64,000 nucleotides of DNA, taken from Halomonas sp. BDJS001 (GTDB lineage Bacteria; Pseudomonadota; Gammaproteobacteria; Pseudomonadales; Halomonadaceae). The notes beneath the pieces are model-generated. The model searched no databases. It was not told where the DNA came from and saw nothing but the letters and a program-made list of their open reading frames with translations. Of the stretch, positions 1-64,000 are shown in pieces (within the stretch, counting starts at the first letter, position 1; each line of letters opens with the position of its first letter). The position numbers and the translations under genes are program-made. The stretch is from positions 558,001 to 622,000 of the forward strand of contig NZ_CP110535.1 in the NCBI RefSeq assembly GCF_026104355.1, given 5' to 3'.

Positions 1-138
1 TGCTATCCTGAGTATGGTTTTGCGCGCCATAAAGGCTACCCGACCAAAGAGCACCTGACGGCGCTTGCAGCACACGGGCCACTGGCCGAACATCGCCGCA
101 GCTTCGCGCCGGTGCAGCGGCAGTTGGCGCTGCTTTAA
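1..138 (+). CDS. rnhB: Ribonuclease HII, C-terminal part (cut by window edge)
   Basis: The first 45 codons in frame 1 encode the C-terminus of RNase HII, ending with TAA at 136-138. The segment [11 protein letters not shown] followed by EHRRSFAPV matches the end of E. coli RnhB (YGFAQHKGYPT, HHRRSFGPV), including the conserved basic tail that helps bind the RNA/DNA hybrid. The enzyme removes RNA primers and misincorporated ribonucleotides. The catalytic N-terminal part lies outside the window. dnaE follows 28 bp downstream, the usual rnhB-dnaE order in gammaproteobacteria, so the two are probably co-transcribed. Confidence 0.93.
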
Positions 139-166
139 GCCTGTTTATTTATTTAGCGAGAGTGTT

Positions 167-3100
167 ATGACGGTACCGTTTGTTCATCTGCGTTTGCACA
201 GTGAATACTCCCTGGTCGATGGCTTGGTGAAGCTTAAATCGCTGGTGAGTACCACGGCTGAACGGGCGATGCCAGCGCTGGCCTTGACCGACGAAACCAA
301 CCTGTTTGGTCTGGTGAAGTTCTACAAAGCCGCCCAGGGGGCGGGGTTGAAGCCGATTATTGGCAGCGACTTATGGCTCCAGAATCCCCATGACGAGTCC
401 CATCCTTACCGGCTAACGCTGCTGGCGATGAACGATGTTGGCTATCGCAATCTGACCGAGTTGATCTCGAAAGGTTGGACCCATGGCCAGCGCCAGGGGC
501 GCGCCATTCTCGATAAACAGTGGGTACTGGAACAGAGCGAAGGCTTGATTGCACTTTCCGGCGCCCGGGAGGGGGAAATTGGCCGCCACCTGCTGTCTGA
601 TCATGAACAGGATGCGCGGGTACTACTCGAAGAGTGGCAGGCGGCATTTCCGGATCGGTTTTATCTGGAGCTAGTTCGCACCGGGCGTGCGCTGGAAGAG
701 GCCTGTGTTCACGCCAGCGTCAAGCTGGCCATTGAGACGGGCACGCCAGTGGTGGCGACCAACGATGTGCGCTTTCTTGAGCGTGACGATTATTGGGCGC
801 ACGAAACCCGCGTCGCCATCGGCGAAGGTAAAGCGCTGGACGACCCGCGCCGGGAGCGTCGCTATAGCGAAGAGCAGTATCTAAAAAGCCCCGAGGAGAT
901 GGCGGCGCTGTTTGCCGATATTCCCGAAGCGCTGGAAAACAGCGTGATGATTGCCGAGCGCTGCAGTGTGGACGTACGCCTGGGCGAGATTTTCCTGCCC
1001 GAGTTCGGCATTCCCGAGGGCATGACCCAGGATGAGTTCTTCCGCAAAGTCTCCCATGACGGCTTAACCGAGCGGTTGGATTTTCTGTTTCCCGCGCAGC
1101 GCTACCCCCGCGACAGCGAAGAGTACCAGGCGATCGACCAGCGCTACCGCGACCGGCTGGAGTTCGAACTCAACGTTATTATCCAGATGGGGTTCCCCGG
1201 CTACTTCCTGATAGTAATGGACTTTATTCAGTGGGCGAAAGATAACGGTGTACCGGTTGGTCCTGGGCGGGGGTCTGGTGCCGGTTCGCTGGTGGCCTAT
1301 GCACAGAAGATCACTGACTTAGACCCGATTGGTTACGACCTGCTGTTCGAGCGCTTTTTGAACCCGGAACGTGTCTCGATGCCCGACTTTGACGTCGACT
1401 TCTGCATGGAGAAGCGCGACAAGGTGATCGAGTACGTAGCCGAGCGCTACGGGCGCAATGCGGTCTCCCAGATTGTCACCTTCGGCACCATGGCGGCCAA
1501 GGCCGTGGTACGCGACGTGGCCCGTGCCCAAGGCCGTCCCTACTCGCTGGGGGATAAGCTCTCCAAGCTGATCCCCTTTGAAGTGGGCATGACCCTGTCT
1601 AAAGCGATTGAGCAGGAGCCCGCGCTCAAAGAATTTATTGGCAACGACGACGAAGCCGAAGAGATCTGGGAGATGGCGCTCAAGCTAGAGGGCACCACCC
1701 GCGGTACCGGCAAGCACGCCGGGGGGGTGGTTATCGCCCCCACCAAACTGACTGATTTTTCACCGCTGCTCTGCGATGAAGATGGCTCTGGTTTAGTTGT
1801 ACAGTTCGATAAAAACGACATTGAAGAGGCCGGGCTGGTCAAGTTCGACTTCCTGGGCCTGCGTACGCTGACAATTATCGACTGGGCGCTGGAGATGGTC
1901 GACAAGGTGCGCAGCGTTAACGGCCAGGATCCGCTCAACATCGACAGCATCCCGCTGGACGACGCCCCTACCTTCGAGATGCTCAAGCGCGCCGAAACCA
2001 CGGCGGTGTTCCAGCTTGAGTCCCGCGGCATGAAGGAACTGATCAAGCGCCTACTGCCTGACTCCCTGGACGACATGATTGCCCTGGTGGCGCTGTTCCG
2101 CCCCGGCCCACTGCAGTCGGGCATGGTCGACGACTTTATCAACCGTAAGCACGGCCGTGCGGAAGTCTCTTATCCACACCCGGATTACCAGCACGAGCTG
2201 TTGAAACCTGTCTTGGCACCCACCTACGGCATCATTCTCTACCAAGAGCAGGTCATGCAGATCGCTCAGGTCATGGCAGGCTACAGCCTCGGCCAAGCCG
2301 ATATGCTGCGCCGGGCCATGGGTAAGAAAAAGCCTGAAGAGATGGCCAAGCAGCGCGACGGCTTTATGGAAGGGTGCGCCGCCAACGGTATCGATAAAGA
2401 TCTGGCCGGTAACATCTTTGACCTGGTAGAGAAATTCGCTGGCTACGGCTTTAACAAGTCACACTCGGCCGCCTACGCGCTGGTCTCTTACCAAACCGCG
2501 TGGCTGAAAGCCCACTATCCGGGGCCCTTTATGGCCGCGGTAATGTCCACGGAAATGGACAACCTGGATAAAGTGGTGCCACTGATTGAGGAGTGCCGCA
2601 ATCTCCGCCTCACCGTGACGCCGCCGAATGTCAACGTCGGTGGCTACAAGTTCACTGTCGATACCGATGCCCGGGTGGTCTACGGGCTAGGCGCCATTCG
2701 CGGCGTGGGCGAAGGCCCCATTGGCGCCATTGTCGAAGCCCGCGAAGCAGATGGCCCTTTCAAGGATATCTTTGATTTCTGCCGTCGCATTGATCCCAAA
2801 CGGATGAATAAACGTACGCTGGAAGCGCTGATTCGCTCCGGCGCGCTGGATACCCTAGGCCCCAATCGTGCGGTGCTGTATGCGGCAATGGAAGACGCGC
2901 TTAAAGCCGCCGCGCAGAACCATACCAATCAGAACCTGGGCATGCTGGACATGTTTGGTGATGCGTTCGCCGCTGACGATGAAGGCGACGGTGATAGCAA
3001 CGTTTATGCCGAGTATATCAACGCCCGTGAGTGGACTGATCGCGAGCGGCTCTCGGGAGAGAAAGACACCCTGGGACTCTACCTCACGGGCCACCCGATT

Positions 3101-3679
3101 GATGAGTACGAGCGTGAGTTAAAGCGCTTTGTGTCGACCCGGATCAGCGATCTGAAACCCTCCCGCGATCCCCAGCGCGTGGCTGGGCTCGTGGTCGGCG
3201 TGCGCACCATGAAGTCCAAGCGTGGTGATACCATGGCGTTTATCACCCTGGATGACCGCACCGGACGTATTGAAGCTTCGCTGTTTGGGGAGCTATTCGA
3301 GCAGTTGCGCGGTCAGATTGAGGCCGATCAGGTACTCATCGTTGAAGGCGAGGTCTCCAGCGATGAATTCTCTGGCGGCCTGCGCCTACGCGGTAAAGAT
3401 GTCACGCCTATGGTGACGGCGCGCATTCGCTATGGTCAGGCGGTGGAGCTGGCGCTGGATGCGGGGCAGATCAATGGTCGCTTAATCGAAACCCTGCGCG
3501 ACAGCCTGACACCCTATCGCGATCAAGAGGGCTTGCCCGTGCGGCTGCAGTACCGCCACCCAGCGGCGGTGGCCTGGCTTGAACTGGATGATGAGTGGAA
3601 GGTTGCCCCTAGCGATGATTTGCTGCTGGCGCTGCGGGATGTCCAGGGCCAGACGGGTGTGCAACTCCGTTATCGTTAA
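167..3679 (+). CDS. dnaE: DNA polymerase III subunit alpha
   Basis: Replicative polymerase of the Pol III holoenzyme; 1170 residues against about 1160 in E. coli. The N-terminal PHP domain opens with HLRLHSEYSL. The C-family palm carries PDFDVDF with aspartates at residues 407 and 409 and a third catalytic Asp at 561 (VKFDFLGL), equivalent to E. coli D401, D403 and D555. Helix-hairpin-helix and OB-fold regions follow; the OB region includes KSKRGDTMAF and a polymerase-associated C-terminus. The frame is open back to base 65, but the ATG at 167 is preferred. It has GCGAGAG upstream, gives the canonical MTVPFVHLRLHSEYSL start, and lies after the rnhB stop. Upstream gene rnhB and downstream gene accA match the conserved block. 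Confidence 0.98.
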   Translation: MTVPFVHLRLHSEYSLVDGLVKLKSLVSTTAERAMPALALTDETNLFGLVKFYKAAQGAGLKPIIGSDLWLQNPHDESHPYRLTLLAMNDVGYRNLTELISKGWTHGQRQGRAILDKQWVLEQSEGLIALSGAREGEIGRHLLSDHEQDARVLLEEWQAAFPDRFYLELVRTGRALEEACVHASVKLAIETGTPVVATNDVRFLERDDYWAHETRVAIGEGKALDDPRRERRYSEEQYLKSPEEMAALFADIPEALENSVMIAERCSVDVRLGEIFLPEFGIPEGMTQDEFFRKVSHDGLTERLDFLFPAQRYPRDSEEYQAIDQRYRDRLEFELNVIIQMGFPGYFLIVMDFIQWAKDNGVPVGPGRGSGAGSLVAYAQKITDLDPIGYDLLFERFLNPERVSMPDFDVDFCMEKRDKVIEYVAERYGRNAVSQIVTFGTMAAKAVVRDVARAQGRPYSLGDKLSKLIPFEVGMTLSKAIEQEPALKEFIGNDDEAEEIWEMALKLEGTTRGTGKHAGGVVIAPTKLTDFSPLLCDEDGSGLVVQFDKNDIEEAGLVKFDFLGLRTLTIIDWALEMVDKVRSVNGQDPLNIDSIPLDDAPTFEMLKRAETTAVFQLESRGMKELIKRLLPDSLDDMIALVALFRPGPLQSGMVDDFINRKHGRAEVSYPHPDYQHELLKPVLAPTYGIILYQEQVMQIAQVMAGYSLGQADMLRRAMGKKKPEEMAKQRDGFMEGCAANGIDKDLAGNIFDLVEKFAGYGFNKSHSAAYALVSYQTAWLKAHYPGPFMAAVMSTEMDNLDKVVPLIEECRNLRLTVTPPNVNVGGYKFTVDTDARVVYGLGAIRGVGEGPIGAIVEAREADGPFKDIFDFCRRIDPKRMNKRTLEALIRSGALDTLGPNRAVLYAAMEDALKAAAQNHTNQNLGMLDMFGDAFAADDEGDGDSNVYAEYINAREWTDRERLSGEKDTLGLYLTGHPIDEYERELKRFVSTRISDLKPSRDPQRVAGLVVGVRTMKSKRGDTMAFITLDDRTGRIEASLFGELFEQLRGQIEADQVLIVEGEVSSDEFSGGLRLRGKDVTPMVTARIRYGQAVELALDAGQINGRLIETLRDSLTPYRDQEGLPVRLQYRHPAAVAWLELDDEWKVAPSDDLLLALRDVQGQTGVQLRYR

Positions 3680-3702
3680 AAGAGGGGCGGCGGGCACTCA
3701 AC

Positions 3703-3730
3703 TTGCGTGGCTGGGTCAGGGTGCGATAAT
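3703..3730 (+). promoter_or_regulatory. Candidate sigma-70 promoter for accA
   Basis: TTGCGT at 3703-3708 and GATAAT at 3725-3730 are separated by 16 bases and lie 66 bases before the accA start. The match to the -35/-10 consensus (TTGACA, TATAAT) is reasonable but was found by eye only. It would allow accA-tilS to be expressed apart from dnaE. Confidence 0.4.
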
Positions 3731-3796
3731 GCGCTTACTCTTTTATTACTTATCAATGCTTATTTTGATCAGGCTACTTTTTTATAGGCAGCGCCG

Positions 3797-4753
3797 ATGA
3801 ATCCTAATTATCTCGATTTTGAACAGCCGATTGCCGAACTACAGGCAAAAATTGAGGAGCTGCGGTTAGTCAGCTCCGATAGCCAAGTCAACCTTTCCGA
3901 CGAGATTTCTCGGCTGGAAGAGAAGAGTCGTAAGCTGACGGAATCGATCTTCAAGGATTTGACTCCCTGGCAGGTTTCTCAGCTTTCCCGGCACCCCCAG
4001 CGGCCCTACACGCTGGACTATCTCGAACACATCTTCACCGACTTCGACGAGCTGCACGGCGACCGCAACTTCGCCGATGATGCGGCGCTGGTCGGTGGCA
4101 TCGCACGCTTGAACGATGCCCCGGTGATGGTGATTGGCCATCAAAAAGGCCGTGATGTAAAAGAGAAAGTGCGCCGTAACTTCGGCATGCCCCGCCCCGA
4201 AGGCTACCGCAAAGCGTGCCGTCTGATGGAGATGGCTGAGCGCTTTAAGATGCCGGTGCTGACCTTCATTGACACACCTGGTGCCTATCCCGGCATCGAT
4301 GCGGAAGAGCGCGGTCAGTCCGAAGCCATCGCCTATAATCTGGCCGTTATGTCGCGACTGAAAACGCCGATTATTTCCACCGTGGTGGGCGAAGGTGGCT
4401 CCGGCGGCGCGCTGGCTATTGGCGTCTGCGATGAGCTGCAGATGCTGCAGTACTCTACTTATTCGGTTATTTCACCGGAAGGCTGCGCCTCAATCTTATG
4501 GAAAAGCGCTGAAAAAGCCTCTGAAGCGGCCCAAGCCATGGGGATCACCGCCGAACGCTTAAAAGAGCTGGGCTTTGTCGATTCACTGATCAAAGAGCCC
4601 CTCGGTGGCTCCCACCGCCACCCGCTGACCACCGCGGAGCGGGTCAAAGAGGCGCTGACTGCCAGCCTGGAACGCCTGCAGGCGATGGACACCGACGCGC
4701 TGCTAGAGCGTCGTTACAAACGCTTAATGAGCTATGGCGCCCCAGCCGCTTAA
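3797..4753 (+). CDS. accA: Acetyl-CoA carboxylase carboxyltransferase subunit alpha
   Basis: Alpha subunit of the carboxyltransferase half of acetyl-CoA carboxylase. It moves CO2 from carboxybiotin to acetyl-CoA to make malonyl-CoA, the first step of fatty-acid synthesis, and works with AccD, which is not in this window. The 318 residues nearly equal the E. coli length. The start [22 protein letters not shown] aligns with E. coli [19 protein letters not shown]. The crotonase-fold core shows the acyl-CoA-binding glycine stretch [12 protein letters not shown] and the segment [11 protein letters not shown]. The last 20 bases overlap the start of tilS, suggesting translational coupling. Confidence 0.98.
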
Positions 4754-6044
4754 TACGCTGCAAGGCCTGCTCAACGACGCCCTGGCGGAAACCCCGCCGG
4801 GGCGCTCTGTTTGGGTGGCAATCTCCGGCGGCTTGGACTCCTGCCTGCTGCTCACTTTAGCTGCCCAGGTCTGCGAACAAGCAGGCAGCCACTTGCAAGC
4901 CATTCACGTTAACCATGGTCTCCAGGCGGCGGCAAAGACCTTCCAAGCGCACGCTCAAACACTCTGCGAGCGTTTGAGCGTGCCGTTGACGGTGGTCAGT
5001 GTGTCGGTAGATGCACAAGGTGAAGGCATCGAAGGTGCCGCCCGCACTGCCCGCTATAAGGCGTTTTCTGCCACCCTTGCCGCGGGCGATACCCTCTGGC
5101 TGGCCCAGCACCAGGATGATCAGGCGGAAACCTTTCTGCTTGCCGCTCTGCGCGGCAGCGGACTGCCTGGCCTGGCGAGCATGCCCTTCCGACGCGATGT
5201 CCAGGGCATTACCCTGGTGCGGCCATGGCTCAGCGTGCGCCGGGCTGAACTGGAAGCTGCTGCAGAGTTGCTCGATTTGAGCTGGTGCGAAGATCCCACC
5301 AATCAGGATGTTCGCTTTGATCGCAACCGCCTGCGTCACCGGCTAATGCCCGTATTACGTGAGCGCTGGCCAACGGCCGATACAGCCCTGGCGAGCAGTG
5401 CTGCCCATGTCGGTGAAGCGGATTTGTTGCTGCGCGAATACGCCCAAGAAGAGCTGCACCGCTTACGGCTCGATAGCCCGCACCTTGGTTCATGCATCGA
5501 CGCGGCGGCACTGGGCGAACGCCCCCGGGCACGCCAGCGGCTGCTGGTACGCACTCTATGCCAGCGCCAAGGCTTGCCGACACCGCCCCAGAAGCGCCTA
5601 GAGAGCCTTCTTGAGCAGCTATCAGCCAAAGCGGATGCTGCAGTATGCATCGAGTGGCCGGGCGCTCAGGCGCGCTTGTGGCGCCAGCGGCTCTATCTGC
5701 TGGCGCCGCTTGAACCGCTCCCGGCTTGGGAAGTTGACTGGGATGGTCAAACGCCACTGGAAACGCCCATCGGGCCGTTAGGCTGGCAAGTGGTGGTGTT
5801 ACAACAGCCGTCTCAGGCCCTGAAAGCAGCCTGGCGGCAGGGTGGGGAGGTGATTCAACTGCCCAAACGAGGACGGCGGGATGTAAAGCGGTTACTGCAA
5901 GAGGCGGGCATTCCCCCTTGGGAGCGCGAGCGGCTGGTGGTGATTATGCAAGCAGGGGCATGTGTCGGCGTCATACGTCCCCCTGCTAAGCTGTTATGGC
6001 AGGCAGAGGGCACTCGCTTTACGCGTCTTAATTTGCCTGCTTGA
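4734..6044 (+). CDS. tilS: tRNA(Ile)-lysidine synthetase
   Basis: Modifies C34 of the CAU-anticodon tRNA(Ile) to lysidine, which changes its codon from AUG to AUA and its charging from Met to Ile; an essential enzyme. Length is 436 residues. The PP-loop ATP-binding motif SGGLDS is at residues 31-36, followed by HVNHGLQ and the [12 protein letters not shown] segment typical of TilS. The C-terminal RNA-binding domains include the region with [21 protein letters not shown]. The start overlaps accA by 20 bases. The last 17 bases overlap the 3' end of ppx on the other strand, so transcription of the two converges. Confidence 0.95.
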
Positions 6045-7572
6045 TCACCAGTTTAAAACCGGCAGCTTCCATAAAGGCCTGCTCCTGCTCCAAATCAGTG
6101 CTCAGTAGGGTGGGTTCATCATTGGCGGGCAGAGTGATGGTCAGGCTATCGCTGTCGGCGCTTATTTCTGGCAGCGAGGGAGCGGTTTCAGGGCGTGAAT
6201 GGTTGAGCAGCACGGCTAAACGCAGCAGTCGGGCAAGTTTTTGAGTGGTCGCCTGCTGCGCCTCGGGCAGGGTCTGCCACTCCTTGAGCGGAAATTTGCG
6301 CCGGTGGGCGCGCACTAGAAACGCCAGTTGGCGCTGTTCCGGGCGTGAAAAGCCAGCGAGATCGGAATGCTCCAACAGGTAGGCACCGTGGCGATGAAAC
6401 TGGCTATGCGAGATCGCCAGACCTATTTCATGTACATGGCAGGCCCACTGCAGGTAGCGCCCTTGCTCGGGGCTGAGTGACCAAGCGTGGCGAACCTGGT
6501 TAAACAGGCGCGTGGCGGTATCAGCAACGTTCAGCCCTTGGCGGCTATCCACGTCGTAGGTACGCTTCAGCGACTCCAGGCTCTTGGAGCGTGAATCCTC
6601 TGCCGTGTTGCGTCCGGCCATGTCGTAGAGGACGCCTTCGCGCAGCGCGCCATCCGCATAGCGCATCTGGGTTAAATCAAAGGCCTCAAAAATCGCTCCA
6701 AGAATGGCAATACCTGCCGGGAAGACTTTGGCGCGGTCGGCTTTAAGTCCATCCAGCACGACTTTATCCAGCTGTTTACACTTCAGCAGCCGTTCGCGCA
6801 GCTTTTGCAAACCGTCGCGGGTGATCACGCCCTCATGGGGAGTGTCGCCGTAGGCATGCAGTACGCTGGCGGCAGCCTTAATGGTGCCGCTGGAGCCGAC
6901 CGGGTCGTCCCATCCCAGGCGTTGGTAGGGGCGCTGAATATTAGCCAGCTCGGAAAGTGCGGCGAGTTCGGCGCGGCGCATGCGTTTTTCATTTAATTCG
7001 CCGTCGGGGAAGAAGCGCCGGGAAAAGGTCACGCAGCCCATGCGTAGGCTTTCCAGCGCTTTGGGCTCAAAGGCTTCGCCAATGATAAATTCGGTTGAAC
7101 CGCCGCCAATATCGACGATTAATCGGCGGCCATTTTCGGCCAGCGCGTGGGCAGCACCCAAATAGATCAGGCGCGCCTCTTCACGGCCGGCAATAATTTC
7201 GATGGCGTGACCTAGTTGGGTCTCGGCGCGCTCGATAAATGCCTGGCTATTATCGGCATCGCGCAGGGCGTTAGTGCCGACAATACGCAAATTGGCGTTG
7301 GTAATATCGCTTAAAAACGGCGCAAACCGCCCCAGGCAGTCCAGCGCGCGCTGCATCGCCTCTTCGCTGAGCAGGCCGTCATCGTCCAAGCCAGCAGCGA
7401 GCTGTACCTTTTCACCCAAGCGGGCCACCACCTGGAGGCGCTCGTGCTGGTAGTTAGCCACCAGTAGGTGAAAGCTGTTGGAGCCCAGATCTATAGCGGC
7501 GAAGCGCTGCGGCGCACCGCTGTCTACCTCAGCTGCAGAGGGGGCAATGGGGAGCGTAATGTCCTTGGGCAT
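6028..7572 (-). CDS. ppx: Exopolyphosphatase (Ppx/GppA family)
   Basis: Cleaves terminal phosphates from inorganic polyphosphate; family members may also hydrolyse pppGpp. Length is 514 residues, close to E. coli Ppx (513). The ASKHA-fold N-terminus shows FAAIDLGSNSFHLL (phosphate 1 motif). The second phosphate loop is LIVDIGGGSTEFI, and SSGTIKA follows. The C-terminal HD-like helical domain holds HEIGLAISHSQFHRHGAYLLEHSD. The ATG at 7572 has a good AAGGAAAG ribosome site. In many relatives ppx is divergent from trxA-rho; here it is divergent from rho directly, with no trxA between them. Confidence 0.93.
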   Translation of the reverse strand: MPKDITLPIAPSAAEVDSGAPQRFAAIDLGSNSFHLLVANYQHERLQVVARLGEKVQLAAGLDDDGLLSEEAMQRALDCLGRFAPFLSDITNANLRIVGTNALRDADNSQAFIERAETQLGHAIEIIAGREEARLIYLGAAHALAENGRRLIVDIGGGSTEFIIGEAFEPKALESLRMGCVTFSRRFFPDGELNEKRMRRAELAALSELANIQRPYQRLGWDDPVGSSGTIKAAASVLHAYGDTPHEGVITRDGLQKLRERLLKCKQLDKVVLDGLKADRAKVFPAGIAILGAIFEAFDLTQMRYADGALREGVLYDMAGRNTAEDSRSKSLESLKRTYDVDSRQGLNVADTATRLFNQVRHAWSLSPEQGRYLQWACHVHEIGLAISHSQFHRHGAYLLEHSDLAGFSRPEQRQLAFLVRAHRRKFPLKEWQTLPEAQQATTQKLARLLRLAVLLNHSRPETAPSLPEISADSDSLTITLPANDEPTLLSTDLEQEQAFMEAAGFKLVIKQAN

Positions 7573-8131
7573 GAGCTTTCCTTCGTGTTGGCTGTGCCAA
7601 GGTTGCGGCGACCTTTATCTATTGTCAATTGCCAGACGCCTAAAGGCTTGCGTTTGTCGCGGCGCTTGACTACCATCGACCTACTGGCTTGATCTGACCT
7701 GGTTAGTTAGTGTGCCCACAAGCACGCCGCGGTTGAGATTGCGCAACGTCTTAGGAATAGTTTATTAGAGCTAGCTCAGAGATAAAGAGCGTCTTAGATA
7801 CGTTGCTTAGGTAAAACATCTTGCATGCGTCGTTCAAGTACGGCACCTTGGTCGCCCCAGACGTTACTCACAGTGTATCCCGTTAGCGTCAGCCAAAATT
7901 CCAAGTCGTCAGATAACCCACTGGTTCAACCACTCTCCTGTGGGAACCAGAGTTGGCAAGTGTTAGCACCCTCGAGTTGAGTCTTAATAACAACAAGCAG
8001 CAGCGTTGTTAGTTAAGTTCAGCGACGTTCCTTTCATCTTCGAGCGCGTGCCTTTACCGGGGTCTGAACGCATCACACGGCGTCACTTTCACGCCTCCTG
8101 TCTTACTCCCGGCGCCTGGCGCCCAGCTTCC
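7573..8131. other. Gene-free ppx/rho intergenic region and rho leader
   Basis: About 560 bases without a supportable gene apart from the micro-ORF at its end; no thioredoxin frame is present. It must hold the ppx promoter and a long rho 5' leader. Seen in it: a strong hairpin at 7921-7950 (7 bp plus 4 bp, with a two-base bulge) and a TAACAAC/GTTGTTA hairpin near 7987-8013. Near the rho end is a C-rich, G-poor stretch; 8071-8110 has 18 C and 5 G. E. coli rho has a long leader with Rho-dependent autogenous attenuation, and this layout is consistent with that, by inference. Confidence 0.6.
7921..7950 (+). other. Stem-loop in rho leader
   Basis: CTGGTTC (7921-7927) pairs with GAACCAG (7944-7950), and CCAC (7930-7933) with GTGG (7940-7943). 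The hexanucleotide loop is TCTCCT, and two A form a bulge on one side. No T-run follows, so it is not a simple intrinsic terminator. It may structure the rho leader RNA. Confidence 0.55.
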
Positions 8132-8158
8132 ATGAGCAACTTTCTAACACACCGATGA
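8132..8158 (+). CDS. Putative 8-residue leader peptide overlapping rho
   Basis: The ATG at 8132 opens a frame MSNFLTHR whose TGA (8156-8158) overlaps the rho ATG (8155-8157) as ATGA. Such an overlap is typical of translational coupling. Neither this ATG nor the rho ATG has a clear Shine-Dalgarno sequence. E. coli has a short leader reading frame (rhoL) ahead of rho, but it is longer (33 codons). Translation here is an inference; an 8-codon frame can occur by chance. Confidence 0.4.
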
Positions 8159-9414
8159 ATCTCACTGAACTCAAGCAAAAAACCGTTCCCGAGCTCCTCG
8201 ATATCGCCCGTGAAATGGGTATTGATAACTTGGCCCGTTCGCGCAAGCAGGACATCATTTTCGCCATCCTCAAGAAACACGCCAAAAGTGGCGAGGATAT
8301 CTATGGCGACGGTGTGCTGGAAATTCTTCAGGATGGCTTCGGCTTCCTGCGTAGCGCTGACAGCTCGTATCTCGCCGGTCCCGACGATATCTATATATCG
8401 CCTTCGCAGATCCGCCGTTTCAATCTGCGCAAGGGTGACTCCATTTCCGGCAAAATCCGCCCGCCGAAGGAGGGTGAACGCTATTTCGCCCTGCTGAAGG
8501 TCAGTCAAATCAACTTTGACCGTCCGGAAAATGCCAAGCACAAGATCCTGTTTGAGAACTTAACGCCACTGTTCCCAGACGATCGTATGCGTATGGAGAT
8601 CGGTAACGGCTCCACGGAAGACCTTACCGCGCGGATCATCGATCTAACCGCGCCAATCGGTAAAGGCCAACGTGGTCTGCTGGTATCGCCGCCCAAGGCG
8701 GGTAAGACGCTGATGTTGCAGAACATCGCGACCTCCATCACACGCAACAACCCAGAGTGTCATCTGATCGTACTGCTGATCGATGAGCGCCCTGAAGAAG
8801 TGACCGAAATGTCGCGCACCGTGCGTGGCGAAGTCGTGGCGTCGACCTTCGATGAGCCACCGGCGCGTCACGTGCAAGTGGCTGAAATGGTCATCGAGAA
8901 AGCCAAGCGCCTGGTCGAGCACAAGAAAGACGTGGTCATTCTGCTCGACTCGATTACTCGCTTAGCGCGTGCCTACAACACCGTGGTACCGAGCTCCGGC
9001 AAAGTACTTACCGGTGGTGTCGATGCCCACGCCCTTGAAAAGCCGAAACGCTTCTTTGGTGCGGCGCGTAACATCGAAGAGGGCGGCAGCCTGACGATTA
9101 TCGCCACGGCGTTGGTCGATACCGGCTCCAAAATGGACGAAGTCATCTTCGAAGAGTTCAAGGGTACCGGCAATATGGAAGCCCACCTGGATCGCAAGCT
9201 GGCTGAGCGTCGCGTATTCCCGGCGATCAATATCCGTCGCAGTGGCACCCGTCGTGAAGACCTGCTGGCCTCTGAGGATGAAATGCAGCGTATGTGGATT
9301 CTGCGCAAGCTACTCAATCCGATGGAAGATACCGCCGCCACTGAATTCCTGATTGACCGTCTGAAAGATACCAAGACCAATCTCGAGTTCTTTGAAGCGA
9401 TGAAACGTCGCTAA
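8155..9414 (+). CDS. rho: Transcription termination factor Rho
   Basis: Hexameric RNA-dependent ATPase and RNA/DNA helicase that ends transcription at C-rich rut sites. It has 419 residues, the same as E. coli, and is nearly collinear. The N-terminal helix bundle ([20 protein letters not shown]) leads to the cold-shock-like RNA-binding domain containing DGFGFLR and SPSQIRRF. Walker A is PPKAGKT at residues 179-185. Downstream lie [12 protein letters not shown], the Walker B segment [16 protein letters not shown] and the Q/R-loop region [16 protein letters not shown]. It follows a long structured leader and overlaps an 8-codon frame. ubiD is downstream on the same strand. Confidence 0.98.
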
Positions 9415-9470
9415 GTGGTAGCGCAAATGCGACGCTAGCGTGTAGTGCAGAACCGCCGCTATGATCAACG

Positions 9471-9492
9471 CCGCTAATGTCATCTAGCGGCG
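9471..9492 (+). other. Inverted repeat between rho and ubiD
   Basis: CGCCGCTA and TAGCGGCG flank an 8-base loop, giving an 8-bp GC-rich stem just before the ubiD ribosome site. No T-run follows, so it is a weak terminator candidate at best. Coordinates are by hand count. Confidence 0.35.
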
Positions 9493-9516
9493 CATTCGCC
9501 AGCCAGGGAGCGTGCC

Positions 9517-11007
9517 TTGAAGTACAAAGACCTGCGTGAGTTCATCGCGGCGCTTGAAGCCCAGGGTGAACTCAAACGTATCCATGTCGAAGTCGATCCT
9601 TACCTGGAAATCACCGAAATTTGTGACCGCACACTGCGTGCCGGTGGCCCGGCGTTGCTGTTTGAAAACGTCAAAGGCCACGACATGCCGCTGCTGGGTA
9701 ACCTGTTTGGCACTCCAAAGCGGGTGGCGCTGGGCATGGGGCAGGAGTCGGTAGAAGCACTCAGAGAAGTGGGCAAGCTGTTAGCATTTCTCAAAGAGCC
9801 TGATCCGCCCAAAGGCTTGAAAGACGCCTGGGACAAGCTGCCGATCTTCAAGCAAGTGCTTAGCATGGGGCCGAAAAACGTTAAGCACGCGTCGGTGCAA
9901 GAGGTGGTGTATGAAGACGACGAGGTCGACCTTGGCCTGCTACCGATTCAGCACTGCTGGCCTGGCGATGCAGCGCCGCTGGTTACCTGGCCACTGGTGA
10001 TTACCAAAGGGCCGCATAAGAAGCGCCAGAATCTAGGTATTTACCGCCAGCAGAAAATTGGCAAAAACCGGCTAATCATGCGCTGGCTCTCCCATCGTGG
10101 CGGCGCGCTGGATTTTCTGGAGTTCCAAAAAGCCCACCCAGGCGAACCTTTCCCCGTTGCAGTGGCGCTTGGCGCCGACCCGGCGACGATATTGGGTGCG
10201 GTTACTCCGGTGCCGGATTCGCTCTCGGAGTACGCCTTTGCGGGCCTGCTGCGCGGTTCGCGCACCGAGTTGGTGAAGTGCGCCCATGCTGATCTGGATG
10301 TGCCCGCGTCCAGCGAGATTATCCTCGAAGGCTTTATCTACCCCGATGATATGGCGGCGGAAGGCCCCTTTGGTGACCACACCGGTTACTACAATGAGGT
10401 CGACCACTTCCCGGTGTTTACCATCACGCGGATGACTATGCGCCGTGATGCGATTTATCACTCGACCTACACCGGGCGTCCGCCGGACGAGCCGGCGATT
10501 CTGGGTGTGGCGCTCAACGAAGTCTTTGTGCCCATTCTGTGTAAGCAGTTCCCCGAAATTGTCGACTTCTACCTGCCGCCGGAAGGTTGTTCATACCGCA
10601 TGGCGGTGGTCACCATGAAGAAGCAGTACCCCGGCCACGCCAAGCGCGTGATGATGGGGGTGTGGAGCTTCCTGCGTCAGTTTATGTACACCAAGTTTGT
10701 GATTGTGCTGGATGACGACGTGGACGCGCGCAATTGGGAAGACGTAATCTGGGCGATCACCACCCGGATGGATCCCGCCCGGGACACTGTGATGGTCGAA
10801 AATACCCCGATTGATTATCTCGATTTCGCCTCGCCAGTCTCGGGCCTCGGCTCGAAAATGGGCCTGGATGCCACCAATAAGTGGCCAGGCGAAACGGATC
10901 GTGAATGGGGCACCCCGATTGTGATGGACGATGCCGTTAAAGCGCGGGTGGATGAACGTTGGGAAGCGCTGGGGATTGACCTTGAATTGCCGCCCGCTCG
11001 CCGCTGA
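9517..11007 (+). CDS. ubiD: 4-hydroxy-3-polyprenylbenzoate decarboxylase
   Basis: Decarboxylates 3-polyprenyl-4-hydroxybenzoate in ubiquinone synthesis using prenylated FMN supplied by UbiX, which is not in the window. It has 496 residues, as in E. coli. The N-terminus [20 protein letters not shown] aligns with E. coli [40 protein letters not shown] is a family hallmark. The segments [10 protein letters not shown] and [11 protein letters not shown] belong to the prFMN/metal region. The start is TTG at 9517, chosen because AGGGAG (9505-9510) lies six bases upstream and no in-frame ATG precedes the conserved start. The fre-like reductase follows closely. Confidence 0.96.
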
Positions 11008-11048
11008 ATGCGATGTATCGCTGACCAAATTTGTTAAAAGAGGCTTTC

Positions 11049-11789
11049 ATGAGTGCAAGGACGTTGACGTGCCAGGTCACCGAGGTTGAGAACTTAAGCC
11101 CCGATGTGTTTGGTGTGACGCTCGCCGGGCGCGCTGAAGCCATGCAGCACGCGCCAGGGCAATATTTAGAGCTTAAACTGGACGATGCCACCTGGGTGCC
11201 GTTTTCGATCGCCAGTGCCGACCGCAGTGATGGTGTTATCGAGCTGCATATACAGCACTGGCCGGAGCGGGATAACTCAGCGCGGCTGCGTGAACTGCTG
11301 CAGGTAGCCAACCAGCTCACGCTGCGTTTACCTAGCGGCGAGTGCGTGCTTGATCGTCAAAGCCAACGTCCGTTAATGCTGATTGCCGCGGGCACCGGTT
11401 TTTCCCAGATGAAAGCGATCATCGAAGCGGTGCTGCACGAACAGCCTGAGCGGGAAATTTCGCTGTGGTGGGCAGCCCGCGAACACCGCGATCTCTATTT
11501 GGAGCAACTGGCGAGCCACTGGGCACAAACCCACGCCAATGTTTGCTTCCATGCGGTAACCGAATCGCCTTTGGAAGAGCCGTTAGCAGCGGGCGAGCGG
11601 ATCTCCCATCACTTGGGCCGTATTGATCAGGTGTTGAAAAGCGCCGATATCACCCCAGACACCCACGATGTCTATATCTCGGGTTCGCCCAACATGGTCT
11701 ACGCCTGCCTGGATGTGCTCGACACAAAAGGCACAAAGCTTGAGCGGGTGTTTTCGGATGTGTTTGCCTACGCCCCCCGTTCTACTTAA
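11049..11789 (+). CDS. fre: NAD(P)H-flavin reductase (Fre/LuxG type)
   Basis: Flavin reductase of the ferredoxin-NADP reductase fold, 246 residues. FAD/flavin-binding motif PFSIAS is preceded by APGQYLEL. The NAD-binding half begins LMLIAAGTGFSQMKAII, with YISGSPNMVYACLDVL near the end; E. coli Fre has AGGTGFSYARSIL and SGGPDLV at these places. It probably reduces free riboflavin or FMN with NAD(P)H. In E. coli, fre lies beside ubiD, as here, which supports the name. The ATG at 11049 is preferred over an in-frame TTG at 11031 because AGAGG lies at proper spacing before it. Confidence 0.88.
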   Translation: MSARTLTCQVTEVENLSPDVFGVTLAGRAEAMQHAPGQYLELKLDDATWVPFSIASADRSDGVIELHIQHWPERDNSARLRELLQVANQLTLRLPSGECVLDRQSQRPLMLIAAGTGFSQMKAIIEAVLHEQPEREISLWWAAREHRDLYLEQLASHWAQTHANVCFHAVTESPLEEPLAAGERISHHLGRIDQVLKSADITPDTHDVYISGSPNMVYACLDVLDTKGTKLERVFSDVFAYAPRST

Positions 11790-11848
11790 TATGACCGCAG
11801 CGTTGTAACGCTCCCCCTGATATAGCGTTGTCAAAAAAGGAGGCTAAC

Positions 11849-11977
11849 ATGGCCCAACACGACGAAAACTTTAAAGACGATTCTGGTTTCCTGTCCATCT
11901 TTCTAGGCTTGGTGGTGCTGGTTAGCATGAGCGCGCTGCCCGCAACCATTGGTTGGGTACAAGCTTTTAGCGGTTGA
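11849..11977 (+). CDS. Small membrane protein of unknown function (42 aa)
   Basis: A 42-residue frame beginning MAQHDENFKDDSGF, followed by one hydrophobic helix (LSIFLGLVVLVSMSALPATI) and ending GWVQAFSG. A perfect AGGAGG ribosome site precedes the ATG at five to six bases, much stronger than most sites in the window, so translation is likely. The acidic, polar N-terminus followed by one transmembrane helix suggests a single-pass inner-membrane microprotein. I do not recognise the family. It lies between fre and the DAHP synthase leader region. Confidence 0.7.
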   Translation: MAQHDENFKDDSGFLSIFLGLVVLVSMSALPATIGWVQAFSG

Positions 11978-12101
11978 GTGTTGCCATTTGCAGCGCTTGC
12001 AGGCAGGATAAAACCTCAACGCCATGGCGGCAGCCCTATCATACGATTTACTTGGGCTAGCGATTGCCAGCGGAACTAACAGAATTTAACGGAATATGGG
12101 C

Positions 12102-12212
12102 ATGCAGCGACTAACCACCCCACATACAGTAAACCCACAGCCAGTATTGGCTGGTGGCTTTGCGTTTTATGGGTATTGGTTTAGCCACGGTGTGCCCCTG
12201 GCCGACGCCTAA
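12102..12212 (+). CDS. Aromatic-rich leader peptide 1 upstream of DAHP synthase
   Basis: A 36-codon frame, ATG at 12102 (an in-frame ATG lies six bases earlier), TAA at 12210-12212. Codons 20-27 read TTT GCG TTT TAT GGG TAT TGG TTT, giving FAFYGYWF: six aromatic codons in eight, including Phe, Tyr and Trp. This is the composition of an attenuator leader peptide (compare PheL, TrpL). The RNA after the control codons can form GTGGCT/AGCCAC (12154-12159/12183-12188) and an 8+3 bp stem (12189-12201/12223-12233). A strong terminator hairpin follows at 12257. Stalling at aromatic codons when charged tRNA is scarce would then favour read-through into the DAHP synthase gene; this mechanism is inferred. 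Confidence 0.75.
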   Translation: MQRLTTPHTVNPQPVLAGGFAFYGYWFSHGVPLADA

Positions 12213-12256
12213 CGTCGCGCCACCAGGCACACCACTCGGTTGCCTGCCGCAAGCAC

Positions 12257-12298
12257 AGAAGCCCCGGTCGGTAACCCCGCCGGGGCTTCTGGCGTTTT
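12257..12298 (+). terminator. Intrinsic terminator/attenuator of the DAHP synthase leader
   Basis: AGAAGCCCCGG (12257-12267) and CCGGGGCTTCT (12280-12290) form a perfect 11-bp stem with a 12-base loop, followed by GGCGTTTTA. It lies 44 bases after the stop of leader peptide 1 and about 250 bases before the DAHP synthase start. This is the expected place for an attenuator terminator. Confidence 0.75.
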
Positions 12299-12373
12299 AG
12301 GGCCCCAGCGATTTATAGACTGAGCGATTTTCGGCAATAGTTATTCATCATTATTTCATCAAGGAGCAGCATC

Positions 12374-12535
12374 ATGATCTATCGCGCACTGACTAACGCT
12401 TTCGCTACCTATTTTGTGGGTTATGGCTATAGCTGGCGATTTAGCGACGCGCGGTCGGTGCTAGCTGCCACCTCCGACCGTGTTTACTTGGGTGGTCACA
12501 CAGCCATACGATGTCACACGATCGCGGAGAGTTAA
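12374..12535 (+). CDS. Aromatic-rich leader peptide 2, adjoining DAHP synthase
   Basis: A 53-codon frame, ATG at 12374 with AAGGAG seven bases upstream, TAA at 12533-12535, only two bases before the DAHP synthase ATG. Residues 10-23 read FATYFVGYGYSWRF, with Phe at 10, 14 and 23, Tyr at 13, 17 and 19 and Trp at 21. A GC-rich hairpin CGGTCGG/CCGACCG (12452-12458/12474-12480) lies within its 3' half and is followed by TGTTTACTT, a weak terminator-like stretch. The strong ribosome site and the abutting stop suggest translational coupling with the enzyme, and possibly a second attenuation step. The pattern recalls leader 1, so chance is unlikely, but function is inferred. Confidence 0.65.
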   Translation: MIYRALTNAFATYFVGYGYSWRFSDARSVLAATSDRVYLGGHTAIRCHTIAES

Positions 12536-12537
12536 TC

Positions 12538-13635
12538 ATGAATGCGCCTGTCAGCCCTGTTATTAATAAAACTGTTGTAACCACTGCCCACGCTACTGCT
12601 CGACTAACGCCTTCAGCGCCTGAGCCCACTGCCAAGCGGCTGCCTACCCCCGCTGAACTCAGGCAACGTATCTCGTTAAGCGACCCGCTAACGGAACAAA
12701 TTGCCCGCCAGCGCCACGCCGTACAGCAAATTTTGAGTGGTCACGATGACCGCCTGCTGGTTGTCGTTGGCCCTTGCTCCGTTCACGACCCAGATGCAGC
12801 GCTGGAATACGCCGACCGCTTGGCTGCGCTAAGCGAAGAGATCAGCGAACGTATTTTACCGGTCATGCGCGTCTACGTTGAAAAACCGCGCACTACCGTG
12901 GGCTGGAAAGGGCTGGCCTACGACCCTGGCTTGGATGGCAGCGGTGATATGCCCCGTGGGTTGGCGCTCTCTCGTGAACTGATGCATGCCGTAGCTGCTC
13001 GCGGCTTGCCAGTGGCTACCGAGCTCCTACAGCCGATGTTGGCGCCCTACGTAGACGACTTACTAAGCTGGGTGGCGATTGGCGCACGCACCACCGAATC
13101 TCAGCTGCACCGTGAGCTGGCCAGTGATTTGTCAGCGGCGGTGGGGTTCAAAAATGCCACCAGTGGCGATGTACAAGTGGCGATTGATGCCATGAGTGCG
13201 GCGACCCATCCGCACCAGCGTTTTGCAGTGGATGCTCACGGTCATCCGGTCGTCCAGCATACCGTGGGCAACCCGCATACCCACGTGGTGCTACGCGGTG
13301 GTCACGGTGAGCCTAACTATCAGGCCCAACACATACGTGCGGCGACCACCGCGCTGCATAATGCCGGGCAAAACCCACGGCTCATGGTGGATTGCAGCCA
13401 TGCCAATGCCCGCAAAGATCATCGCCGACAGAGTGAAGTCATGCTGGATGTATTGGCGCAGCGTCAGGCAGGCGAAGCCAACCTGGTCGCGCTGATGCTG
13501 GAAAGCCACCTGTTCGAAGGTAAGCAGCCGCTCAAGCCTGGCGCCCTGCGCTACGGCGTATCGGTCACCGATGCCTGCGTGGGCTGGGAAACGACCGAGC
13601 ACTTACTTAAAACGGCTGCCGATAGATTGGCGTAA
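12538..13635 (+). CDS. 3-deoxy-7-phosphoheptulonate (DAHP) synthase, AroG/F/H class
   Basis: Condenses phosphoenolpyruvate with erythrose 4-phosphate, the first step of the shikimate pathway to Phe, Tyr and Trp. It has 365 residues; E. coli isozymes have 348-356. Family motifs are VVVGPCSVHDP, MRVYVEKPRTTVGWKG, IGARTTESQ, VGFKNATSG, VDCSHANARKDHRRQ and GVSVTDACVGWE. The allosteric specificity (Phe, Tyr or Trp) cannot be told safely from sequence, so no isozyme letter is given. The ATG at 12538 follows GGAGAG at good spacing; an in-frame ATG at 12511 lies inside leader 2 and is less likely. Regulation by the upstream tandem leader is proposed. Confidence 0.93.
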   Translation: MNAPVSPVINKTVVTTAHATARLTPSAPEPTAKRLPTPAELRQRISLSDPLTEQIARQRHAVQQILSGHDDRLLVVVGPCSVHDPDAALEYADRLAALSEEISERILPVMRVYVEKPRTTVGWKGLAYDPGLDGSGDMPRGLALSRELMHAVAARGLPVATELLQPMLAPYVDDLLSWVAIGARTTESQLHRELASDLSAAVGFKNATSGDVQVAIDAMSAATHPHQRFAVDAHGHPVVQHTVGNPHTHVVLRGGHGEPNYQAQHIRAATTALHNAGQNPRLMVDCSHANARKDHRRQSEVMLDVLAQRQAGEANLVALMLESHLFEGKQPLKPGALRYGVSVTDACVGWETTEHLLKTAADRLA

Positions 13636-13715
13636 TTGCATTTGCAAACGCTATTACTTGTTTGCCCTGGCCAGCCCCGTATCATAGGGCGTTTGTAGCG
13701 ATAATGAGGCTGGCC

Positions 13716-14228
13716 ATGGTATTTACCTTAGAACATCACGACCCCGAGACCTACCGCCGCAAAGCCCGCATGATCAGCTTTGCCATGGCGGGGCAACTGA
13801 TTATTTTTGGCCTCCTGTTCTCAATGCTCCTTACCTCCACCTTTGGCAGCAGCCTATGGCTCAATGCCTTGGGTGTGCTGCTTGGGCTATTGGCCACCAG
13901 CGCGCTGTTTGCCGTGCTGCGCGAGCGCCCATGGATGACGGAGGTGCGTTACGTCTGGCAGCTCAAACATCACCTGTCGCAAGTCAGTGGCTACCTTTCG
14001 CAACTGCGCAAAGCGGTGGAAGAGAATAATCGCGCGGCGTTGGATCTACTCACTTTTTATCATCAGGGAATGGCACAGTTGGCGGAGCTTAACGGGCGCA
14101 CCACCGACGATGATGCCGAGCGGCTAGCGGAAAAAATGCAGGTTAAAATCAAACGCGAAGAGTTGGGATTGCCCCCGCAGGTAGAAAGTATCGATACACA
14201 CGATCTACAGGCGTTCAAACGCGGGTAA
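13716..14228 (+). CDS. DUF3087 family membrane protein
   Basis: A 170-residue protein with a start resembling the DUF3087 family (HHDPETYRRKARMISFAM). Two adjacent transmembrane helices follow at about residues 20-65 (LIIFGLLFSMLLT and LGVLLGLLATSALFAVL). The rest is a soluble, mostly helical cytoplasmic domain with heptad-like stretches (LSQVSGYLSQLRKAVEEN). Function is unknown. The ATG at 13716 has GAGG upstream; the frame is open further back but without a better site. It probably forms a transcription unit with the lipoprotein gene 44 bases downstream. Confidence 0.75.
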   Translation: MVFTLEHHDPETYRRKARMISFAMAGQLIIFGLLFSMLLTSTFGSSLWLNALGVLLGLLATSALFAVLRERPWMTEVRYVWQLKHHLSQVSGYLSQLRKAVEENNRAALDLLTFYHQGMAQLAELNGRTTDDDAERLAEKMQVKIKREELGLPPQVESIDTHDLQAFKRG

Positions 14229-14272
14229 GTAGTTCAGCAAGCAATAGAATGAGTTCTACAGGGAGCAGGCGT

Positions 14273-15004
14273 ATGAATACGTTAAAAGCATGGGGCGGGG
14301 GCATCGCCGCAGCCAGTATGATGTTGCTACTTGGGGGATGTGCAGCCACCCCCTCAGCAGAAACGACAGCCGCTAACCAGGCAACATTGGATAACCGGGC
14401 GCCCTTTCTGCCCTCGGCGCTTTTTCCTGGCTCCGCCCAGGCGTTTGCTGCGTGGCACTGCGAGCCTGCACAGCAGCACTTAGTGACTGCCACTAATGCT
14501 AAAGATTTGCGCCTATGGTCGCTACACGGCGCATGGCGGCTGCCCCAAGCAGTCGTGGCTAGCGGCGCCCGCTACCAAGATGGTGAGATCAGTTTCTGGA
14601 ACCGAGGAGACAAGGCGCTTGTGGAAACACCACGAGGCCAACTGCAGTGCTCGCTGGCCGAGCAGCGTGATGCTTTAACCCGTGCGGAGAAGCCAGGTGT
14701 GATGCTCTTTGGCCAGGGCAACGAGCCGGGCTGGACGGTTGCGCTCGCTAATGACACGCCGACGCTGACACTGGAGATGAACTATGGGGAAGAGCGTCTT
14801 CAATTACCCTATATGGTCAGTGTGATGGACAATGAGGCTGGCCGGGTCGTGATTGAAAACGCCGATGTGGAGCCTTTTTTCCGCGTGCGCATTGACGCTG
14901 GCGCCTGCTTCGACAATATGAGCGGCAAGCCTTTTCCCGCCCGCGTTACGCTGACCTATGGTGGGGAGCAATATAGTGGCTGTGGCCAAGGTATTGCTCC
15001 CTAA
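14273..15004 (+). CDS. Lipoprotein with MliC-type lysozyme-inhibitor domain
   Basis: A 243-residue predicted lipoprotein: signal peptide with lipobox LLGGC, lipidated Cys about residue 18-20. The first half resembles MliC/PliC lysozyme inhibitors, with paired cysteines and SFWNRGDKALVETPRG (MliC proteins have a similar FWxKGxxAxVE stretch). The second half (QGNEPGWTVAL to the C-terminus) resembles a separate periplasmic family often fused to MliC domains in gammaproteobacteria. It is likely anchored in the outer membrane and may protect peptidoglycan from lysozyme. The ATG at 14273 has AGGGAG seven bases upstream. It converges on the next gene with a 12-base gap. Confidence 0.75.
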   Translation: MNTLKAWGGGIAAASMMLLLGGCAATPSAETTAANQATLDNRAPFLPSALFPGSAQAFAAWHCEPAQQHLVTATNAKDLRLWSLHGAWRLPQAVVASGARYQDGEISFWNRGDKALVETPRGQLQCSLAEQRDALTRAEKPGVMLFGQGNEPGWTVALANDTPTLTLEMNYGEERLQLPYMVSVMDNEAGRVVIENADVEPFFRVRIDAGACFDNMSGKPFPARVTLTYGGEQYSGCGQGIAP

Positions 15005-15016
15005 TAAAGCACTAGC

Positions 15017-16087
15017 TCAGCAGCGATAAACAACACGCTCGGCCCGCCACTCATGCGCCTCGAAATCGCTGGCGCACAGGGCCGAGGTGTTGCCAGCGGC
15101 ACGTGCGGCGAGACGCGAAAGCGTTGCCATTTGAATGCCGCGGGTACTCGCCAGCTGTTCGCTTACCGCAAGTGGTTCCCAGCGCTCACCTTCGAGAGTC
15201 GCCAGGGTAAAGCTAAACGGATGGAAGCCTGGGAAGCCAAGCCGAATATCGGTGGCTATCAGCGTCTCTTTGCCGTCCAGCAGGCGTGTTTCGTAGCGCA
15301 GAAAGGGGCCTGCAAACCAGTCCAGGCGTCGCCCTTGATGGCTGGCCAGGGCGACGTCCTCAAGGGCAGCATTACGAATAAGCGGCTCAAAACGCGGCTG
15401 ACGGTCACCATCAAACACACTGATCAGGCTTTCATAATAGCGATCCCCGTCAATCACCGTAGCCCGCCAGAGCACAATGTTAAACGGCGTTGGCTGTATC
15501 AACAGCGGCGCCTCTTCCAATCCCAGCTCTGCCAGAGCCGGTGCCAGACGTTGCTCGACCATTAATTTCGCACCCGCCGCCAGCATGAGGTAAACGCTGG
15601 TGATGGCCAATCCCCATGTGCAGGCTTTACGTACCCGCTGAGAGATCAAAGCGACCCCCAAAGCGAATAACAGCGGCAGTGTATAGAGGGGATCGATAAT
15701 GAAAATAATCGGCCAAGCGGCGGGAGTGAGGTCAAACGGCCAAAATAGCTGGGTGCCGTAAGTGGTTAGCGCATCAAGCAGAGGATGGGTAATCAGAATC
15801 AGCGCAAAAAAGCACCACCAGTGAGGCAGGCTAATAGCTTTTGCGGGAGCCAACCGCGCGCATAGCAACGCCAGCAGAGTCGCCAATCCTGTTAGTACAA
15901 AAAGGGAATGACTAAAACCGCGATGCTCGGTGACATTGGCCACGGCGTCGCCATAATCCAACGCTACATCAAGGTCGGGCAGGGTGCCCAGTACGGCGCC
16001 GATGAGAATGGCCTTACGGCCTAAACGTCGGCCCAACACGGCACCGCCAATGGCTGCGCCCAGCGCGGCTTGAGTCATTGAGTCCAC
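15017..16087 (-). CDS. YdjM-like inner-membrane metal-dependent hydrolase (DUF457)
   Basis: A 356-residue membrane protein of the YdjM/DUF457 family. It starts MDSMTQAALGAAIGGAVLG, the family N-terminus. Conserved polar motifs in the membrane part are PDLDV, EHRGFSHSLFV and THPLLDALTTYG, whose His and Asp residues suggest a metal site. About five hydrophobic helices fill the first 190 residues, followed by a periplasmic or cytoplasmic C-terminal domain. The initiator is GTG at 16087, supported by GGAG upstream and by the usual MDS start; an ATG three codons on is the alternative. The substrate is unknown. Confidence 0.8.
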   Translation of the reverse strand: MDSMTQAALGAAIGGAVLGRRLGRKAILIGAVLGTLPDLDVALDYGDAVANVTEHRGFSHSLFVLTGLATLLALLCARLAPAKAISLPHWWCFFALILITHPLLDALTTYGTQLFWPFDLTPAAWPIIFIIDPLYTLPLLFALGVALISQRVRKACTWGLAITSVYLMLAAGAKLMVEQRLAPALAELGLEEAPLLIQPTPFNIVLWRATVIDGDRYYESLISVFDGDRQPRFEPLIRNAALEDVALASHQGRRLDWFAGPFLRYETRLLDGKETLIATDIRLGFPGFHPFSFTLATLEGERWEPLAVSEQLASTRGIQMATLSRLAARAAGNTSALCASDFEAHEWRAERVVYRC

Positions 16088-16216
16088 AGGTTTCTCCGAC
16101 GGGTAAACCCAGCTAAGATAAACGTTATGATTAAATTATACAGCGTCGCGGCGATTTATTTTCGCTGTCACGTTGTTGTAAAGCATGACTAAGAGCGTTT
16201 TTTATCAGGAGTCGAT

Positions 16217-16657
16217 ATGCAATATCTACATACCATGGTGCGTGTCAGTGACCTGGATGCTTCGCTGCGTTTTTACTGCGATCTGCTGGGGCTTAAAGAA
16301 GTACGTCGTAAAGAGAATGAGAAAGGGCGCTTCACGCTGGTGTTTCTGGCCGCGCCAGAAGATAAGCCACGCTCAGAACGGCTGACCGCACCAGAGCTTG
16401 AACTCACTTATAACTGGGATCCCGAAGAGTACACCGGCGGGCGTAATTTCGGTCACCTAGCCTATCGGGTGGATGACATTTATGCGCTCTGCCAACACCT
16501 TCAGGACAACGGCGTAACGATTAACCGCCCACCCCGTGATGGCCATATGGCGTTTGTTAAATCACCGGACGGAATCTCGGTCGAGCTGCTGCAGAAAGGT
16601 GATGCCCTGGCGCCGCAAGAGCCCTGGGCCTCCATGGAAAATACCGGTAGCTGGTAG
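16217..16657 (+). CDS. gloA: Lactoylglutathione lyase (glyoxalase I)
   Basis: Converts the hemithioacetal of methylglyoxal and glutathione to S-lactoylglutathione, detoxifying methylglyoxal. It has 146 residues and one VOC-fold unit. Metal ligands are His5 (YLHT), Glu62 (LELTYNW), His80 (FGHLAY) and Glu123 (SVELLQ), matching H5, E56, H74 and E122 of E. coli GloA. AGGAG lies six bases before the ATG. It is divergent from the YdjM-like gene and followed by a META lipoprotein gene. Confidence 0.92.
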
Positions 16658-16709
16658 TGATTCCAGCAAGAGCTATGCCACTAAGACTATGCCACAAGGA
16701 AAGTTCATC

Positions 16710-17171
16710 ATGACCATAAAAGGTGGGCGTTTACTGCCCCTGCTCGCTTTTGCTGCGCTACTGTTAAGTGCGTGTAGCAGCTCGCCAGGGCCAAGTTCTA
16801 CGCCACAACAGGGCGCCAGCGATGCCTCGCTTGAGGGGGCTATTGTTGAGCAGCGTTGGAATCTGCTGTTGGTGGGAACTGATGAGCGGCTCTCTATGCC
16901 GGAAACGCCATTTTTCGAGATTTCAAAAGAGGGAAAAGTTAGCGGTCACGACGGCTGTAACCGCTTTAGCGGAGAAGTAACACTTGGTGAGAACCAGCGT
17001 ATCGAGTTTAGTCAGTTGGCTACCACTCGCATGGCGTGCCCGCAAATGGGGGATGCCAAGCGAGTGACCGAGATGCTGGAGACTGCCTATCGGTATTTGA
17101 TTGACCATGACCGATTGGTCTTCTTTGGGCCAGACAGTCGGGTGCTAGGCGGCTGGCGCGAAGGCAACTGA
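16710..17171 (+). CDS. META domain lipoprotein (HslJ-like)
   Basis: A 153-residue predicted lipoprotein with signal peptide and lipobox LLLSAC. It is followed by a Ser/Pro-rich linker and a META domain. The META/HslJ signature is GHDGCNRFSGEVTLG, followed by the conserved ATTRMACP stretch; E. coli HslJ has similar segments. HslJ has been linked to heat shock and novobiocin resistance in E. coli; the biochemical role is unclear. The ATG at 16710 has AGGAA upstream; an in-frame ATG seven codons earlier has no site. It ends nine bases before the convergent flavoprotein gene. Confidence 0.85.
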   Translation: MTIKGGRLLPLLAFAALLLSACSSSPGPSSTPQQGASDASLEGAIVEQRWNLLLVGTDERLSMPETPFFEISKEGKVSGHDGCNRFSGEVTLGENQRIEFSQLATTRMACPQMGDAKRVTEMLETAYRYLIDHDRLVFFGPDSRVLGGWREGN

Positions 17172-17180
17172 TTTAGCCAG

Positions 17181-18320
17181 TTAGCCTTCAAAAGGCGGAT
17201 TGAAGCGAGCGATAAAGCGCGCATCAATCCGCTTTTTCCATTGCCATACCCACCTGCCGGAAACTCCAAAGCCACCGCGGCTGGCAATCGCGCGGCCGTC
17301 GCCAGTGCCAATGAGTGCCAACACTCGTTTGGGCGGCTGCCAGGGGCGTAACGGTTCGCCGTGGCAGGCGCGGCGGAGGTTGTCCGCTAAGTGTGGCCCC
17401 ATACGCACTGCATATACACCCGCATTGGGCAGTGCTGGAGTAAACGCTGCACAGTCGCCCGCGGCGAAAATAGTTGGCTGGCCGGTGACTGCCAAGGTGT
17501 TTTCTACCTGAATAAAGTGGTGTTTATCCAATGGTAGTTCGGTGCTTGTAAGCCAAGAGTGGCCGATAGCCCCGGTTGCCCAGAGCACGATGTCCGCATC
17601 AATACGAGTACCGTCCTGGGTGGTTACCCCGCCTTCCACCAAGGTTTCGCCGCGTTGCTCAACGTGCACGGTAATGCCTGCCTTGGAGAGCGCGCGTCGG
17701 GTAAGCCAGCGTGGCAAGTACCCGGCTTCAGGCAAGAGTGCATTAGCGGCAGTGAGTAAGTGCCCCTGCCAATCAATATCCGGGCGCTGCTTGCGCAACT
17801 GGGTCAGTACGCACATCAGTGTTTCGCAGCCTGCGGCACCGCCACCCACGCCTAGCACTCGTTGGGCGCCGCCGCTGGGTAATTGGCTAAGCTCATTGTT
17901 TACTGTTTGCCAGCGCTGGTGCAGGCTGCTTAGTGGTCGCATGGCGAGTAGCTTGGGGAGGTTCTCCCCGTGTTGCTGGGGGCGCACCAGGGTCGATCCG
18001 ATATTAAAGGAGACCACATCAAAATTAATGCGCTCGCCATTCTCCAGCGCCACATAACGCTGCTGGGGGTGAATCATGCTAGCTGGGGAAAGAATGAGTC
18101 GGGCGTTGGCCCGCTGACACAACGCCGCTACGTCGATCTGTGTCTCCCGCAGCGTACACTCCCCCGCTAGCCATGCGGGTACACTACCTGAGTAAGCGGC
18201 TAAGGGGCTATCACTCACTACAGTAATGGCAATATCTGAAGCGGGCTGTTGGGCAAAGGCTTCGAGGACAAAGGCGTGGGCATGGCCCGCACCAATCAGT
18301 AATAATTGCGGCATGGGCAT
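17181..18320 (-). CDS. FAD-dependent pyridine nucleotide-disulfide oxidoreductase, SelD-associated type
   Basis: A 379-residue flavoprotein. The FAD-binding loop is LLIGAGHAHAFVLEAF and the second FAD signature is IFAAGDCAAF. The mid-protein NAD(P)-binding loop is RVLGVGGGAAGCE. The GAGHAH start is characteristic of the family that in other bacteria forms the N-terminal half of fusions with selenophosphate synthetase SelD (the family I know as TIGR03169). Here it stands alone, and no redox Cys pair like that of thioredoxin reductase is seen. It is related to type II NADH dehydrogenases; electron acceptor and substrate are unknown. No selD lies in the window. Confidence 0.75.
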   Translation of the reverse strand: MPMPQLLLIGAGHAHAFVLEAFAQQPASDIAITVVSDSPLAAYSGSVPAWLAGECTLRETQIDVAALCQRANARLILSPASMIHPQQRYVALENGERINFDVVSFNIGSTLVRPQQHGENLPKLLAMRPLSSLHQRWQTVNNELSQLPSGGAQRVLGVGGGAAGCETLMCVLTQLRKQRPDIDWQGHLLTAANALLPEAGYLPRWLTRRALSKAGITVHVEQRGETLVEGGVTTQDGTRIDADIVLWATGAIGHSWLTSTELPLDKHHFIQVENTLAVTGQPTIFAAGDCAAFTPALPNAGVYAVRMGPHLADNLRRACHGEPLRPWQPPKRVLALIGTGDGRAIASRGGFGVSGRWVWQWKKRIDARFIARFNPPFEG

Positions 18321-18352
18321 CGCCTATAGAGAAGCAAGGAGCTAGGGGATGT

Positions 18353-19750
18353 TTAGCAGACAAAGACTTGGTTTTTACCCGCCATTTTGGCCAGATACAT
18401 GCCTTGATCCGCCCGCTCAAATAGCTGTCGAGGCTGGTCGCCGGGCTTTAATAGGGTCAGGCCGATACTCACCGTTAACTGCTCGGCGATGGAGAAGGTG
18501 TGTTGCTCCACACAGCGGCAGAGCCGGTTCGCCAGCTTCAAGCTGGCGTCTTGGTCAAGCTCCTTGGATATGACGACGAACTCTTCGCCTCCCCAGCGAC
18601 CAAGATGATCATCAGCTCTCAGCGTCTCCTGCACTAACTGCGCTATATCACACAAGATATCATCCCCGATGGCGTGGCCATAGGTATCGTTAATCTTTTT
18701 AAAGTCATCAATATCAAACATCAACATGGCGAAACTGATAGAAGAGTGGATCAAATCCTCCATCACCAGCTCCGTGTAGTAGCGGTTCCAGCATTTCGTT
18801 AAGGGATCGGTATGGGCCAGGCCCTCAAGACGCTGATTGGTCTTGGTTAACTGGCGGTTGAGGTGAACAACCTCATGGGCCGTTATGGCCACTGCTATAT
18901 CGTCAGCCACATCGATGATCATGGAGGCTTCCAGAGGCATCCAATAACTCAAGGCGTCTTGGAGCGTTGTATTAGCTACCAACGCAGGGAGGAGCGGCTG
19001 CTGGCGAAACAACAGCAACCAGCCTAAAGGGGCATTCGCAACACTAAGAGGGGCTGCCAAGCCGCCTTGGCAACTGCCATTCAGCTCGGTAATTTCGTCA
19101 AGGGTGTTTTGCTGGTTCAACTGCTGCAATTGATGAAACAGCTGGTGCTTGGTGGGGCAGTCGCCAAAGCAGTGAAGATCGCCCTGATAAGCCAGCGCAA
19201 TGCCTTCGGCCTGAAATATATTGCACCAGCTGGTGCCATGATGCTGCAAAATATCATCGATTGAGGTGAGTCGTTTAATATCCCGGGAGAGCAGCCTGCG
19301 GCGAGACTTTAAACCAGAGTGGCGGGCAGCTATACGCTCTGCTTTTAACAGGCGTAAGCGTTGGGATGCAATGTCGACGAGTAGCTGGATCCACTTGCCA
19401 GGCCCAGCGTGAACCGCAGGCGGATGCCCAATATACCCCCACACCTCATGTTCGCCCTCTAGCTCATAAAGTTGCAGGTCTGAGGTCGCCAGATCCTCAT
19501 AACAACGAATAGCGAGCAGCTCGTGATGAGAGGCCAGCGTACTTTCCAGCGGATAGCAGTATGCCAAACGAAGGTTGCCGGTGCTTAAGCGGCGATAAAG
19601 TACCACTGGTTGACCCTGGGTAAGCGCGTGGAGCGTTTTAGCCAGCAGTTCCAAAAGCTCCAGAGGCGTTGCCGAGCCGCATAGTAGCGCCAGCTTTTGA
19701 CACAGGTTGTCGAGATTTTGCACCGATGAAGATAGTGTGCCACTCATCAT
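18353..19750 (-). CDS. Diguanylate cyclase (GGDEF) with N-terminal sensory region
   Basis: A 465-residue protein. The C-terminal GGDEF domain has an intact active site GGEEF at residues 387-391. The inhibitory I-site RADD is at 378-381, exactly five residues earlier, so it should make cyclic di-GMP with product feedback. The N-terminal 300 residues lack membrane helices. The segment around residues 150-215 (ISRDIKRLTS-like helix, then GIALAYQGDLHCFGDCPT) resembles the PHY part of bacteriophytochromes, although no chromophore-binding domain is obvious. A GAF-like sensory role is likely. GGAG precedes the start. Confidence 0.85.
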   Translation of the reverse strand: MMSGTLSSSVQNLDNLCQKLALLCGSATPLELLELLAKTLHALTQGQPVVLYRRLSTGNLRLAYCYPLESTLASHHELLAIRCYEDLATSDLQLYELEGEHEVWGYIGHPPAVHAGPGKWIQLLVDIASQRLRLLKAERIAARHSGLKSRRRLLSRDIKRLTSIDDILQHHGTSWCNIFQAEGIALAYQGDLHCFGDCPTKHQLFHQLQQLNQQNTLDEITELNGSCQGGLAAPLSVANAPLGWLLLFRQQPLLPALVANTTLQDALSYWMPLEASMIIDVADDIAVAITAHEVVHLNRQLTKTNQRLEGLAHTDPLTKCWNRYYTELVMEDLIHSSISFAMLMFDIDDFKKINDTYGHAIGDDILCDIAQLVQETLRADDHLGRWGGEEFVVISKELDQDASLKLANRLCRCVEQHTFSIAEQLTVSIGLTLLKPGDQPRQLFERADQGMYLAKMAGKNQVFVC

Positions 19751-19897
19751 GAATGACTCCTCAAGCGCCGCTCTTCAGCGCTTAGCATAGCCACTCGCCT
19801 AATACTGCTAAGCGAAAACTCGAAATTGAATTAATGATTCAATCAAAAGGTGAACCGTTATTCAACTATTATTGAACAATCGCTTCACATTGGCGGC

Positions 19898-20308
19898 ATG
19901 AATGAAAAAATCATGTTCGCCGAGCGTTTGAAAGCGGCACTAGAAGCAGCCGGGTACGAAGCGCGACCGTCAGTGCTTGAGCGGGAATTTAACCTTCGCT
20001 ACTGGGGCAAGCCGATTACGTTTCAGGCCGTAAGGCGTTGGCTGCGCGGTGACTCAATCCCCAGTCAGGATAAACTTCAGGTGTTGGCCCGCTGGTTGTT
20101 AGTCGACCCGCACCACCTGCGCTACGGCGGTAGCAGCGCTTATAACGTTAGTGAACCTCCCGCCAATTGGGACATGTCATCGACCAATGAAGAGCGCCAG
20201 TTGCTGTTGCTCTACCGTGGTCTGCCCGCTGCCCAGCGTAAAGTGGTGCGCGATATCATGGAGACATTTGCCAAGGCACACCCGCCGGTGAATGACCGGA
20301 ATGACTAG
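19898..20308 (+). CDS. Small helix-turn-helix regulator
   Basis: A 136-residue protein from the ATG at 19898; the frame is open to a GTG at 19850. The N-terminal half (MFAERLKAALEAAGYEARPSV, then FQAVRRWLRGDSIPS) looks like a lambda-repressor/XRE-type HTH in which AVRRWLRG is the recognition helix. The C-terminal tail (NEERQLLLLYRGLPAAQRKVVRDIM) resembles the end of phage-repressor-like regulators of this group, without a peptidase domain. It is divergent from the diguanylate cyclase gene and convergent with the VTT-reductase gene. The target is unknown. Confidence 0.7.
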   Translation: MNEKIMFAERLKAALEAAGYEARPSVLEREFNLRYWGKPITFQAVRRWLRGDSIPSQDKLQVLARWLLVDPHHLRYGGSSAYNVSEPPANWDMSSTNEERQLLLLYRGLPAAQRKVVRDIMETFAKAHPPVNDRND

Positions 20309-20346
20309 CTGGGTTATCGCCTCCTAGCTAAATTTGATAGGGGCGG

Positions 20347-22509
20347 CTAGGCGTCACTCTTTTCCGCTGTGTTGTCACCGCGCCGCCAATTGAAGTAGCG
20401 CTTCAATAGTGCCAGCACCCGTTCAGGTTTATGAGCGTTTTTCCATGCGCCCGCCGTGGCTTTGGCTGCTTCGCCCATCGTTGGGTAGGGGTGAATGGTA
20501 CTCAGCAGCTTGTTGAGGCCCAGGCCGTGCTTCATGGCGAGAGTAAATTCGCTCAGCCATTCACCGGCGTTTTCCGCCACGATGGTGGCGCCCAGGATTT
20601 TGTCTCTGCCGGGCACGGTAAGCACCTTGATAAAGCCTTGAGTGGCGCCTTCGGCAATAGCGCGGTCACTTTCGCTCATGGCGTAGCGGGTGATCTCGAA
20701 GGCAATTCCTTGTGCCTTGGCCTCCTTTTCATTCAGCCCAACTCTGGCGACTTCCGGTTGCGTATAGGTGACTGCAGGCATATAGCGGTAGTCCACTGTG
20801 AAGCTTTTCAGTTCGCCGAACAGGGCATTGACTGCCGCATGCCACGCCTGATGCGCGGCGGCGTGGGTAAGCTGATAAGGCCCGGCTAAATCACCACAGG
20901 CCCAGATATTGGGAAGGCGGGTTTGCAGCCGCTCGTTAAGTTCAAGAGCGCCTGCTTGGGTGGTTGTGATTCCCAGCGCTTCCAGTCCTAGGCCCTCAAC
21001 ATTGGCCTGGCGACCCACGCTCACCAGCAAATAGTCAAAGGGGATCAACTTGCGCTCGCCATGATGCTCCACCGCTAGCTGATAGCCGCCATTCTCGTTA
21101 AGCACTTCCAGCGCTTTGGCGTCGGTCATCACCATCACACCTTCTTCAGCCAAAGTGCTTTCAGCCAGCTCACCAACCTCTTGATCCTCACGACTCAGTA
21201 GTTGAGACAGCCCTTCCACCAGCGTCACCTGACTGCCCAAACGGGCAAAACTCTGACTGAGCTCGCAGCCAATGGCGCCGCCACCCAGTACCACTAAGCG
21301 TTTGGGCAGTTCGGTCAGCGACCAGAGGTTTTCGGACGTTAAAACAGGGGCGCTCTCAATACCTGGCAGCGAGGGCAACCGGGGTCTTGCGCCGGTGGCC
21401 AGCACAATATGGCGGGCGGTGAGGGTTTTTACACCGACTTGAACTTCCCATGGCGAGGTGAGTTTAGCGTGCTCCTGGTAGACCTCAACGCCCAAGCCAC
21501 GATAGCGCTCCACGCTGTCGTGGGGTTCGATATCGCTAATCGCCTGTTTGACGTGGCCCATTACCTTGGCAAAGTCGATCTCTGGCTCGCTGGCGGTCAC
21601 CCCGAAGCGGTGGGCGGTTCGCATTTCATGGGCGGCGCGGGCGGCGCGGATGAGTGCTTTGGAGGGCACGCAGCCAGTGTTCAGGCAGTCGCCGCCCATT
21701 TGATGTTTCTCCACCAGCGCCACCTTGGCTTGTACGGCACTAGCGATATAGCTGGTCACCAGCCCCGCCGAGCCGCCGCCGATCACCACAATGTCGTAGT
21801 CAAAGTGTGCGGGTCGGGTAAAACCTTTATATGTCTTGCGCTGCTGCACCAGCAGCACAATGCGCCGGGCGATCCAGGGAAAGATGGCCAGCAGCAGGAA
21901 CGAAGTGATAAGCGTTGGCGAAAGAACGCCCCCCAGACTCTCCAAGTCTCCCAACTGCCCACCCGCATTTACATAAATAGCGGTGCCGGGCAGCATGGCG
22001 ACTTGGCTGACCCAGTAAAAGGTGATGGTCTTGATCCGCGTCAGGCCCATGACCAGGTTGATCATGAAAAATGGAAACACCGGCACCAAACGCAGGGTGA
22101 AGAGGTAGAGGGCGCCGTCCCGCTCGACACCGCGATTTACGGCGGCGAACTGGCGGGGAAATCGCTTTTCGATAGGGTTACGGAATAGAAAGCGCGAGAG
22201 TAAAAAGGCCAGGGTGGCACCCATGGTGCTGGCGAAGGAGATAATCAGCAGCCCCCAGCCAAGCCCAAACAGCGCGCCACCCAGCAGGGTTAATAGCGTG
22301 GCGCCAGGGAGTGAAAGGGCCGTCATCACGACATAAACGGCAAAGAAGGCGCCCGCCACCTGCCACGGGTATTGATTAAAGGCCGCCTGAAAGTCGCTCT
22401 GGTACGTCTTGAGGGTTTCCAGGGTGAACCATTGGTGGGCGCCGCTGAGGATAAACACACCAATGGCAGTGATCAGTAGCGCTGCAATCATCAAACGTTG
22501 TCGGGTCAC
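20347..22509 (-). CDS. VTT-domain membrane protein fused to FAD-dependent disulfide reductase
   Basis: A 720-residue two-part protein. Residues 1-225 are a TVP38/TMEM64 (VTT/DedA-like) membrane domain with several helices and the conserved GxxxG-rich stretch LTLLGGALFGLGWGLLI. Residues from about 237 form a complete class I pyridine nucleotide-disulfide oxidoreductase. It has FAD loop VVIGGGSAGLV, redox cysteines in GGDCLNTGCVPSKA, NAD loop VVLGGGAIGCE, IWACGDL, and the C-terminal His-Pro of STIHPYPT. The reductase half resembles mercuric reductase and lipoamide dehydrogenase but lacks a heavy-metal domain and the vicinal C-terminal cysteines. GTG start with GGAG upstream. It heads the transferase-ynj gene group. 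Confidence 0.85.
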   Translation of the reverse strand: MTRQRLMIAALLITAIGVFILSGAHQWFTLETLKTYQSDFQAAFNQYPWQVAGAFFAVYVVMTALSLPGATLLTLLGGALFGLGWGLLIISFASTMGATLAFLLSRFLFRNPIEKRFPRQFAAVNRGVERDGALYLFTLRLVPVFPFFMINLVMGLTRIKTITFYWVSQVAMLPGTAIYVNAGGQLGDLESLGGVLSPTLITSFLLLAIFPWIARRIVLLVQQRKTYKGFTRPAHFDYDIVVIGGGSAGLVTSYIASAVQAKVALVEKHQMGGDCLNTGCVPSKALIRAARAAHEMRTAHRFGVTASEPEIDFAKVMGHVKQAISDIEPHDSVERYRGLGVEVYQEHAKLTSPWEVQVGVKTLTARHIVLATGARPRLPSLPGIESAPVLTSENLWSLTELPKRLVVLGGGAIGCELSQSFARLGSQVTLVEGLSQLLSREDQEVGELAESTLAEEGVMVMTDAKALEVLNENGGYQLAVEHHGERKLIPFDYLLVSVGRQANVEGLGLEALGITTTQAGALELNERLQTRLPNIWACGDLAGPYQLTHAAAHQAWHAAVNALFGELKSFTVDYRYMPAVTYTQPEVARVGLNEKEAKAQGIAFEITRYAMSESDRAIAEGATQGFIKVLTVPGRDKILGATIVAENAGEWLSEFTLAMKHGLGLNKLLSTIHPYPTMGEAAKATAGAWKNAHKPERVLALLKRYFNWRRGDNTAEKSDA

Positions 22510-22575
22510 AATAAAAACTCCAGCGCTAATAAGGTCAGTATCGGTGGTTACTCTGTGAGAGGGTCGCCCGTTTCC

Positions 22576-23190
22576 TTACACTGAGACGGGAGCACTTTTC
22601 CAGCGCTGCCAATCTTCCGGGCGATCCACATCCCAAATTATTGCCGGGTAGGCGGCGCTCAACCCCAGTTGTCCAATGCGCTGCTTAGTGGTGGTCAGTA
22701 CGCTTTTAGTACCCCATGGAATATCTTCAAACAGTGCCGGGTAGTCTTGCCGGGTACCCACAAAGCCGTAGCCGCCATCTTCGGCGGGTAACAGCACCAC
22801 ATCAAAACGGGCCAGTTGCTGCGCGCAGGCCGTGATCAGTTCGCTGGTGATGCTCGGGCAGTCGCTGCCCATCAGCATGGCAGGCCCTGGCGTACTGTTC
22901 AGGGCATAGTGAACCCGTGCGCCTAAATCACCCTCTGGTTGAGCGCACAGCGCCACACCAAAGGCTTTGCGAAGCTCGATAAACAGCGGGTGTACGTGAT
23001 CAAGCGCCGTCCATAGCGTGACGTTTTCAGCAGGCAGCGCTTTGCAGGCGCTGGCGACGCAGTGGCGTACCAGCTCCGCGTGGGCATTGGCAGCCCCTTC
23101 TAAACCTAGCAGGGGCGCCAAGCGCGTTTTGGCCTGCCCCGCCAGCGGCGCTTTGGCGAGCAGGTGCAGGTGGGGTGTTTCAGCGGGCAT
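22576..23190 (-). CDS. TIGR04282/DUF2064 nucleotidyl/glycosyl transferase-like protein
   Basis: A 204-residue GT-A-fold protein of the DUF2064 group ('rSAM/selenodomain-associated transferase 1'). Motifs are LLAKAPLAGQAKTRL at the nucleotide-sugar-binding start, MGSDCPSI (metal-binding Asp region) and LLPAEDGGYGFVG. The start overlaps the stop of the upstream transferase 2 gene by 11 bases, so the two are translated together. In arsenosugar-type gene groups both transferases accompany a radical-SAM enzyme; none is seen here. Donor and acceptor are unknown. Confidence 0.85.
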   Translation of the reverse strand: MPAETPHLHLLAKAPLAGQAKTRLAPLLGLEGAANAHAELVRHCVASACKALPAENVTLWTALDHVHPLFIELRKAFGVALCAQPEGDLGARVHYALNSTPGPAMLMGSDCPSITSELITACAQQLARFDVVLLPAEDGGYGFVGTRQDYPALFEDIPWGTKSVLTTTKQRIGQLGLSAAYPAIIWDVDRPEDWQRWKSAPVSV

Positions 23191-23890
23191 CGCGATACTC
23201 CTTGGCGAGTTGGGTTGCGCTCACGCCGCGCCAGTAGCGATAGCGCAATCGCCACATTAGGCGGATGGTTTTCCAAGCGCCGAACTGATCCCAGCGCCTG
23301 CCAGAGCTTATCACTTTCGCCGTTAGGCAGGCGGGGCGCGATACCTGTTTGAGCCGTTTAGAGAGCGCAATATCTTCCATCAGCGGCTGTTCGGGAAAGC
23401 CGCCGACGGCTTTAAAGGTATGGGTGTGCACAAACATGCCCTGGTCGCCGGTGGCAATGCCGGTTAACCGCGAGCGCTGATTCATCATCCAACTCACCAC
23501 GGGCAGCCAGCGGCTACGACCTGAAAGCGCAATATCAAAGCGCCCCCAGGCGTGGTGGATGAGTACGTGGGTTATCTGCTCAACGGCGCCCTCGGGCAGT
23601 AGGGTATCCGCGTGTAGGAACAGCAGCGCTGGGGCACTGGCGTGCCGTGCGCCCAGGTTCATTTGCAGTGCTCGCCCTGGTGGGCTGCTGAGCACCCGGT
23701 CAGCCAGCGGTTTGGCGATGCGAACGCTGTCATCGCCACTACCGCCATCGACCACAATCACTTCGACCTGTGCCGAGAGGTGCTGGGCGCGCAGAGATTG
23801 CAGCGGCACCAGGGCCGCTTCAATACCGTCGGCTTCGTTGAACATGGGAATAATGATGCTTAACCGAGGCGCTGGGTCAGCCGAGTTCAA
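23180..23890 (-). CDS. TIGR04283 family glycosyltransferase 2
   Basis: A 236-residue family 2 glycosyltransferase ('rSAM/selenodomain-associated transferase 2'). It begins RLSIIIPMFNEADG; the nucleotide-binding VIVVDGGSGDDS and the DXD-like LFLHADTLLP follow, then DQGMFV and MEDIALSKRLK. The start chosen is TTG at 23890. It has GGGAGGGG six bases upstream, gives the usual N-terminus, and overlaps the ynjD stop by 14 bases. A longer frame back to 23986 has a cysteine-rich, unlikely N-terminus. It sits between ynjD and the DUF2064 gene, in one operon. Confidence 0.85.
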   Translation of the reverse strand: MNSADPAPRLSIIIPMFNEADGIEAALVPLQSLRAQHLSAQVEVIVVDGGSGDDSVRIAKPLADRVLSSPPGRALQMNLGARHASAPALLFLHADTLLPEGAVEQITHVLIHHAWGRFDIALSGRSRWLPVVSWMMNQRSRLTGIATGDQGMFVHTHTFKAVGGFPEQPLMEDIALSKRLKQVSRPACLTAKVISSGRRWDQFGAWKTIRLMWRLRYRYWRGVSATQLAKEYRDAR

Positions 23891-24551
23891 TAATTGCCCC
23901 TCCCGCCGCCTTGGCATCCGCGTGGTCGTGGGTGACCAGCAGTGCAGGCAGGCCTGCTTCACGCAGTTGGCTAAACACCAGCGCACGCATCTCCTGGCGT
24001 AACGCCGTATCCAGCTTGGAAAACGGTTCGTCCAGCAGCACCGCTTTGGGCTTGGAGAGCAGCAGGCGCATTAGTGCCACGCGTGATTGCTGGCCACCGG
24101 AAAGGGTGGCGGGGTCGCGGGACTCTAAGCCCGCAAGACCAACCTGCTCCAGGGCCAGGCTAACCTGCTGGTGCTTCTCTTTGCTGTGGCGAGGTAGCCC
24201 GAAACGCAAGTTGCCGCCCACGCTGAGGTGAGGAAATAGTAGTGGATCCTGAAACAGCAGCCCAATACCACGCTTCTCGGCGGGCAGGCCGAGTAAATCG
24301 CGTTCGCCCAGCCATACGCCGCCGCTGGCGGTAAACTCGCGGTCAAGAAAACCTGCAATATAGGCCAATAAGGTGGATTTGCCCGACCCCGAAGGCCCCA
24401 TTACCGTGAGCACCTCACCAGGGGCAATAGCGGCATCCACGGCCAGTAACTCTCGGCCTGCCAGGGCGATGCTAATGTGTTCAAGGCGTAGTGTTTGCCC
24501 AAGACGTAGTGTTTGCTCAGGGCTGAGCGGCGCACATAAAGAAGTCGTCAC
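23877..24551 (-). CDS. ynjD: ABC transporter ATP-binding protein (YnjD-like)
   Basis: A 224-residue ATPase. Walker A GPSGSGKST, Q-loop LLFQDPLLFPHLS, signature TLSGGQQSRVALMR, Walker B AVLLDEPFSKLD and switch His in LLVTHDHADA are all intact. Order and type match E. coli ynjBCD, an uncharacterised importer related to thiamine and iron(III) systems. GTG start at 24551 with GAGAGG upstream. It lies 10 bases after ynjC and overlaps the glycosyltransferase start. Confidence 0.8.
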   Translation of the reverse strand: MTTSLCAPLSPEQTLRLGQTLRLEHISIALAGRELLAVDAAIAPGEVLTVMGPSGSGKSTLLAYIAGFLDREFTASGGVWLGERDLLGLPAEKRGIGLLFQDPLLFPHLSVGGNLRFGLPRHSKEKHQQVSLALEQVGLAGLESRDPATLSGGQQSRVALMRLLLSKPKAVLLDEPFSKLDTALRQEMRALVFSQLREAGLPALLVTHDHADAKAAGGAIIELG

Positions 24552-24561
24552 AATGCCTCTC

Positions 24562-26235
24562 TTAGGTAGCTAGATCACGGCGGTGGGTAGCCAATAAACG
24601 GGGCACCCCTAACGCAAGCATAAAGCCAATCAACGGCAGGCCCGCCTGCACTAATGCCCAAACACCGATTAAGCGCCGATTGCTGCCAGAGGCAAGGGCG
24701 ACGGCCTCTGTGGTCACTGTGGTCACACGGCCCGCGCCAAGTAGCTGAGTGGGTAAGTATTGGCCAATACTCACCGCCAGACCTACCGCAAAGGCTGTTA
24801 ACAGCGGCGCGAGTAACAGCGGCAGACGAACCCGCCAAAACGCGGCACTACGTGACACCCCCAGTGAACGCGCTACCTTTAGCCAGCGGGGATCGAGGCG
24901 GCGGTAGGTTTCAGCCAGGGAGAGGTACACATAGGGCAGCACAAAGAGCAGGTGGCCCGAGATTACCAAGCCAAGCTGAGGGCGCATACCCAGGCTTTCT
25001 GCCGCCACGACCAGGCCAAAGAGGAAGGCGATCTGCGGCACTAATAGGGGCAAATAGAGTAACCATAACGCGCGCTTGGGTTGAATATGCTGACGGTGTT
25101 CATTTTCCAGCGTTGCCAGCACCAGTGCTGTGGCGATCGTGGTGGCAATCAGCCCAATCAACGCGGTATTGATAAGCGGTGTGACCAGCATAGGGCCGCT
25201 GCGTTGCCAGTGATCCAGCGTAAGCATTTGCGGCAGCAGCTCGGGGAAACGCCAAAAACCGGCCAATGAAAATAGCCCCAGGCCGAGCAGTGCCGCCAGC
25301 GCGGTGATACTCGAAAATAGTAACGCCGAGCGGCCAACTGCGCGTAGGGTGACTTCACCCTGCCGACGGCTGCCGTTGGTCAGCCAGCGCCGTGTCAGCA
25401 GGCGGGCCAGTTGCTCCAGCAGCCACCAGCACAACAGTGCAGCAAGGGTGACGCCCAACTGCAGCACCGCTCCCGCTGAGGCCATCAAGCGTTGGCTAAT
25501 ATCCGGGTCGTTGAACCAGCCCAAGATAGACACGCTCAGCGTGGGGGGCAGCTTCGGGCCAAGAATCAGCGCCATATCGACGACCGAGGTAGCGTAGGCG
25601 ATTACCGCATACACCGGTAGACGAATCAGTGGGTAGAGCGAAGGCAGTACCGTTTTTAACCAGCCAATGGTGGGCGAGTAGCCCAGCGAGCGTGCCAGCA
25701 TCAGGCGCTTCTCGGGCGCTAATTGCGGCAGTGCTGCCAGGCTCATCAACAGCAGAAAGGGCACCTCTTTTAGCACCAGCCCCGCCATCAGTGAGAGCCC
25801 CCAGGGATCATTGATGATCAGCGTGTCCGGGGGGCGCTCCCAGCCGGTTAGCGATGGCGATATCAACCGTGCAATCAGGCCTGATGGAGCAATCAAAAAG
25901 GCAAACCCAAAGGCGATAGCCGCATGGGGAATAGCGAGCAGGGGGGATACCAACCGCCGAATAGCTAGGTCTAACCAGGTGCCACGGCTGGCGGCCAAAA
26001 ACAGCACCACAATCGCCAGCGCCACGGCCGAACTCACCAACCCGCTGGCAAAGCTCACCGCCACCGAACGGCCTAGCCCCGACTGGGCGAACAGCATCTG
26101 CCAAGGGGCGAAGCTGGCGCTATGCCCACCTAACGCAGGCAAATAGCCAAACGCGGGCAGTAGTACCATGAGTAGCCCCGACCCCACGGGCAGTACCAGC
26201 AAGCCAATGATGAGTACAGGGGCCAGTCGCAGCAT
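24562..26235 (-). CDS. ynjC: ABC transporter permease, tandem-domain (YnjC-like)
   Basis: A 557-residue permease with two fused BPD-type transmembrane halves, about 12 helices in total. Each half has an EAA-like loop for ATPase contact; LARSLGYSPTIGWLKTVLPSL and VARSLGVSRSAAFWRVRLPL are the two. Such tandem permeases occur in FbpB, ThiP and YnjC systems, and the neighbours point to YnjC (E. coli 511 residues). It starts three bases after the ynjB stop, with no clear ribosome site, so translation is probably coupled. Confidence 0.82.
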   Translation of the reverse strand: MLRLAPVLIIGLLVLPVGSGLLMVLLPAFGYLPALGGHSASFAPWQMLFAQSGLGRSVAVSFASGLVSSAVALAIVVLFLAASRGTWLDLAIRRLVSPLLAIPHAAIAFGFAFLIAPSGLIARLISPSLTGWERPPDTLIINDPWGLSLMAGLVLKEVPFLLLMSLAALPQLAPEKRLMLARSLGYSPTIGWLKTVLPSLYPLIRLPVYAVIAYATSVVDMALILGPKLPPTLSVSILGWFNDPDISQRLMASAGAVLQLGVTLAALLCWWLLEQLARLLTRRWLTNGSRRQGEVTLRAVGRSALLFSSITALAALLGLGLFSLAGFWRFPELLPQMLTLDHWQRSGPMLVTPLINTALIGLIATTIATALVLATLENEHRQHIQPKRALWLLYLPLLVPQIAFLFGLVVAAESLGMRPQLGLVISGHLLFVLPYVYLSLAETYRRLDPRWLKVARSLGVSRSAAFWRVRLPLLLAPLLTAFAVGLAVSIGQYLPTQLLGAGRVTTVTTEAVALASGSNRRLIGVWALVQAGLPLIGFMLALGVPRLLATHRRDLAT

Positions 26236-26238
26236 GGT

Positions 26239-27459
26239 CTAGTTAACGCCGTAACGCTCAAGCCAGGCGTCTTGAAGCGCGGTCATCCAGCTGGGGTGCG
26301 GCTCAGGCAGGGTGTTGGACAGCGCGTCAGCCGGTAGCTCAGCAGGGTGGCGTTCTCCTTGCTCAAACAGCGCTTGGGCGTCAGCGTCTAATTGATCGAT
26401 ATCCAGCACGCTGCGGTCGCCCCACATCGCCAATGACTGCTTTTCGGCCTGGGCTTGTGGCGAAAGTAAAAAGTCGGCAAGCACCATGGCCCCGGCTTTA
26501 TGAGGTGAGTTATAGGGAATCGCTACAAAGTGGACGTTACCCAGGGTACCGCCTTCCAGCACATAGCTGCGCACGCTATCGGGAAGTTCATACTCCATCA
26601 CCGCGACGGCAGCGTCGGTGGGGTAGAAAGAAAACGCCAGACTTAACTCGCCGTCGCTCATCAAGGTGCGCAGGTTGGGGCCCGAGTCGGGAAAGGTGCG
26701 CCCGCTGCGCCACAGGTGCGGGTGCAATGCATCCAAGTAGGCCCACAGTGGCTCGGTCACAGCCTCGAAATCGCTCTCTGAAACCGGCTGGTAAAGTGCC
26801 TCGTCCTGCTCGGTAAGCTCGATTAGCGCCTGCTTTAAAAAGGTGCTGCCGGTGAAGTCGGGGATACGCGGATAGCTAAACTGGCCGGGGTTGGCTTGGG
26901 CCCACTCAAGTAGTGCCTGGATATCCTTTGGCGGTGTCTCGGTTTGGTCGCTGTCGTAAAAAAAAGTGATCTGCGCCTTACCCCAGGGTGACTCATAGCC
27001 CTCAGTGGGAAGCGTAAAGTCGGTAACGACCTCGGGGTTATCGTCGGCGTTGGTGAGCGCAAAATTGGGTAGCGCTTCGGCGAAGGGGCCGAACAGTAGG
27101 TCATTTTCGCGCATGGCGGCAAAGTTCTCGCCGTTGATCCAGATAAGATCGATGCTGCCCTCTTCGTGATTACCCGCCTGCTTTTCGGCCAACACCCGCG
27201 CCACTGCACTGCCGGTATCGTCCAGTTTGACATGCTCCACTTCGACGCCGTACTGCTCCTGCAGTTGCTCTGCCACCCAGTCGATATAGCGATTGGTGCG
27301 AGTATCGCCACCCCAGGCGTTCCAGTAAACGGTTTGGCCTTCGGCTTCTGCTAAAACGCCTTGCCAATCATCAGGGGCAGGGTTGGCCATGGTAGGCAAC
27401 GCAAGGGTTAACATCGCTGTAGCGAGGGTGAGGCGTAAAGGGGGATGGTTAATGGGCAT
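26239..27459 (-). CDS. ynjB: ABC transporter substrate-binding protein (YnjB-like)
   Basis: A 406-residue periplasmic binding protein. Signal peptide LTLATAMLTLALPTMANPA is cleaved after Ala. The mature start GQTVYWNAWGGDTRTNRYIDWVA and the ending HPSWMTALQDAWLERYGV are characteristic of YnjB (COG4134), distinct from ThiB and Fbp proteins. The ligand is unknown; the related families bind thiamine, iron, polyamines or sulfate. It is the first gene of ynjBCD-GT2-DUF2064, with a phosphotransferase gene 29 bases upstream on the same strand. Confidence 0.82.
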   Translation of the reverse strand: MPINHPPLRLTLATAMLTLALPTMANPAPDDWQGVLAEAEGQTVYWNAWGGDTRTNRYIDWVAEQLQEQYGVEVEHVKLDDTGSAVARVLAEKQAGNHEEGSIDLIWINGENFAAMRENDLLFGPFAEALPNFALTNADDNPEVVTDFTLPTEGYESPWGKAQITFFYDSDQTETPPKDIQALLEWAQANPGQFSYPRIPDFTGSTFLKQALIELTEQDEALYQPVSESDFEAVTEPLWAYLDALHPHLWRSGRTFPDSGPNLRTLMSDGELSLAFSFYPTDAAVAVMEYELPDSVRSYVLEGGTLGNVHFVAIPYNSPHKAGAMVLADFLLSPQAQAEKQSLAMWGDRSVLDIDQLDADAQALFEQGERHPAELPADALSNTLPEPHPSWMTALQDAWLERYGVN

Positions 27460-27488
27460 CGCATTTCTCTGTTTAGGAGATCAAAACG

Positions 27489-28532
27489 TTATAGAGAGGC
27501 CTGCAAGCACTGCAGTTCGCTATGAACGTGATCGATAATGGGTAGCGAGAGGTAGTGCTCAACACGGTCTCGCACATGGTCAATCACGTTGGGGTCGGTG
27601 AGCTCTGCCGACCAGTCTTCACCGAGCTGCTGGCCATCTTTGGCGTTCAAGTGCTGGGCGCGCCACTTGGCACACCAGGTTAATGACCAGAGCCAGGTGG
27701 CGCGACGGCAGGCAACCAGGGTGTCGGTGTCGGGCGACGCTTCCATATCGGCTTGCCAGCGACGGTAGAAATTAATCACGTCATTCAGCGATAGCACCGC
27801 CCGGCTGTTTACATCCCAGGTAGTGGAGGTGTAAAGGCTGGTGTGGGCGAGATCGATGCCTGGCAGGCCGTAGCGACACTTCTCTAAATCCACCAGCACT
27901 GCGCGGCCATCGTCGCGGATCAAGAAGTTGCCAGGGTGGGTGTCAAAGCTAATCAGTGTCGGTGTGGCATCGCTTAAACGGGGGGGAAGTAGATCCAGCT
28001 CCTGTTTAATGCGCTGAGTGACTTTGCTCGAAAGCTGCGCATCGGCCAACCAGTTCGCTTGCTGGCGAACTTCTTCTATCATCGCCTGCCACGGGTCTTC
28101 AGGGGCAAGCAGTGGAGCCTGCTTCGCGGCGCTGGGCAAGGGTTGGCTATGCAGGCTGGCTAGAGCATCCGCGATGGCGGGAAGATCTTCTGGCAGCTGC
28201 GCCAAGCGGCCGCGGATCGCTTCGACCAGCAGCCCGCCCCGTGGCAGTGCCTCGTTCGGCGCAAGTGTGCTATACAGCTTTGGCGTATGCCCGCCAGGGC
28301 TAGAGCGCTGGTAACAGGCGGTTTGGTAAGCCAGGTTCTCTTCAGGCGGCAGGTTCATCTGGCTCTGCTTGGGCAGTCGCGCCACCCAGTCATCGCCCTC
28401 GCTGCGGTGAATCCACACATGGTCATGGGCAAGCCCAGTATCCGCCATCGGCGTAAGCTCGTGGTAGGTAATTCCGGCCCGCTTTAATTCACTTGCCAGC
28501 GCCTGTAAACGCGCTTCAGTCGGTATCGGCAT
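27489..28532 (-). CDS. Aminoglycoside-phosphotransferase-family kinase
   Basis: A 347-residue APH/choline-kinase-fold protein. The catalytic loop is ISFDTHPGNFLI (HxGN with Asn for metal) and the DFG equivalent is VLVDLEKCRYGLPGIDLAH. The N-terminal lobe has DHVWIHRSEGDDWVARLP. The substrate is likely a small metabolite rather than an antibiotic; nothing specific to resistance enzymes is seen. Closeness to ynjB on the same strand (29 bases) suggests co-transcription, perhaps phosphorylating the imported compound; this is inference. Confidence 0.75.
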   Translation of the reverse strand: MPIPTEARLQALASELKRAGITYHELTPMADTGLAHDHVWIHRSEGDDWVARLPKQSQMNLPPEENLAYQTACYQRSSPGGHTPKLYSTLAPNEALPRGGLLVEAIRGRLAQLPEDLPAIADALASLHSQPLPSAAKQAPLLAPEDPWQAMIEEVRQQANWLADAQLSSKVTQRIKQELDLLPPRLSDATPTLISFDTHPGNFLIRDDGRAVLVDLEKCRYGLPGIDLAHTSLYTSTTWDVNSRAVLSLNDVINFYRRWQADMEASPDTDTLVACRRATWLWSLTWCAKWRAQHLNAKDGQQLGEDWSAELTDPNVIDHVRDRVEHYLSLPIIDHVHSELQCLQASL

Positions 28533-28627
28533 AGAGCAGTCCGTGTCGTTGCTGAATCAGCGATGCCACTTAGTGGCCGTTGTTGTACCAACCTTACACG
28601 TTTTGTAAGAAAATGTGGTTAAGTGAG

Positions 28628-28756
28628 GTGACAGTGGGCCAACAGGTCGCATCAGCTTTCCACGGCCGCGAGTGGCAGGCGCGTTTGGATCTGGCGTTTC
28701 GAGGGTTGGAGGCTCTGCCCTTAGTCGCTGAACTGGCGGGTCATGCGGTTGGATAA
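28628..28756 (+). pseudogene. Possible remnant of urease accessory gene ureD
   Basis: A GTG-initiated frame of 42 codons that contains REWQARLDLAF. This resembles the N-terminal WxARLxLxF motif of UreD urease accessory proteins, and the next residues (LEALPLVAEL) would match the TVLAxR strand loosely. After that the frame ends at TAA, far short of the about 280 residues of UreD, and no other urease gene follows. I judge it a decayed 5' fragment, but the match is short and recalled by eye; chance is possible. Confidence 0.35.
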
Positions 28757-28903
28757 TACAAAATAATACTTCGTCTGAGCGAATCGGCATAGTAGCCGAC
28801 AGTTTTAGCCATGATGTTTCGGATAAATTGGCTAATAGAAGTGATGCGAATAATAGCGGGTTATGGGGCTTAGGGCTTTACAAGCCAAATGAACTGGAGG
28901 GGG

Positions 28904-29173
28904 CTAGAAAAGATCGCTATGAGATCCGATTCTTGCGAGTTGCAGATTTTTATTTGCGACTCTGTAGATGAGTACGAGATCTGGTTTGATATGGCAATCG
29001 CGGAACCCATACCAGTTTCCTGTTAGCGCGTGGTCTACATGCTTAGGATGCAATGGCTCGCCGCGCTGAAGCTGGGAAATAATGTTTCCGACTTCCAGTA
29101 TGTCAGCAATGGGCATTTTGGTGACTTTTTTGAAGTCTTTCTTGAACTGCGTTGAGTATTCGAGGCTATACAT
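28904..29173 (-). CDS. yafQ: YafQ-family mRNA interferase toxin
   Basis: An 89-residue toxin of the RelE/ParE superfamily. It aligns with E. coli YafQ: DHALTGNW, GFRDCHIKPDLVLIYR and GSHSDLF. Catalytic-type residues are kept: His48, His61, Asp65, Arg81, His85 and Phe89; the Trp after Asp in E. coli YafQ is Leu66 here. It would cleave mRNA on the ribosome. It overlaps the antitoxin gene by 8 bases. Confidence 0.9.
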   Translation of the reverse strand: MYSLEYSTQFKKDFKKVTKMPIADILEVGNIISQLQRGEPLHPKHVDHALTGNWYGFRDCHIKPDLVLIYRVANKNLQLARIGSHSDLF

Positions 29174-29444
29174 TGCTTACGTTGGCTTCGGTTAATTCAT
29201 CCATCATCGTGTTAACCGAAGCGGCTTTGTGTCCTTTACCCTGGATGAGCTCATCAATAGCGGCTGAGGTTGTTTCATTGGGCTGTCGAGCTTTCAGCTC
29301 GAAGGGGATGCCGCCATGGTTGATGACTGCACGTGCAAATAGCTTGAGCGCTTGAGAGGGACTCAGGCCAACCTCATCGCAGATAGTAGTGAAGGCAACT
29401 TTTGTATCATGATCAATGCGTGTGCTGAGCATTTCGCTTTTCAT
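29166..29444 (-). CDS. dinJ: RelB/DinJ-family antitoxin
   Basis: A 92-residue antitoxin. The N-terminal ribbon-helix-helix (MLSTRIDHDTKVAFTTICDEVGLSPSQALKLF) binds DNA, with GGIPFELK typical of DinJ. The C-terminal part (SAAIDELIQGKGHKAASVNTMMDEL) should wrap the toxin. Upstream gene of the dinJ-yafQ pair. A palindrome 22 bases before the ATG is a likely autoregulatory operator. Confidence 0.9.
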   Translation of the reverse strand: MKSEMLSTRIDHDTKVAFTTICDEVGLSPSQALKLFARAVINHGGIPFELKARQPNETTSAAIDELIQGKGHKAASVNTMMDELTEANVSNV

Positions 29445-29465
29445 TTTTACGCTCCGTTTGTGTTG

Positions 29466-29480
29466 CTATGTATTACATAG
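29466..29480. promoter_or_regulatory. Palindromic operator candidate of dinJ-yafQ
   Basis: CTATGTATTACATAG is palindromic except at the central base and lies 22 bases upstream of the dinJ start. RelB/DinJ antitoxins bind such palindromes with their ribbon-helix-helix domains. Found by eye. Confidence 0.55.
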
Positions 29481-29598
29481 TAGCACATTGTTTGGCGTTT
29501 AAGCAGCCCAAAGCTTTTCGGGGTTGCCGCTTCTCGCCATAGGCGAATGCCCTATGGCCCTAATCCTGGCCAACTTACTTATATTCGTCAGTGCCTCT

Positions 29599-29634
29599 AA
29601 CCCAAAACGCACCTATGAGGTGCCGTTTTGGGTT
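29599..29634 (-). terminator. Hairpin downstream of valS
   Basis: AACCCAAAACG (29599-29609) pairs with CGTTTTGGGTT (29624-29634), extended inside by CACCT/AGGTG with one bulged base. It lies 22 bases after the valS stop, and also downstream-facing toward dinJ. A T-run is weak on both strands. Confidence 0.6.
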
Positions 29635-29656
29635 GGACTATTTTAACTAACCAACC

Positions 29657-32503
29657 TTACAAAGCTTCAATCTTCGCTTTCTGCTCTTCCAGCAGCTGTT
29701 TGGTGGCTTGGAATTCGGCCAGCTTGGCGCGCTCTTTATCCACCACAGCGACAGGGGCTTTGGCGATAAAGCCGTCGTTGCCAAGCTTCTTCTCGATGCC
29801 GCCGATCAGTTTGTCCTGCTTCTCGATCTCTTTGCTAAGACGTGCGATTTCAGCGTCCTTGTCGATCAGATCGGCCATCGGTACCAGTACTTCCATATCG
29901 CCCACCAACTGCGTGGCTGAGAGCGGGGCGTCGTCTGGGTTTTCAAGCCAGGTAACGCTCTCCAGCTTGGCGAGTTTGGACAGGAAGCGGCGATTACTCT
30001 CGAGGCGCTCGGCGTCTTCGGGCTTGCCTTTGGTCAGCAGCACGTCGAGCGGTTTGCCGGGAGCGATGTTCATTTCAGCGCGGATATTACGTACGGCGAT
30101 GATGACGCCTTTCAGCCACTCGATATCCAGGCTGGCCTGGTCGTCGATTTTGCTCTCGTCGGTTTCCGGCCAGGACTGCAGCATGATCGTCGCACCCTCA
30201 CCCATATACACGCCTGCCAGCGGTGCAACACGCTGCCATATCTCCTCAGAGATATACGGCATCATCGGGTGGGCGAGGCGCAGAATAGTTTCCAGCACGC
30301 GTACCAATGTGCGACGGGTGCCCCGCTTGGCTTCTGCCGTGGCATTTTCGTCCCATAAAACAGGCTTGGAGAGCTCCAGGTACCAGTCGCAGTACTCATT
30401 CCAAACGAACTCATAAAGCGCTTGGGAGGCGTGGTCGAAGCGATACTCCTCCATCGCCCTGGTGACCTGGGCTTCGGTTTTCTGCAGCTGCGAGATAATC
30501 CAGCGGTCGGCCAGAGAAAGCTCAACCTCTTCACCACCAGTGCCGCAATCTTCGCCTTCAGCGTTCATCAGCACGTAGCGCGAGGCGTTCCACAGTTTGT
30601 TGCAGAAGTTGCGGTAGCCGTCCAGGCGGCTCATATCAAACTTGATATCACGCCCGGTGGTGGCCTGGGAGAGGAAGGTAAAGCGCAGCGCATCGGTGCC
30701 GTGGGCTTCAATGCCGTCTTTAAACTCCTCTTTAGTGGCTTTGGCAATCGCCTTGGCCTGTTTCGGCTGCATCATATTGCCGGTGCGCTTTTCGAGCAGC
30801 TCCTCCAGCGTGATGCCGTCTATCAGGTCGATGGGGTCGAGTACGTTGCCCTTGGATTTGGACATTTTCTGGCCCTGACCGTCGCGCACCAAACCGTGCA
30901 CATAAACCGTCTTGAACGGCACCTGCTTGGTGAACTTCAGGGTCATCATGATCATCCGGGCAACCCAGAAGAAAATGATATCAAAGCCGGTAACCAGCAC
31001 GCTGGTGGGGTGGAAGGTTTCCAGCTCCGGCGTCTGCTCCGGCCAGCCGAGGGTGCCGAAAGTCCATAGGCCCGAGCTAAACCAGGTATCCAGTACGTCT
31101 TCGTCCTGAGTAAGCACCACCTCGGGATCGATTGCATGCTTCTCCCGGGCTTCTTCTTCGCTGCGGGCGACGTAGACGTTGCCTTCGGGGTCATACCACG
31201 CTGGAATACGATGACCCCACCACAGCTGGCGTGAAATGCACCAGTCCTGCAGGTCGCGCATCCAGGCGAAGTACATATTCTCGTAGTTTTTGGGCACGAA
31301 CTGGATATCGCCATTCTCCACCGCTTCAATAGCGGGCTTGGCGAGTGACTCCACCGCCACAAACCACTGATCGGTGAGCAGGGGCTCGATCACATCGCCG
31401 GAGCGGTCACCATAGGGCAGAGTATTGTTAACGGCCTCGACCTGCTCCAGCAGGCCCAGGGCATCCATATCGGCAACGATCTGCTTACGTGCCTCAAAGC
31501 GATCAAGCCCCGCGTACTTGGCAGGCAGGCTGGCATCTTCGGCTGGCTGGGGCTGGCCTTTAAGATCGAAGATCTCGGCCTGCTCAAGAATCGTCGCGTC
31601 TTTGGAGAAGACGTTGATCAGCAGGTGGTTCTGGCGCTTGCCGACTTCGTAGTCATTGAAGTCGTGGGCGGGGGTGATCTTTACGCAGCCGGAGCCTTTC
31701 TCCATATCGGCGTGCTCGTCGGCGACCACCGGGATGCGGCGACCGACCAACGGCAGTTCGATAAATTTGCCGACCAGCGATGCGTAGCGCTCGTCTTCCG
31801 GGTTAACTGCCACACCGGTATCGCCCAGCAGGGTTTCCGGGCGGGTGGTGGCCACGACCAGGTAATCCTTGCCGTCAGTGGTTTTGACACCATCTGCGAG
31901 CGGGTAGCGGAAGTGCCAGAAGCTGCCCTGCTGCTCTTTGTTTTCCACTTCCAGATCGGAAATGGCGGTGTGCAGCGTCGGATCCCAGTTGACCAAACGC
32001 TTGCCACGATAAATCAGCTTCTCTTCGTGCAGACGCACAAACACTTCCTGAACCGCTTTGTAGAAGCCGTCATCCATGGTGAAGCGTTCGCGAGACCAGT
32101 CGACGCTAGCGCCCATGCGGCGCAGTTGGCGGGTAATATGGCCGCCGGACTCGTGTTTCCACTCCCAGACCTTATCGATAAATGCGTCACGGCCGAGGTC
32201 ATGGCGAGTTTTGCCCTCTTCAGCGGCGATTTTACGCTCTACCAGCATTTGGGTGGCGATACCGGCGTGGTCGGTGCCTACCTGCCACAGGGTGTTGTTA
32301 CCCTGCATCCGCTTCCAGCGCGTCAGGGTATCCATAATGGTGTCCTGGAACGCGTGCCCCATATGCAAGCTGCCGGTCACATTGGGTGGTGGAATCATGA
32401 TCGAAAAAGGCGTGCCCTGGCCGGTGGGGGCGAAACGGTTGTCGGCTTCCCAGCGCTCGTACCAGCGGGTTTCGATCTGTTCGGGTTGGTAGGTCTTTTC
32501 CAT
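29657..32503 (-). CDS. valS: Valyl-tRNA synthetase
   Basis: Class I synthetase charging tRNA(Val), with an editing domain that clears threonine. It has 948 residues, close to E. coli (951). HIGH motif HMGH is at residues 47-50 and the KMSKS motif appears as [10 protein letters not shown]. The editing domain holds [17 protein letters not shown] and [22 protein letters not shown]-terminal coiled coil binds tRNA. The start [12 protein letters not shown] matches E. coli MEKTYNPQDIE, so ATG 32503 is chosen over the longer frame to 32560. In most gammaproteobacteria valS follows pepA-holC; here other genes lie between. Confidence 0.97.
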
Positions 32504-32598
32504 GGGGAGTTGGCTCACGGCTGGCGAGAAATGTGCAAAAGAGAAAAATGTATAGCGCAAGAGTATACCGCGTGAGCGGCGTGGCCGTCAGGTGCTAC

Positions 32599-33786
32599 TC
32601 ACCCTCGATTATTGATCGCTATGGTATGGGCAGAGAACCCGCGCATGGCGAGTAGTCCAAGAATAGGCCCAGGCAGCAGCCACCAGATCACCGCCAATGA
32701 CTGGCTCGACCACAGCGCGGTGACCAGGGCGATGGAGGGGATGGTCAAGCCAAAGCCTATCGCGTTCATCATCGCCAGCGCCGCCCCTAGCCGCTCGGGC
32801 GGGGCGGTGGCGCTGGCCAGCGCAGAGAACTGCGCGGAATCGGCAATCACGCTAACGCCCCATACGCCGAGAAGTGCCAGCAGGAGCCAGGGCGAGAAGC
32901 TGCCCAACAGGGGGTAAACCAAACATAGTGCACCCGAGGTTGCCAAGGCGACGCACGCGACTCGATCGCTGCCCATCTGTCGACTCCATTTGCCTGCTAG
33001 CACGCAGCCGGGCAGCCCCAGCGCGATGACCACAAAGCTTAGCCACGGCTGGGCGCCGTTACTGGCACCCAACCGCTCCAGCTCACGGGCAACCAGAAAC
33101 GGCACCAGCGCCCACAGCGCGTAAAGCTCCCAACAGTGGCCGAAATAGCCCAGCGCGGCGGCACGAAAGCGCGGCTGCCTGAATGCGGCTAACCCTGCCC
33201 AGGGGCGGCCGCTTTTGGCGGTGGCTGGTAGATGCGGGCCAACGCCTAGCTTGAAAATCATCAGCGCGGCAACCAGCGCCAGCAGTGAAGCCAGCAGCAG
33301 CGGCCACTGCCAGGGTAGATGCAGCGTTAAGCCGCGCAGCAGGTGCGGTGAGGCAATGCCCAGGGTCAGCATGCCCACCAGCCAACCCAGCGCGGCGCCT
33401 GCGTGGCTGGGCGTCCAGCTCACCACCAGCTTCATGCCCAGTGGATAGATACCCGCCAGGCAGAGCCCTGTGGCAAAGCGCGCCACAGCGGCGAGCGTCA
33501 CGCTCTCGGCCAAGCCAATAAAAGCGGCATTGATCAGCGCACCGAGAACAGCCGATACCGCAAACAGGTGGCAGGCGCGCACGCGGTCGGCCAAACCCGT
33601 GGTGGCAATGGCTAGCGTTCCGCTAATAAACCCGGCCTGAACGGCGATGGTGAGCAGGCCCAAATCACTTTCGCTAAGGCCCACGGCCTCCTGCAGCGCC
33701 AAGCCAACGCCATTAACGCTAAACCATAGCGAAGTGCCAAACAGTTGGGCGATGACAATCGTAACAAGCGGGTAGCGCGTGAACAC
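32599..33786 (-). CDS. MFS transporter
   Basis: A 395-residue major facilitator with about 12 hydrophobic helices. The N-terminal half has FGTSLWFSVNGVGLAL and the loop ATTGLADRVRACHLF, similar to the A-motif position between helices 2 and 3, with GLCLAGIYPLGMKLV in helix 4-5. The substrate cannot be inferred. It lies upstream of valS on the same strand with a 95-base gap, and divergent from the spy-like gene. Confidence 0.85.
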   Translation of the reverse strand: MFTRYPLVTIVIAQLFGTSLWFSVNGVGLALQEAVGLSESDLGLLTIAVQAGFISGTLAIATTGLADRVRACHLFAVSAVLGALINAAFIGLAESVTLAAVARFATGLCLAGIYPLGMKLVVSWTPSHAGAALGWLVGMLTLGIASPHLLRGLTLHLPWQWPLLLASLLALVAALMIFKLGVGPHLPATAKSGRPWAGLAAFRQPRFRAAALGYFGHCWELYALWALVPFLVARELERLGASNGAQPWLSFVVIALGLPGCVLAGKWSRQMGSDRVACVALATSGALCLVYPLLGSFSPWLLLALLGVWGVSVIADSAQFSALASATAPPERLGAALAMMNAIGFGLTIPSIALVTALWSSQSLAVIWWLLPGPILGLLAMRGFSAHTIAINNRG

Positions 33787-33948
33787 GTTTACGTCTCCAT
33801 GAGGGCGAAGGGCACGGCCAGAGCCCGCTAAGGGTAATCAACAATTTGCCGTTACGACGAATTTTCTAAAAACAGCATTGTCGAACCGCAAGACCCGTCA
33901 GGATTTCGTCGGGCAGGAAATACAAATTTGTTCGCAATTGGAGTTTTT

Positions 33949-34407
33949 ATGCAAGTAGCCAAGCTTTTCCTTCCAGCAGTTGCAGCACTGATATTCAGTG
34001 TACCCGCCATGGCCCAGCAAATGGGAGGCGGTACCCCCAGTGTCGATGACCAAGTTAACCAACTCGACGAAATGGTGGATCTGAATGATGGGCAGAAGGA
34101 AGAACTCAGCAACCTTTTGACTCAGATGCAAGATGACGTTGGTGCCAATGAGCAGGAAGCCCAGCAGTTGCAACAGCAGCTCAGTGAGCATGTTCAGCCT
34201 GATTACGATGAAGCGGCCATTCGGGCGGATGCAGAGCGTCTTGGTGACCTAACGGCCGAAATGACTGCGGATAGCATTCTTATACAGTCTCAGATCGAAG
34301 GCGTTTTCACTCAGGAGCAGCGCGATCAACTGGATGAGGCCGTGGCTCAGCAACAGGAGCAAATGCAACAACAGATGCAGGAGCAGATGCAGCAACAGGG
34401 TGGCTAA
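33949..34407 (+). CDS. Spy/CpxP-like periplasmic protein
   Basis: A 152-residue secreted protein. The signal peptide (AKLFLPAVAALIFSVPAMAQQ) is cleaved after AMA. The mature part is helical and acidic with two LTxxQ-like segments (LNDGQKEELSNLL, FTQEQRDQLDEAV), as in Spy/CpxP chaperones, and ends in a Gln/Met-rich tail of QQQ/QM repeats. It may be an envelope-stress chaperone or metal-responsive protein. The ATG at 33949 has GGAG upstream. A good terminator follows. Confidence 0.65.
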   Translation: MQVAKLFLPAVAALIFSVPAMAQQMGGGTPSVDDQVNQLDEMVDLNDGQKEELSNLLTQMQDDVGANEQEAQQLQQQLSEHVQPDYDEAAIRADAERLGDLTAEMTADSILIQSQIEGVFTQEQRDQLDEAVAQQQEQMQQQMQEQMQQQGG

Positions 34408-34447
34408 GGCGAAGACGTACTGACAGAGATTGCCGACTTCTGTTGAT

Positions 34448-34477
34448 GGCCCCGCCAAGTGCGGGGTCACGTGTTTT
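34448..34477 (+). terminator. Intrinsic terminator of the Spy-like gene
   Basis: CCCCGC (34450-34455) pairs with GCGGGG (34461-34466) around a 5-base loop, with outer G-T and G-C pairs, followed by ACGTGTTTTT. Confidence 0.75.
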
Positions 34478-34603
34478 TGGCCGTGCCATTAGGCGTCGAC
34501 GAACCGACGAGGAAGTAGATGTTGATTAAAATTAGGGATTCGTGGGCGCGAATAGTTGAGCTTAGTCATCTTCATCGATAGATGTGCCAATATCGATCTG
34601 TGT

Positions 34604-34978
34604 TTATGTAACATTTGGGGGAGGAGGGCTGATTTCTTTTTTACTGATACTTCGGAAAAGAAAAATAAAAATTGCGTCAAGAATGTTGAGGTAAAGTAAG
34701 TTGAGGAGGCCTATTATTAATAAGTGAGTGGTTCTTCTTTTTGAAATTGCATAATGTTTCCAGCAAGCAGAAGCGAGAAATAAAAATAATAATAAAACAT
34801 ATACTGCAACAGGGACATCATCCGCTGGTTCTTTTATTATATCGTTTGCTCCAACCCATAATATTGCTATAGTAAATAACCAGATTATGATGAGGTAGGT
34901 CTTTCTGCCCCATCCTAAGTTAGAAAAATTAAAAGGCTTTTTTGATGCCTGAAATTCGTTTTTACTTTCTTCTTTCAC
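34604..34978 (-). CDS. AT-rich putative membrane protein
   Basis: A 124-residue frame from GTG 34978 (AGGAA upstream), or 143 residues from GTG 35035. Three hydrophobic stretches are seen (TYLIIIWLFTIAILWVG, VAVYVLLLFLFLASACW, HLLIIGLLNLLYLNILDAIF). The tail is KKEISPPPPNV. Base composition is clearly more AT-rich than its neighbours, with many ATA, AAA and TTA codons, suggesting transfer. I do not recognise the family. It sits between the Spy-like gene and holC, where the ancestral order would have had holC next to valS. Confidence 0.6.
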   Translation of the reverse strand: MKEESKNEFQASKKPFNFSNLGWGRKTYLIIIWLFTIAILWVGANDIIKEPADDVPVAVYVLLLFLFLASACWKHYAISKRRTTHLLIIGLLNLLYLNILDAIFIFLFRSISKKEISPPPPNVT

Positions 34979-35038
34979 GTTATCTGTTCCTGCATAGTGA
35001 GTTTTTTGATGATTGATAAGATTTATATTAGCCACCTG

Positions 35039-35068
35039 TTTAAAATTAATCGCGCGATTGATTTTAAA
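35039..35068. repeat. 30-base near-perfect palindrome
   Basis: The core AATCGCGCGATT (35048-35059) is a perfect palindrome. Arms TTTAAAAT and ATTTTAAA extend it to 30 bases, with a single mismatched pair at 35047/35060. It lies just upstream of the AT-rich membrane gene and could be its operator, or a hairpin in its leader. Confidence 0.6.
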
Positions 35069-35555
35069 TAGGCACTTAGCCGTCTTTGCCTGCTGGAATT
35101 AAAGCTTAAATCTACGGTTATACACAGCGCTGATGCTAAATTTATTCCTTTTTATCATCCAATAATAGACTGTGAATTTAAGTAGTAGTAACCATATTTT
35201 GACCTATGAAAGTATTATGGATGTAATGCATAACGGTCATCTCACCATAGCGCTTGTTATTCTGAGGGGGCTCGCGTCGATAAAGCAAATAACATGCTAT
35301 TCGCCCGTTCGGGTGTAGACGAGTTCGTTTGAATTGCCCAGCTCCTTGAAACAAAAATCGCAAATAACAAGTGGCTAGAATAGCGGGGTATTAGCGAAGC
35401 GCAACCCCTAGAGGTCACGAAGCGTCGATCTCTTACGCATGTAAGAAATAGCTTACAAATTTTTAAGCGTTGGCTTACAAAAAGGGGCTTGTGCGCGCAA
35501 AAGAAATGGTATAAGCCTGATTTTTTGAGCATAATGTCATATGCTTCAGGACTGT
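35069..35555. other. Gene-free AT-rich region with small repeats
   Basis: About 490 bases with only implausible frames. It holds a direct repeat GCAAATAACA at 35285-35294 and 35360-35369. A hairpin-forming GGGGT...ACCCC stretch lies near 35383-35407. Three TTAC-type units lie near 35431-35483: the palindrome CTTACGCATGTAAG and two copies of GCTTACAAA. It looks like a non-coding or degenerate accessory stretch; no function can be assigned. Confidence 0.5.
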
Positions 35556-35987
35556 CTACCCCAACTTATGCGGCACAACCTCATGGCCCATTTCTTTATA
35601 GCACTGCCAGCAGGCGCGTTTGGCGACCAGCACTTGTTGGTGCTGGTTAATGATCTCGGCAATTCGCGCGTAGTTTTCTACGCCGTCGGGAATATCGGGG
35701 TGCAGGTTGAGTAGGGCGGTCTCTTCCGTGGGCACCGGTAACTGCTGCCAGCCTAGTGTGATGGGTACGCTGGCGGCCATTTCGCTATCTTCCAGGGCGT
35801 GGGGTAAATAGGCATCCGGGCGGAAATTCCATAGCGCGTCGTCAGCTTGCTCGGCGAGGGCTCTGTCTTCGCAGTGCAGATGCAGGCGGTAGCCTTTACG
35901 CCAGATGGTCTCGGCCAGTTTGCAGGCAAACTGCAAGCGCGCTTCCAGGGTGGTATCGGGCAGAATGTAGAAATCAATGCGCGCCAT
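35556..35987 (-). CDS. holC: DNA polymerase III subunit chi
   Basis: Chi links the clamp loader (through psi) to SSB. It has 143 residues (E. coli 147). The start MARIDFYILPDTTLEARLQFACKLAETIW fits HolC, followed by HCEDRALAEQADDALW and SFVPH-like AYLPHAL; NLHPDIPDG matches the SSB-contact side. ATG 35987 is chosen over the longer frame to 36035, which has a hydrophobic unlikely N-terminus and overlaps the upstream terminator. It is separated from ilvE by a strong terminator, so it needs its own promoter or read-through. Confidence 0.88.
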   Translation of the reverse strand: MARIDFYILPDTTLEARLQFACKLAETIWRKGYRLHLHCEDRALAEQADDALWNFRPDAYLPHALEDSEMAASVPITLGWQQLPVPTEETALLNLHPDIPDGVENYARIAEIINQHQQVLVAKRACWQCYKEMGHEVVPHKLG

Positions 35988-36029
35988 AGCGGTTCCAGGT
36001 AAAACGATTGCAGATACGTCGATTACAAA

Positions 36030-36059
36030 CAGCACCGCCGCATGAGTGCGGCGGTGCTG
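36030..36059 (-). terminator. Intrinsic terminator of ilvE
   Basis: CAGCACCGCCGCA (36030-36042) and TGCGGCGGTGCTG (36047-36059) form a perfect 13-bp stem with a 4-base loop. On the minus strand TTTTC precedes it and TTTG follows. It lies 29 bases after the ilvE stop and before holC. Confidence 0.8.
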
Positions 36060-36087
36060 AAAAGATAAGCGTTGGTTTTAAAACTGC

Positions 36088-37185
36088 TTAAACCAACTGG
36101 GTGAGCCAGCCGTACTTATCTTCGCTGCGACCGTACTGCAGGTCGAGCAGCTTGGTGCGGATGCGCATGGCAATCTCATTATTGCCACCGGCCGCTAGCT
36201 TGATACGCTCGTTTTCGGAAACCAGTTCGCCCACCGGGGTAATGACTGCAGCGGTACCGCAGGCAAATACTTCGGTGATCTCGCCGGACGCCGCGCCTTC
36301 ACGCCACTCGTCAATGCTGATCGGGCGCTCTTCCGGCGTTAGGCCTTCATCCTTGGCCAGCGTCAGTACCGAGTTGCGGGTCACGCCTTCCAGAATAGTG
36401 TCGGTTAGGCGTGGGGTGACCAAACGGCCATCTTTGAAGACGAAGAACAAGTTCATGCCGCCCAGCTCTTCCACCCACTTGTTTTCAGCGGCATCCAGGA
36501 ACGCGACCTGACCACACTGATGGGCTTCGGCCTCTTTCTGCGCGGCCAATGAAGCAGCGTAGTTGCCGCCACATTTGGCAAAGCCGGTGCCGCCGGGGGC
36601 CGCGCGCTTGTAGTTAGAAGAGAGCCAGATCGATACCGGTGCAATGCCGCCTTTAAAGTACGCCGCAGCGGGGGAGGCGATCACGTAGTAGTCGACCTCG
36701 TGGGCGGGGCGAACGCCTAAGAAGGCTTCTGAAGCGATCATAAACGGGCGCAGATAGAGGCTGCACTCATCAGAAGCGTTAGCCGGTGTAGGCACCCAGG
36801 CTTGGTCTTGCGCTAGCAGCGCTTTTAGCGAGCCAATGAAGTCTTCATCGGAAAGTTCCGGCAGTGCTAACCGGCGGGCACTGCGGCGGAAGCGCTCGGC
36901 GTTTTTCTCCGGGCGGAATGTCCAGATCGAGCCGTCGGCGTGGCGATAAGCTTTGATGCCCTCAAAAATCTCCTGGCCGTAATGCAGCACAGAAGCAGCC
37001 GGGTCGAGGGTTAGCGGGCCGTAAGGGCGCACTTGGTGGCCGTGCCAGTCGGCGTCAACGGTCCAGCGCACATGGGCCATGTGATCGGTAAAGTGTTTGC
37101 CAAAGCCGGGGTTTTTGAGAATGTTGTCACGGATCTCATCGGCTATCGGCTGGTTGGATGGCAAAATCTCAAAGTTAGTGGGCAC
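36088..37185 (-). CDS. ilvE: Branched-chain amino acid aminotransferase
   Basis: PLP-dependent fold-type IV transaminase for the last step of Leu, Ile and Val synthesis and the first of their breakdown. It has 365 residues, the longer class also found in Bacillus and eukaryotes rather than the 309-residue E. coli form. Schiff-base Lys204 lies in GFAKCGGNYAASL. Other motifs are LHYGQEIFEGIKAYR, LYLRPFMIAS, WVEELGGMNLFFV and EVFACGTAAVITPVG. The start is GTG at 37185. It lies between pepA and holC, which are normally adjacent. Confidence 0.93.
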   Translation of the reverse strand: MPTNFEILPSNQPIADEIRDNILKNPGFGKHFTDHMAHVRWTVDADWHGHQVRPYGPLTLDPAASVLHYGQEIFEGIKAYRHADGSIWTFRPEKNAERFRRSARRLALPELSDEDFIGSLKALLAQDQAWVPTPANASDECSLYLRPFMIASEAFLGVRPAHEVDYYVIASPAAAYFKGGIAPVSIWLSSNYKRAAPGGTGFAKCGGNYAASLAAQKEAEAHQCGQVAFLDAAENKWVEELGGMNLFFVFKDGRLVTPRLTDTILEGVTRNSVLTLAKDEGLTPEERPISIDEWREGAASGEITEVFACGTAAVITPVGELVSENERIKLAAGGNNEIAMRIRTKLLDLQYGRSEDKYGWLTQLV

Positions 37186-37260
37186 GGCATATTCTCTCTA
37201 CTTGATCCAAGCCCTGAAGGGCAAATAATAGGCGTCGTAATATAAGCGTTAAAGTGGGCG

Positions 37261-37334
37261 TAGCGTGTGCCTTGAAATAAGGCACACGCTAATGTGTTTA
37301 GGTGTAACGGTTGCGTCAAATAAAGGCAACCGTT
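37261..37334 (-). terminator. Two hairpins downstream of pepA
   Basis: TAGCGTGTGCCTT (37261-37273) and AAGGCACACGCTA (37279-37291) give a perfect 13-bp stem. AACGGTTGC (37306-37314) and GCAACCGTT (37326-37334) give a 9-bp stem. They lie in tandem between the pepA stop and ilvE. T-runs are short, so they may be terminators or mRNA-stabilising stems. Confidence 0.6.
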
Positions 37335-37352
37335 GATTGCCTGATTGTGTTG

Positions 37353-38873
37353 TTAGACGTCGCTATTTTCTACCTGGGCGTCTGCTTCACGGTCAAGCAG
37401 GTACTGGGTTAACAGCCCAACGGGGCGTCCGGTAGCGCCTTTCTGCTTGCCGGAGTGCCAGGCGGTGCCAGCGATATCCAGGTGTGCCCAGGGGAAGTGG
37501 TCGGCAAAGCGTGATAAGAAGCAGGCGGCGGTAATGGTGCCTGCCGGGCGGCCACCAATATTGGCCAGATCGGCAAAGTTGGACTCCAACTGCTCCTGGT
37601 ACTCGTCCCACAGTGGCAGGTGCCAAGCGCGATCCCAAGCGGCTTCCCCCGCGTCCAGCAGATCCAGCGCGAGATCGTCGTCGTTGGAGAGCAGGCCGGT
37701 GGCGTGGTGGCCTAAACCAACAATCACCGCGCCGGTGAGGGTGGCAATATCGACCACGCTTGCGGGGGTAAAGCGCTCGGCGTAGGTCAGCGCATCGCAC
37801 AGCACCAGGCGGCCCTCTGCGTCGGTATTAAGCACTTCGACGGTGAGGCCTTTAAGCGTCTTGATAATATCGCCGGGCTTGGTGGCGTGGCCGTCGGGCA
37901 TGTTTTCCGCGGCGGCAACGATAAACACCAGATTGAGTTTGGGTTTGATTGCCAACACGGCTTTAACGGTGCCAAACACGCTGGCCGCGCCGCACATGTC
38001 GAACTTCATTTCGTCCATGCCTTCGCCGGGCTTGAGCGAAATACCGCCGGTATCGAAGGTAATGCCTTTGCCGACCAAGACATGGGGTGCTTCGTCGGCA
38101 TTTTCAGCGCCCTGGTACTTCATTACGATCAGGCGTGTCGGCTCGTTGCTGCCGCGGCCTACGGATAGTAGCGAGCCTGCGCCCAGGGCTTCCAGCGCAT
38201 CTTCATCGAGAATGTCGACCTCGAGCGCGCCTTGTGAGTCGCGCCCCAACTGCTGCGCCTGCTCGGCTAAATAGCGGGGCGTGCAGATGTTCGCGGGCAG
38301 ATTGCCCAGGGTTCGGGTGTAGTTGATGCCTTGGCCAATGGCGTTGCCCACTAACGCCCCCTGCTTCACCTGCGCAACAGCATCGGCATCGCTAATGATT
38401 AACGTCAGCTTGGCTAGGCTGGGGGCTGGCGCAGGCGACGATTTGAACTGATCAAAGCGATAAATCGCCCGTTCAACGGCTTCCATGACCTTACGCGCTT
38501 TCCAGGCCGGGTCGCGGTCAGTCAACGGAACATCGGCAAATACCACGCTGGCTTCGTCGATAGGCAGTTTCACCAGCGCGGCCATGGCCGCATCCAGCGC
38601 CTTGATAAAGGCCGCTTCCTGGCATTTTTCGCGCTCACCCAAACCAATCAGTAGTATGCGCTCGGCGCCCAGGCCCGGTGCAAAGGGCACCATCTGTACA
38701 TTACCCAGTGCGGCGTCAAAGTCACCCCGCTCCAGCAATTGGCCGATCAGACGCTCGCTGGCGTCGTCCAGTTTGGCGACAGTGGGCAGTAAGTCACCCC
38801 CTTTAAAAACCGGCACCAACAAACAAGGTGTTTCAGCTTTGGCTGGGTTTGCGGTCTGAACGGAAAATTCCAT
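37353..38873 (-). CDS. pepA: Leucyl aminopeptidase (M17)
   Basis: Two-metal cytosolic aminopeptidase, 506 residues (E. coli 503). The catalytic domain shows VGKGITFDTGGISLKP, KFDMCGAASV and the signature NTDAEGRLVL, with metal-binding Asp and Glu. E. coli PepA is also a DNA-binding protein in Xer recombination and carAB control. ATG 38873 with GGAG upstream. It is divergent from lptFG, the normal arrangement. Confidence 0.96.
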   Translation of the reverse strand: MEFSVQTANPAKAETPCLLVPVFKGGDLLPTVAKLDDASERLIGQLLERGDFDAALGNVQMVPFAPGLGAERILLIGLGEREKCQEAAFIKALDAAMAALVKLPIDEASVVFADVPLTDRDPAWKARKVMEAVERAIYRFDQFKSSPAPAPSLAKLTLIISDADAVAQVKQGALVGNAIGQGINYTRTLGNLPANICTPRYLAEQAQQLGRDSQGALEVDILDEDALEALGAGSLLSVGRGSNEPTRLIVMKYQGAENADEAPHVLVGKGITFDTGGISLKPGEGMDEMKFDMCGAASVFGTVKAVLAIKPKLNLVFIVAAAENMPDGHATKPGDIIKTLKGLTVEVLNTDAEGRLVLCDALTYAERFTPASVVDIATLTGAVIVGLGHHATGLLSNDDDLALDLLDAGEAAWDRAWHLPLWDEYQEQLESNFADLANIGGRPAGTITAACFLSRFADHFPWAHLDIAGTAWHSGKQKGATGRPVGLLTQYLLDREADAQVENSDV

Positions 38874-39019
38874 GACGGCTCCAACAAGACAAGCATCGAG
38901 GGATTCGGGATAATGCCCCGTTGCTTTTGATTTTGAAAAGGGACTGTGGATAGTTTGATTAGTGTACCCAAGCCATACGCTTATTGCATGGCATCCTGCA
39001 CGTCTAGCCGGAGAGCGCG

Positions 39020-40099
39020 TTGATTTTATTTCGGTATCTAACTCGCGAAGTGTTACTCACCATGTCAGCGGTTGCTGGGATTCTGCTGTTGGTGATCATG
39101 GGCAGCCGCTTTATCCGCTATTTTTCGGACGCAGCCGAAGGCGATATCCCTGTCACCATGTTGGGCAGCCTGATGATGTTTCACCTGCCTGGCTTTATGG
39201 AACTGATCCTACCACTGTCGTTTTTTCTAGGCATTCTGCTCGCTTACGGGCAGCTCTATATGAACAGCGAAATCACCGTGATGGTCGCTTGCGGGATGAG
39301 CCCCACTCGGCTGTTGAAAGTGACCTTGCTGCCCGCCAGCGTGGTGGCGGTACTGGTCGGGGTCTGCAGCCTTTGGTTGACGCCTTTGGGGGCGCTGCAA
39401 ACCGAAACTGCGTTGGAAGAGCAGCGTAGCCGCCTGGACGTTTCGGTACTGGCCCCAGGGCGCTTTCAAGAATTTGGCGGTGGCCGTACCGCTTACATCG
39501 GCAGCTTCTCTAGCGACGGTACGGAAATGCAGGATGTGCTGGTGCACGAGCAGAACCAGCCCGGCGACGAAGGCACTCACGACTACGTTACCCGGGCGGC
39601 ATCGGGCTATCAGGAAACCCGCCTCGAAACGGGTAGCCGTTTCCTGGTGCTGGATGACGGTGAGCGCTATGGGGTGACCCCGGGCGATAAAAGCGCTGAG
39701 CGACTCACCTTTGAGCGCTACACGTTACGATTGGGGTTGAATCGCGATCGACAGGAACTCGATTCCTTGGAGTATGCCACCACGCCTGCACTGTGGAACA
39801 ACCCCAACCCCCGTGCCCAGGCCCAATGGCAGTGGCGTGCGGGTCTACCCTTAATGGTGTTTGTGTTGGCCTTGATGGCGCAACCGCTTTCCCGGGTTAA
39901 TCCCCGCCAGGGGCGCTTTGGCAAACTGCTGCCCGCTGTATTTTTATACGTCGCCTATCTCAGCCTGCTGCTGGCAGTGGTCGATGCCATTGGCAGCGAT
40001 ACCTGGTCGACTACGTTGGGGGTGTGGCCGGTACACGGAGTGTTCTTAGGATTGGGCCTGCTAATGCTGTGGCGCTCGCAACGTAAGGGGATGCGCTGA
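39020..40099 (+). CDS. lptF: LPS export system permease LptF
   Basis: One of the two permeases of the LptB2FG complex, which extracts lipopolysaccharide from the inner membrane. It has 359 residues. Helices 1-3 are in the first 110 residues (FRYLTREVLLTMSAVAGILLLVIMG; ELILPLSFFLGILLAYGQLY), with a periplasmic jellyroll in the middle and three helices at the end. SEITVMVACGMSPTRLL is the ATPase-coupling segment. The start is TTG at 39020 with GGAGAG upstream. Its stop overlaps the lptG ATG by one base. Confidence 0.94.
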   Translation: MILFRYLTREVLLTMSAVAGILLLVIMGSRFIRYFSDAAEGDIPVTMLGSLMMFHLPGFMELILPLSFFLGILLAYGQLYMNSEITVMVACGMSPTRLLKVTLLPASVVAVLVGVCSLWLTPLGALQTETALEEQRSRLDVSVLAPGRFQEFGGGRTAYIGSFSSDGTEMQDVLVHEQNQPGDEGTHDYVTRAASGYQETRLETGSRFLVLDDGERYGVTPGDKSAERLTFERYTLRLGLNRDRQELDSLEYATTPALWNNPNPRAQAQWQWRAGLPLMVFVLALMAQPLSRVNPRQGRFGKLLPAVFLYVAYLSLLLAVVDAIGSDTWSTTLGVWPVHGVFLGLGLLMLWRSQRKGMR

Positions 40100-41162
40100 T
40101 GGTGCTTGATCGTCTTGATCGTTACATTGCCCGCAACGTGCTGGCGGCCATTGTCGTCGTTCAATGTGTGCTGCTGGGGCTGGATATTACCATGCCTATA
40201 TCGATGATTTAGGCGATGTTCAGGCGGGCTATACCGCCTTTGATGCGCTCCTTTACCTGCTCATGCGCACGCCTTGGCGTTTCTATCAGTACGCCCCGGT
40301 GGCGGTGTTGATTGGCGCACTCATTGGTTTAGGCAGCATGGCCTCTAGCAATGAGCTCACCGTTATGCGCGCCGCGGGGCGCTCCCTGGCACGCATTGTG
40401 TGGGGCGTGATGAAGCCAGTGCTGGTGGTGGTCGTTGTGGTGCTGTTAGTCGCCGAGTATGTCAGCCCGCGCACCGAGCAGTATGCCGAGGCGTGGCGGC
40501 TGGAAAAGCTTCAGGGCGAAGGCGCTATGCTGACCAGCCGCAGCGGCTGGCAGATCGAGGGTAACAGCGTCTACCGTTTCGGCGCGATTCGTGCCGATGA
40601 TGTGGTGCTTGATTTAACCCGCTACCGTTTTGATGACCGCCAGCTAGTCGAAGCTACCTACGCTCAGCGCGCCCGTTGGGAAGATGATGCCTGGCGGTTG
40701 GAAAATGTCGCGACCACACGCATTTTTGCCGACCACACCGAGTCCGAACAGACGGCAAGCATGGGCTGGGACACTTCCTTTACGCCCACCCAGCTAGAGC
40801 GGCTGCTGCGCGATATTGAGAGTCAGGCGCCCAGCGAGCTGTGGGCCTATGCCCAGTTCCTTGAAGAGCAGAACCTGCAGAATGACCAGGCACTGCTCTA
40901 TTTTTGGCAGAAGATGCTGATGCCGCTCACCATGGGTTCGCTGGTGCTGATTGCCGCCTCCTTTGTATTTGGCCCACTGCGCACCGTGGCTGCCGGTACC
41001 CGGGTGTTTTACGGCGTTGTCACCGGGCTGAGCTTTAAGTACGTTCAGGATCTGCTGGCGCCCGCCTCGACGATTTTTGGCTTCTCTCCCGTTTGGGCGG
41101 TTCTGGTGCCGACACTGGCATGCGCCGGTGTCGGGATCTACTTTCTGCGTCGCAACGGTTAA
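40099..41162 (+). pseudogene. lptG: LPS export system permease LptG, interrupted by a -1 frameshift
   Basis: The ATG at 40099 overlaps the lptF stop and begins MVLDRLDRYIARNVLAAI, a good LptG N-terminus. After codon 31 (ACC at 40189-40191) this frame runs into TAG at 40210. The rest of LptG continues in the next frame from about 40191 (AYIDDLGDVQAGYTAFDALL) to the TAA at 41162. One missing base between about 40189 and 40194 explains it. The remaining parts are intact: SNELTVMRAAGRS, the jellyroll and the C-terminal FGPLRTVAAGTRVFYG. LptG is essential, so a sequencing or assembly error is the likeliest cause; real inactivation is less likely. Confidence 0.88.
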
Positions 41163-41230
41163 TGCCGCAACAGTGGCGCTACTTTTTAGCGCCTAAAAAC
41201 CGCTAATAAACACCCAGGAGCTGAGAAAGA

Positions 41231-41706
41231 ATGAGGGAGACACGACGCTTTACTCAGTTGGACAGCGTATGGCCAGCGGGCCTTGGTCGCCGTTTGGGCG
41301 CCATGCTGTACGACGGCTTTTTGGTCACCGCGATTTGGATCGCGGTGACGTCGTGCATATGCTGTTTTTCCGCTATGTGCTGGGACAGCAGCCCGAAGAG
41401 ATTGGCACCACGGCCAGTGATATTTGGAGCCTGCGCCTCATGCTGGTGTTTTTTGTCACGCTGTTTTTTGTTTTTTCCTGGTCGCGCGGGGGGATGACCT
41501 TGGGCATGCAGGCGTGGCGGCTGAGGGTGCAAACGGCAGATGGCCGTTCGCTGAATCTGAAGCAGTGCCTAATTCGCTGCGCGGTGGCGTGGCTCTCGCT
41601 ACTGGCCTTGGGTTTGGGTTACTTATGGGTGCTGTTTGATCAACAGCGGCGTAGCTGGCCGGATATCGCATCCAACACGCAAACGGTGGTTTTACCGAAA
41701 AAATAA
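41231..41706 (+). pseudogene. RDD family membrane protein, interrupted by a -1 frameshift
   Basis: AGGAG precedes the ATG at 41231. The first frame gives LGRRLGAMLYDGFLVTAIWIAVT, the RDD-family start (R and D residues in helix 1). After codon 41 (about 41353) the family sequence continues in the next frame as HMLFFRYVLGQQPEEIG, then SWSRGGMTLGMQAWRLRVQ and the end DIASNTQTVVLPKK. A single missing base between 41347 and 41355 restores one frame of about 158 residues with three membrane helices. Either a true mutation or an error; the lptG break 1.2 kb away is of the same type. Function of RDD proteins is mostly unknown. Confidence 0.8.
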
Positions 41707-41818
41707 TTTCAGTCGGCATGTGGCGAAAAATGCTTTTACGCCAGTACGTTATTTTGCTACTCCTGCTTATTAAGACGAATGGATAGCAAAAAGCAGTGAT
41801 TTCTACTTGATAAGATGT

Positions 41819-41836
41819 ATGCGAATCATTTACATT
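41819..41836. promoter_or_regulatory. Fur-box-like site upstream of bfd
   Basis: ATGCGAATCATTTACATT lies about 30 bases before the bfd ATG and resembles gammaproteobacterial Fur boxes (GATAATGATTATCATTATC and AATGCGAATNATT variants). bfd is Fur-repressed in many relatives. The match is partial and judged by eye. Confidence 0.4.
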
Positions 41837-41864
41837 CATCTCATGATTTCCATGAGGTGTCGCC

Positions 41865-42071
41865 ATGTACGTTTGCGTGTGCAAGGGAGTAACCGACCAT
41901 CAAATTCGCCAGCACGTTAGCGACGGAGCGCGCAGCTGGCGAGAAGTACGCGAGGCAACCGGCTGCGCAACGCAGTGCGGCAAGTGCGCGTGCTATGCTA
42001 AATCAATTACCCGCGATGCCGTTCAGGAAGCACGCCAAGAGGCCGATCTGGGACTCGCTTACGCTGTGTGA
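41865..42071 (+). CDS. bfd: Bacterioferritin-associated ferredoxin
   Basis: A 68-residue [2Fe-2S] protein that reduces iron in bacterioferritin so it can be released. Cysteine ligands Cys4, Cys6, Cys38 and Cys41 are in the same places as in E. coli Bfd (CVC near the start, then CGKC). It precedes bfr by 190 bases, the usual pairing. A Fur-like site upstream fits induction under iron limitation. Confidence 0.94.
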   Translation: MYVCVCKGVTDHQIRQHVSDGARSWREVREATGCATQCGKCACYAKSITRDAVQEARQEADLGLAYAV

Positions 42072-42100
42072 CGCGAATCACTATTGTTAGGGTTATCTTT

Positions 42101-42186
42101 AGCAAATAACTGATTTGCTTGAACTTTTAGTCATCTTATCTATACTCTCAGAAACGCTGGGAGTATAGCTATTTGCGTCTATACTC
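42101..42186. repeat. Inverted repeats in the bfd-bfr intergenic region
   Basis: AGCAAAT-AACTG-ATTTGCT (42101-42119) is a 19-base inverted repeat. Further on, CTATACTC occurs at 42140-42147 and 42179-42186, with its complement GAGTATAG at 42161-42168 between them. The middle copy could pair with either side. These may be operator half-sites or alternative RNA stems controlling bfr. Confidence 0.55.
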
Positions 42187-42262
42187 TTCTCCAAACGTAA
42201 CTGCTTGATCGTATTGTCTAAACTAGATTAAACATCAGCATTACAGTAGAAAAGGTGACGTT

Positions 42263-42745
42263 ATGAAAGGTGATACGAAAGTTATTGAGCATCTCAATAA
42301 GGCGCTCGGCAACGAACTGGTTGCTATCAATCAGTACTTTTTGCATGCCAAAATGTACAAAGATTGGGGCCTGAAAGCCCTCGCCAAATGGGAGTACGAT
42401 GAGTCCATCGAAGAGATGCAGCACGCTGACAAGATCATTGAGCGCATCCTATTCCTTGAAGGTATCCCTAATCTGCAGGATCTGGGCAAGCTGCACATCG
42501 GTGAAAACGTCAAAGAGATGCTCGAAAGCGATCTGAAAATCGAGCACGACGGTCGCAACGACTACATTGAAGCGATCACCTACTGCGAAAGCGTCAAGGA
42601 TTACGTCACCCGCGATATGCTGCGTGACCTCCTTGCTGATGAAGAAGATCACATCGATCACATCGAAACCGAACTTGGTTTGATCGACAAAGTGGGCATC
42701 CAGAACTATATGCAGCGTCAAATGCAGATGGCTGGCGACGAGTAA
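42263..42745 (+). CDS. bfr: Bacterioferritin
   Basis: Haem-containing 24-mer ferritin that stores iron. It has 160 residues (E. coli 158). The di-iron ferroxidase ligands Glu18, Glu51, His54, Glu94, Glu127 and His130 are all present at the E. coli numbers, and haem ligand Met52 is kept. A GGTGACGTT-type leader precedes the ATG. A perfect terminator hairpin follows. Confidence 0.96.
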
Positions 42746-42816
42746 TTCACTCGCTGTTGCTCGCTTAACAAAAGCTAGACTCCCACACTAGCTAGACACT
42801 CAAATTAGATACACAG

Positions 42817-42849
42817 AAGCCAGTCAGTACTCACTGACTGGCTTTGTTC
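42817..42849 (+). terminator. Intrinsic terminator of bfr
   Basis: AAGCCAGTCAGT (42817-42828) and ACTGACTGGCTT (42833-42844) form a perfect 12-bp stem with a 4-base loop, followed by TGTTC. Confidence 0.8.
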
Positions 42850-42927
42850 ATCCTAAGACATCTCAAGCCTCATGGCGCTTTCGGCACCCCCGCTCTATTA
42901 CCATTTCCTGTGAAAACCTGCGTTCGA

Positions 42928-42945
42928 ATGTCATAAGCCTGACAC
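42928..42945 (+). promoter_or_regulatory. Pho-box-like site upstream of the phytase-like gene
   Basis: ATGTCAT-AAGC-CTGACAC resembles the PhoB-binding direct repeat (CTGTCAT, four bases, CTGTCAC). A weaker third unit ATGCTGT follows in 11-base register at 42950. It lies about 90 bases before the ATG of a secreted phytase-like protein, so phosphate control is plausible. Match judged by eye. Confidence 0.45.
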
Positions 42946-43035
42946 GGTCATGCTGTTTGATAGTCCAGTTGATGCTGCACGTTTAATGACATAACCAGAT
43001 GTTTCTTCGGCTCAGGCAAGGAATCAACCTTCATC

Positions 43036-45207
43036 ATGACATTCACACGTACACCCTCACTGTTGGCGCTCGCTATTACGCTGGCTGCTTCACATTCGGT
43101 CAGCGCGGCGGATAAGTACTTCAACCGCATTGCCAGCTTCGCTATCCCCAGTAACATGACTGAGGGCGAAGATCGTAGTCGCGAAACCTCGGCGGAAATT
43201 ATCGCTGCCTCCGGCGATGGTATGACGCTGGTTTACTCGGACAGCCCGCTGGGCGTGATCGGGCGCATTGATATTAGCGACCCCGCTAATCCGCAGCCGC
43301 TGGGCAATATTGATGTCGGTGGCGAGCCCACCGCAGTGACGGTGCTCGACAATATCGCCTATGCCGGGGTGAATACCTCGGTCTCTTATAGCGAGCCTTC
43401 CGGGCAGCTGCTCACCATCGATATCGAAAGCGGTGAAATACTTGCCTCCTGCCCCTTGAATGGTCAGCCCGATAGTGTGGTGGCCTCAGCGGCGCCCGAG
43501 GGGCGTTTCGTCGCCGTGGCCATTGAGAACGAGCGCGATGAAGACGCCGGCGACGGTCGTGTGCCGCAGATGCCTGGTGGCTCTGTTGCTCTGGTGGAGA
43601 TCAATGATGCAGGAGAAGTGAACTGTAACAGCCTGCTCTACGCCGACGTGACCGGGCTTGCGGAGATCGCCCCGGAGGATCCCGAGCCGGAGTTTGTCGA
43701 TATCAATGCTTTAGGTGAGATTGCGGTCACCCTGCAAGAGAATAACCACCTGGCGGTGATCGACCATGCTGGCAAAGTGGTGTCCCACTTCAGCGCCGGG
43801 GCGGTGGATCTGGACGGGATTGATGCCAGTGATGATGGTGCGCTGCTCTTTAATGAGCAGCAGTCCCAGCGCCTGCGTGAGCCGGATGCGCTGCAGTGGA
43901 TTGACAGCGATCACTTTGCCATTGCCAACGAGGGCGATATGGATGGCGGCTCCCGGGGCTGGAGTATCTTTCATAAAAGCGGCCGCTTAGTGTATGAGTC
44001 TGGGGTGGATTTCGAGCACGCCGTGATTGAGGTTGGCCACTACCCCGATAAGCGCTCGGATGCCAAGGGCAGCGAGCCGGAAGGCATGGAGTTTGCTGTT
44101 TTTGACGGCACGCCCTATGTATTCCTGCTCTCCGAGCGGGGGTCGCTGGTGGGTGTTTACGACGTCAGCAACCCTACCGAACCGCAGCTCAGCCAACTAC
44201 TCCCCTCGGGTCTTTCCCCGGAAGGCGCGGTGGCGATTCCCAGTCGCGGCCTGCTGGCGACCGCCAACGAGACTGACCTGGGCGAAGAGGGCGGCCCGCG
44301 CTCCCATGTCATGATTTACCAGTATCAGGACTCGCCCGCGGTCTACCCCACGCTCACCTCGGCGGGCAGCGATGAGCTGATCGGCTGGGGCGCACTCTCT
44401 GGCATGGTCGCCGCTGATAGCGTGCTCTATGCGGTCAACGACAGCTTCTACAGCGCTCAGCCGCGCATTTTTACCATTGATCCTTCCACGTCACCCGCGC
44501 GGATTACCGCCGCGTTGGAGGTGACCCGTGATGGTGAGCCTGCGCTGGGGCTTGATATGGAAGGCATCACCAGCGATGGCGAAGGGGGCTTCTGGATCGC
44601 TTCCGAAGGCAATGACAAAGGGCTTGCCAACACCCTCTATCATGTTGGCGCTGACGGTGAGATTGATCAGGGTATTGCGCTCCCCGAGGTGCTTGCCCAG
44701 CAGGCACTGAAGTGGGGGTTGGAGGGCGTGACCCGGATCGATCATCAGCTCTGGCTGGCGGTGCAGCGGCCCTGGAAGGATGACCCCGAAGGCATGGCCA
44801 AGCTGCTGCGCTACGATCTCGACAGTGGCGAGTGGGGTGCTGTTCACTACCCGCTGGATCGTGTCGATGAAGGGTGGGTCGGCCTGTCTGAGATTACCGC
44901 TTACCAAGGCGACCTCTATTTGATTGAGCGCGACAACCGCATCGGCGCAGATGCCCAGGTCAAGCAGGTGACCCGGGTCGCTTTGGAAGGCTTGGCACCA
45001 GCGCCACTAGGCGGTGAGCTACCGGTGGTTGAGAAACATCTCGTGCGCGACCTGATTCCCGATCTGGCCAGCTACAATGGTTTTGTAGTGGACAAGATCG
45101 AAGGCATGGCCATCAATGAGCAGGGCTATGCCTGGCTAGTCAGCGACAACGACGGTGTCGACGACAGCAGTGGCGAGACCTACTTCTGGTCAATACCGCT
45201 GGAGTAA
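43036..45207 (+). CDS. Secreted phytase-like esterase (esterase-like activity of phytase family)
   Basis: A 723-residue exported protein. The signal peptide SLLALAITLAASHSVSAAD is cleaved after SAA or VSA. The N-terminal half is a beta-propeller-like region of repeated short units (GRIDISDPANPQPLGNIDVGGEP, VGVYDVSNPTEPQL) with acidic stretches. The C-terminal half matches the phytase-like esterase domain: LDMEGITSDGEGGFWIASEGN, GLEGVTRID and IEGMAINEQGYAWLVSDNDG. It probably acts on phosphate esters in the periplasm or outside; the substrate is unproven. A Pho-box-like site upstream and a terminator downstream suggest a single-gene unit. Confidence 0.83.
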   Translation: MTFTRTPSLLALAITLAASHSVSAADKYFNRIASFAIPSNMTEGEDRSRETSAEIIAASGDGMTLVYSDSPLGVIGRIDISDPANPQPLGNIDVGGEPTAVTVLDNIAYAGVNTSVSYSEPSGQLLTIDIESGEILASCPLNGQPDSVVASAAPEGRFVAVAIENERDEDAGDGRVPQMPGGSVALVEINDAGEVNCNSLLYADVTGLAEIAPEDPEPEFVDINALGEIAVTLQENNHLAVIDHAGKVVSHFSAGAVDLDGIDASDDGALLFNEQQSQRLREPDALQWIDSDHFAIANEGDMDGGSRGWSIFHKSGRLVYESGVDFEHAVIEVGHYPDKRSDAKGSEPEGMEFAVFDGTPYVFLLSERGSLVGVYDVSNPTEPQLSQLLPSGLSPEGAVAIPSRGLLATANETDLGEEGGPRSHVMIYQYQDSPAVYPTLTSAGSDELIGWGALSGMVAADSVLYAVNDSFYSAQPRIFTIDPSTSPARITAALEVTRDGEPALGLDMEGITSDGEGGFWIASEGNDKGLANTLYHVGADGEIDQGIALPEVLAQQALKWGLEGVTRIDHQLWLAVQRPWKDDPEGMAKLLRYDLDSGEWGAVHYPLDRVDEGWVGLSEITAYQGDLYLIERDNRIGADAQVKQVTRVALEGLAPAPLGGELPVVEKHLVRDLIPDLASYNGFVVDKIEGMAINEQGYAWLVSDNDGVDDSSGETYFWSIPLE

Positions 45208-45230
45208 TGGCGTAGTGGTTCAGTTGCAAT

Positions 45231-45255
45231 GGGCAGCCCAGTGGCTGCCCATTTT
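45231..45255 (+). terminator. Intrinsic terminator of the phytase-like gene
   Basis: GGGCAGCC (45231-45238) pairs with GGCTGCCC (45243-45250) around a 4-base loop, followed by ATTTTG. Confidence 0.8.
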
Positions 45256-45451
45256 GCATGGTAGGTAAAAAAAGTAGGTAGACAATGGTAGGTAGAAAAC
45301 AGAGCTGGGCGGGAGCTCTGTGCGCCTAACGCGCTGGTCGGCGAGAGCCTGCAAGACTGGAAAGCGACACCGCCAATACCCGCTGCCACCAGCACCACCA
45401 GGCGTCAAGCAGCGGTAGAAAGGACAGCATGAGAGGTAATCAACGGATATA
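45256..45451. other. Intergenic region between convergent units
   Basis: No supportable gene. It has a CAGAGCT/AGCTCTG stem at 45300-45320 and a GTAGGTA triplet repeat near 45261-45294. Scattered frames do not resemble known proteins. Confidence 0.5.
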
Positions 45452-45479
45452 AAAAAGCGCTGAAAAATCAGCGCTTTTT
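45452..45479 (-). terminator. Intrinsic terminator of cstA (bidirectional)
   Basis: AAAAAGCGCTGA (45452-45463) and TCAGCGCTTTTT (45468-45479) form a perfect stem with A/T tracts on both sides, so it can act on either strand. It lies 37 bases after the cstA stop. Confidence 0.8.
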
Positions 45480-45516
45480 AGCTATCGAGCGGCACCTGGG
45501 GCCGGGTAGCGACGGG

Positions 45517-46986
45517 TTATTTCGCGACGGTGGTGGCGAAAGTTTCGTTTGTGCGGAAGTTGTCGGCGGGTTCATCTACCGCAAAGGTCGCCCGGCTCAA
45601 GCGGCGTACACGCTTCATAAACAGGGCAATGCAGAGCAGTGTGCCCAGTGCCGCCACCACATAGCTTAGCTGCAGCGGCAGACCAAAGCCGATCGGCGCG
45701 TAGGCTAAGTAGGTGAACGTTGCCATGGTCATGAAGGTAGCAGGGATCGAGGTGATCCAGTGAGGCTTACGCGATAGCACCAGGTACATGGTACCTACCC
45801 ATAGCGCGATCACGGCGGTGGTTTGGTTGGCCCAGGAGAAGTAGCGCCACAGCAGCGTGAAGTCCATATGGGTGAGCGCGTAGGAGACTACAAAAAGTGG
45901 CAATGCAATCAGAATCCGCTTAACGATGGGCTTCTGCTCCACTTTCAGGTAGTCGGCAATGATCATTCGGGCACTGCGGAAAGCGGTATCGCCCGAGGTG
46001 ATCGGCAGCACAATAACGCCGAGTACCGCCAGGGTGCCGCCGATCGCGCCCAGCATAGTGGTAGACACTTCGCTGACCACCGCGGCAGGGCCACCTGCTG
46101 CCAGTACATCAGAGAGTGACTGGTCGCCGTAGAACAGGCTCATGGCGGCGGCCGCCCAGATCATTGCGATAATGCCTTCGGTGATCATCATGCCGTAGAA
46201 GATTTTGCGCCCATTGGTTTCGTTTTGCGTGGTGCGCGAGATGATCGGCGTTTGGGTGGCGTGAAAACCGGAAAGCGCACCGCAGGAGATGGTTAAAAAC
46301 AGCAGCGGGAAGATCGGCGCAGCGTCGGGGTGCATGTTCTGGAACGAGAGCTCGGGGATCGGAGCACCGGTGACCACCAGGCCAATACCGATACCTGCAG
46401 CGCTGAACAGCAGCAGGGCGCCAAAGTAGGGGTAGATACGGCCAATGACTTTATCAATTGGCAGCAGCGTGGCGATCAGGTAGTAAATAAAGATAGCGAC
46501 GATAATCAGCGTCAACGACAGCGAGGTCATATTGGCCAGCAGCGCCGCGGGGGAGGTCACAAAGACCGTACCGACCAGCAGAAGCAGCAGAATCGCGAAG
46601 CCATTGACGACGTGCTTCATCGCTTTACCCAGAAACTTGCCGGCCAGTTGCGGTAAATGGGCACCGTGGTTACGGATCGAGATCATACCAGTCAGGTAAT
46701 CATGCACGGCACCAGCAAAGATGCAGCCAATCACAATCCACACAAAGGCGACCGGGCCATACAGCGCGCCGAGGATCGGGCCAAAAATAGGGCCAACGCC
46801 GGCAATGTTCAGTAACTGGATAAGCGAGTTGCGCGTGGTGTTCATCGGCACATAGTCGATGTTGTCGCGCATGCTGAAGGCGGGCGTCTGGCGTTTACGG
46901 TTAGTCACAAACACGCGCTCAACGAACTTCCCATAGGTAAAGTAGCCCGCTATGAGCAGCAGGATCGATACAATAAAGGTGATCAT
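45517..46986 (-). CDS. cstA: CstA-family carbon starvation protein / peptide or pyruvate permease
   Basis: A 489-residue inner-membrane permease of the CstA family with about 13 helices. Family motifs are PMNTTRNSLIQLLNIAGVGPIFGPILGALYG (start of the domain), VHDYLTGMISIRNHGAHLP, LSGFHATQTPIISRTT and ITSGDTAFRSARMII. It is shorter than E. coli CstA (701 residues) and resembles the compact CstA group. Known members import peptides or pyruvate. No YbdD/YjiX partner gene is seen downstream. Confidence 0.88.
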   Translation of the reverse strand: MITFIVSILLLIAGYFTYGKFVERVFVTNRKRQTPAFSMRDNIDYVPMNTTRNSLIQLLNIAGVGPIFGPILGALYGPVAFVWIVIGCIFAGAVHDYLTGMISIRNHGAHLPQLAGKFLGKAMKHVVNGFAILLLLLVGTVFVTSPAALLANMTSLSLTLIIVAIFIYYLIATLLPIDKVIGRIYPYFGALLLFSAAGIGIGLVVTGAPIPELSFQNMHPDAAPIFPLLFLTISCGALSGFHATQTPIISRTTQNETNGRKIFYGMMITEGIIAMIWAAAAMSLFYGDQSLSDVLAAGGPAAVVSEVSTTMLGAIGGTLAVLGVIVLPITSGDTAFRSARMIIADYLKVEQKPIVKRILIALPLFVVSYALTHMDFTLLWRYFSWANQTTAVIALWVGTMYLVLSRKPHWITSIPATFMTMATFTYLAYAPIGFGLPLQLSYVVAALGTLLCIALFMKRVRRLSRATFAVDEPADNFRTNETFATTVAK

Positions 46987-47117
46987 CTAAGGTACCTAGA
47001 GCAGTAAAGGGATGGGCGAGCATGCCAATGAGCACACAAGCAGGCACTTCTTAAGCAGGGCTGAATTTACAGATAAGTGCTATAAAATCACAGTTAGACT
47101 TTAGTGGGCCGTAAACA

Positions 47118-47146
47118 AAAAACGGACAGCCATAGCTGCCCGTTTT
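47118..47146 (-). terminator. Terminator-like hairpin downstream of sodC
   Basis: AAAACGGACAGC pairs with GCTGCCCGTTTT (one mismatch) around CATA. On the minus strand it is followed by TTTTTG. It lies about 70 bases after the sodC stop. Confidence 0.65.
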
Positions 47147-47214
47147 CCCTTATCAGCAGCGTCTGATGTTACGACCCCGCTTTTACCAATGAGCTTTTTT
47201 TAAAGTCTCACGTA

Positions 47215-47766
47215 TTAAGATTCCACGACGCCACAGGCCATACGGGTGCCGCCGCCGCCAAGATGGGGCTCATCTTTGTAGGTGTCGCCACCTTCATGAA
47301 TCATGATGCTGCGACCCGGCATATCTTCCATGCTCAGGCGCGGCGCCAAAACCGGTAGGTTAGCTTCGCCATCTTCATTAACGGTCAGCACAGGGAGGTC
47401 GCCCAGATGGCCTTCGCCATAGGGGCCCTGGTGGGTGCCGGTTTCTTCGGGGTCATAGTGACCGCCCGCCGCGAAAGCCGCGGTCATTTCGCCGTCGTCA
47501 TTCTCGGCAGGATCACAGCTGGCGTTCTGGTGAACGTGAAAACCGTAAACACCGGGTTCAAGATCCGTTAGCGAAGGGGTCAGCAGTAAGCCGTGATCCG
47601 TATGCTCAAGGGATACGGTACCGATTGACTCTTCATTACCCTCGGTGCTGACTTTATGCATCTCGACATCAAGCGTTTCATTCGCTTGTGCCGCTGAGGT
47701 AGCGAGCAGCAGCGAGGCGGCAATAGCGGTAAGCGGTGTTGAGAAACGTATAGTTGAATAGCGCAT
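47215..47766 (-). CDS. sodC: Periplasmic Cu/Zn superoxide dismutase
   Basis: Converts superoxide to oxygen and peroxide in the periplasm. It has 183 residues; the signal peptide LTAIAASLLLATSAAQANE is cleaved after AQA. Metal ligand motifs are YGFHVHQNASC, GGHYDP, GPYGEGHLGDLP (bridging His and zinc Asp) and IMIHEGGDTY. The disulfide Cys pair is in NASC and MACGVVES. The ribosome site GGAAGGAGATCACC is strong. Confidence 0.95.
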   Translation of the reverse strand: MRYSTIRFSTPLTAIAASLLLATSAAQANETLDVEMHKVSTEGNEESIGTVSLEHTDHGLLLTPSLTDLEPGVYGFHVHQNASCDPAENDDGEMTAAFAAGGHYDPEETGTHQGPYGEGHLGDLPVLTVNEDGEANLPVLAPRLSMEDMPGRSIMIHEGGDTYKDEPHLGGGGTRMACGVVES

Positions 47767-47850
47767 GGTGATCTCCTTCCGAATCCATGGAAACGCTGTG
47801 GCAGCGTTGCTTATTCAAGGTAGCTGGCGAGCCGTTACTTCGCCACCCGC

Positions 47851-49020
47851 CTAGCGAGAATCTGCTGAGATATGTTGTAAATTCAGTAAAGTAGCCGTTA
47901 GTGCTTGCGTCCGCGGCACCAGCGTATCGAGTAAGCAGTACTCCTCATCAGTATGCATTTTCGCACCGACCGGGCCGAGGCCACATAGAGTGGGAATGCC
48001 TAAGCTGGCCGTCCAGCCCGCATCGGAACAGCCGCCGGTAAATTCGCCATCAACCGCAAAACCGATCGCTTTAGCTTGCGATTGATAAAGCGCAAACAGC
48101 GCGCTGCTCATACGCTCTTCAAGCGGGAAGAACTCCGACGTCTGCTCAATGGTGGCTAGCGTGCCGGGAATCTCAGGTTCGGCGATTATCGCCTCAATGG
48201 CTAGATAAAGCTGGTCACGTTGCGCTGTGGTGACAAAACGGATATCCAACTGCGCGGAGGCAGAAGGCGCGACGGTATTGCGTGATACCCCGCCGGTGAT
48301 GGTGCCCACATTGGTGGTAATGCCTGCCTCGTAATCGGTCAAGGCGTGCAGTCTGATGATTTTTTGGGCGAGCGCTTCGATGGCGCTGGCGCCATCGGCA
48401 TGGCTAACGCCAGAGTGGGCGGCTTTGCCGGTGACGTTGATCAAAAAACCAGCACCTCCTTTACGCCCCGTCACCACATTGCCGCTGATGCGCCCAGGCT
48501 CGACGTTCAAGACGCCGCGAGCCCCCTCAGCGGCAGCTTCAATAAACGCCCGCCCATCCGGCGAGCCTATCTCCTCGTCGGCGGTAAACAGCGCGCGAAC
48601 GGGTAGCGGGCAGTTGGGCAAACGGCTTAACGCGCGTAGCACAAAGCAGTTCATCACCAGACCGCTTTTCATATCGGCCACGCCAGGGCCAAAGCCAAGG
48701 TTCTCTTTTTGCGTATAGCCTCGGCTTGCCACGGTGCCGGTCGGAAAAACCGTATCCCGGTGGCCCATAAGTAGCGCATGGCCTTGGCCAGCCTCACCCA
48801 GTTGGGCCTCTAAAATATCGCCTGAGTTGGGGCGTTGGTGGCGTATCACCGTGATGCCATCCTGTTCGAGCCACTGGGTAATCAGGTCGGCCACCGCATC
48901 CGTGCCCGCTTTGTCATAGCTGTTGGAATCGATATTGACCAGGGCCTCCAGGCAGTCAACCATTGCCTGCTGCTGCCCCTCTAGCCAATCGCAGGCTTGT
49001 CGTATTAGTGGCTCTTGCAT
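47851..49020 (-). CDS. M20 family metallopeptidase (glutamate carboxypeptidase-like)
   Basis: A 389-residue zinc peptidase of the M20A/CPG2 type. Metal and catalytic motifs are LLMGHRDTVFPTG (His, Asp), GPGVADMKSG, FTADEEIGSPDGRAFIE (catalytic Glu) and NVEPGRISGNVVTGRKG, with a C-terminal His in GAKMHTDEEYCLLDTL. The dimerisation domain sits between, with GKAAHSGVSHADGASAIEA. It overlaps the upstream M20 dipeptidase gene by 16 bases at the end of the dipeptide transporter operon, so it likely cleaves imported peptides or N-acylated amino acids. Confidence 0.88.
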   Translation of the reverse strand: MQEPLIRQACDWLEGQQQAMVDCLEALVNIDSNSYDKAGTDAVADLITQWLEQDGITVIRHQRPNSGDILEAQLGEAGQGHALLMGHRDTVFPTGTVASRGYTQKENLGFGPGVADMKSGLVMNCFVLRALSRLPNCPLPVRALFTADEEIGSPDGRAFIEAAAEGARGVLNVEPGRISGNVVTGRKGGAGFLINVTGKAAHSGVSHADGASAIEALAQKIIRLHALTDYEAGITTNVGTITGGVSRNTVAPSASAQLDIRFVTTAQRDQLYLAIEAIIAEPEIPGTLATIEQTSEFFPLEERMSSALFALYQSQAKAIGFAVDGEFTGGCSDAGWTASLGIPTLCGLGPVGAKMHTDEEYCLLDTLVPRTQALTATLLNLQHISADSR

Positions 49021-50426
49021 GACGCTCGCTCCTTATGAATCTCTGCACCTTGGGCACTCAAATCCCAGAATAGCCCCGCCATTAATATAAGCGCTTCTGA
49101 GGCAATGCTTCCCAACAGGTGTTCGTCGGGGGCGTGTTGCGAACAGGAGGGGTAGGAGTGGGGAACCCATAGTGTGGGTAAGCCCAGCGTCTCGGCAAAT
49201 ACGTCGTTGGGTAATGAACCGCCCAAGTTAGGCAGTAGCGTGGGGGTTTTATGGGTCGATAGCTGCATTGAGGTTAACGCCCAGCTCACCCAGGGGTCTT
49301 CAGGATCAAGCCGCGTCGCATTCATCTGTGACATGCGCGCTGCGCTCACTTTAATATCGTGATAGCCGTGTTGATCCAGGTGGTGGCGCAAATGGGCTAA
49401 AAAGTTATCCTGGTCGCTGCCCACCACATAACGCAGCTGGCAGTGGGCGTAGGCGTGGGGGGGAATCGCATTGGCCGGGGCGTCCGGGTTGCCTGCCTTC
49501 ATGGCGAGCACTTCTAGCGTGTTCCAGCCAAACAGGCGCTCAGCGGGGGATAGCCCTGGCTCCCCCCAGTCGGTGTCGATGGCGGGTGCATTGTCACCAA
49601 CCCCTACCTCGAGTAAGGCAAGCGCTTGGCGCACGGCGTCGGGTATAGGCGCTGGGCGTAACCCTTCAATCTGGATCACCCCATTGGCGTCTACCAAGGT
49701 GGCAATTGCATTGGTTAACCGCACGGCAGGGTTTTTGAGCACGCCGCCCCAGTTACCCGAGTGGTGGGCGCCTTCACGGGCCTGGAGTTTAAGGTCAAAA
49801 TTGAAGGAACCCCGTGAACCTAAAAACAGCGTGGGGGCGTCAGCGTTCAAACGGGGGCCATCCGAACCGATAAACACATCGGCCGCCAGCCGCTCGCGAT
49901 AGCGGTGGCAGACCTCTTTTAGCCCCGGTGAACCGGTCTCTTCGCCCATCTCCAGCACCAGCTTCACGTTATAGCTCAGACGCCCGCCGTTGGCTTTTAT
50001 CACACAGCCCAGGGCGGCTAAATTAATCGTGTGCTGGCCTTTGTTATCGGCGGTGCCACGGCCATACCAGCGATCCCCCTGCTGGGTGATTTGCCAAGGT
50101 GACAGCCCGTCGGCCCACTGGTCATCATAGCCACGTATTACATCGCCATGGCCGTAGGTTAATACGCTGAAGGCGGCCTCTGGCTCAACTCTTTCCGCGA
50201 TAAGAAAGGGCCCAAACCCTGCCACCGGATTATCGACGATTTCCCATGTAAAACCGAGCTGCTCGATGTCCGGAATAATCTGTTCAGTGAGGTAGCCGTG
50301 AAGCTCCGCCAGCCGATTGGGTTCCTGGCTTTCACTGCGGATGGCAATACGCGGGGCAAGCTGAGCATAAAACTCACCACTATCAAAATAGGCTTTGGCA
50401 TTGTCTAAGGCGTGTTGGCGCGACAT
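49005..50426 (-). CDS. M20 family dipeptidase
   Basis: A 473-residue zinc peptidase, larger M20 type. Motifs are VLTYGHGDVI (His, Asp), WYGRGTADNKGQHTINL, LVLEMGEETGSPGLKEV (catalytic Glu) and FIGSDGPRL. The C-terminal YPSCSQHAPDEHL carries the last metal His. It starts MSRQHALDNAKAYFDS with AAAGGAAT upstream. It follows the transporter ATPase gene by 38 bases and overlaps the next peptidase, supporting a peptide-use operon. Confidence 0.88.
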   Translation of the reverse strand: MSRQHALDNAKAYFDSGEFYAQLAPRIAIRSESQEPNRLAELHGYLTEQIIPDIEQLGFTWEIVDNPVAGFGPFLIAERVEPEAAFSVLTYGHGDVIRGYDDQWADGLSPWQITQQGDRWYGRGTADNKGQHTINLAALGCVIKANGGRLSYNVKLVLEMGEETGSPGLKEVCHRYRERLAADVFIGSDGPRLNADAPTLFLGSRGSFNFDLKLQAREGAHHSGNWGGVLKNPAVRLTNAIATLVDANGVIQIEGLRPAPIPDAVRQALALLEVGVGDNAPAIDTDWGEPGLSPAERLFGWNTLEVLAMKAGNPDAPANAIPPHAYAHCQLRYVVGSDQDNFLAHLRHHLDQHGYHDIKVSAARMSQMNATRLDPEDPWVSWALTSMQLSTHKTPTLLPNLGGSLPNDVFAETLGLPTLWVPHSYPSCSQHAPDEHLLGSIASEALILMAGLFWDLSAQGAEIHKERASCKSH

Positions 50427-50464
50427 AACTATTCCTTTTAACGTGAGGCGTTAATTAACAGCTG

Positions 50465-51469
50465 TTAGGCAAAGTGGCAGGCGACACGCGCCTGATTGCC
50501 CTGACGAGTCGCCTGATCAGACGTCTGAGCAATAGCGCTCAGCGTTGGCGCCTGCTGTGAGCATGTGGGCTGAGCAACGGGGCATCGAGGATGAAAGGCA
50601 CAGCCCGAAGGTGGCTGTGTAGGGTCGGGTTGCCCCGCCCCAAGGCCGATATCCGGTACTCCCAATCCAGGTTCTGGGGTCAGCGCAGAAGCCAACAGCG
50701 CTTGGGTGTAAGGGTGGCGAGGCGCGGTGAAGATTTGTTCACGAGTACCCTCTTCGACAATTTGGCCCAGGTACATCACCGCCAGCCGATCCGCTAGGTG
50801 CTCAACCACGGCAAGGTCGTGACTAATAAACAGGTAGGTAAGGCCAAATTCATCCTTAAGGTCGAGCAGGAGATTGAGAATCTGGGCCTGAACCGACACA
50901 TCCAGTGCGGAAGTGGGTTCGTCACAAATCACCAGGTCAGGACGCATAATCAGCGCTCGGGCAATCGCCACCCGCTGGCGCTGCCCGCCAGACATTTGCC
51001 CTGGGTATTGCTGGGCCGCGCGTTTGGGCAGCCCGACCATATCGAGCATCTCCTCGACTTTTACGGCCTGCTCCTTGGGGGTGCCAATGGCATGAATACG
51101 CAGCGGCAGGCCAACGATCTGGGCAATCCGCTGGCGGGGATTAAGTGACGAATAAGGATCCTGGAAAATCGGCTGTATATGGCGGGCCAGTGCCTTTTGG
51201 TTAGCGTTAACAATCGCTTTGCCATTGATCAGCACATCGCCTGCGCTAGGGAGCGTCAGCCCCAGCAGCATTTTGGCCAGGGTACTTTTACCGCAGCCTG
51301 ATTCGCCCACCAGCCCCATCACCTGACCGCGGGGAACGCGCAGCGATACATTATTGACGGCTTTTAAGGTACGGCTTTTATGCAGCATCCCGCCGCCCAG
51401 TTTGAATGTTTTGGACAGCGCGCAGAGCTCAAGGGCAAGCGGGTCAAGAGGGATTTCGGCACTGCTCAT
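50465..51469 (-). CDS. dppF: Dipeptide/oligopeptide ABC transporter ATPase (DppF-like)
   Basis: A 334-residue ATPase of the nickel/peptide importer class. Walker A is [10 protein letters not shown]-loop PIFQDPYSSLNPRQ, signature QMSGGQRQRVAIAR and Walker B DLVICDEPTSALDVS. The C-terminal oligopeptide-transporter extension has the cysteine motif GCAFHPRCPVAQPTC, typical of these ATPases and often binding an Fe-S cluster. ATG 51469 overlaps the dppD stop as ATGA with AGGAGGT upstream. The longer frame to 51580 is not used. Confidence 0.9.
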   Translation of the reverse strand: MSSAEIPLDPLALELCALSKTFKLGGGMLHKSRTLKAVNNVSLRVPRGQVMGLVGESGCGKSTLAKMLLGLTLPSAGDVLINGKAIVNANQKALARHIQPIFQDPYSSLNPRQRIAQIVGLPLRIHAIGTPKEQAVKVEEMLDMVGLPKRAAQQYPGQMSGGQRQRVAIARALIMRPDLVICDEPTSALDVSVQAQILNLLLDLKDEFGLTYLFISHDLAVVEHLADRLAVMYLGQIVEEGTREQIFTAPRHPYTQALLASALTPEPGLGVPDIGLGAGQPDPTQPPSGCAFHPRCPVAQPTCSQQAPTLSAIAQTSDQATRQGNQARVACHFA

Positions 51470-52515
51470 AGTATTACCTCCTGAGCGTTTATCGTTGCCG
51501 GGTTGGCCAGCTGATGGGCAAAGTGGCAGCGCGATAGGTGTCCGTCGGCGACGGTTTGTAAGGGTGGAGTGGAGTGACAACGCTCATCCGCATGGTCGCA
51601 GCGATTACAGAAGGCACAGCCCTCGACCTTATCTACCAAGCTGGGTACTACCCCTGGAATGGCCTGCAAACGGCTGCCCGGCAGCGTTTTGCCAGGTGTC
51701 GGTATGCAGCGCAGTAATCCTTGGGTATAGGGGTGGCTGGGAGCGTGAAAAAGCGCCTGGGCAGAGGCGGTTTCAATCACCTCACCGGCATACATCACGG
51801 CAACACGGTCGGCAATGCGGGCAACGACGCCCAGGTCGTGGGTAATGAAGATAACCGCGGTACCAAACTCCTGCTGTAAGTCGCGTAGCAGGTGCAGAAT
51901 TTGCGCCTGAATCGTCACGTCCAGCGCTGTGGTGGGCTCATCGGCGATGATCAGGTCGGGTTCACACATCAGCGCCATGGCAATCATCACTCGCTGGCGC
52001 AGCCCGCCCGAGAGTTGGTGAGGGTATTGGCGCATACGCTCTTCGGCGGCGCTGATACCCACCCGCTTGAGTAAATAGAGCGCACGGTCGTGGGCGGCTT
52101 TACGCGATACCCGCTGGTGACGGCGCAACGCTTCGCAGAGCTGATTACCCAGGGTGTAGGCGGGGTTGAGGGCGGTCATGGGCTCCTGGAAAATCATCGC
52201 CATGCGCGCACCGCGCAGGTTGCTGCGCTCGTGCTCAGACACCGTGAGCAGATCAACGCCGTCAAAGTTGAGACAGTCGGCGTTGATCTGCGCTTTGCGC
52301 GGTAGCAGGCCCATCAATGCCAGCGAGGTCATGGATTTGCCACACCCAGACTCGCCTACCAGGCAGAGCATTTCACCGCGCTCAACGTGAAAGTCGATGC
52401 CCCGCACGGCGTGAAGCGTGCCTTTGGCGACGGGTAAATCAACACGTAGCTGTTTTACGCTCAGTAGTGGTGGGGCTGGCGCTGTTGAACGCTCAACGGA
52501 TGATTGATTACTCAT
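51466..52515 (-). CDS. dppD: Dipeptide/oligopeptide ABC transporter ATPase (DppD-like)
   Basis: A 349-residue partner ATPase. Walker [11 protein letters not shown]-loop [15 protein letters not shown], signature [13 protein letters not shown] and Walker [16 protein letters not shown] are intact. The C-terminal motif [15 protein letters not shown] matches the oligopeptide ATPase extension. It overlaps dppC by 8 bases and dppF by 4. Confidence 0.9.
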
Positions 52516-53416
52516 TGCGGCCTCCCGGTGCGCTTAGGTCGCGCAGCCCATCACCTAGCAGGTTAATCGCCAGCACCAGCACAAACAGGGCACTGCCGGG
52601 GATCGTAATCACCCAGGGCTGAAAGAACATATAGGCTTTGCCTTCGGCGATCATCAGCCCCCAGGAGGGTGATGGCGGCTGCACGCCCATGCCCAGAAAC
52701 GACAGCGTCGCTTCAAGCAAAATGGCGTTGGCGACTTCCAGGGTGGCCACCACAATGAGGGCACCGACGATATTGGGCAGCACTTCGCGCAGCAGAATGT
52801 AGTGCAGGGGGCAGCCCAATGCCTGGGCGGCTTGGACATACTCGGCGTCACGCAGTTGCTGGGTGGCCGAGCGGGCAACCACGGCAAAGCGATCCCAGAG
52901 CAGTAGTCCTAACAGCAGCGTAACGGTGAGCATCGAACCACCGATCAGCGAGGCCATGGCAAGCGCCACTAACACCACCGGCATGGCCAGACGGGTGGTG
53001 AGCAGATAACTCACCACCGCATCAATGCGCCCGCCAAAGTAGCCCGCTAACACGCCCAAGGTGGTACCAATCAAACCGGAAATCAGCGCGACTACGATGC
53101 CGATAAAGAGTGAAATGCGGGTGCCATAAATCAGCCGGCTCAGATAGTCGCGGCCAAGGCGGTCGGTGCCTAAGGGGTGCGTCCAGCTTCCGGTTTCGTG
53201 CCAAATAGGTGGCACCATGCGGTTAGCGGTATTCTGTAAATAGGGATCATGGGGGGCTAGCCAAGGGGCCAGAAGCGCCACAATCCCTAGTGAAGTGATG
53301 ATCAATAATCCTATGGTTAAGCTGCGGTTATTGAGCGTGCTGCGCAGTAGGCGAGATTGCCAACTGCCGACTAAGTGTTGCTCTGCCGCCACCGGTGAGG
53401 AAAGGGTGTGTGCCAT
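52508..53416 (-). CDS. dppC: Dipeptide ABC transporter permease (DppC-like)
   Basis: A 302-residue inner-membrane permease with six helices. The N-terminal OppC-type start holds PWLAPHDPYLQN and THPLGTDRLGRDYLSRLIYGTRISL, a hallmark. The ATPase-contact EAA loop is EYVQAAQALGCPLHYILLREVLPN. CGGAGAACACC precedes the ATG. It lies 11 bases after dppB. Confidence 0.92.
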   Translation of the reverse strand: MAHTLSSPVAAEQHLVGSWQSRLLRSTLNNRSLTIGLLIITSLGIVALLAPWLAPHDPYLQNTANRMVPPIWHETGSWTHPLGTDRLGRDYLSRLIYGTRISLFIGIVVALISGLIGTTLGVLAGYFGGRIDAVVSYLLTTRLAMPVVLVALAMASLIGGSMLTVTLLLGLLLWDRFAVVARSATQQLRDAEYVQAAQALGCPLHYILLREVLPNIVGALIVVATLEVANAILLEATLSFLGMGVQPPSPSWGLMIAEGKAYMFFQPWVITIPGSALFVLVLAINLLGDGLRDLSAPGGRNE

Positions 53417-53427
53417 GGTGTTCTCCG

Positions 53428-54345
53428 TTAGCGCGCGCGTAGGCGTGGGTCTAAAACTGCGTTGAGAATGTCGGCAAGTAGCGTCAGCACGATATAAAAC
53501 AGCGCAATGATCAGAACGATGGCCTGAACCACCGGATAGTCATTGCGGGAAATGGCGTTCCAGGCCAGCTGCCCCAGACCGCGCAGCGAAAAGACGGTCT
53601 CGATAACCACCGAGCCGCCGAGCATAAAGCCCAGCTCCACAGCCGCCAGCGCTACGACAGGAATCACCGCATTGCGTAGCGCATGTTTGAAGATCACCGA
53701 ACCAGTTCGCAGCCCTTTGGCTCGCGCGGTGCGGATGTAATCCGCCTCAAGCACTTCCAGCATGCCGCTGCGGGTGAGCCGCATCATGGCGGGGGTGGCG
53801 TAGTAGCCCAGCGCAACGGCGGGCAGCACAAAGCCTTGCCAACTATCGCTGCCTGCGGCTGGAAACCACTGCAGCTTGACGGCAAACAGGATGATCAGCG
53901 TTAAGCCAAACCAGAAATTCGGCATCGCCTGACCGGTCACCGCAATCGCCATGGCCATGCGGTCTATCCAACTGCCACGCTTGAGCGCGGCCACTACCCC
54001 GAGTGGAATAGATACGAATAGGGCAATCGCCAAGGACATCACCCCCAGGGTCATGGTCACCGGTAAGCGCTCGACCACCAGATCCATGACATCGCTCTGG
54101 TAATAGTAAGAGCGCCCAAAGTCGAGCTGTACGGCTCCCCAAAGCCAACTGGTAAACTGCTGAATCACCGGGCGATCCAGGCCGTAATCCGTTCTGATTT
54201 GTTCTACCTGCTCGGCGGTGGCCTCGGGGCCGCCTATGGAGAGTGCCAGGTCACCCGAGAGCTGTAGCAGACTAAAGCAGAGCACCGAAATGGTGAACGC
54301 GACGCTAAGCGCTATCAGCGTGCGCTTGAAAACAAATGCCCACAT
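53428..54345 (-). CDS. dppB: Dipeptide ABC transporter permease (DppB-like)
   Basis: A 305-residue permease with six helices. The DppB/OppB start FKRTLIALSVAFTISVLCFSLLQL leads to RTDYGLDRPVIQQFTSWLWG, and the EAA loop is DYIRTARAKGLRTGSVIFKHALRNAVIP. ATG 54345 with GAGTGATG upstream. It is separated from the binding-protein gene by 76 bases with a hairpin. Confidence 0.92.
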   Translation of the reverse strand: MWAFVFKRTLIALSVAFTISVLCFSLLQLSGDLALSIGGPEATAEQVEQIRTDYGLDRPVIQQFTSWLWGAVQLDFGRSYYYQSDVMDLVVERLPVTMTLGVMSLAIALFVSIPLGVVAALKRGSWIDRMAMAIAVTGQAMPNFWFGLTLIILFAVKLQWFPAAGSDSWQGFVLPAVALGYYATPAMMRLTRSGMLEVLEADYIRTARAKGLRTGSVIFKHALRNAVIPVVALAAVELGFMLGGSVVIETVFSLRGLGQLAWNAISRNDYPVVQAIVLIIALFYIVLTLLADILNAVLDPRLRAR

Positions 54346-54374
54346 AAAGCATCACTCCCTCGCTGCGGAAAGCG

Positions 54375-54398
54375 AGCCGTGGCGAGATTGCCACGGCT
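54375..54398 (-). other. Intercistronic hairpin between binding-protein and permease genes
   Basis: AGCCGTGGC (54375-54383) and GCCACGGCT (54390-54398) form a perfect 9-bp stem with a 6-base loop. No T-run follows on the minus strand. Such stems after binding-protein genes often protect the upstream mRNA, giving more binding protein than permease. Confidence 0.6.
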
Positions 54399-54421
54399 GC
54401 CATTACGTTGATCACACGCCG

Positions 54422-55954
54422 TTACTTCCAGCTCGCCTCGTAGAAACGGGGGAGTTCGTCGGGGTAGGCGGTGAAGTCGAGATCAGCGGTGTGGGCGTAA
54501 TAGGTGGAGTAGGAGAATAGCGGCGCCCAGTACGCTTGCTCGGAGATGCGGGCGAACGCTTTTTGATAGTGCTCTGAGCGCACATCAGGATCTACCGAGG
54601 TGTCGGCGGTCTGAAGCCACTCTTGCACTTGGCTGTCCTGCCAGAGATCGTCAATACCGCCTGTGAAGTAGACGCTCACGAAGGCCGATACATCGTTAAT
54701 AGAGAAGGAGCCCCAGGCTTTAAAAGACATATCGGTTTGGCCGTTACGCTGAAGCTCAAGTAGCGCGGGGGAGGTCATAAAGCGCAGGTTGGCATTGATG
54801 CCTACGGCGCGTAGATCGCCAATCATCGCTTCGGCATAGTCGCGTTCCCGGTAGGCGTGAAGGTCGATATCAAAACCATCGGCGTAACCCGCTTCGGCGA
54901 GGAGTTCACGGGCTTTTTCAGGGTTGTACTCATACTCGATAACGTCTTGTGTTTCACAGCCGAACTGGGTGGGAAAGCAGGGGGCGTAGAGGGCCTGGCT
55001 GCCGCCGCGTACTAGATCATTAGCGAGGCCTTCCCGGTTCATGGCGTGGTTAATAGCTTGGCGCACGCGAATATCATGTAACGGCGAATCTTCTCGGGTC
55101 GCGGAGTCCAGGCCGATATAGCCGACGCGCATGGTTTCGCCACCGAGCACGCTAAGCTGGGGCATACCGTCTAACGATTCAGCTTGATCCGATGGTACGC
55201 GCCAAATCCAATCGACTTGACCGGACATTAACTGCGCCATACGGGAGTCCGCATCGGCAATCGCCTTGAACTCGATATTGGCGATCTCCGGCTGACCAAT
55301 GGGGCTATCGGTAAAGTAGTCATCAAAGCGCGTCAAGCTGACGCCATCCCCTGGGCGGACATTGGTAATCCGGTAAGGGCCGGTGCCTACGGGCTCGCGG
55401 CTAAAGCCCTCGATACCGACTTCCTGAAAATACTCATCGGGATAAATCGGCATCGGGCCAGCGAGGTACTCAAGGGCCGCTGGGAAAGGCTCCTTGAGAT
55501 GAATGCGAACCTGATAATCATCCAGTTTCTCGACGCTGTCGATCCAGTCGACATTCTGGCGTGTCACCACCCGTGACTCCGGTGACACCGCATAGTTAAA
55601 GGTGAAAACAACATCGTCGGCGTCGAAGGTCTCGCCGTTGTGAAAGGTCACTCCCTCGCGAAGCACAAGATCCAAGGTCGAGTCATCGACCCACTCCCAC
55701 TCTGTCGCCAAGCGCGGTTCGTACTCGTTGGTTTCAGGGTTGCGGTAAATCAGCGTGTCCCAGGCCAGATGGGCGAGGATAACGCCTTCGCGCAGGTTGT
55801 TGTGGTAGGGACTAACGTTCTCAGGTTCGCTGTCAGAGGCATAGACCAGCGTGTCATTGGCCTTGCCCGCCACTGCCGACGTGGCGAAGCCGAGTAACGT
55901 AATTGAAGCAGCCCAAGCGGAAACAGCCCGAGCGAGTTTGCGTTGTGGATGCAT
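54422..55954 (-). CDS. dppA: Dipeptide ABC transporter substrate-binding protein (family 5)
   Basis: A 510-residue periplasmic binding protein of the DppA/OppA family. The signal peptide VSAWAASITLLGFATSAVAGK is cleaved after AVA. Typical segments are TLVYASDSEPENVSPYHNNLREG, LVLREGVTFHNGETFDADDVVFTFNYA and GTGPYRITNVRPGDGVSLTRFD. The exact ligand cannot be told; peptides are likely, given the M20 peptidases downstream. It is the first gene of the operon, divergent from the LysR gene. Confidence 0.88.
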   Translation of the reverse strand: MHPQRKLARAVSAWAASITLLGFATSAVAGKANDTLVYASDSEPENVSPYHNNLREGVILAHLAWDTLIYRNPETNEYEPRLATEWEWVDDSTLDLVLREGVTFHNGETFDADDVVFTFNYAVSPESRVVTRQNVDWIDSVEKLDDYQVRIHLKEPFPAALEYLAGPMPIYPDEYFQEVGIEGFSREPVGTGPYRITNVRPGDGVSLTRFDDYFTDSPIGQPEIANIEFKAIADADSRMAQLMSGQVDWIWRVPSDQAESLDGMPQLSVLGGETMRVGYIGLDSATREDSPLHDIRVRQAINHAMNREGLANDLVRGGSQALYAPCFPTQFGCETQDVIEYEYNPEKARELLAEAGYADGFDIDLHAYRERDYAEAMIGDLRAVGINANLRFMTSPALLELQRNGQTDMSFKAWGSFSINDVSAFVSVYFTGGIDDLWQDSQVQEWLQTADTSVDPDVRSEHYQKAFARISEQAYWAPLFSYSTYYAHTADLDFTAYPDELPRFYEASWK

Positions 55955-56095
55955 GTCATACCCCGTTATTTTTTACTAAGAAAGGTTATGAGCGTTTGGC
56001 GTACCAGCGGGGCTTTTATTGTGTTGGATGAATTGCCCACTGAGTTAAAACTAAGCTATTGATTAGTCATGCCGCCAGTGCAATGTTTAGAATTT

Positions 56096-56118
56096 ATCAT
56101 TGCCGTTTCGGCAATGAT
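56096..56118. promoter_or_regulatory. Palindromic site upstream of the LysR gene
   Basis: ATCATTGCCG (56096-56105) and CGGCAATGAT (56109-56118) form a perfect 10-base inverted repeat with a 3-base centre. It lies 19 bases before the LysR start and in the divergent region with the dipeptide operon, so it may be a regulator-binding site. LysR sites are usually T-N11-A, which differs in spacing, so the assignment is tentative. Confidence 0.45.
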
Positions 56119-56137
56119 GATGGCGAAGGAAGCCTTT

Positions 56138-57103
56138 ATGAATTCACGGGTGCTACAAGAAACCGCGTTACGCTATTTTTTAGAAGTCGTGCGCTGCGGC
56201 TCCATCAGTGAGGCTTCGGGGAAGCTAAACGTGGCGCCTTCGGCGATCAGTCGTCAGATTGCCCGGCTGGAAAGTGAGTTGGATACGCTGCTGTTTGAAC
56301 GCCGTGCCCGGGGCATGGTGCCGAGCGCCGCAGGCGAACTGTTGGCGGTGCACGCCCGCCATATGCAGCTGGAAGCCGACCGTATTGGCAGTGAAATTCT
56401 GGCGCTGCGTGGATTGCAGCGGGGCAAGGTGCGCTTGGCTAGTTCAGAAGGCTTTGCCGTGGATTTTTTACCGGCGGCCATCGCCGCTTTTCGCAAGCGC
56501 TACAGCGGTATTCATTTTCATTTGATGGTGGGGCCACCTGCCCAGGCGACCCGGCATGTCAGGGAGGGCAATGCAGACATCGGTATTACCTTCAGTCTAA
56601 AGCCCGAAGCAGATATTAGCGTCGCGCTTAGACAACCCGCGCCGATTATGGCGCTGGTTTCACCTGGCCATGAGCTAGCCGCGAAAAAACACCTAACGTT
56701 AGCGCAGCTACAGCGTTATCCACTGGCGCTACCCTCGCCAGAAACGACTCTGCGGCAGCTGTTTGATATCTGCTGTAGTCGCCAAAATTTAGCGTTTGAA
56801 TCCATTTTTAGCAGCGATTACACCGAAGCATTGATTAACTTCGCTATGCTGGGGGGAGGCGTGGCGCTGGCTGGTGAGATCTCCGTTCGTTACCGCATTT
56901 ATCAACATCGTGTCGTCGCGATTCCTATTCGAGACCAGGGCATGGACTCCCGCTTTATCGAAGTCCAAACCCTCGCCAATCGCACCTTGCCGAGTGCTAC
57001 CCAGGCTTTTTTGGCGTTTATTAACGAGCATATACCGGCTGGGAAGCTGCCGTTTTTACCAAATTCACAGCTATTGACGGATATCCATGCGCCTCCTGAG
57101 TAA
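56138..57103 (+). CDS. LysR-family transcriptional regulator
   Basis: A 321-residue regulator. The N-terminal winged HTH is TALRYFLEVVRCGSISEASGKLNVAPSAISRQIARLE; the substrate-binding domain follows, beginning GKVRLASSEGFAVDFLPAAI. ATG 56138 has AAGGAAG upstream; the longer frame to 56069 runs through the palindrome and is not used. It is divergent from the dppABCDF-peptidase operon and probably controls it. The effector is unknown. Confidence 0.9.
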   Translation: MNSRVLQETALRYFLEVVRCGSISEASGKLNVAPSAISRQIARLESELDTLLFERRARGMVPSAAGELLAVHARHMQLEADRIGSEILALRGLQRGKVRLASSEGFAVDFLPAAIAAFRKRYSGIHFHLMVGPPAQATRHVREGNADIGITFSLKPEADISVALRQPAPIMALVSPGHELAAKKHLTLAQLQRYPLALPSPETTLRQLFDICCSRQNLAFESIFSSDYTEALINFAMLGGGVALAGEISVRYRIYQHRVVAIPIRDQGMDSRFIEVQTLANRTLPSATQAFLAFINEHIPAGKLPFLPNSQLLTDIHAPPE

Positions 57104-57156
57104 ACAAGGGGAAGTGATGCCGCATTGCTTGGATGACATCTCACTGCCTAGCCGCG

Positions 57157-57195
57157 ACAATAGCGACCTGTTGCTATTGTGATCGATCTTTTTTG
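57157..57195 (+). terminator. Intrinsic terminator of the LysR gene
   Basis: ACAATAGC (57157-57164) and GCTATTGT (57173-57180) form an 8-bp stem; GATCGATCTTTTTTG follows. Confidence 0.65.
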
Positions 57196-57220
57196 TTGCC
57201 AGCTTTTACTCGGGAGCGTT

Positions 57221-57994
57221 ATGACGCCACTTAACATCCTCTATCAGGATGAGCATCTAGTTGCAGTGCACAAGCCATCAGGGCTTCTCGTGCACCGCTC
57301 GGCGCTGGCCCGTGGCGAAACTGAATTTCTACTCCAGCGTTTGCGTGACCAGCTTGGTAAACGGGTATACCCAGTTCATCGGCTGGATCGTCCTACTTCT
57401 GGAGTGATCGTGTTTGCGCTCTCTTCAGCGGTTGCCGGGTTGCTCAGCGAAGCCTTTAGCGAGCGTCACGTAGAAAAGCGCTACTTGGCGGTGGTACGCG
57501 GTAAAGCGCCGGAAAGCGAACGATTGGATTACCCGCTGCGGGAAGAAGACGGTACGCGGCCTAAGGCGGAAATGCCCGCTATGCCCGCGATGACCGATAT
57601 TCGCCGCCTGGATAGCGTCGAGCTGCCGGTGCAGGTCGACCGCTACCCGGTGGCGCGTTACTCACTGGTGGAGGCGCGGCCGCTAACCGGGCGGCGCCAC
57701 CAGATTCGCCGCCACCTCTCCCGGCGGGGCTATCCGGTTATTGGCGATGCCAAGCACGGTAAAAGTGTCCACAACCGTTTTTTTGCCGAGCAGATGGGGG
57801 CGCCGCGCTTACTGCTGGCGGCCACCTATTTGGCCTTTGACCATCCGCTGTTAGACAAGCGCGTGCAGTTGAGCTGTGCTTTGGATGAGACCATGATTGC
57901 GCTGTTTAATCAGCTTGGTTGGGCAGGGCATTTGCCGATGGACAGCGTGCGTACCCCGCCCCAGAAAACGCCTTCAGCCCTCCAAGCGCTATAA
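57221..57994 (+). CDS. truC: tRNA pseudouridine(65) synthase
   Basis: RluA/RsuA-family pseudouridine synthase of 257 residues (E. coli TruC 260). Start MTPLNILYQDEHLVAVHKPSGLLVHRS and the catalytic-Asp motif VYPVHRLDRPTSGV (HRLDRxTSG) are characteristic. EARPLTGRRHQIRRHLSRRGYPVIGD is the second conserved stretch. ATG 57221 has GGGAG upstream. tcdA follows 11 bases later. Confidence 0.93.
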   Translation: MTPLNILYQDEHLVAVHKPSGLLVHRSALARGETEFLLQRLRDQLGKRVYPVHRLDRPTSGVIVFALSSAVAGLLSEAFSERHVEKRYLAVVRGKAPESERLDYPLREEDGTRPKAEMPAMPAMTDIRRLDSVELPVQVDRYPVARYSLVEARPLTGRRHQIRRHLSRRGYPVIGDAKHGKSVHNRFFAEQMGAPRLLLAATYLAFDHPLLDKRVQLSCALDETMIALFNQLGWAGHLPMDSVRTPPQKTPSALQAL

Positions 57995-58005
57995 GTGAGT
58001 CTGCT

Positions 58006-58878
58006 ATGTCCTCCACTGTGTCATTGAACCCGTCATCGGCTGCCACTGCCGACTCATCAAGTGACTATGAGTTTCGCTTTGGCGGCATTCGCCGTCTTTA
58101 TGGCCAGCGTGCAGCCGCGACGTTTCGTCATGCCCACGTGGTGGTGGTGGGCGTCGGCGGGGTAGGCAGTTGGACGGTGGAGGCACTTGCACGCTCGGGC
58201 ATTGGCAAGCTGACGTTGATTGATCTGGACGACGTCTGCGTCTCCAACGTCAACCGCCAGCTCCACGCCCTGGATGGCACCATTGGTCAGCCCAAGGTGG
58301 AAGTGCTTGCCGAACGCTGCCGCTTGATTGCTCCAGAAATCGAGATTGTGGCCGACAGCGCCTTCGTCACACCCACCAACCTGGCCGAGCGGATTCCTGA
58401 TGACGCTGACCACGTGGTGGATGCCATCGACAGCGTGATTGCCAAAGCCGCGCTGATTGCCTGGTGCAAGCGGCGCAAAATCCCCATTACCGTTACCGGC
58501 GCGGCGGGCGGGCAGACCGACCCGACGCGTATTCAAGTCGCTGATTTGACGCGCACCGAGCATGACCCGCTGTTATCCAAGGTGCGCTCCCGGCTGCGTC
58601 GGGACTACGGCTTCTCCCGCAACCCCAAGCGGCGCTTCTCGGTGGAGTGCGTCTACTCCGACGAGCAGTTGATCTATCCCGGCGCCGACGGTGAAGTCTG
58701 CCTGCAAAAGCCCGGCAGTGGTGATGCCACGCGCTTGGACTGCGCCTCTGGCTTTGGCGCCGCCACATTTCTGACCGGCACCTTTGGCTTCGTCGCCGCC
58801 TCAAAAGTGCTGGAACGCTTGGCCAAAAAAGCCAACCAGCCAACTGCTGCAAACGCCACTCAAGAGGAAACCCAATGA
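58006..58878 (+). CDS. tcdA: tRNA threonylcarbamoyladenosine dehydratase
   Basis: E1-like (ThiF/MoeB) enzyme that makes the cyclic form of t6A37 using ATP. It has 290 residues. The nucleotide-binding loop is VVVVGVGGVGSWTVEALARSGIG; LIDLDDVCVSNVNRQ and ITVTGAAGGQTDPTRIQ are TcdA hallmarks, together with the late SVVYSDEQ-like VECVYSDEQ. ATG 58006 is chosen; the frame overlaps truC further upstream without a better site. Its stop overlaps the DUF1653 start by 4 bases. Confidence 0.94.
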   Translation: MSSTVSLNPSSAATADSSSDYEFRFGGIRRLYGQRAAATFRHAHVVVVGVGGVGSWTVEALARSGIGKLTLIDLDDVCVSNVNRQLHALDGTIGQPKVEVLAERCRLIAPEIEIVADSAFVTPTNLAERIPDDADHVVDAIDSVIAKAALIAWCKRRKIPITVTGAAGGQTDPTRIQVADLTRTEHDPLLSKVRSRLRRDYGFSRNPKRRFSVECVYSDEQLIYPGADGEVCLQKPGSGDATRLDCASGFGAATFLTGTFGFVAASKVLERLAKKANQPTAANATQEETQ

Positions 58879-59093
58879 CCGCGCCCGTTCCCGGTATTTA
58901 CCGCCACTACAAAGGCAGCCTCTACGAAGTACTCGGCACTGCTCAGCACAGCGAAAGCGAAGAGCCCCTGGTCGTCTACCGCGCCCTCTACGGTGAATAC
59001 GGCCTCTGGGTGCGCCCGCTCGACATGTTTGTTGAAACGGTGACTAAAGAAGGTCTCACCCAGCCGCGCTTTGCGCTGGAGAAAGCGTTTTAA
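58875..59093 (+). CDS. DUF1653 domain protein
   Basis: A 72-residue protein consisting of one DUF1653 domain: PGIYRHYKGSLYEVLGTAQHSE, then VVYRALYGEYGLWVRPLDMFVE. Family function is unknown. The ATGA overlap with tcdA points to translational coupling. Confidence 0.92.
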   Translation: MTAPVPGIYRHYKGSLYEVLGTAQHSESEEPLVVYRALYGEYGLWVRPLDMFVETVTKEGLTQPRFALEKAF

Positions 59094-59121
59094 GTCGGAA
59101 GTCCGCTATCAAGGAGTATTC

Positions 59122-61137
59122 ATGCCCCCTATATCACCCCAGCAAACGCTGAAAGACGTATTCGGTTTTGACGACTTTCGTGGCGGCCAGCAGGCGGTGG
59201 TGTCCAGGGTGTTGGATGGCCACTCCACGGCGGCGATTTTCGCCACCGGTGCGGGAAAGTCGCTTTGCTACCAGCTCCCAGCGCTGCATCTGCCGCATCT
59301 CACCCTGGTGGTGTCACCGCTGCTGGCGCTGATGCAGGATCAGCTCTCTTTTCTAACCCGCCATGGCGTGGCTGCCGCTAGCATTGATTCCACTCAAGAC
59401 CGCGAAACGACGCGCGATGTCATGGAGCGCGCTAAAAGCGGTGAGCTGAAAATCCTGATGATCTCAGTGGAGCGGCTTAAGAACGAGCGCTTTCGCTACT
59501 TTCTGCGCCAGGTTCAGATATCGCTGCTGGTAGTCGATGAAGCCCACTGCCTCTCCGAGTGGGGGCATAACTTCCGCCCTGATTATTTGAAGCTGCCGGA
59601 TTACCAGCGCGATTTTGCCATTCCCCAGGTGCTGCTGCTTACCGCCACTGCGACACCCACGGTGATTGCCGATATGGGCGAGAAGTTTGCTATCGCGCCA
59701 GAGAACGTCATCACCACCGGCTTTTACCGCCCTAATCTCGAACTGCTGGTGGCACCCGCTATGGAGGATCGTCAGCAGCAGTTGATTGAGTGGCTTAAAC
59801 CCCAGATGCAGCCGGGCAGCGAAGCGCCAACGATTATTTACGTCACCCTGCAACAAACCGCTGAACGTGTGGCGAACGCTCTGACGGCCCAGGGCATCGT
59901 CGCCCAGGCGTACCATGCTGGGTTAGATTCCCAGCGGCGGGATGAAATTCAGCGCCAGTTTATGGGTGGTGAATCGCCCTGCATCGTGGCCACCATCGCC
60001 TTTGGGATGGGCATCGATAAGGGCGATATTCGCAACGTGGTGCACTATGACCTGCCCAAATCCATCGAGAACTACAGCCAGGAGATTGGTCGGGCGGGGC
60101 GTGACGGCCTGTCTTCCACCTGCCTGACCATGGCCGGGCGGGATGGCTTGCGGGTGCTGGAAAACTTCGTTTACGGCGATACACCCGAATACGCGGGCAT
60201 CTACCGCCTGCTGGAAGAGATCGCTGCGGCAGGCCAATCGGCAGATCGCCAGTGGGAGGTGCTGCTGAATACGCTTTCCCGGGATACCAATATCCGCCCG
60301 CTGCCGCTAAAGACGCTGCTGGTGCGGCTGGAGATGCACGGCATTATTGCCCCGCGCTTTGCGTTTCTCGCCGAGTATCGGTTGCGCTATCACATCGAAC
60401 CAGAGGTTCTGGTGGGGCGCTTTCAAGGTGAACGGGCGGCCTTTGTGCGTTTGCTGGTCGACAATATTCCTATCGCTCGCACCTGGGGAACGGTGGATTT
60501 TGATCGCCTACACCAAGCGGGGCTAGCTCAGCAGATCGACGCCTCCCGTGCCCGAGTGATCACTGCCCTTGAGTACTTTCAAGATAAGGGCTGGCTAACT
60601 CTGGAAGGCAAGCGGATGACTGACGTTTACGAGGTGTGTCAGCCCGGTTTTGCCATTGAGACGCTGGCGAGCCAACTATATGACGAGTGCTTGCATCGTG
60701 AGGGCATCGAAATTGAGCGGCTGCAATCGATGCTGGCGCTATTTGAGTCGGAGAGCTGCCTAACGCGGCGGCTGGCAGAGCACTTTGGCGATAGTACGTT
60801 TAATGCCCCCCTTCAGAGTGAGGAGGGGCTATGTGGCCACTGCTCGGTGTGTTACGGCCATCCGGTAAAACTACCGGATGCCGCGCCACAGCCCGCATTA
60901 ACGGCTGCTGATTTTCAGCGCTATGCCACGCCGCTGATTGAGCGTCACACCGAACAGTTTGGCCAGCCGCCCAGCGCCCAGCGGGTGGCGCACTTTTTGT
61001 GCGGTTTAACCATGCCGATTTTCACCTCGCTCAAAGCTCGCACTCTTAACGGTTTCGCGGTTTTTGAGCAGCGCGCCTATCCTGAAGTGCGCCAGTGGGC
61101 GGAAATGATGCTTGGAGCACTAGCACCAAACTACTAG
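59122..61137 (+). CDS. RecQ-family ATP-dependent DNA helicase
   Basis: A 671-residue superfamily 2 helicase of the RecQ class. Motif I is ATGAGKS (residues 41-47), motif II DEAH (139-142), followed by CLSEWGHNFRPDY, TATATP and the motif VI region QEIGRAGRDG. The cysteine cluster for zinc (CGHCSVC) lies near residue 600, after a winged-helix-like section, rather than directly after the helicase core as in RecQ; no clear HRDC domain is seen. It is therefore RecQ-like, not canonical RecQ, and no symbol is given. AAGGAG precedes ATG 59122. Confidence 0.88.
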   Translation: MPPISPQQTLKDVFGFDDFRGGQQAVVSRVLDGHSTAAIFATGAGKSLCYQLPALHLPHLTLVVSPLLALMQDQLSFLTRHGVAAASIDSTQDRETTRDVMERAKSGELKILMISVERLKNERFRYFLRQVQISLLVVDEAHCLSEWGHNFRPDYLKLPDYQRDFAIPQVLLLTATATPTVIADMGEKFAIAPENVITTGFYRPNLELLVAPAMEDRQQQLIEWLKPQMQPGSEAPTIIYVTLQQTAERVANALTAQGIVAQAYHAGLDSQRRDEIQRQFMGGESPCIVATIAFGMGIDKGDIRNVVHYDLPKSIENYSQEIGRAGRDGLSSTCLTMAGRDGLRVLENFVYGDTPEYAGIYRLLEEIAAAGQSADRQWEVLLNTLSRDTNIRPLPLKTLLVRLEMHGIIAPRFAFLAEYRLRYHIEPEVLVGRFQGERAAFVRLLVDNIPIARTWGTVDFDRLHQAGLAQQIDASRARVITALEYFQDKGWLTLEGKRMTDVYEVCQPGFAIETLASQLYDECLHREGIEIERLQSMLALFESESCLTRRLAEHFGDSTFNAPLQSEEGLCGHCSVCYGHPVKLPDAAPQPALTAADFQRYATPLIERHTEQFGQPPSAQRVAHFLCGLTMPIFTSLKARTLNGFAVFEQRAYPEVRQWAEMMLGALAPNY

Positions 61138-61147
61138 CACCGTGGCG

Positions 61148-62569
61148 CTAAGGAAGCACTGCCGAGCTGAGTTTTAGATGTAACAACTCCGCTGCACTTT
61201 TGCCCGCCACGGCACCCAGCACCACGGCACTCAGCAGTCCATTGCCAGAAAGGTAGCCGCTGTCGTTGGAGCCTGAAACACCGCGAGCAGCACCGCCTGC
61301 GGCGAATAGGTTAGGCAGCGCCTGGCCTTGGGTATTGAGCACGCGCGCGGAGCGATTTACCTCTAAACCACCCTGGGTATGAAACAGCGCGCCGGTCACA
61401 CGAATAGCGTAGTAGGGTGGCTTGAGCAGGTTCACCGTCTCAAAACGGCGGCCAAACGCATCCGCCGTTTGCTGTTCGGCATGCTGCTGCATCTCCATGA
61501 AAGTAGCCTGCAGTGTGGCGAGTGGCAGGCTCAAGCCAGTCGCCATCTCTTCAAGGCTGGCAAAGCTGCGCACCGCGCCGCTCTCCTGGGCATTGCGGTA
61601 ATCTTCAAAGGCTTGGGCCGATTCGTGAATGCGGGCGTCATAAAGGTTCCAGGCAATTTGTTCTGGCTGGGCCAAGACCTTGGCCGCCTGTTCCGAGTAA
61701 CCGCCATGCTCGTTGGAGAAGCGCTCGCCGTTTAGATTGACCTGGATGCCACCTTGCATCATCAGCGCCCAACTAATCAAAATCTGATGGGGCGTCGCCA
61801 GCGAGCCGTGGCCCTGGCAGGCGCCCAAGTCTTTAGTGCTGGCGCCCATGGCCTGACCCCACAGCAGCGCATCACCTTGATTGCCTTCATGGCCGTAGTA
61901 GAGCGCATGTTTCAGCGTTGGCAGATAACGCTCTACCAGTTTTGAGTTACCACCATAGCCGTTGCAGGCCAAAATCAGCGCGTCGCAGCCAATGCTTTCG
62001 CGGCTGCCATCTGGGCGCTCCAGAGTGACACCCTTTACGCGCTGGGTGTTATCCACGTGCAAATCCACTACCCGTGCCTGGGTCAGAATATCAATGCCTG
62101 CCGCTTCGGCAGCATTGAGCAACGCGCCCATCAGCTCTTCGCCGGTTCGCCTTGGCGTAGCATGCATGCGCAGGTGGCGGTGACCGGGGTAGAGAAAGCC
62201 CTCCACCAGCTCAAAGGGCACGCCGTGCTGATCCGCCAGCCACTCGATGGTTTGGCCTGATTGAGTGGCGAGTAGTTCGACAATAGCGGGGTCTGCCTCA
62301 AAACCGTTCTTCTTTTGAATATCTTCCGCCATGGCTTCAGCAGAGTCAGTGACGCCCAAATCATGCTGAAAGCGCGTATTGGCGGCGGGAATAAAGCCCG
62401 ACGACATCGCCGTGCTGCCCCGGGGAAGCGCGTCGCGCTCTAAAACGGCAAGCTCTACGCCCGCTTCCTGGGCGGCCAATGCCGCGACCAAGCCGCAGGC
62501 GCCCGCGCCGATGATCAGCAGCGGAAGGTGGGCGTCGAAGCCTTCGTGTGTATAAGGAAGTACCGCCAT
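61148..62569 (-). CDS. FAD-dependent oxidoreductase, fumarate-reductase flavoprotein type
   Basis: A 473-residue flavoprotein. It starts MAVLPYTHEGFDAHLPLLIIGAGACGLVAALAAQEAG with a dinucleotide-binding loop. The family shows STAMSSGFIPAANTRFQ and the C-terminal GALFHTQGGLEVN and LFAAGGAARGVSGSNDSGYLSGNGLLSA, as in succinate dehydrogenase/fumarate reductase and 3-ketosteroid dehydrogenase flavoproteins. No covalent-flavin His is evident. The ATG overlaps the stop of the deacetylase gene (TAATG), so they are co-translated. The substrate is unknown. Confidence 0.83.
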   Translation of the reverse strand: MAVLPYTHEGFDAHLPLLIIGAGACGLVAALAAQEAGVELAVLERDALPRGSTAMSSGFIPAANTRFQHDLGVTDSAEAMAEDIQKKNGFEADPAIVELLATQSGQTIEWLADQHGVPFELVEGFLYPGHRHLRMHATPRRTGEELMGALLNAAEAAGIDILTQARVVDLHVDNTQRVKGVTLERPDGSRESIGCDALILACNGYGGNSKLVERYLPTLKHALYYGHEGNQGDALLWGQAMGASTKDLGACQGHGSLATPHQILISWALMMQGGIQVNLNGERFSNEHGGYSEQAAKVLAQPEQIAWNLYDARIHESAQAFEDYRNAQESGAVRSFASLEEMATGLSLPLATLQATFMEMQQHAEQQTADAFGRRFETVNLLKPPYYAIRVTGALFHTQGGLEVNRSARVLNTQGQALPNLFAAGGAARGVSGSNDSGYLSGNGLLSAVVLGAVAGKSAAELLHLKLSSAVLP

Positions 62570-63501
62570 TACGCCTGCTCCGTTGCATGGTGGAAGGCAT
62601 CCATAATCTCGCCCGCCGGAGCCTGCCATACCTCAGGGTGGCCACTGATATGGGCCAGCACTTCTTCCAGGCAGGCTATGCGGTGGGGCTGGCCCACCAG
62701 CCAGGGGTGCAGGTTCAGGGCAAACAGGCGGCCACCCTGTTCGCGGGACTCTTCCAGCAGAAAATCGAAGGCGTCTTTTACCTGGGTTACCCAGGAGTCT
62801 TCCGAATGCAGGTTCTGGCTCATCACGAACTGATCTTCAATTTCAGTCGCCAAGGGCATCATGGTCAAACTGCCCGTCTTGGTTTCACAGGAATATGGCA
62901 TATCGTCATTCACCCAGTCGGCGCAGTACTCAATGCCGTTTTCTGCCAGCAGGTCAGGGGTGTTGAAACTCTGGTGCTTGGCCGGGCTTAGCCAGCCGCG
63001 AATAGGTTGACCGGTGACGCGGCGCAGAGTGTCCACAGAGCGCTTGACCAGCTCGGCTTCCTCTTCAACCGGCTGGCCGCCGTAGTGCAGGTGATCCATG
63101 TTCCAGCCGTGGGCGATAAATTCACCGCCGTGCTCTTTCAAGCGCTGCATCAGATAGGGCGTCTGCTCCGCTAACTGCGCATTGATTGCAAAGGTGGGCG
63201 TGATGTTGTGCGCCGCCAGCGCTTTGAGCACGCGATAGATTCCCACCCGGTTGCCGTAATCCCGCAGCGAGAAGTGGCGCAGATCCGGGTAGGGCATGGT
63301 CATGCCGTTAGGCACTTTAAACGGCTTGCCGCGTTGGTTAAGTGGGTAGAACTGCAGCGAGATATTGATCCACACCGCCAGGGTTTTGCCCTCGGGCCAG
63401 GTGACCGGTGGGCGTTCACTCAGCATCGACCATTCATAGCGCTCATGATCGTAGCCGTGGCGGCGGTAAGGGTAGTCGAGATAGTCGTCATTAAGCGCCA
63501 T
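62569..63501 (-). CDS. Polysaccharide deacetylase family protein
   Basis: A 310-residue NodB-like hydrolase of the cytosolic type; no signal peptide. It begins MALNDDYLDYPYRRHGYDHERYEW. The deacetylase core shows PTFAINAQLAEQTPYLM, HGWNMDHLHYGG (His pair near the metal), RGWLSPAKHQSFNTPDLL and the terminal ALNLHPWLVGQPHRI. ATG 63501 has AGGGGTAAC upstream; the longer frame to 63654 overlaps the neighbour and is rejected. It is related to the next gene and to PuuE-type allantoinases, but the substrate is not known. Confidence 0.83.
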   Translation of the reverse strand: MALNDDYLDYPYRRHGYDHERYEWSMLSERPPVTWPEGKTLAVWINISLQFYPLNQRGKPFKVPNGMTMPYPDLRHFSLRDYGNRVGIYRVLKALAAHNITPTFAINAQLAEQTPYLMQRLKEHGGEFIAHGWNMDHLHYGGQPVEEEAELVKRSVDTLRRVTGQPIRGWLSPAKHQSFNTPDLLAENGIEYCADWVNDDMPYSCETKTGSLTMMPLATEIEDQFVMSQNLHSEDSWVTQVKDAFDFLLEESREQGGRLFALNLHPWLVGQPHRIACLEEVLAHISGHPEVWQAPAGEIMDAFHHATEQA

Positions 63502-63505
63502 AGCG

Positions 63506-64000
63506 TTACCCCTGTTTACTGGCGGTGGCGGCCTGGATCGCAATGCTGTCGAGTGCGGCATCGTAATAGTTGGCCAAGTAGTAATCGGCAATCTCACGGC
63601 CGGTGGCGACCCAAACATCCGGGTGGCCGGTGATGTACTCCAGCGCCTCTTCAAACGCCTTGATTCGGTGCGGACAGCTCACTTGGTAGTTGTGAGTGGG
63701 AATGCACATCACGGTGCCGGACTCCGCGCCTTCTAAATAGAGATGGTCAAAGTGGCGCTTGAGCATGGTGGCGTACTGGCGCGGCTCCACTTTGTTCACC
63801 GCGTAGACGATGGTGTCGTTCATCTCCAGCGAGTAGGGCATGGAGATAAACCGCTTACCGGAGCGAACGCTGATCGGCGTCGGCTGGTCGTCGTGGAATA
63901 GGTCGCAGGTGTAAAGCCCGCCTTTGTCGCCAAATAGCTCTTCGCCCACTTCGGCAAACAGATCCAGGGTGCGCTCGGAGTGGGAGAGTGCAGGGGCCAG
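63506..64000 (-). CDS. Polysaccharide deacetylase family protein, C-terminal part (cut by window edge)
   Basis: An open frame from the window edge to the stop at 63506, at least 164 residues, with the NodB-like C-terminal end: IPTHNYQVSCPHRIKAFEEALEYITGHPDVW. This aligns with the end of the downstream paralogue (LHPWLVGQPHRIACLEEVLAHISGHPEVW), so the two look like an ancient tandem duplication. The gap between them is four bases. The N-terminal half is outside the window. Confidence 0.85.
   Translation of the reverse strand: MAPALSHSERTLDLFAEVGEELFGDKGGLYTCDLFHDDQPTPISVRSGKRFISMPYSLEMNDTIVYAVNKVEPRQYATMLKRHFDHLYLEGAESGTVMCIPTHNYQVSCPHRIKAFEEALEYITGHPDVWVATGREIADYYLANYYDAALDSIAIQAATASKQG

Follow-up and report, generated by a model that had tools for sequence, protein, structure and literature searches.

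A putative two-stage, ribosome-read sensor of aromatic supply upstream of the DAHP synthase gene in Halomonas

Introduction

The DAHP synthases of E. coli are described as being under TyrR and TrpR control (PMC11802643). In C. glutamicum, aroF has a leader, aroR (Neshat 2014, cited after PMC11802643; a prediction appears in PMC4046766), and this pair resembles the locus described below: an aromatic-codon leader peptide precedes a DAHP synthase gene, and stalling raises expression. It differs in that C. glutamicum is an actinobacterium, its leader carries Phe-Tyr-Phe and is said to answer Phe, not Tyr, and the available text of PMC11802643 and PMC4046766 mentions neither Trp, nor a tandem leader, nor a pseudoknot. 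E. coli trpL and pheL share control codons, mutually exclusive hairpins, and an intrinsic terminator with the present locus (in part after PMC11802643), where, unlike in E. coli trp and pheA, all three aromatic residues would be read and the target gene stands at the head of the common pathway. Tandem attenuators are described for Salmonella mgtCBR, likewise with two short ORFs in one leader and with other genes and signals (available text of PMC3641672).

The mechanism class is therefore known. Among the open-access matches listed—a scope outside which most subscription papers lie—none describes attenuation of a DAHP synthase gene in Pseudomonas or Halomonas, and none treats the Rfam family RF00627 (Pseudomonas sRNA P15) as an aromatic leader; the tandem layout, the pseudoknot, the inverted role of segment 1, and the P15 identity proposed below are likewise undescribed in those matches. 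The available text of three further papers mentions neither aroF, aroG, nor "aromatic" (PMC2965389), neither aroG, aroF, nor DAHP (PMC4833913), and none of P15, PA1750, PA2843, and aroF (PMC8297930).

Here we analyze the leader region of an aroG-type DAHP synthase gene within a window of 64,000 nucleotides from Halomonas sp. BDJS001 (NZ_CP110535.1). We propose, with a probability of roughly 0.8, that a two-stage, ribosome-read sensor of aromatic supply precedes this gene.

Results

Two Aromatic-Rich Frames Precede aroG

An original prediction, made from the letters of this DNA, had placed a single Phe/Tyr/Trp leader peptide with an attenuator before the DAHP synthase gene. Two small aromatic-rich frames, not one, lie 5' of aroG in the window; beyond the earlier reading, we add this second leader in tandem, an extension of the element to 12535, and the correspondence to P15. 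The features are as follows.

12096-12212, + strand: leader peptide 1 ORF, kept in relatives, stop TAA at 12210-12212
within 12159-12182, + strand: leader 1 control codons TTT TTT TAT TAT TGG TTT
12158-12286, + strand: whole-model match to RF00627 (Pseudomonas sRNA P15), 27.1 bits, E 0.0016
12189-12196, + strand: segment A5 (GGTGTGCC), pairing at a fixed distance
12226-12233, + strand: segment A3 (GGCACACC), alternative partners A5 or C
12238-12244, + strand: segment C (GGTTGCC), alternative partners A3 or D
12257-12290, + strand: intrinsic terminator hairpin, 11 bp perfect, then GGCGTTTTAGG
12270-12276, + strand: segment D (GGTAACC), at the apex of the terminator; pairs with C in the proposed antiterminator
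12374-12535, + strand: leader peptide 2 ORF (MIYRALTNAFATYFVGYGYSWRFSD...), AAGGAG upstream, stop TAA at 12533-12535
12434-12445, + strand: TGG CGA TTT AGC (W R F S), with CGA and TTT in 93/93 loci
12452-12480, + strand: putative pseudoknot stem P, CGGTCGG 12452-12458 with CCGACCG 12474-12480
12467-12496, + strand: putative pseudoknot stem Q, GCCACC 12467-12472 with GGTGGT 12491-12496
12538-13635, + strand: aroG-type DAHP synthase (PF00793, TIGR00034)

On the aroG strand, an apparent rho gene (by eye), ubiD, and a flavin reductase gene precede the leader (8155-11789). Between the flavin reductase gene and leader 1 lies a 42-residue frame (11849-11977) with AAGGAGG before it and a hydrophobic middle, which matched no family at cut-off. 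A simple scan of the + strand over 11790-12560 returned no terminator-like or promoter-like site and no promoter consensus.

The frame at 12102-12212 translates as MQRLTTPHTVNPQPVLAGGFAFYGYWFSHGVPLADA, with an alternative start at 12096, and its codons 20-27 (F A F Y G Y W F) contain the predicted six aromatic residues in eight. By itself, the cluster is only moderately unusual: the window holds two small ORFs with at least six aromatic residues in eight, the other being a different frame within a larger ORF, and 6/60 first-order Markov simulations of the window gave at least one comparable cluster. Leader 1 stands above chance because it recurs before the same gene in two families.

Loci for this comparison were sampled via DAHP synthase and comprised 80 named loci (L001-L080) and 30 same-genus loci (L081-L110, partly from the same genomes), so that several of these 110 represent one genome counted twice; the Pseudomonas sample was the best 30 of 119 genomes with a match. 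Leader 1 and the terminator hairpin recur before aroG in both Halomonadaceae and Pseudomonadaceae, and both leaders occur in 30/30 Pseudomonas loci, with leader 1 of L152 ending in TAT, not TTT. The leader 1 anchor missed six of the 80 named loci (L023, L031, L032, L036, L046, and L050), and most loci so missed carry a variant such as W-Y-G-Y-F. A further order-wide sample (30 loci inspected, from 35 genomes of the order) placed leader 1 in Pseudomonadaceae genera (loci L183-L191 and L193) and in one other family (L194), and the script rule found none in L196-L210. Two of the latter, L199 and L201, are Pseudomonadaceae whose sole DAHP synthase match is ~50% identical. No such leader was found at the DAHP synthase paralogue of this genome. 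Some 345 nt ahead of its DAHP synthase match, a locus of another family of the order (L195, genome G468) has an aromatic-rich frame of other sequence (...CSWWFGYGFYFSQYPGRP), perhaps a third variant of the device.

Synonymous choice within leader 1 is skewed. Counting 10 codons each in 134/140 loci (27 of the 134 with W-Y rather than W-F as anchor), we obtained TTT 226 vs. TTC 30 and TAT 246 vs. TAC 27; over the initial 330 codons of the aroG matches at these loci, the counts were TTT:TTC 95:382 and TAT:TAC 213:565. TTT and TAT would be the slower codons of their synonymous pairs. Leader 1 thus appears as a short frame rich in codons for the pathway products, conserved before the pathway gene.

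Competing Pairings Downstream of Leader 1

The terminator arms (12257-12267 and 12280-12290) are fully complementary over 11 bp, exactly as predicted. The tail in the window, GGCGTTTTAGGG, is a weak U-tract, as it is in the window's genus; the Pseudomonas tail is TTTTGTTTTTT or similar. Terminator counterparts were scored in 96/100 anchored loci, among which L025 was probably mis-scored; its row was kept, despite the doubtful terminator, in the A5:A3, C:D, and ribosome-state analyses below.

Segment A5 begins 9 nt past position 12180, where the last control codon (TTT) starts. Scored at a maximum of 8, with G-U counted half, A5 reached at least 7/8 with its best partner, at a fixed place, in 61/66 distinct Halomonadaceae rows, which were shifted to the last TTT where W-F-x-Y-W-F is present. 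In these 66 rows the mean A5:A3 score was 7.7 for cognate and 6.6 for non-cognate pairs, a level matched by 0/10000 permutations, and the variants among relatives include GGTGTGCC:GGCACACC, GGCGTGCC:GGCACGCC, GGAGTGCC:GGCACTCC, GGTGCGCC:GGCGCACC, and others. The stem proposed earlier at 12189-12233 is this pairing, present in the window and conserved; aligned across Halomonadaceae, the codon cluster is conserved and A5:A3 covaries. A second proposed stem, at 12154-12188, is present (GTGGCT/AGCCAC) but is not constant in relatives (folds of 27 loci, by eye).

Segment A3 can alternatively pair with the C region, in the window as CAGGCA 12224-12229 with TGCCTG 12241-12246 and elsewhere as GAGGCA:TGCCTC. 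C, in turn, can pair with D, and this supplies the antiterminator that the original prediction could not draw by hand. Across 86 distinct rows with a scored terminator, the mean best duplex of the C side with D was −15.9 kcal/mol for cognate vs. −14.2 kcal/mol for non-cognate pairs (0/10000 permutations). C:D occurs as GGGTTGCC:GGCAACCC, is swapped for GGGCTGCC:GGCAGCCC in Salinicola (L070, L074, and L075), and is weaker in Pseudomonas. Median energies over 64 Halomonadaceae rows (L025 and L037 dropped, no C block) were −29.5 for A5:A3, −14.6 for A3:C, −17.9 for C:D, and −25.0 kcal/mol for the terminator.

On comparative sequence evidence, the three pairings A5:A3, A3:C, and C:D are in competition, and permutation tests back the first and the last; the hairpins are mutually exclusive and include an intrinsic terminator, whose U-tract is weak in this genus. 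Conserved codons, covarying stems, and a competing antiterminator together support the predicted ribosome-mediated attenuation by a Phe/Tyr/Trp leader, and the first stage (12096-12290) is very probably a transcription attenuator.

Ribosome Position and the Proposed Switch at Stage 1

The ribosome positions and direction of control that we infer for stage 1 are these. When any aromatic amino acid is scarce, the ribosome would wait at a Phe, Tyr, or Trp codon up to the TTT at 12180; because A5 begins 9 nt past that last control codon, A5 would stay just beyond the mRNA entry and pair with A3, freeing C. Free C would pair with D once D is made, the terminator would be delayed, and RNA polymerase would read through. 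When all three aminoacyl-tRNAs are plentiful, the ribosome would cover A5 and the stop codon, A3:C would form, and the terminator would fold. Stalling in the trp and pheA attenuators of E. coli hides segment 1 beneath the ribosome. Unlike in the trp logic, the waiting ribosome here would halt short of A5 and let segment 1 pair.

Folds of the window RNA ending just past D switched as proposed: with the ribosome at F27 (bases blocked to 12188), pairing was 1.0 for A5:A3, 1.0 for C:D, and 0.0 for A3:C; with the ribosome on the stop codon (12192-12221 blocked), A3:C was 0.97 and C:D 0.02. This on-stop fold is sensitive to set-up. Relatives were folded as 90 rows, with L016, L028, L030, L054, identical rows, and the window itself left out and with the sequence before TTT removed. 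C:D was favored in 89/90 rows in the waiting state. On the stop codon, at equilibrium and with D made, C:D fell below 0.5 in 18/64 Halomonadaceae vs. 19/26 Pseudomonas rows, and in the near relatives L001-L004 it stayed at 0.95-1.00, with no upstream sequence included. Folding agrees in part with the proposed switch between states; the equilibrium OFF state is missing in most Halomonadaceae.

Because equilibrium on-stop folds keep C:D in most Halomonadaceae, the OFF branch would need kinetic trapping, with A3:C made before D exists. For RNA ending just past C, C was paired upstream in 89/90 rows in the on-stop state; in the waiting state it was less than 0.5 paired upstream in 68/90 and still paired in 22/90. 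With the full RNA in the window, the terminator won in every ribosome state tried, and read-through must therefore be decided during transcription.

Leader 2 and a Candidate Pseudoknot

Leader 2 reads MIYRALTNAFATYFVGYGYSWRFSDARSVLAATSDRVYLGGHTAIRCHTIAES and stops 2 nt before the aroG ATG. It is present in 102/110 of loci L001-L110 (93 by protein pattern and nine more by string) and missing from eight: L060 and seven Salinicola-like loci, which still carry leader 1; a recount of the absences misses L097, at a contig end. TGG CGA TTT is used in all 93 loci retrieved by the protein pattern, which fixed residues and not codons. The 12-mer TGGCGATTTAGC is conserved past its amino acid meaning, to judge from the rare CGA, the TTT, and the mostly AGC codons, and no complementary partner of this invariant 12-mer was seen by eye. 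Leader 1 has TGGTTTAGC in common with it.

Alignment A1 holds 63 leader 2 cores; its rows were selected for containing the string TGGCGATTTA, which makes them identical there by definition. The alignment reveals two interleaved helices: P (CGGTCGG:CCGACCG, up to 3 pairs longer) and Q (GCCACC:GGTGGC). Of the 1008 pseudoknot cells, 94.2% are paired, compared with 30-45% in slid versions; 10/16 pairs are altered on both sides in at least one row, giving 49 such cells, and 0/500 shuffles reached this level of pairing and covariation. Examples include Q as GCCATC:GATGGC in L021; C-G for U-A within P and Q as GCCGCC:GGCGGC in L058; and, in Cobetia (L078), whose peptide is different, Q as GTCACC:GGTGAC and, by eye and with the register shifted by one, P as CCTGCC:GGCAGG. 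Loop lengths are 8, 1, and 10 nt, and only L058 and L078 show indels, of 3 and 6 nt. Stems P and Q could instead be alternatives to each other; the near-constant loops make an H-type pseudoknot—two interleaved, covarying helices with short loops—the better fit than two free alternative hairpins.

Within the host genome, the covariance model R1 finds only the aroG locus (next match E 1.09), with no second leader 2 element, and a second exact TGGCGATTTAGC lies within a stretch showing no aromatic leader. A class-wide R1 search matched 1/369 genomes, a result that is uninformative because few relatives were drawn and filters were stricter. An order-wide pattern search matched 33/390 genomes, 18 of them Halomonadaceae or Pseudomonas; the remaining 15 matches appear fortuitous. 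Other Pseudomonadaceae genera often retain TGGCGATTTAGC with no evident pseudoknot (e.g., L185 and L189), and the codons therefore appear to be the wider feature; L190 has WRY, and no WRF motif was seen in L186.

Several further elements lie near leader 2. A CGATGT (or CGAAGT) motif occurs ~9-35 nt past the pseudoknot in most Halomonadaceae rows (12509-12514 in the window); its ATG at 12511 is in the aroG frame in the window (+9 residues) and off frame in some relatives. In locus L103, a unit resembling ACGCGAAGTCAT occurs four times in tandem between the leader 2 pseudoknot and aroG. In L192 (genome G353, Halomonadaceae), a long hairpin of CACGCTGGCGG with CCGCCGGCGTG takes the pseudoknot's place, 188 nt before the DAHP synthase match. 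A role of the Q/P strand (GCCACCTCCGACCG) in hiding the ribosome-binding site of aroG was considered and rejected, the signal being weak (179/10000 permutations) and kinship-confounded.

Proposed Action of Stage 2

Stem P starts 9-12 nt past the first base of TTT, close to the leader 1 spacing. We suggest that in stage 2 (12374-12535) the last control codons, UGG CGA UUU, lie at this distance (counted from UUU) so that a waiting ribosome would most likely leave the pseudoknot intact, and a moving ribosome would melt it and end translation on the aroG ribosome-binding site. As the moving ribosome would end there, aroG translation would depend on leader 2 traffic. That stage 2 acts by translational control is a possibility to which we give somewhat less than even odds.

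Where the leader 2 stop falls bears on the main competitor, in which leader 2 governs Rho-dependent termination or mRNA stability and not aroG translation initiation. Against this competitor, 49/63 rows, all outside Pseudomonas, place the stop between −8 and +4 nt relative to the aroG ATG, and their structure is the putative pseudoknot. In its favor, the stop of the Pseudomonas rows lies 39-50 nt upstream of aroG, and the RNA past TGGCGATTTAGC looks, by eye, C-rich and weakly structured in several Pseudomonadaceae. We regard control through Rho or stability as unlikely, though as a serious second candidate: as a first guess, leader 2 traffic and translation come first and Rho second. The full version of the preferred reading—a tandem sensor in Halomonadaceae and many Pseudomonadaceae, in which a P15-type attenuator is followed by a ribosome held at UGG-CGA-UUU that gates a pseudoknot for enzyme translation—is accordingly tentative, with odds of about one in three.

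Leader 1 Corresponds to Rfam P15

In Pseudomonadaceae, RF00627 covers leader 1 and the terminator; the model stops short of leader 2. A permissive Rfam scan of 11950-12650 gave the weak whole-model match in the window, which at 27.1 bits is below the gathering score of 70 bits and is not a family member by the Rfam threshold. The next-best match in the same genome had E 6.7, and under the stricter filters of the order-wide search the genome had no RF00627 match. When 20 loci were scored, the cut-off was reached in 14/15 Pseudomonadaceae and 0/5 Halomonadaceae. Order-wide, 28 matches fell in 27/293 genomes, 14 of them above the cut-off. The best 20 of the 28 all lie on the same strand as a DAHP synthase match, 41-303 nt before its start, and 18 of these 20 carry the TAT/TAC-TGG leader anchor. 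An extra weak P15 match in genome G719 falls in what appears to be a tRNA gene, and the 3.2 kb around it contains no DAHP synthase. None of the Rfam leader families of the E. coli type (trp, phe, and others) matched the window at the gathering score, and 11950-12650 contained no match to them up to E 10.

P15 belongs to the P. aeruginosa sRNAs detected by Livny et al. and, as far as the available text of the citing study goes, was not found again there (PMC2375449). That record, and Rfam's filing of P15 as a gene, would suit a trans-acting sRNA that lies upstream of aroG incidentally, with an equally incidental peptide frame. We consider this improbable: the conserved core is an open frame of Phe, Tyr, and Trp codons with skewed synonymous choice, the competing stems stand at a fixed codon distance, and the 20 best P15 loci all precede a DAHP synthase. 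A dual role, as leader and trans-acting sRNA, may exist. Because leader 1 corresponds to P15, we instead take the P15 "sRNA" as probably the aborted, terminated transcript of the aroG leader, a sensor of aromatic supply; position, partners, and the weak whole-model match are what tie the window's leader 1 to P15.

Programmed frameshifting at CGA TTT AGC, driven by the pseudoknot, is less likely still. The spacing, the H-type fold, and a −1 stop, TAG, inside TTTAGC would suit it, but there is no canonical slippery heptamer, the Rfam DnaX frameshift element appears at E 7.7 only, and elsewhere, and the open length of the aroG frame upstream differs among relatives, so that there is no conserved fusion. 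A ligand-binding riboswitch in place of the ribosome-read attenuator, suggested for P15 from synteny (available text of PMC2527527), is the least credible reading, since no Rfam family reaches threshold in the window and it is the control codons and helices that are conserved, the loops being variable.

Discussion

If the two-stage sensor is real, the first committed aromatic step would gain a sensor of total aromatic tRNA charging, and an orphan Pseudomonas "sRNA" would be explained as the aborted leader of its neighbor gene. Leader 2 is unusual in combining codons fixed to the third base with a covarying candidate pseudoknot at ribosome distance. A ribosome-gated pseudoknot that reads aminoacyl-tRNA supply would, if true, represent a new class of leader-peptide control, and the arrangement would bear on the engineering of aromatic production in Halomonas and Pseudomonas putida.
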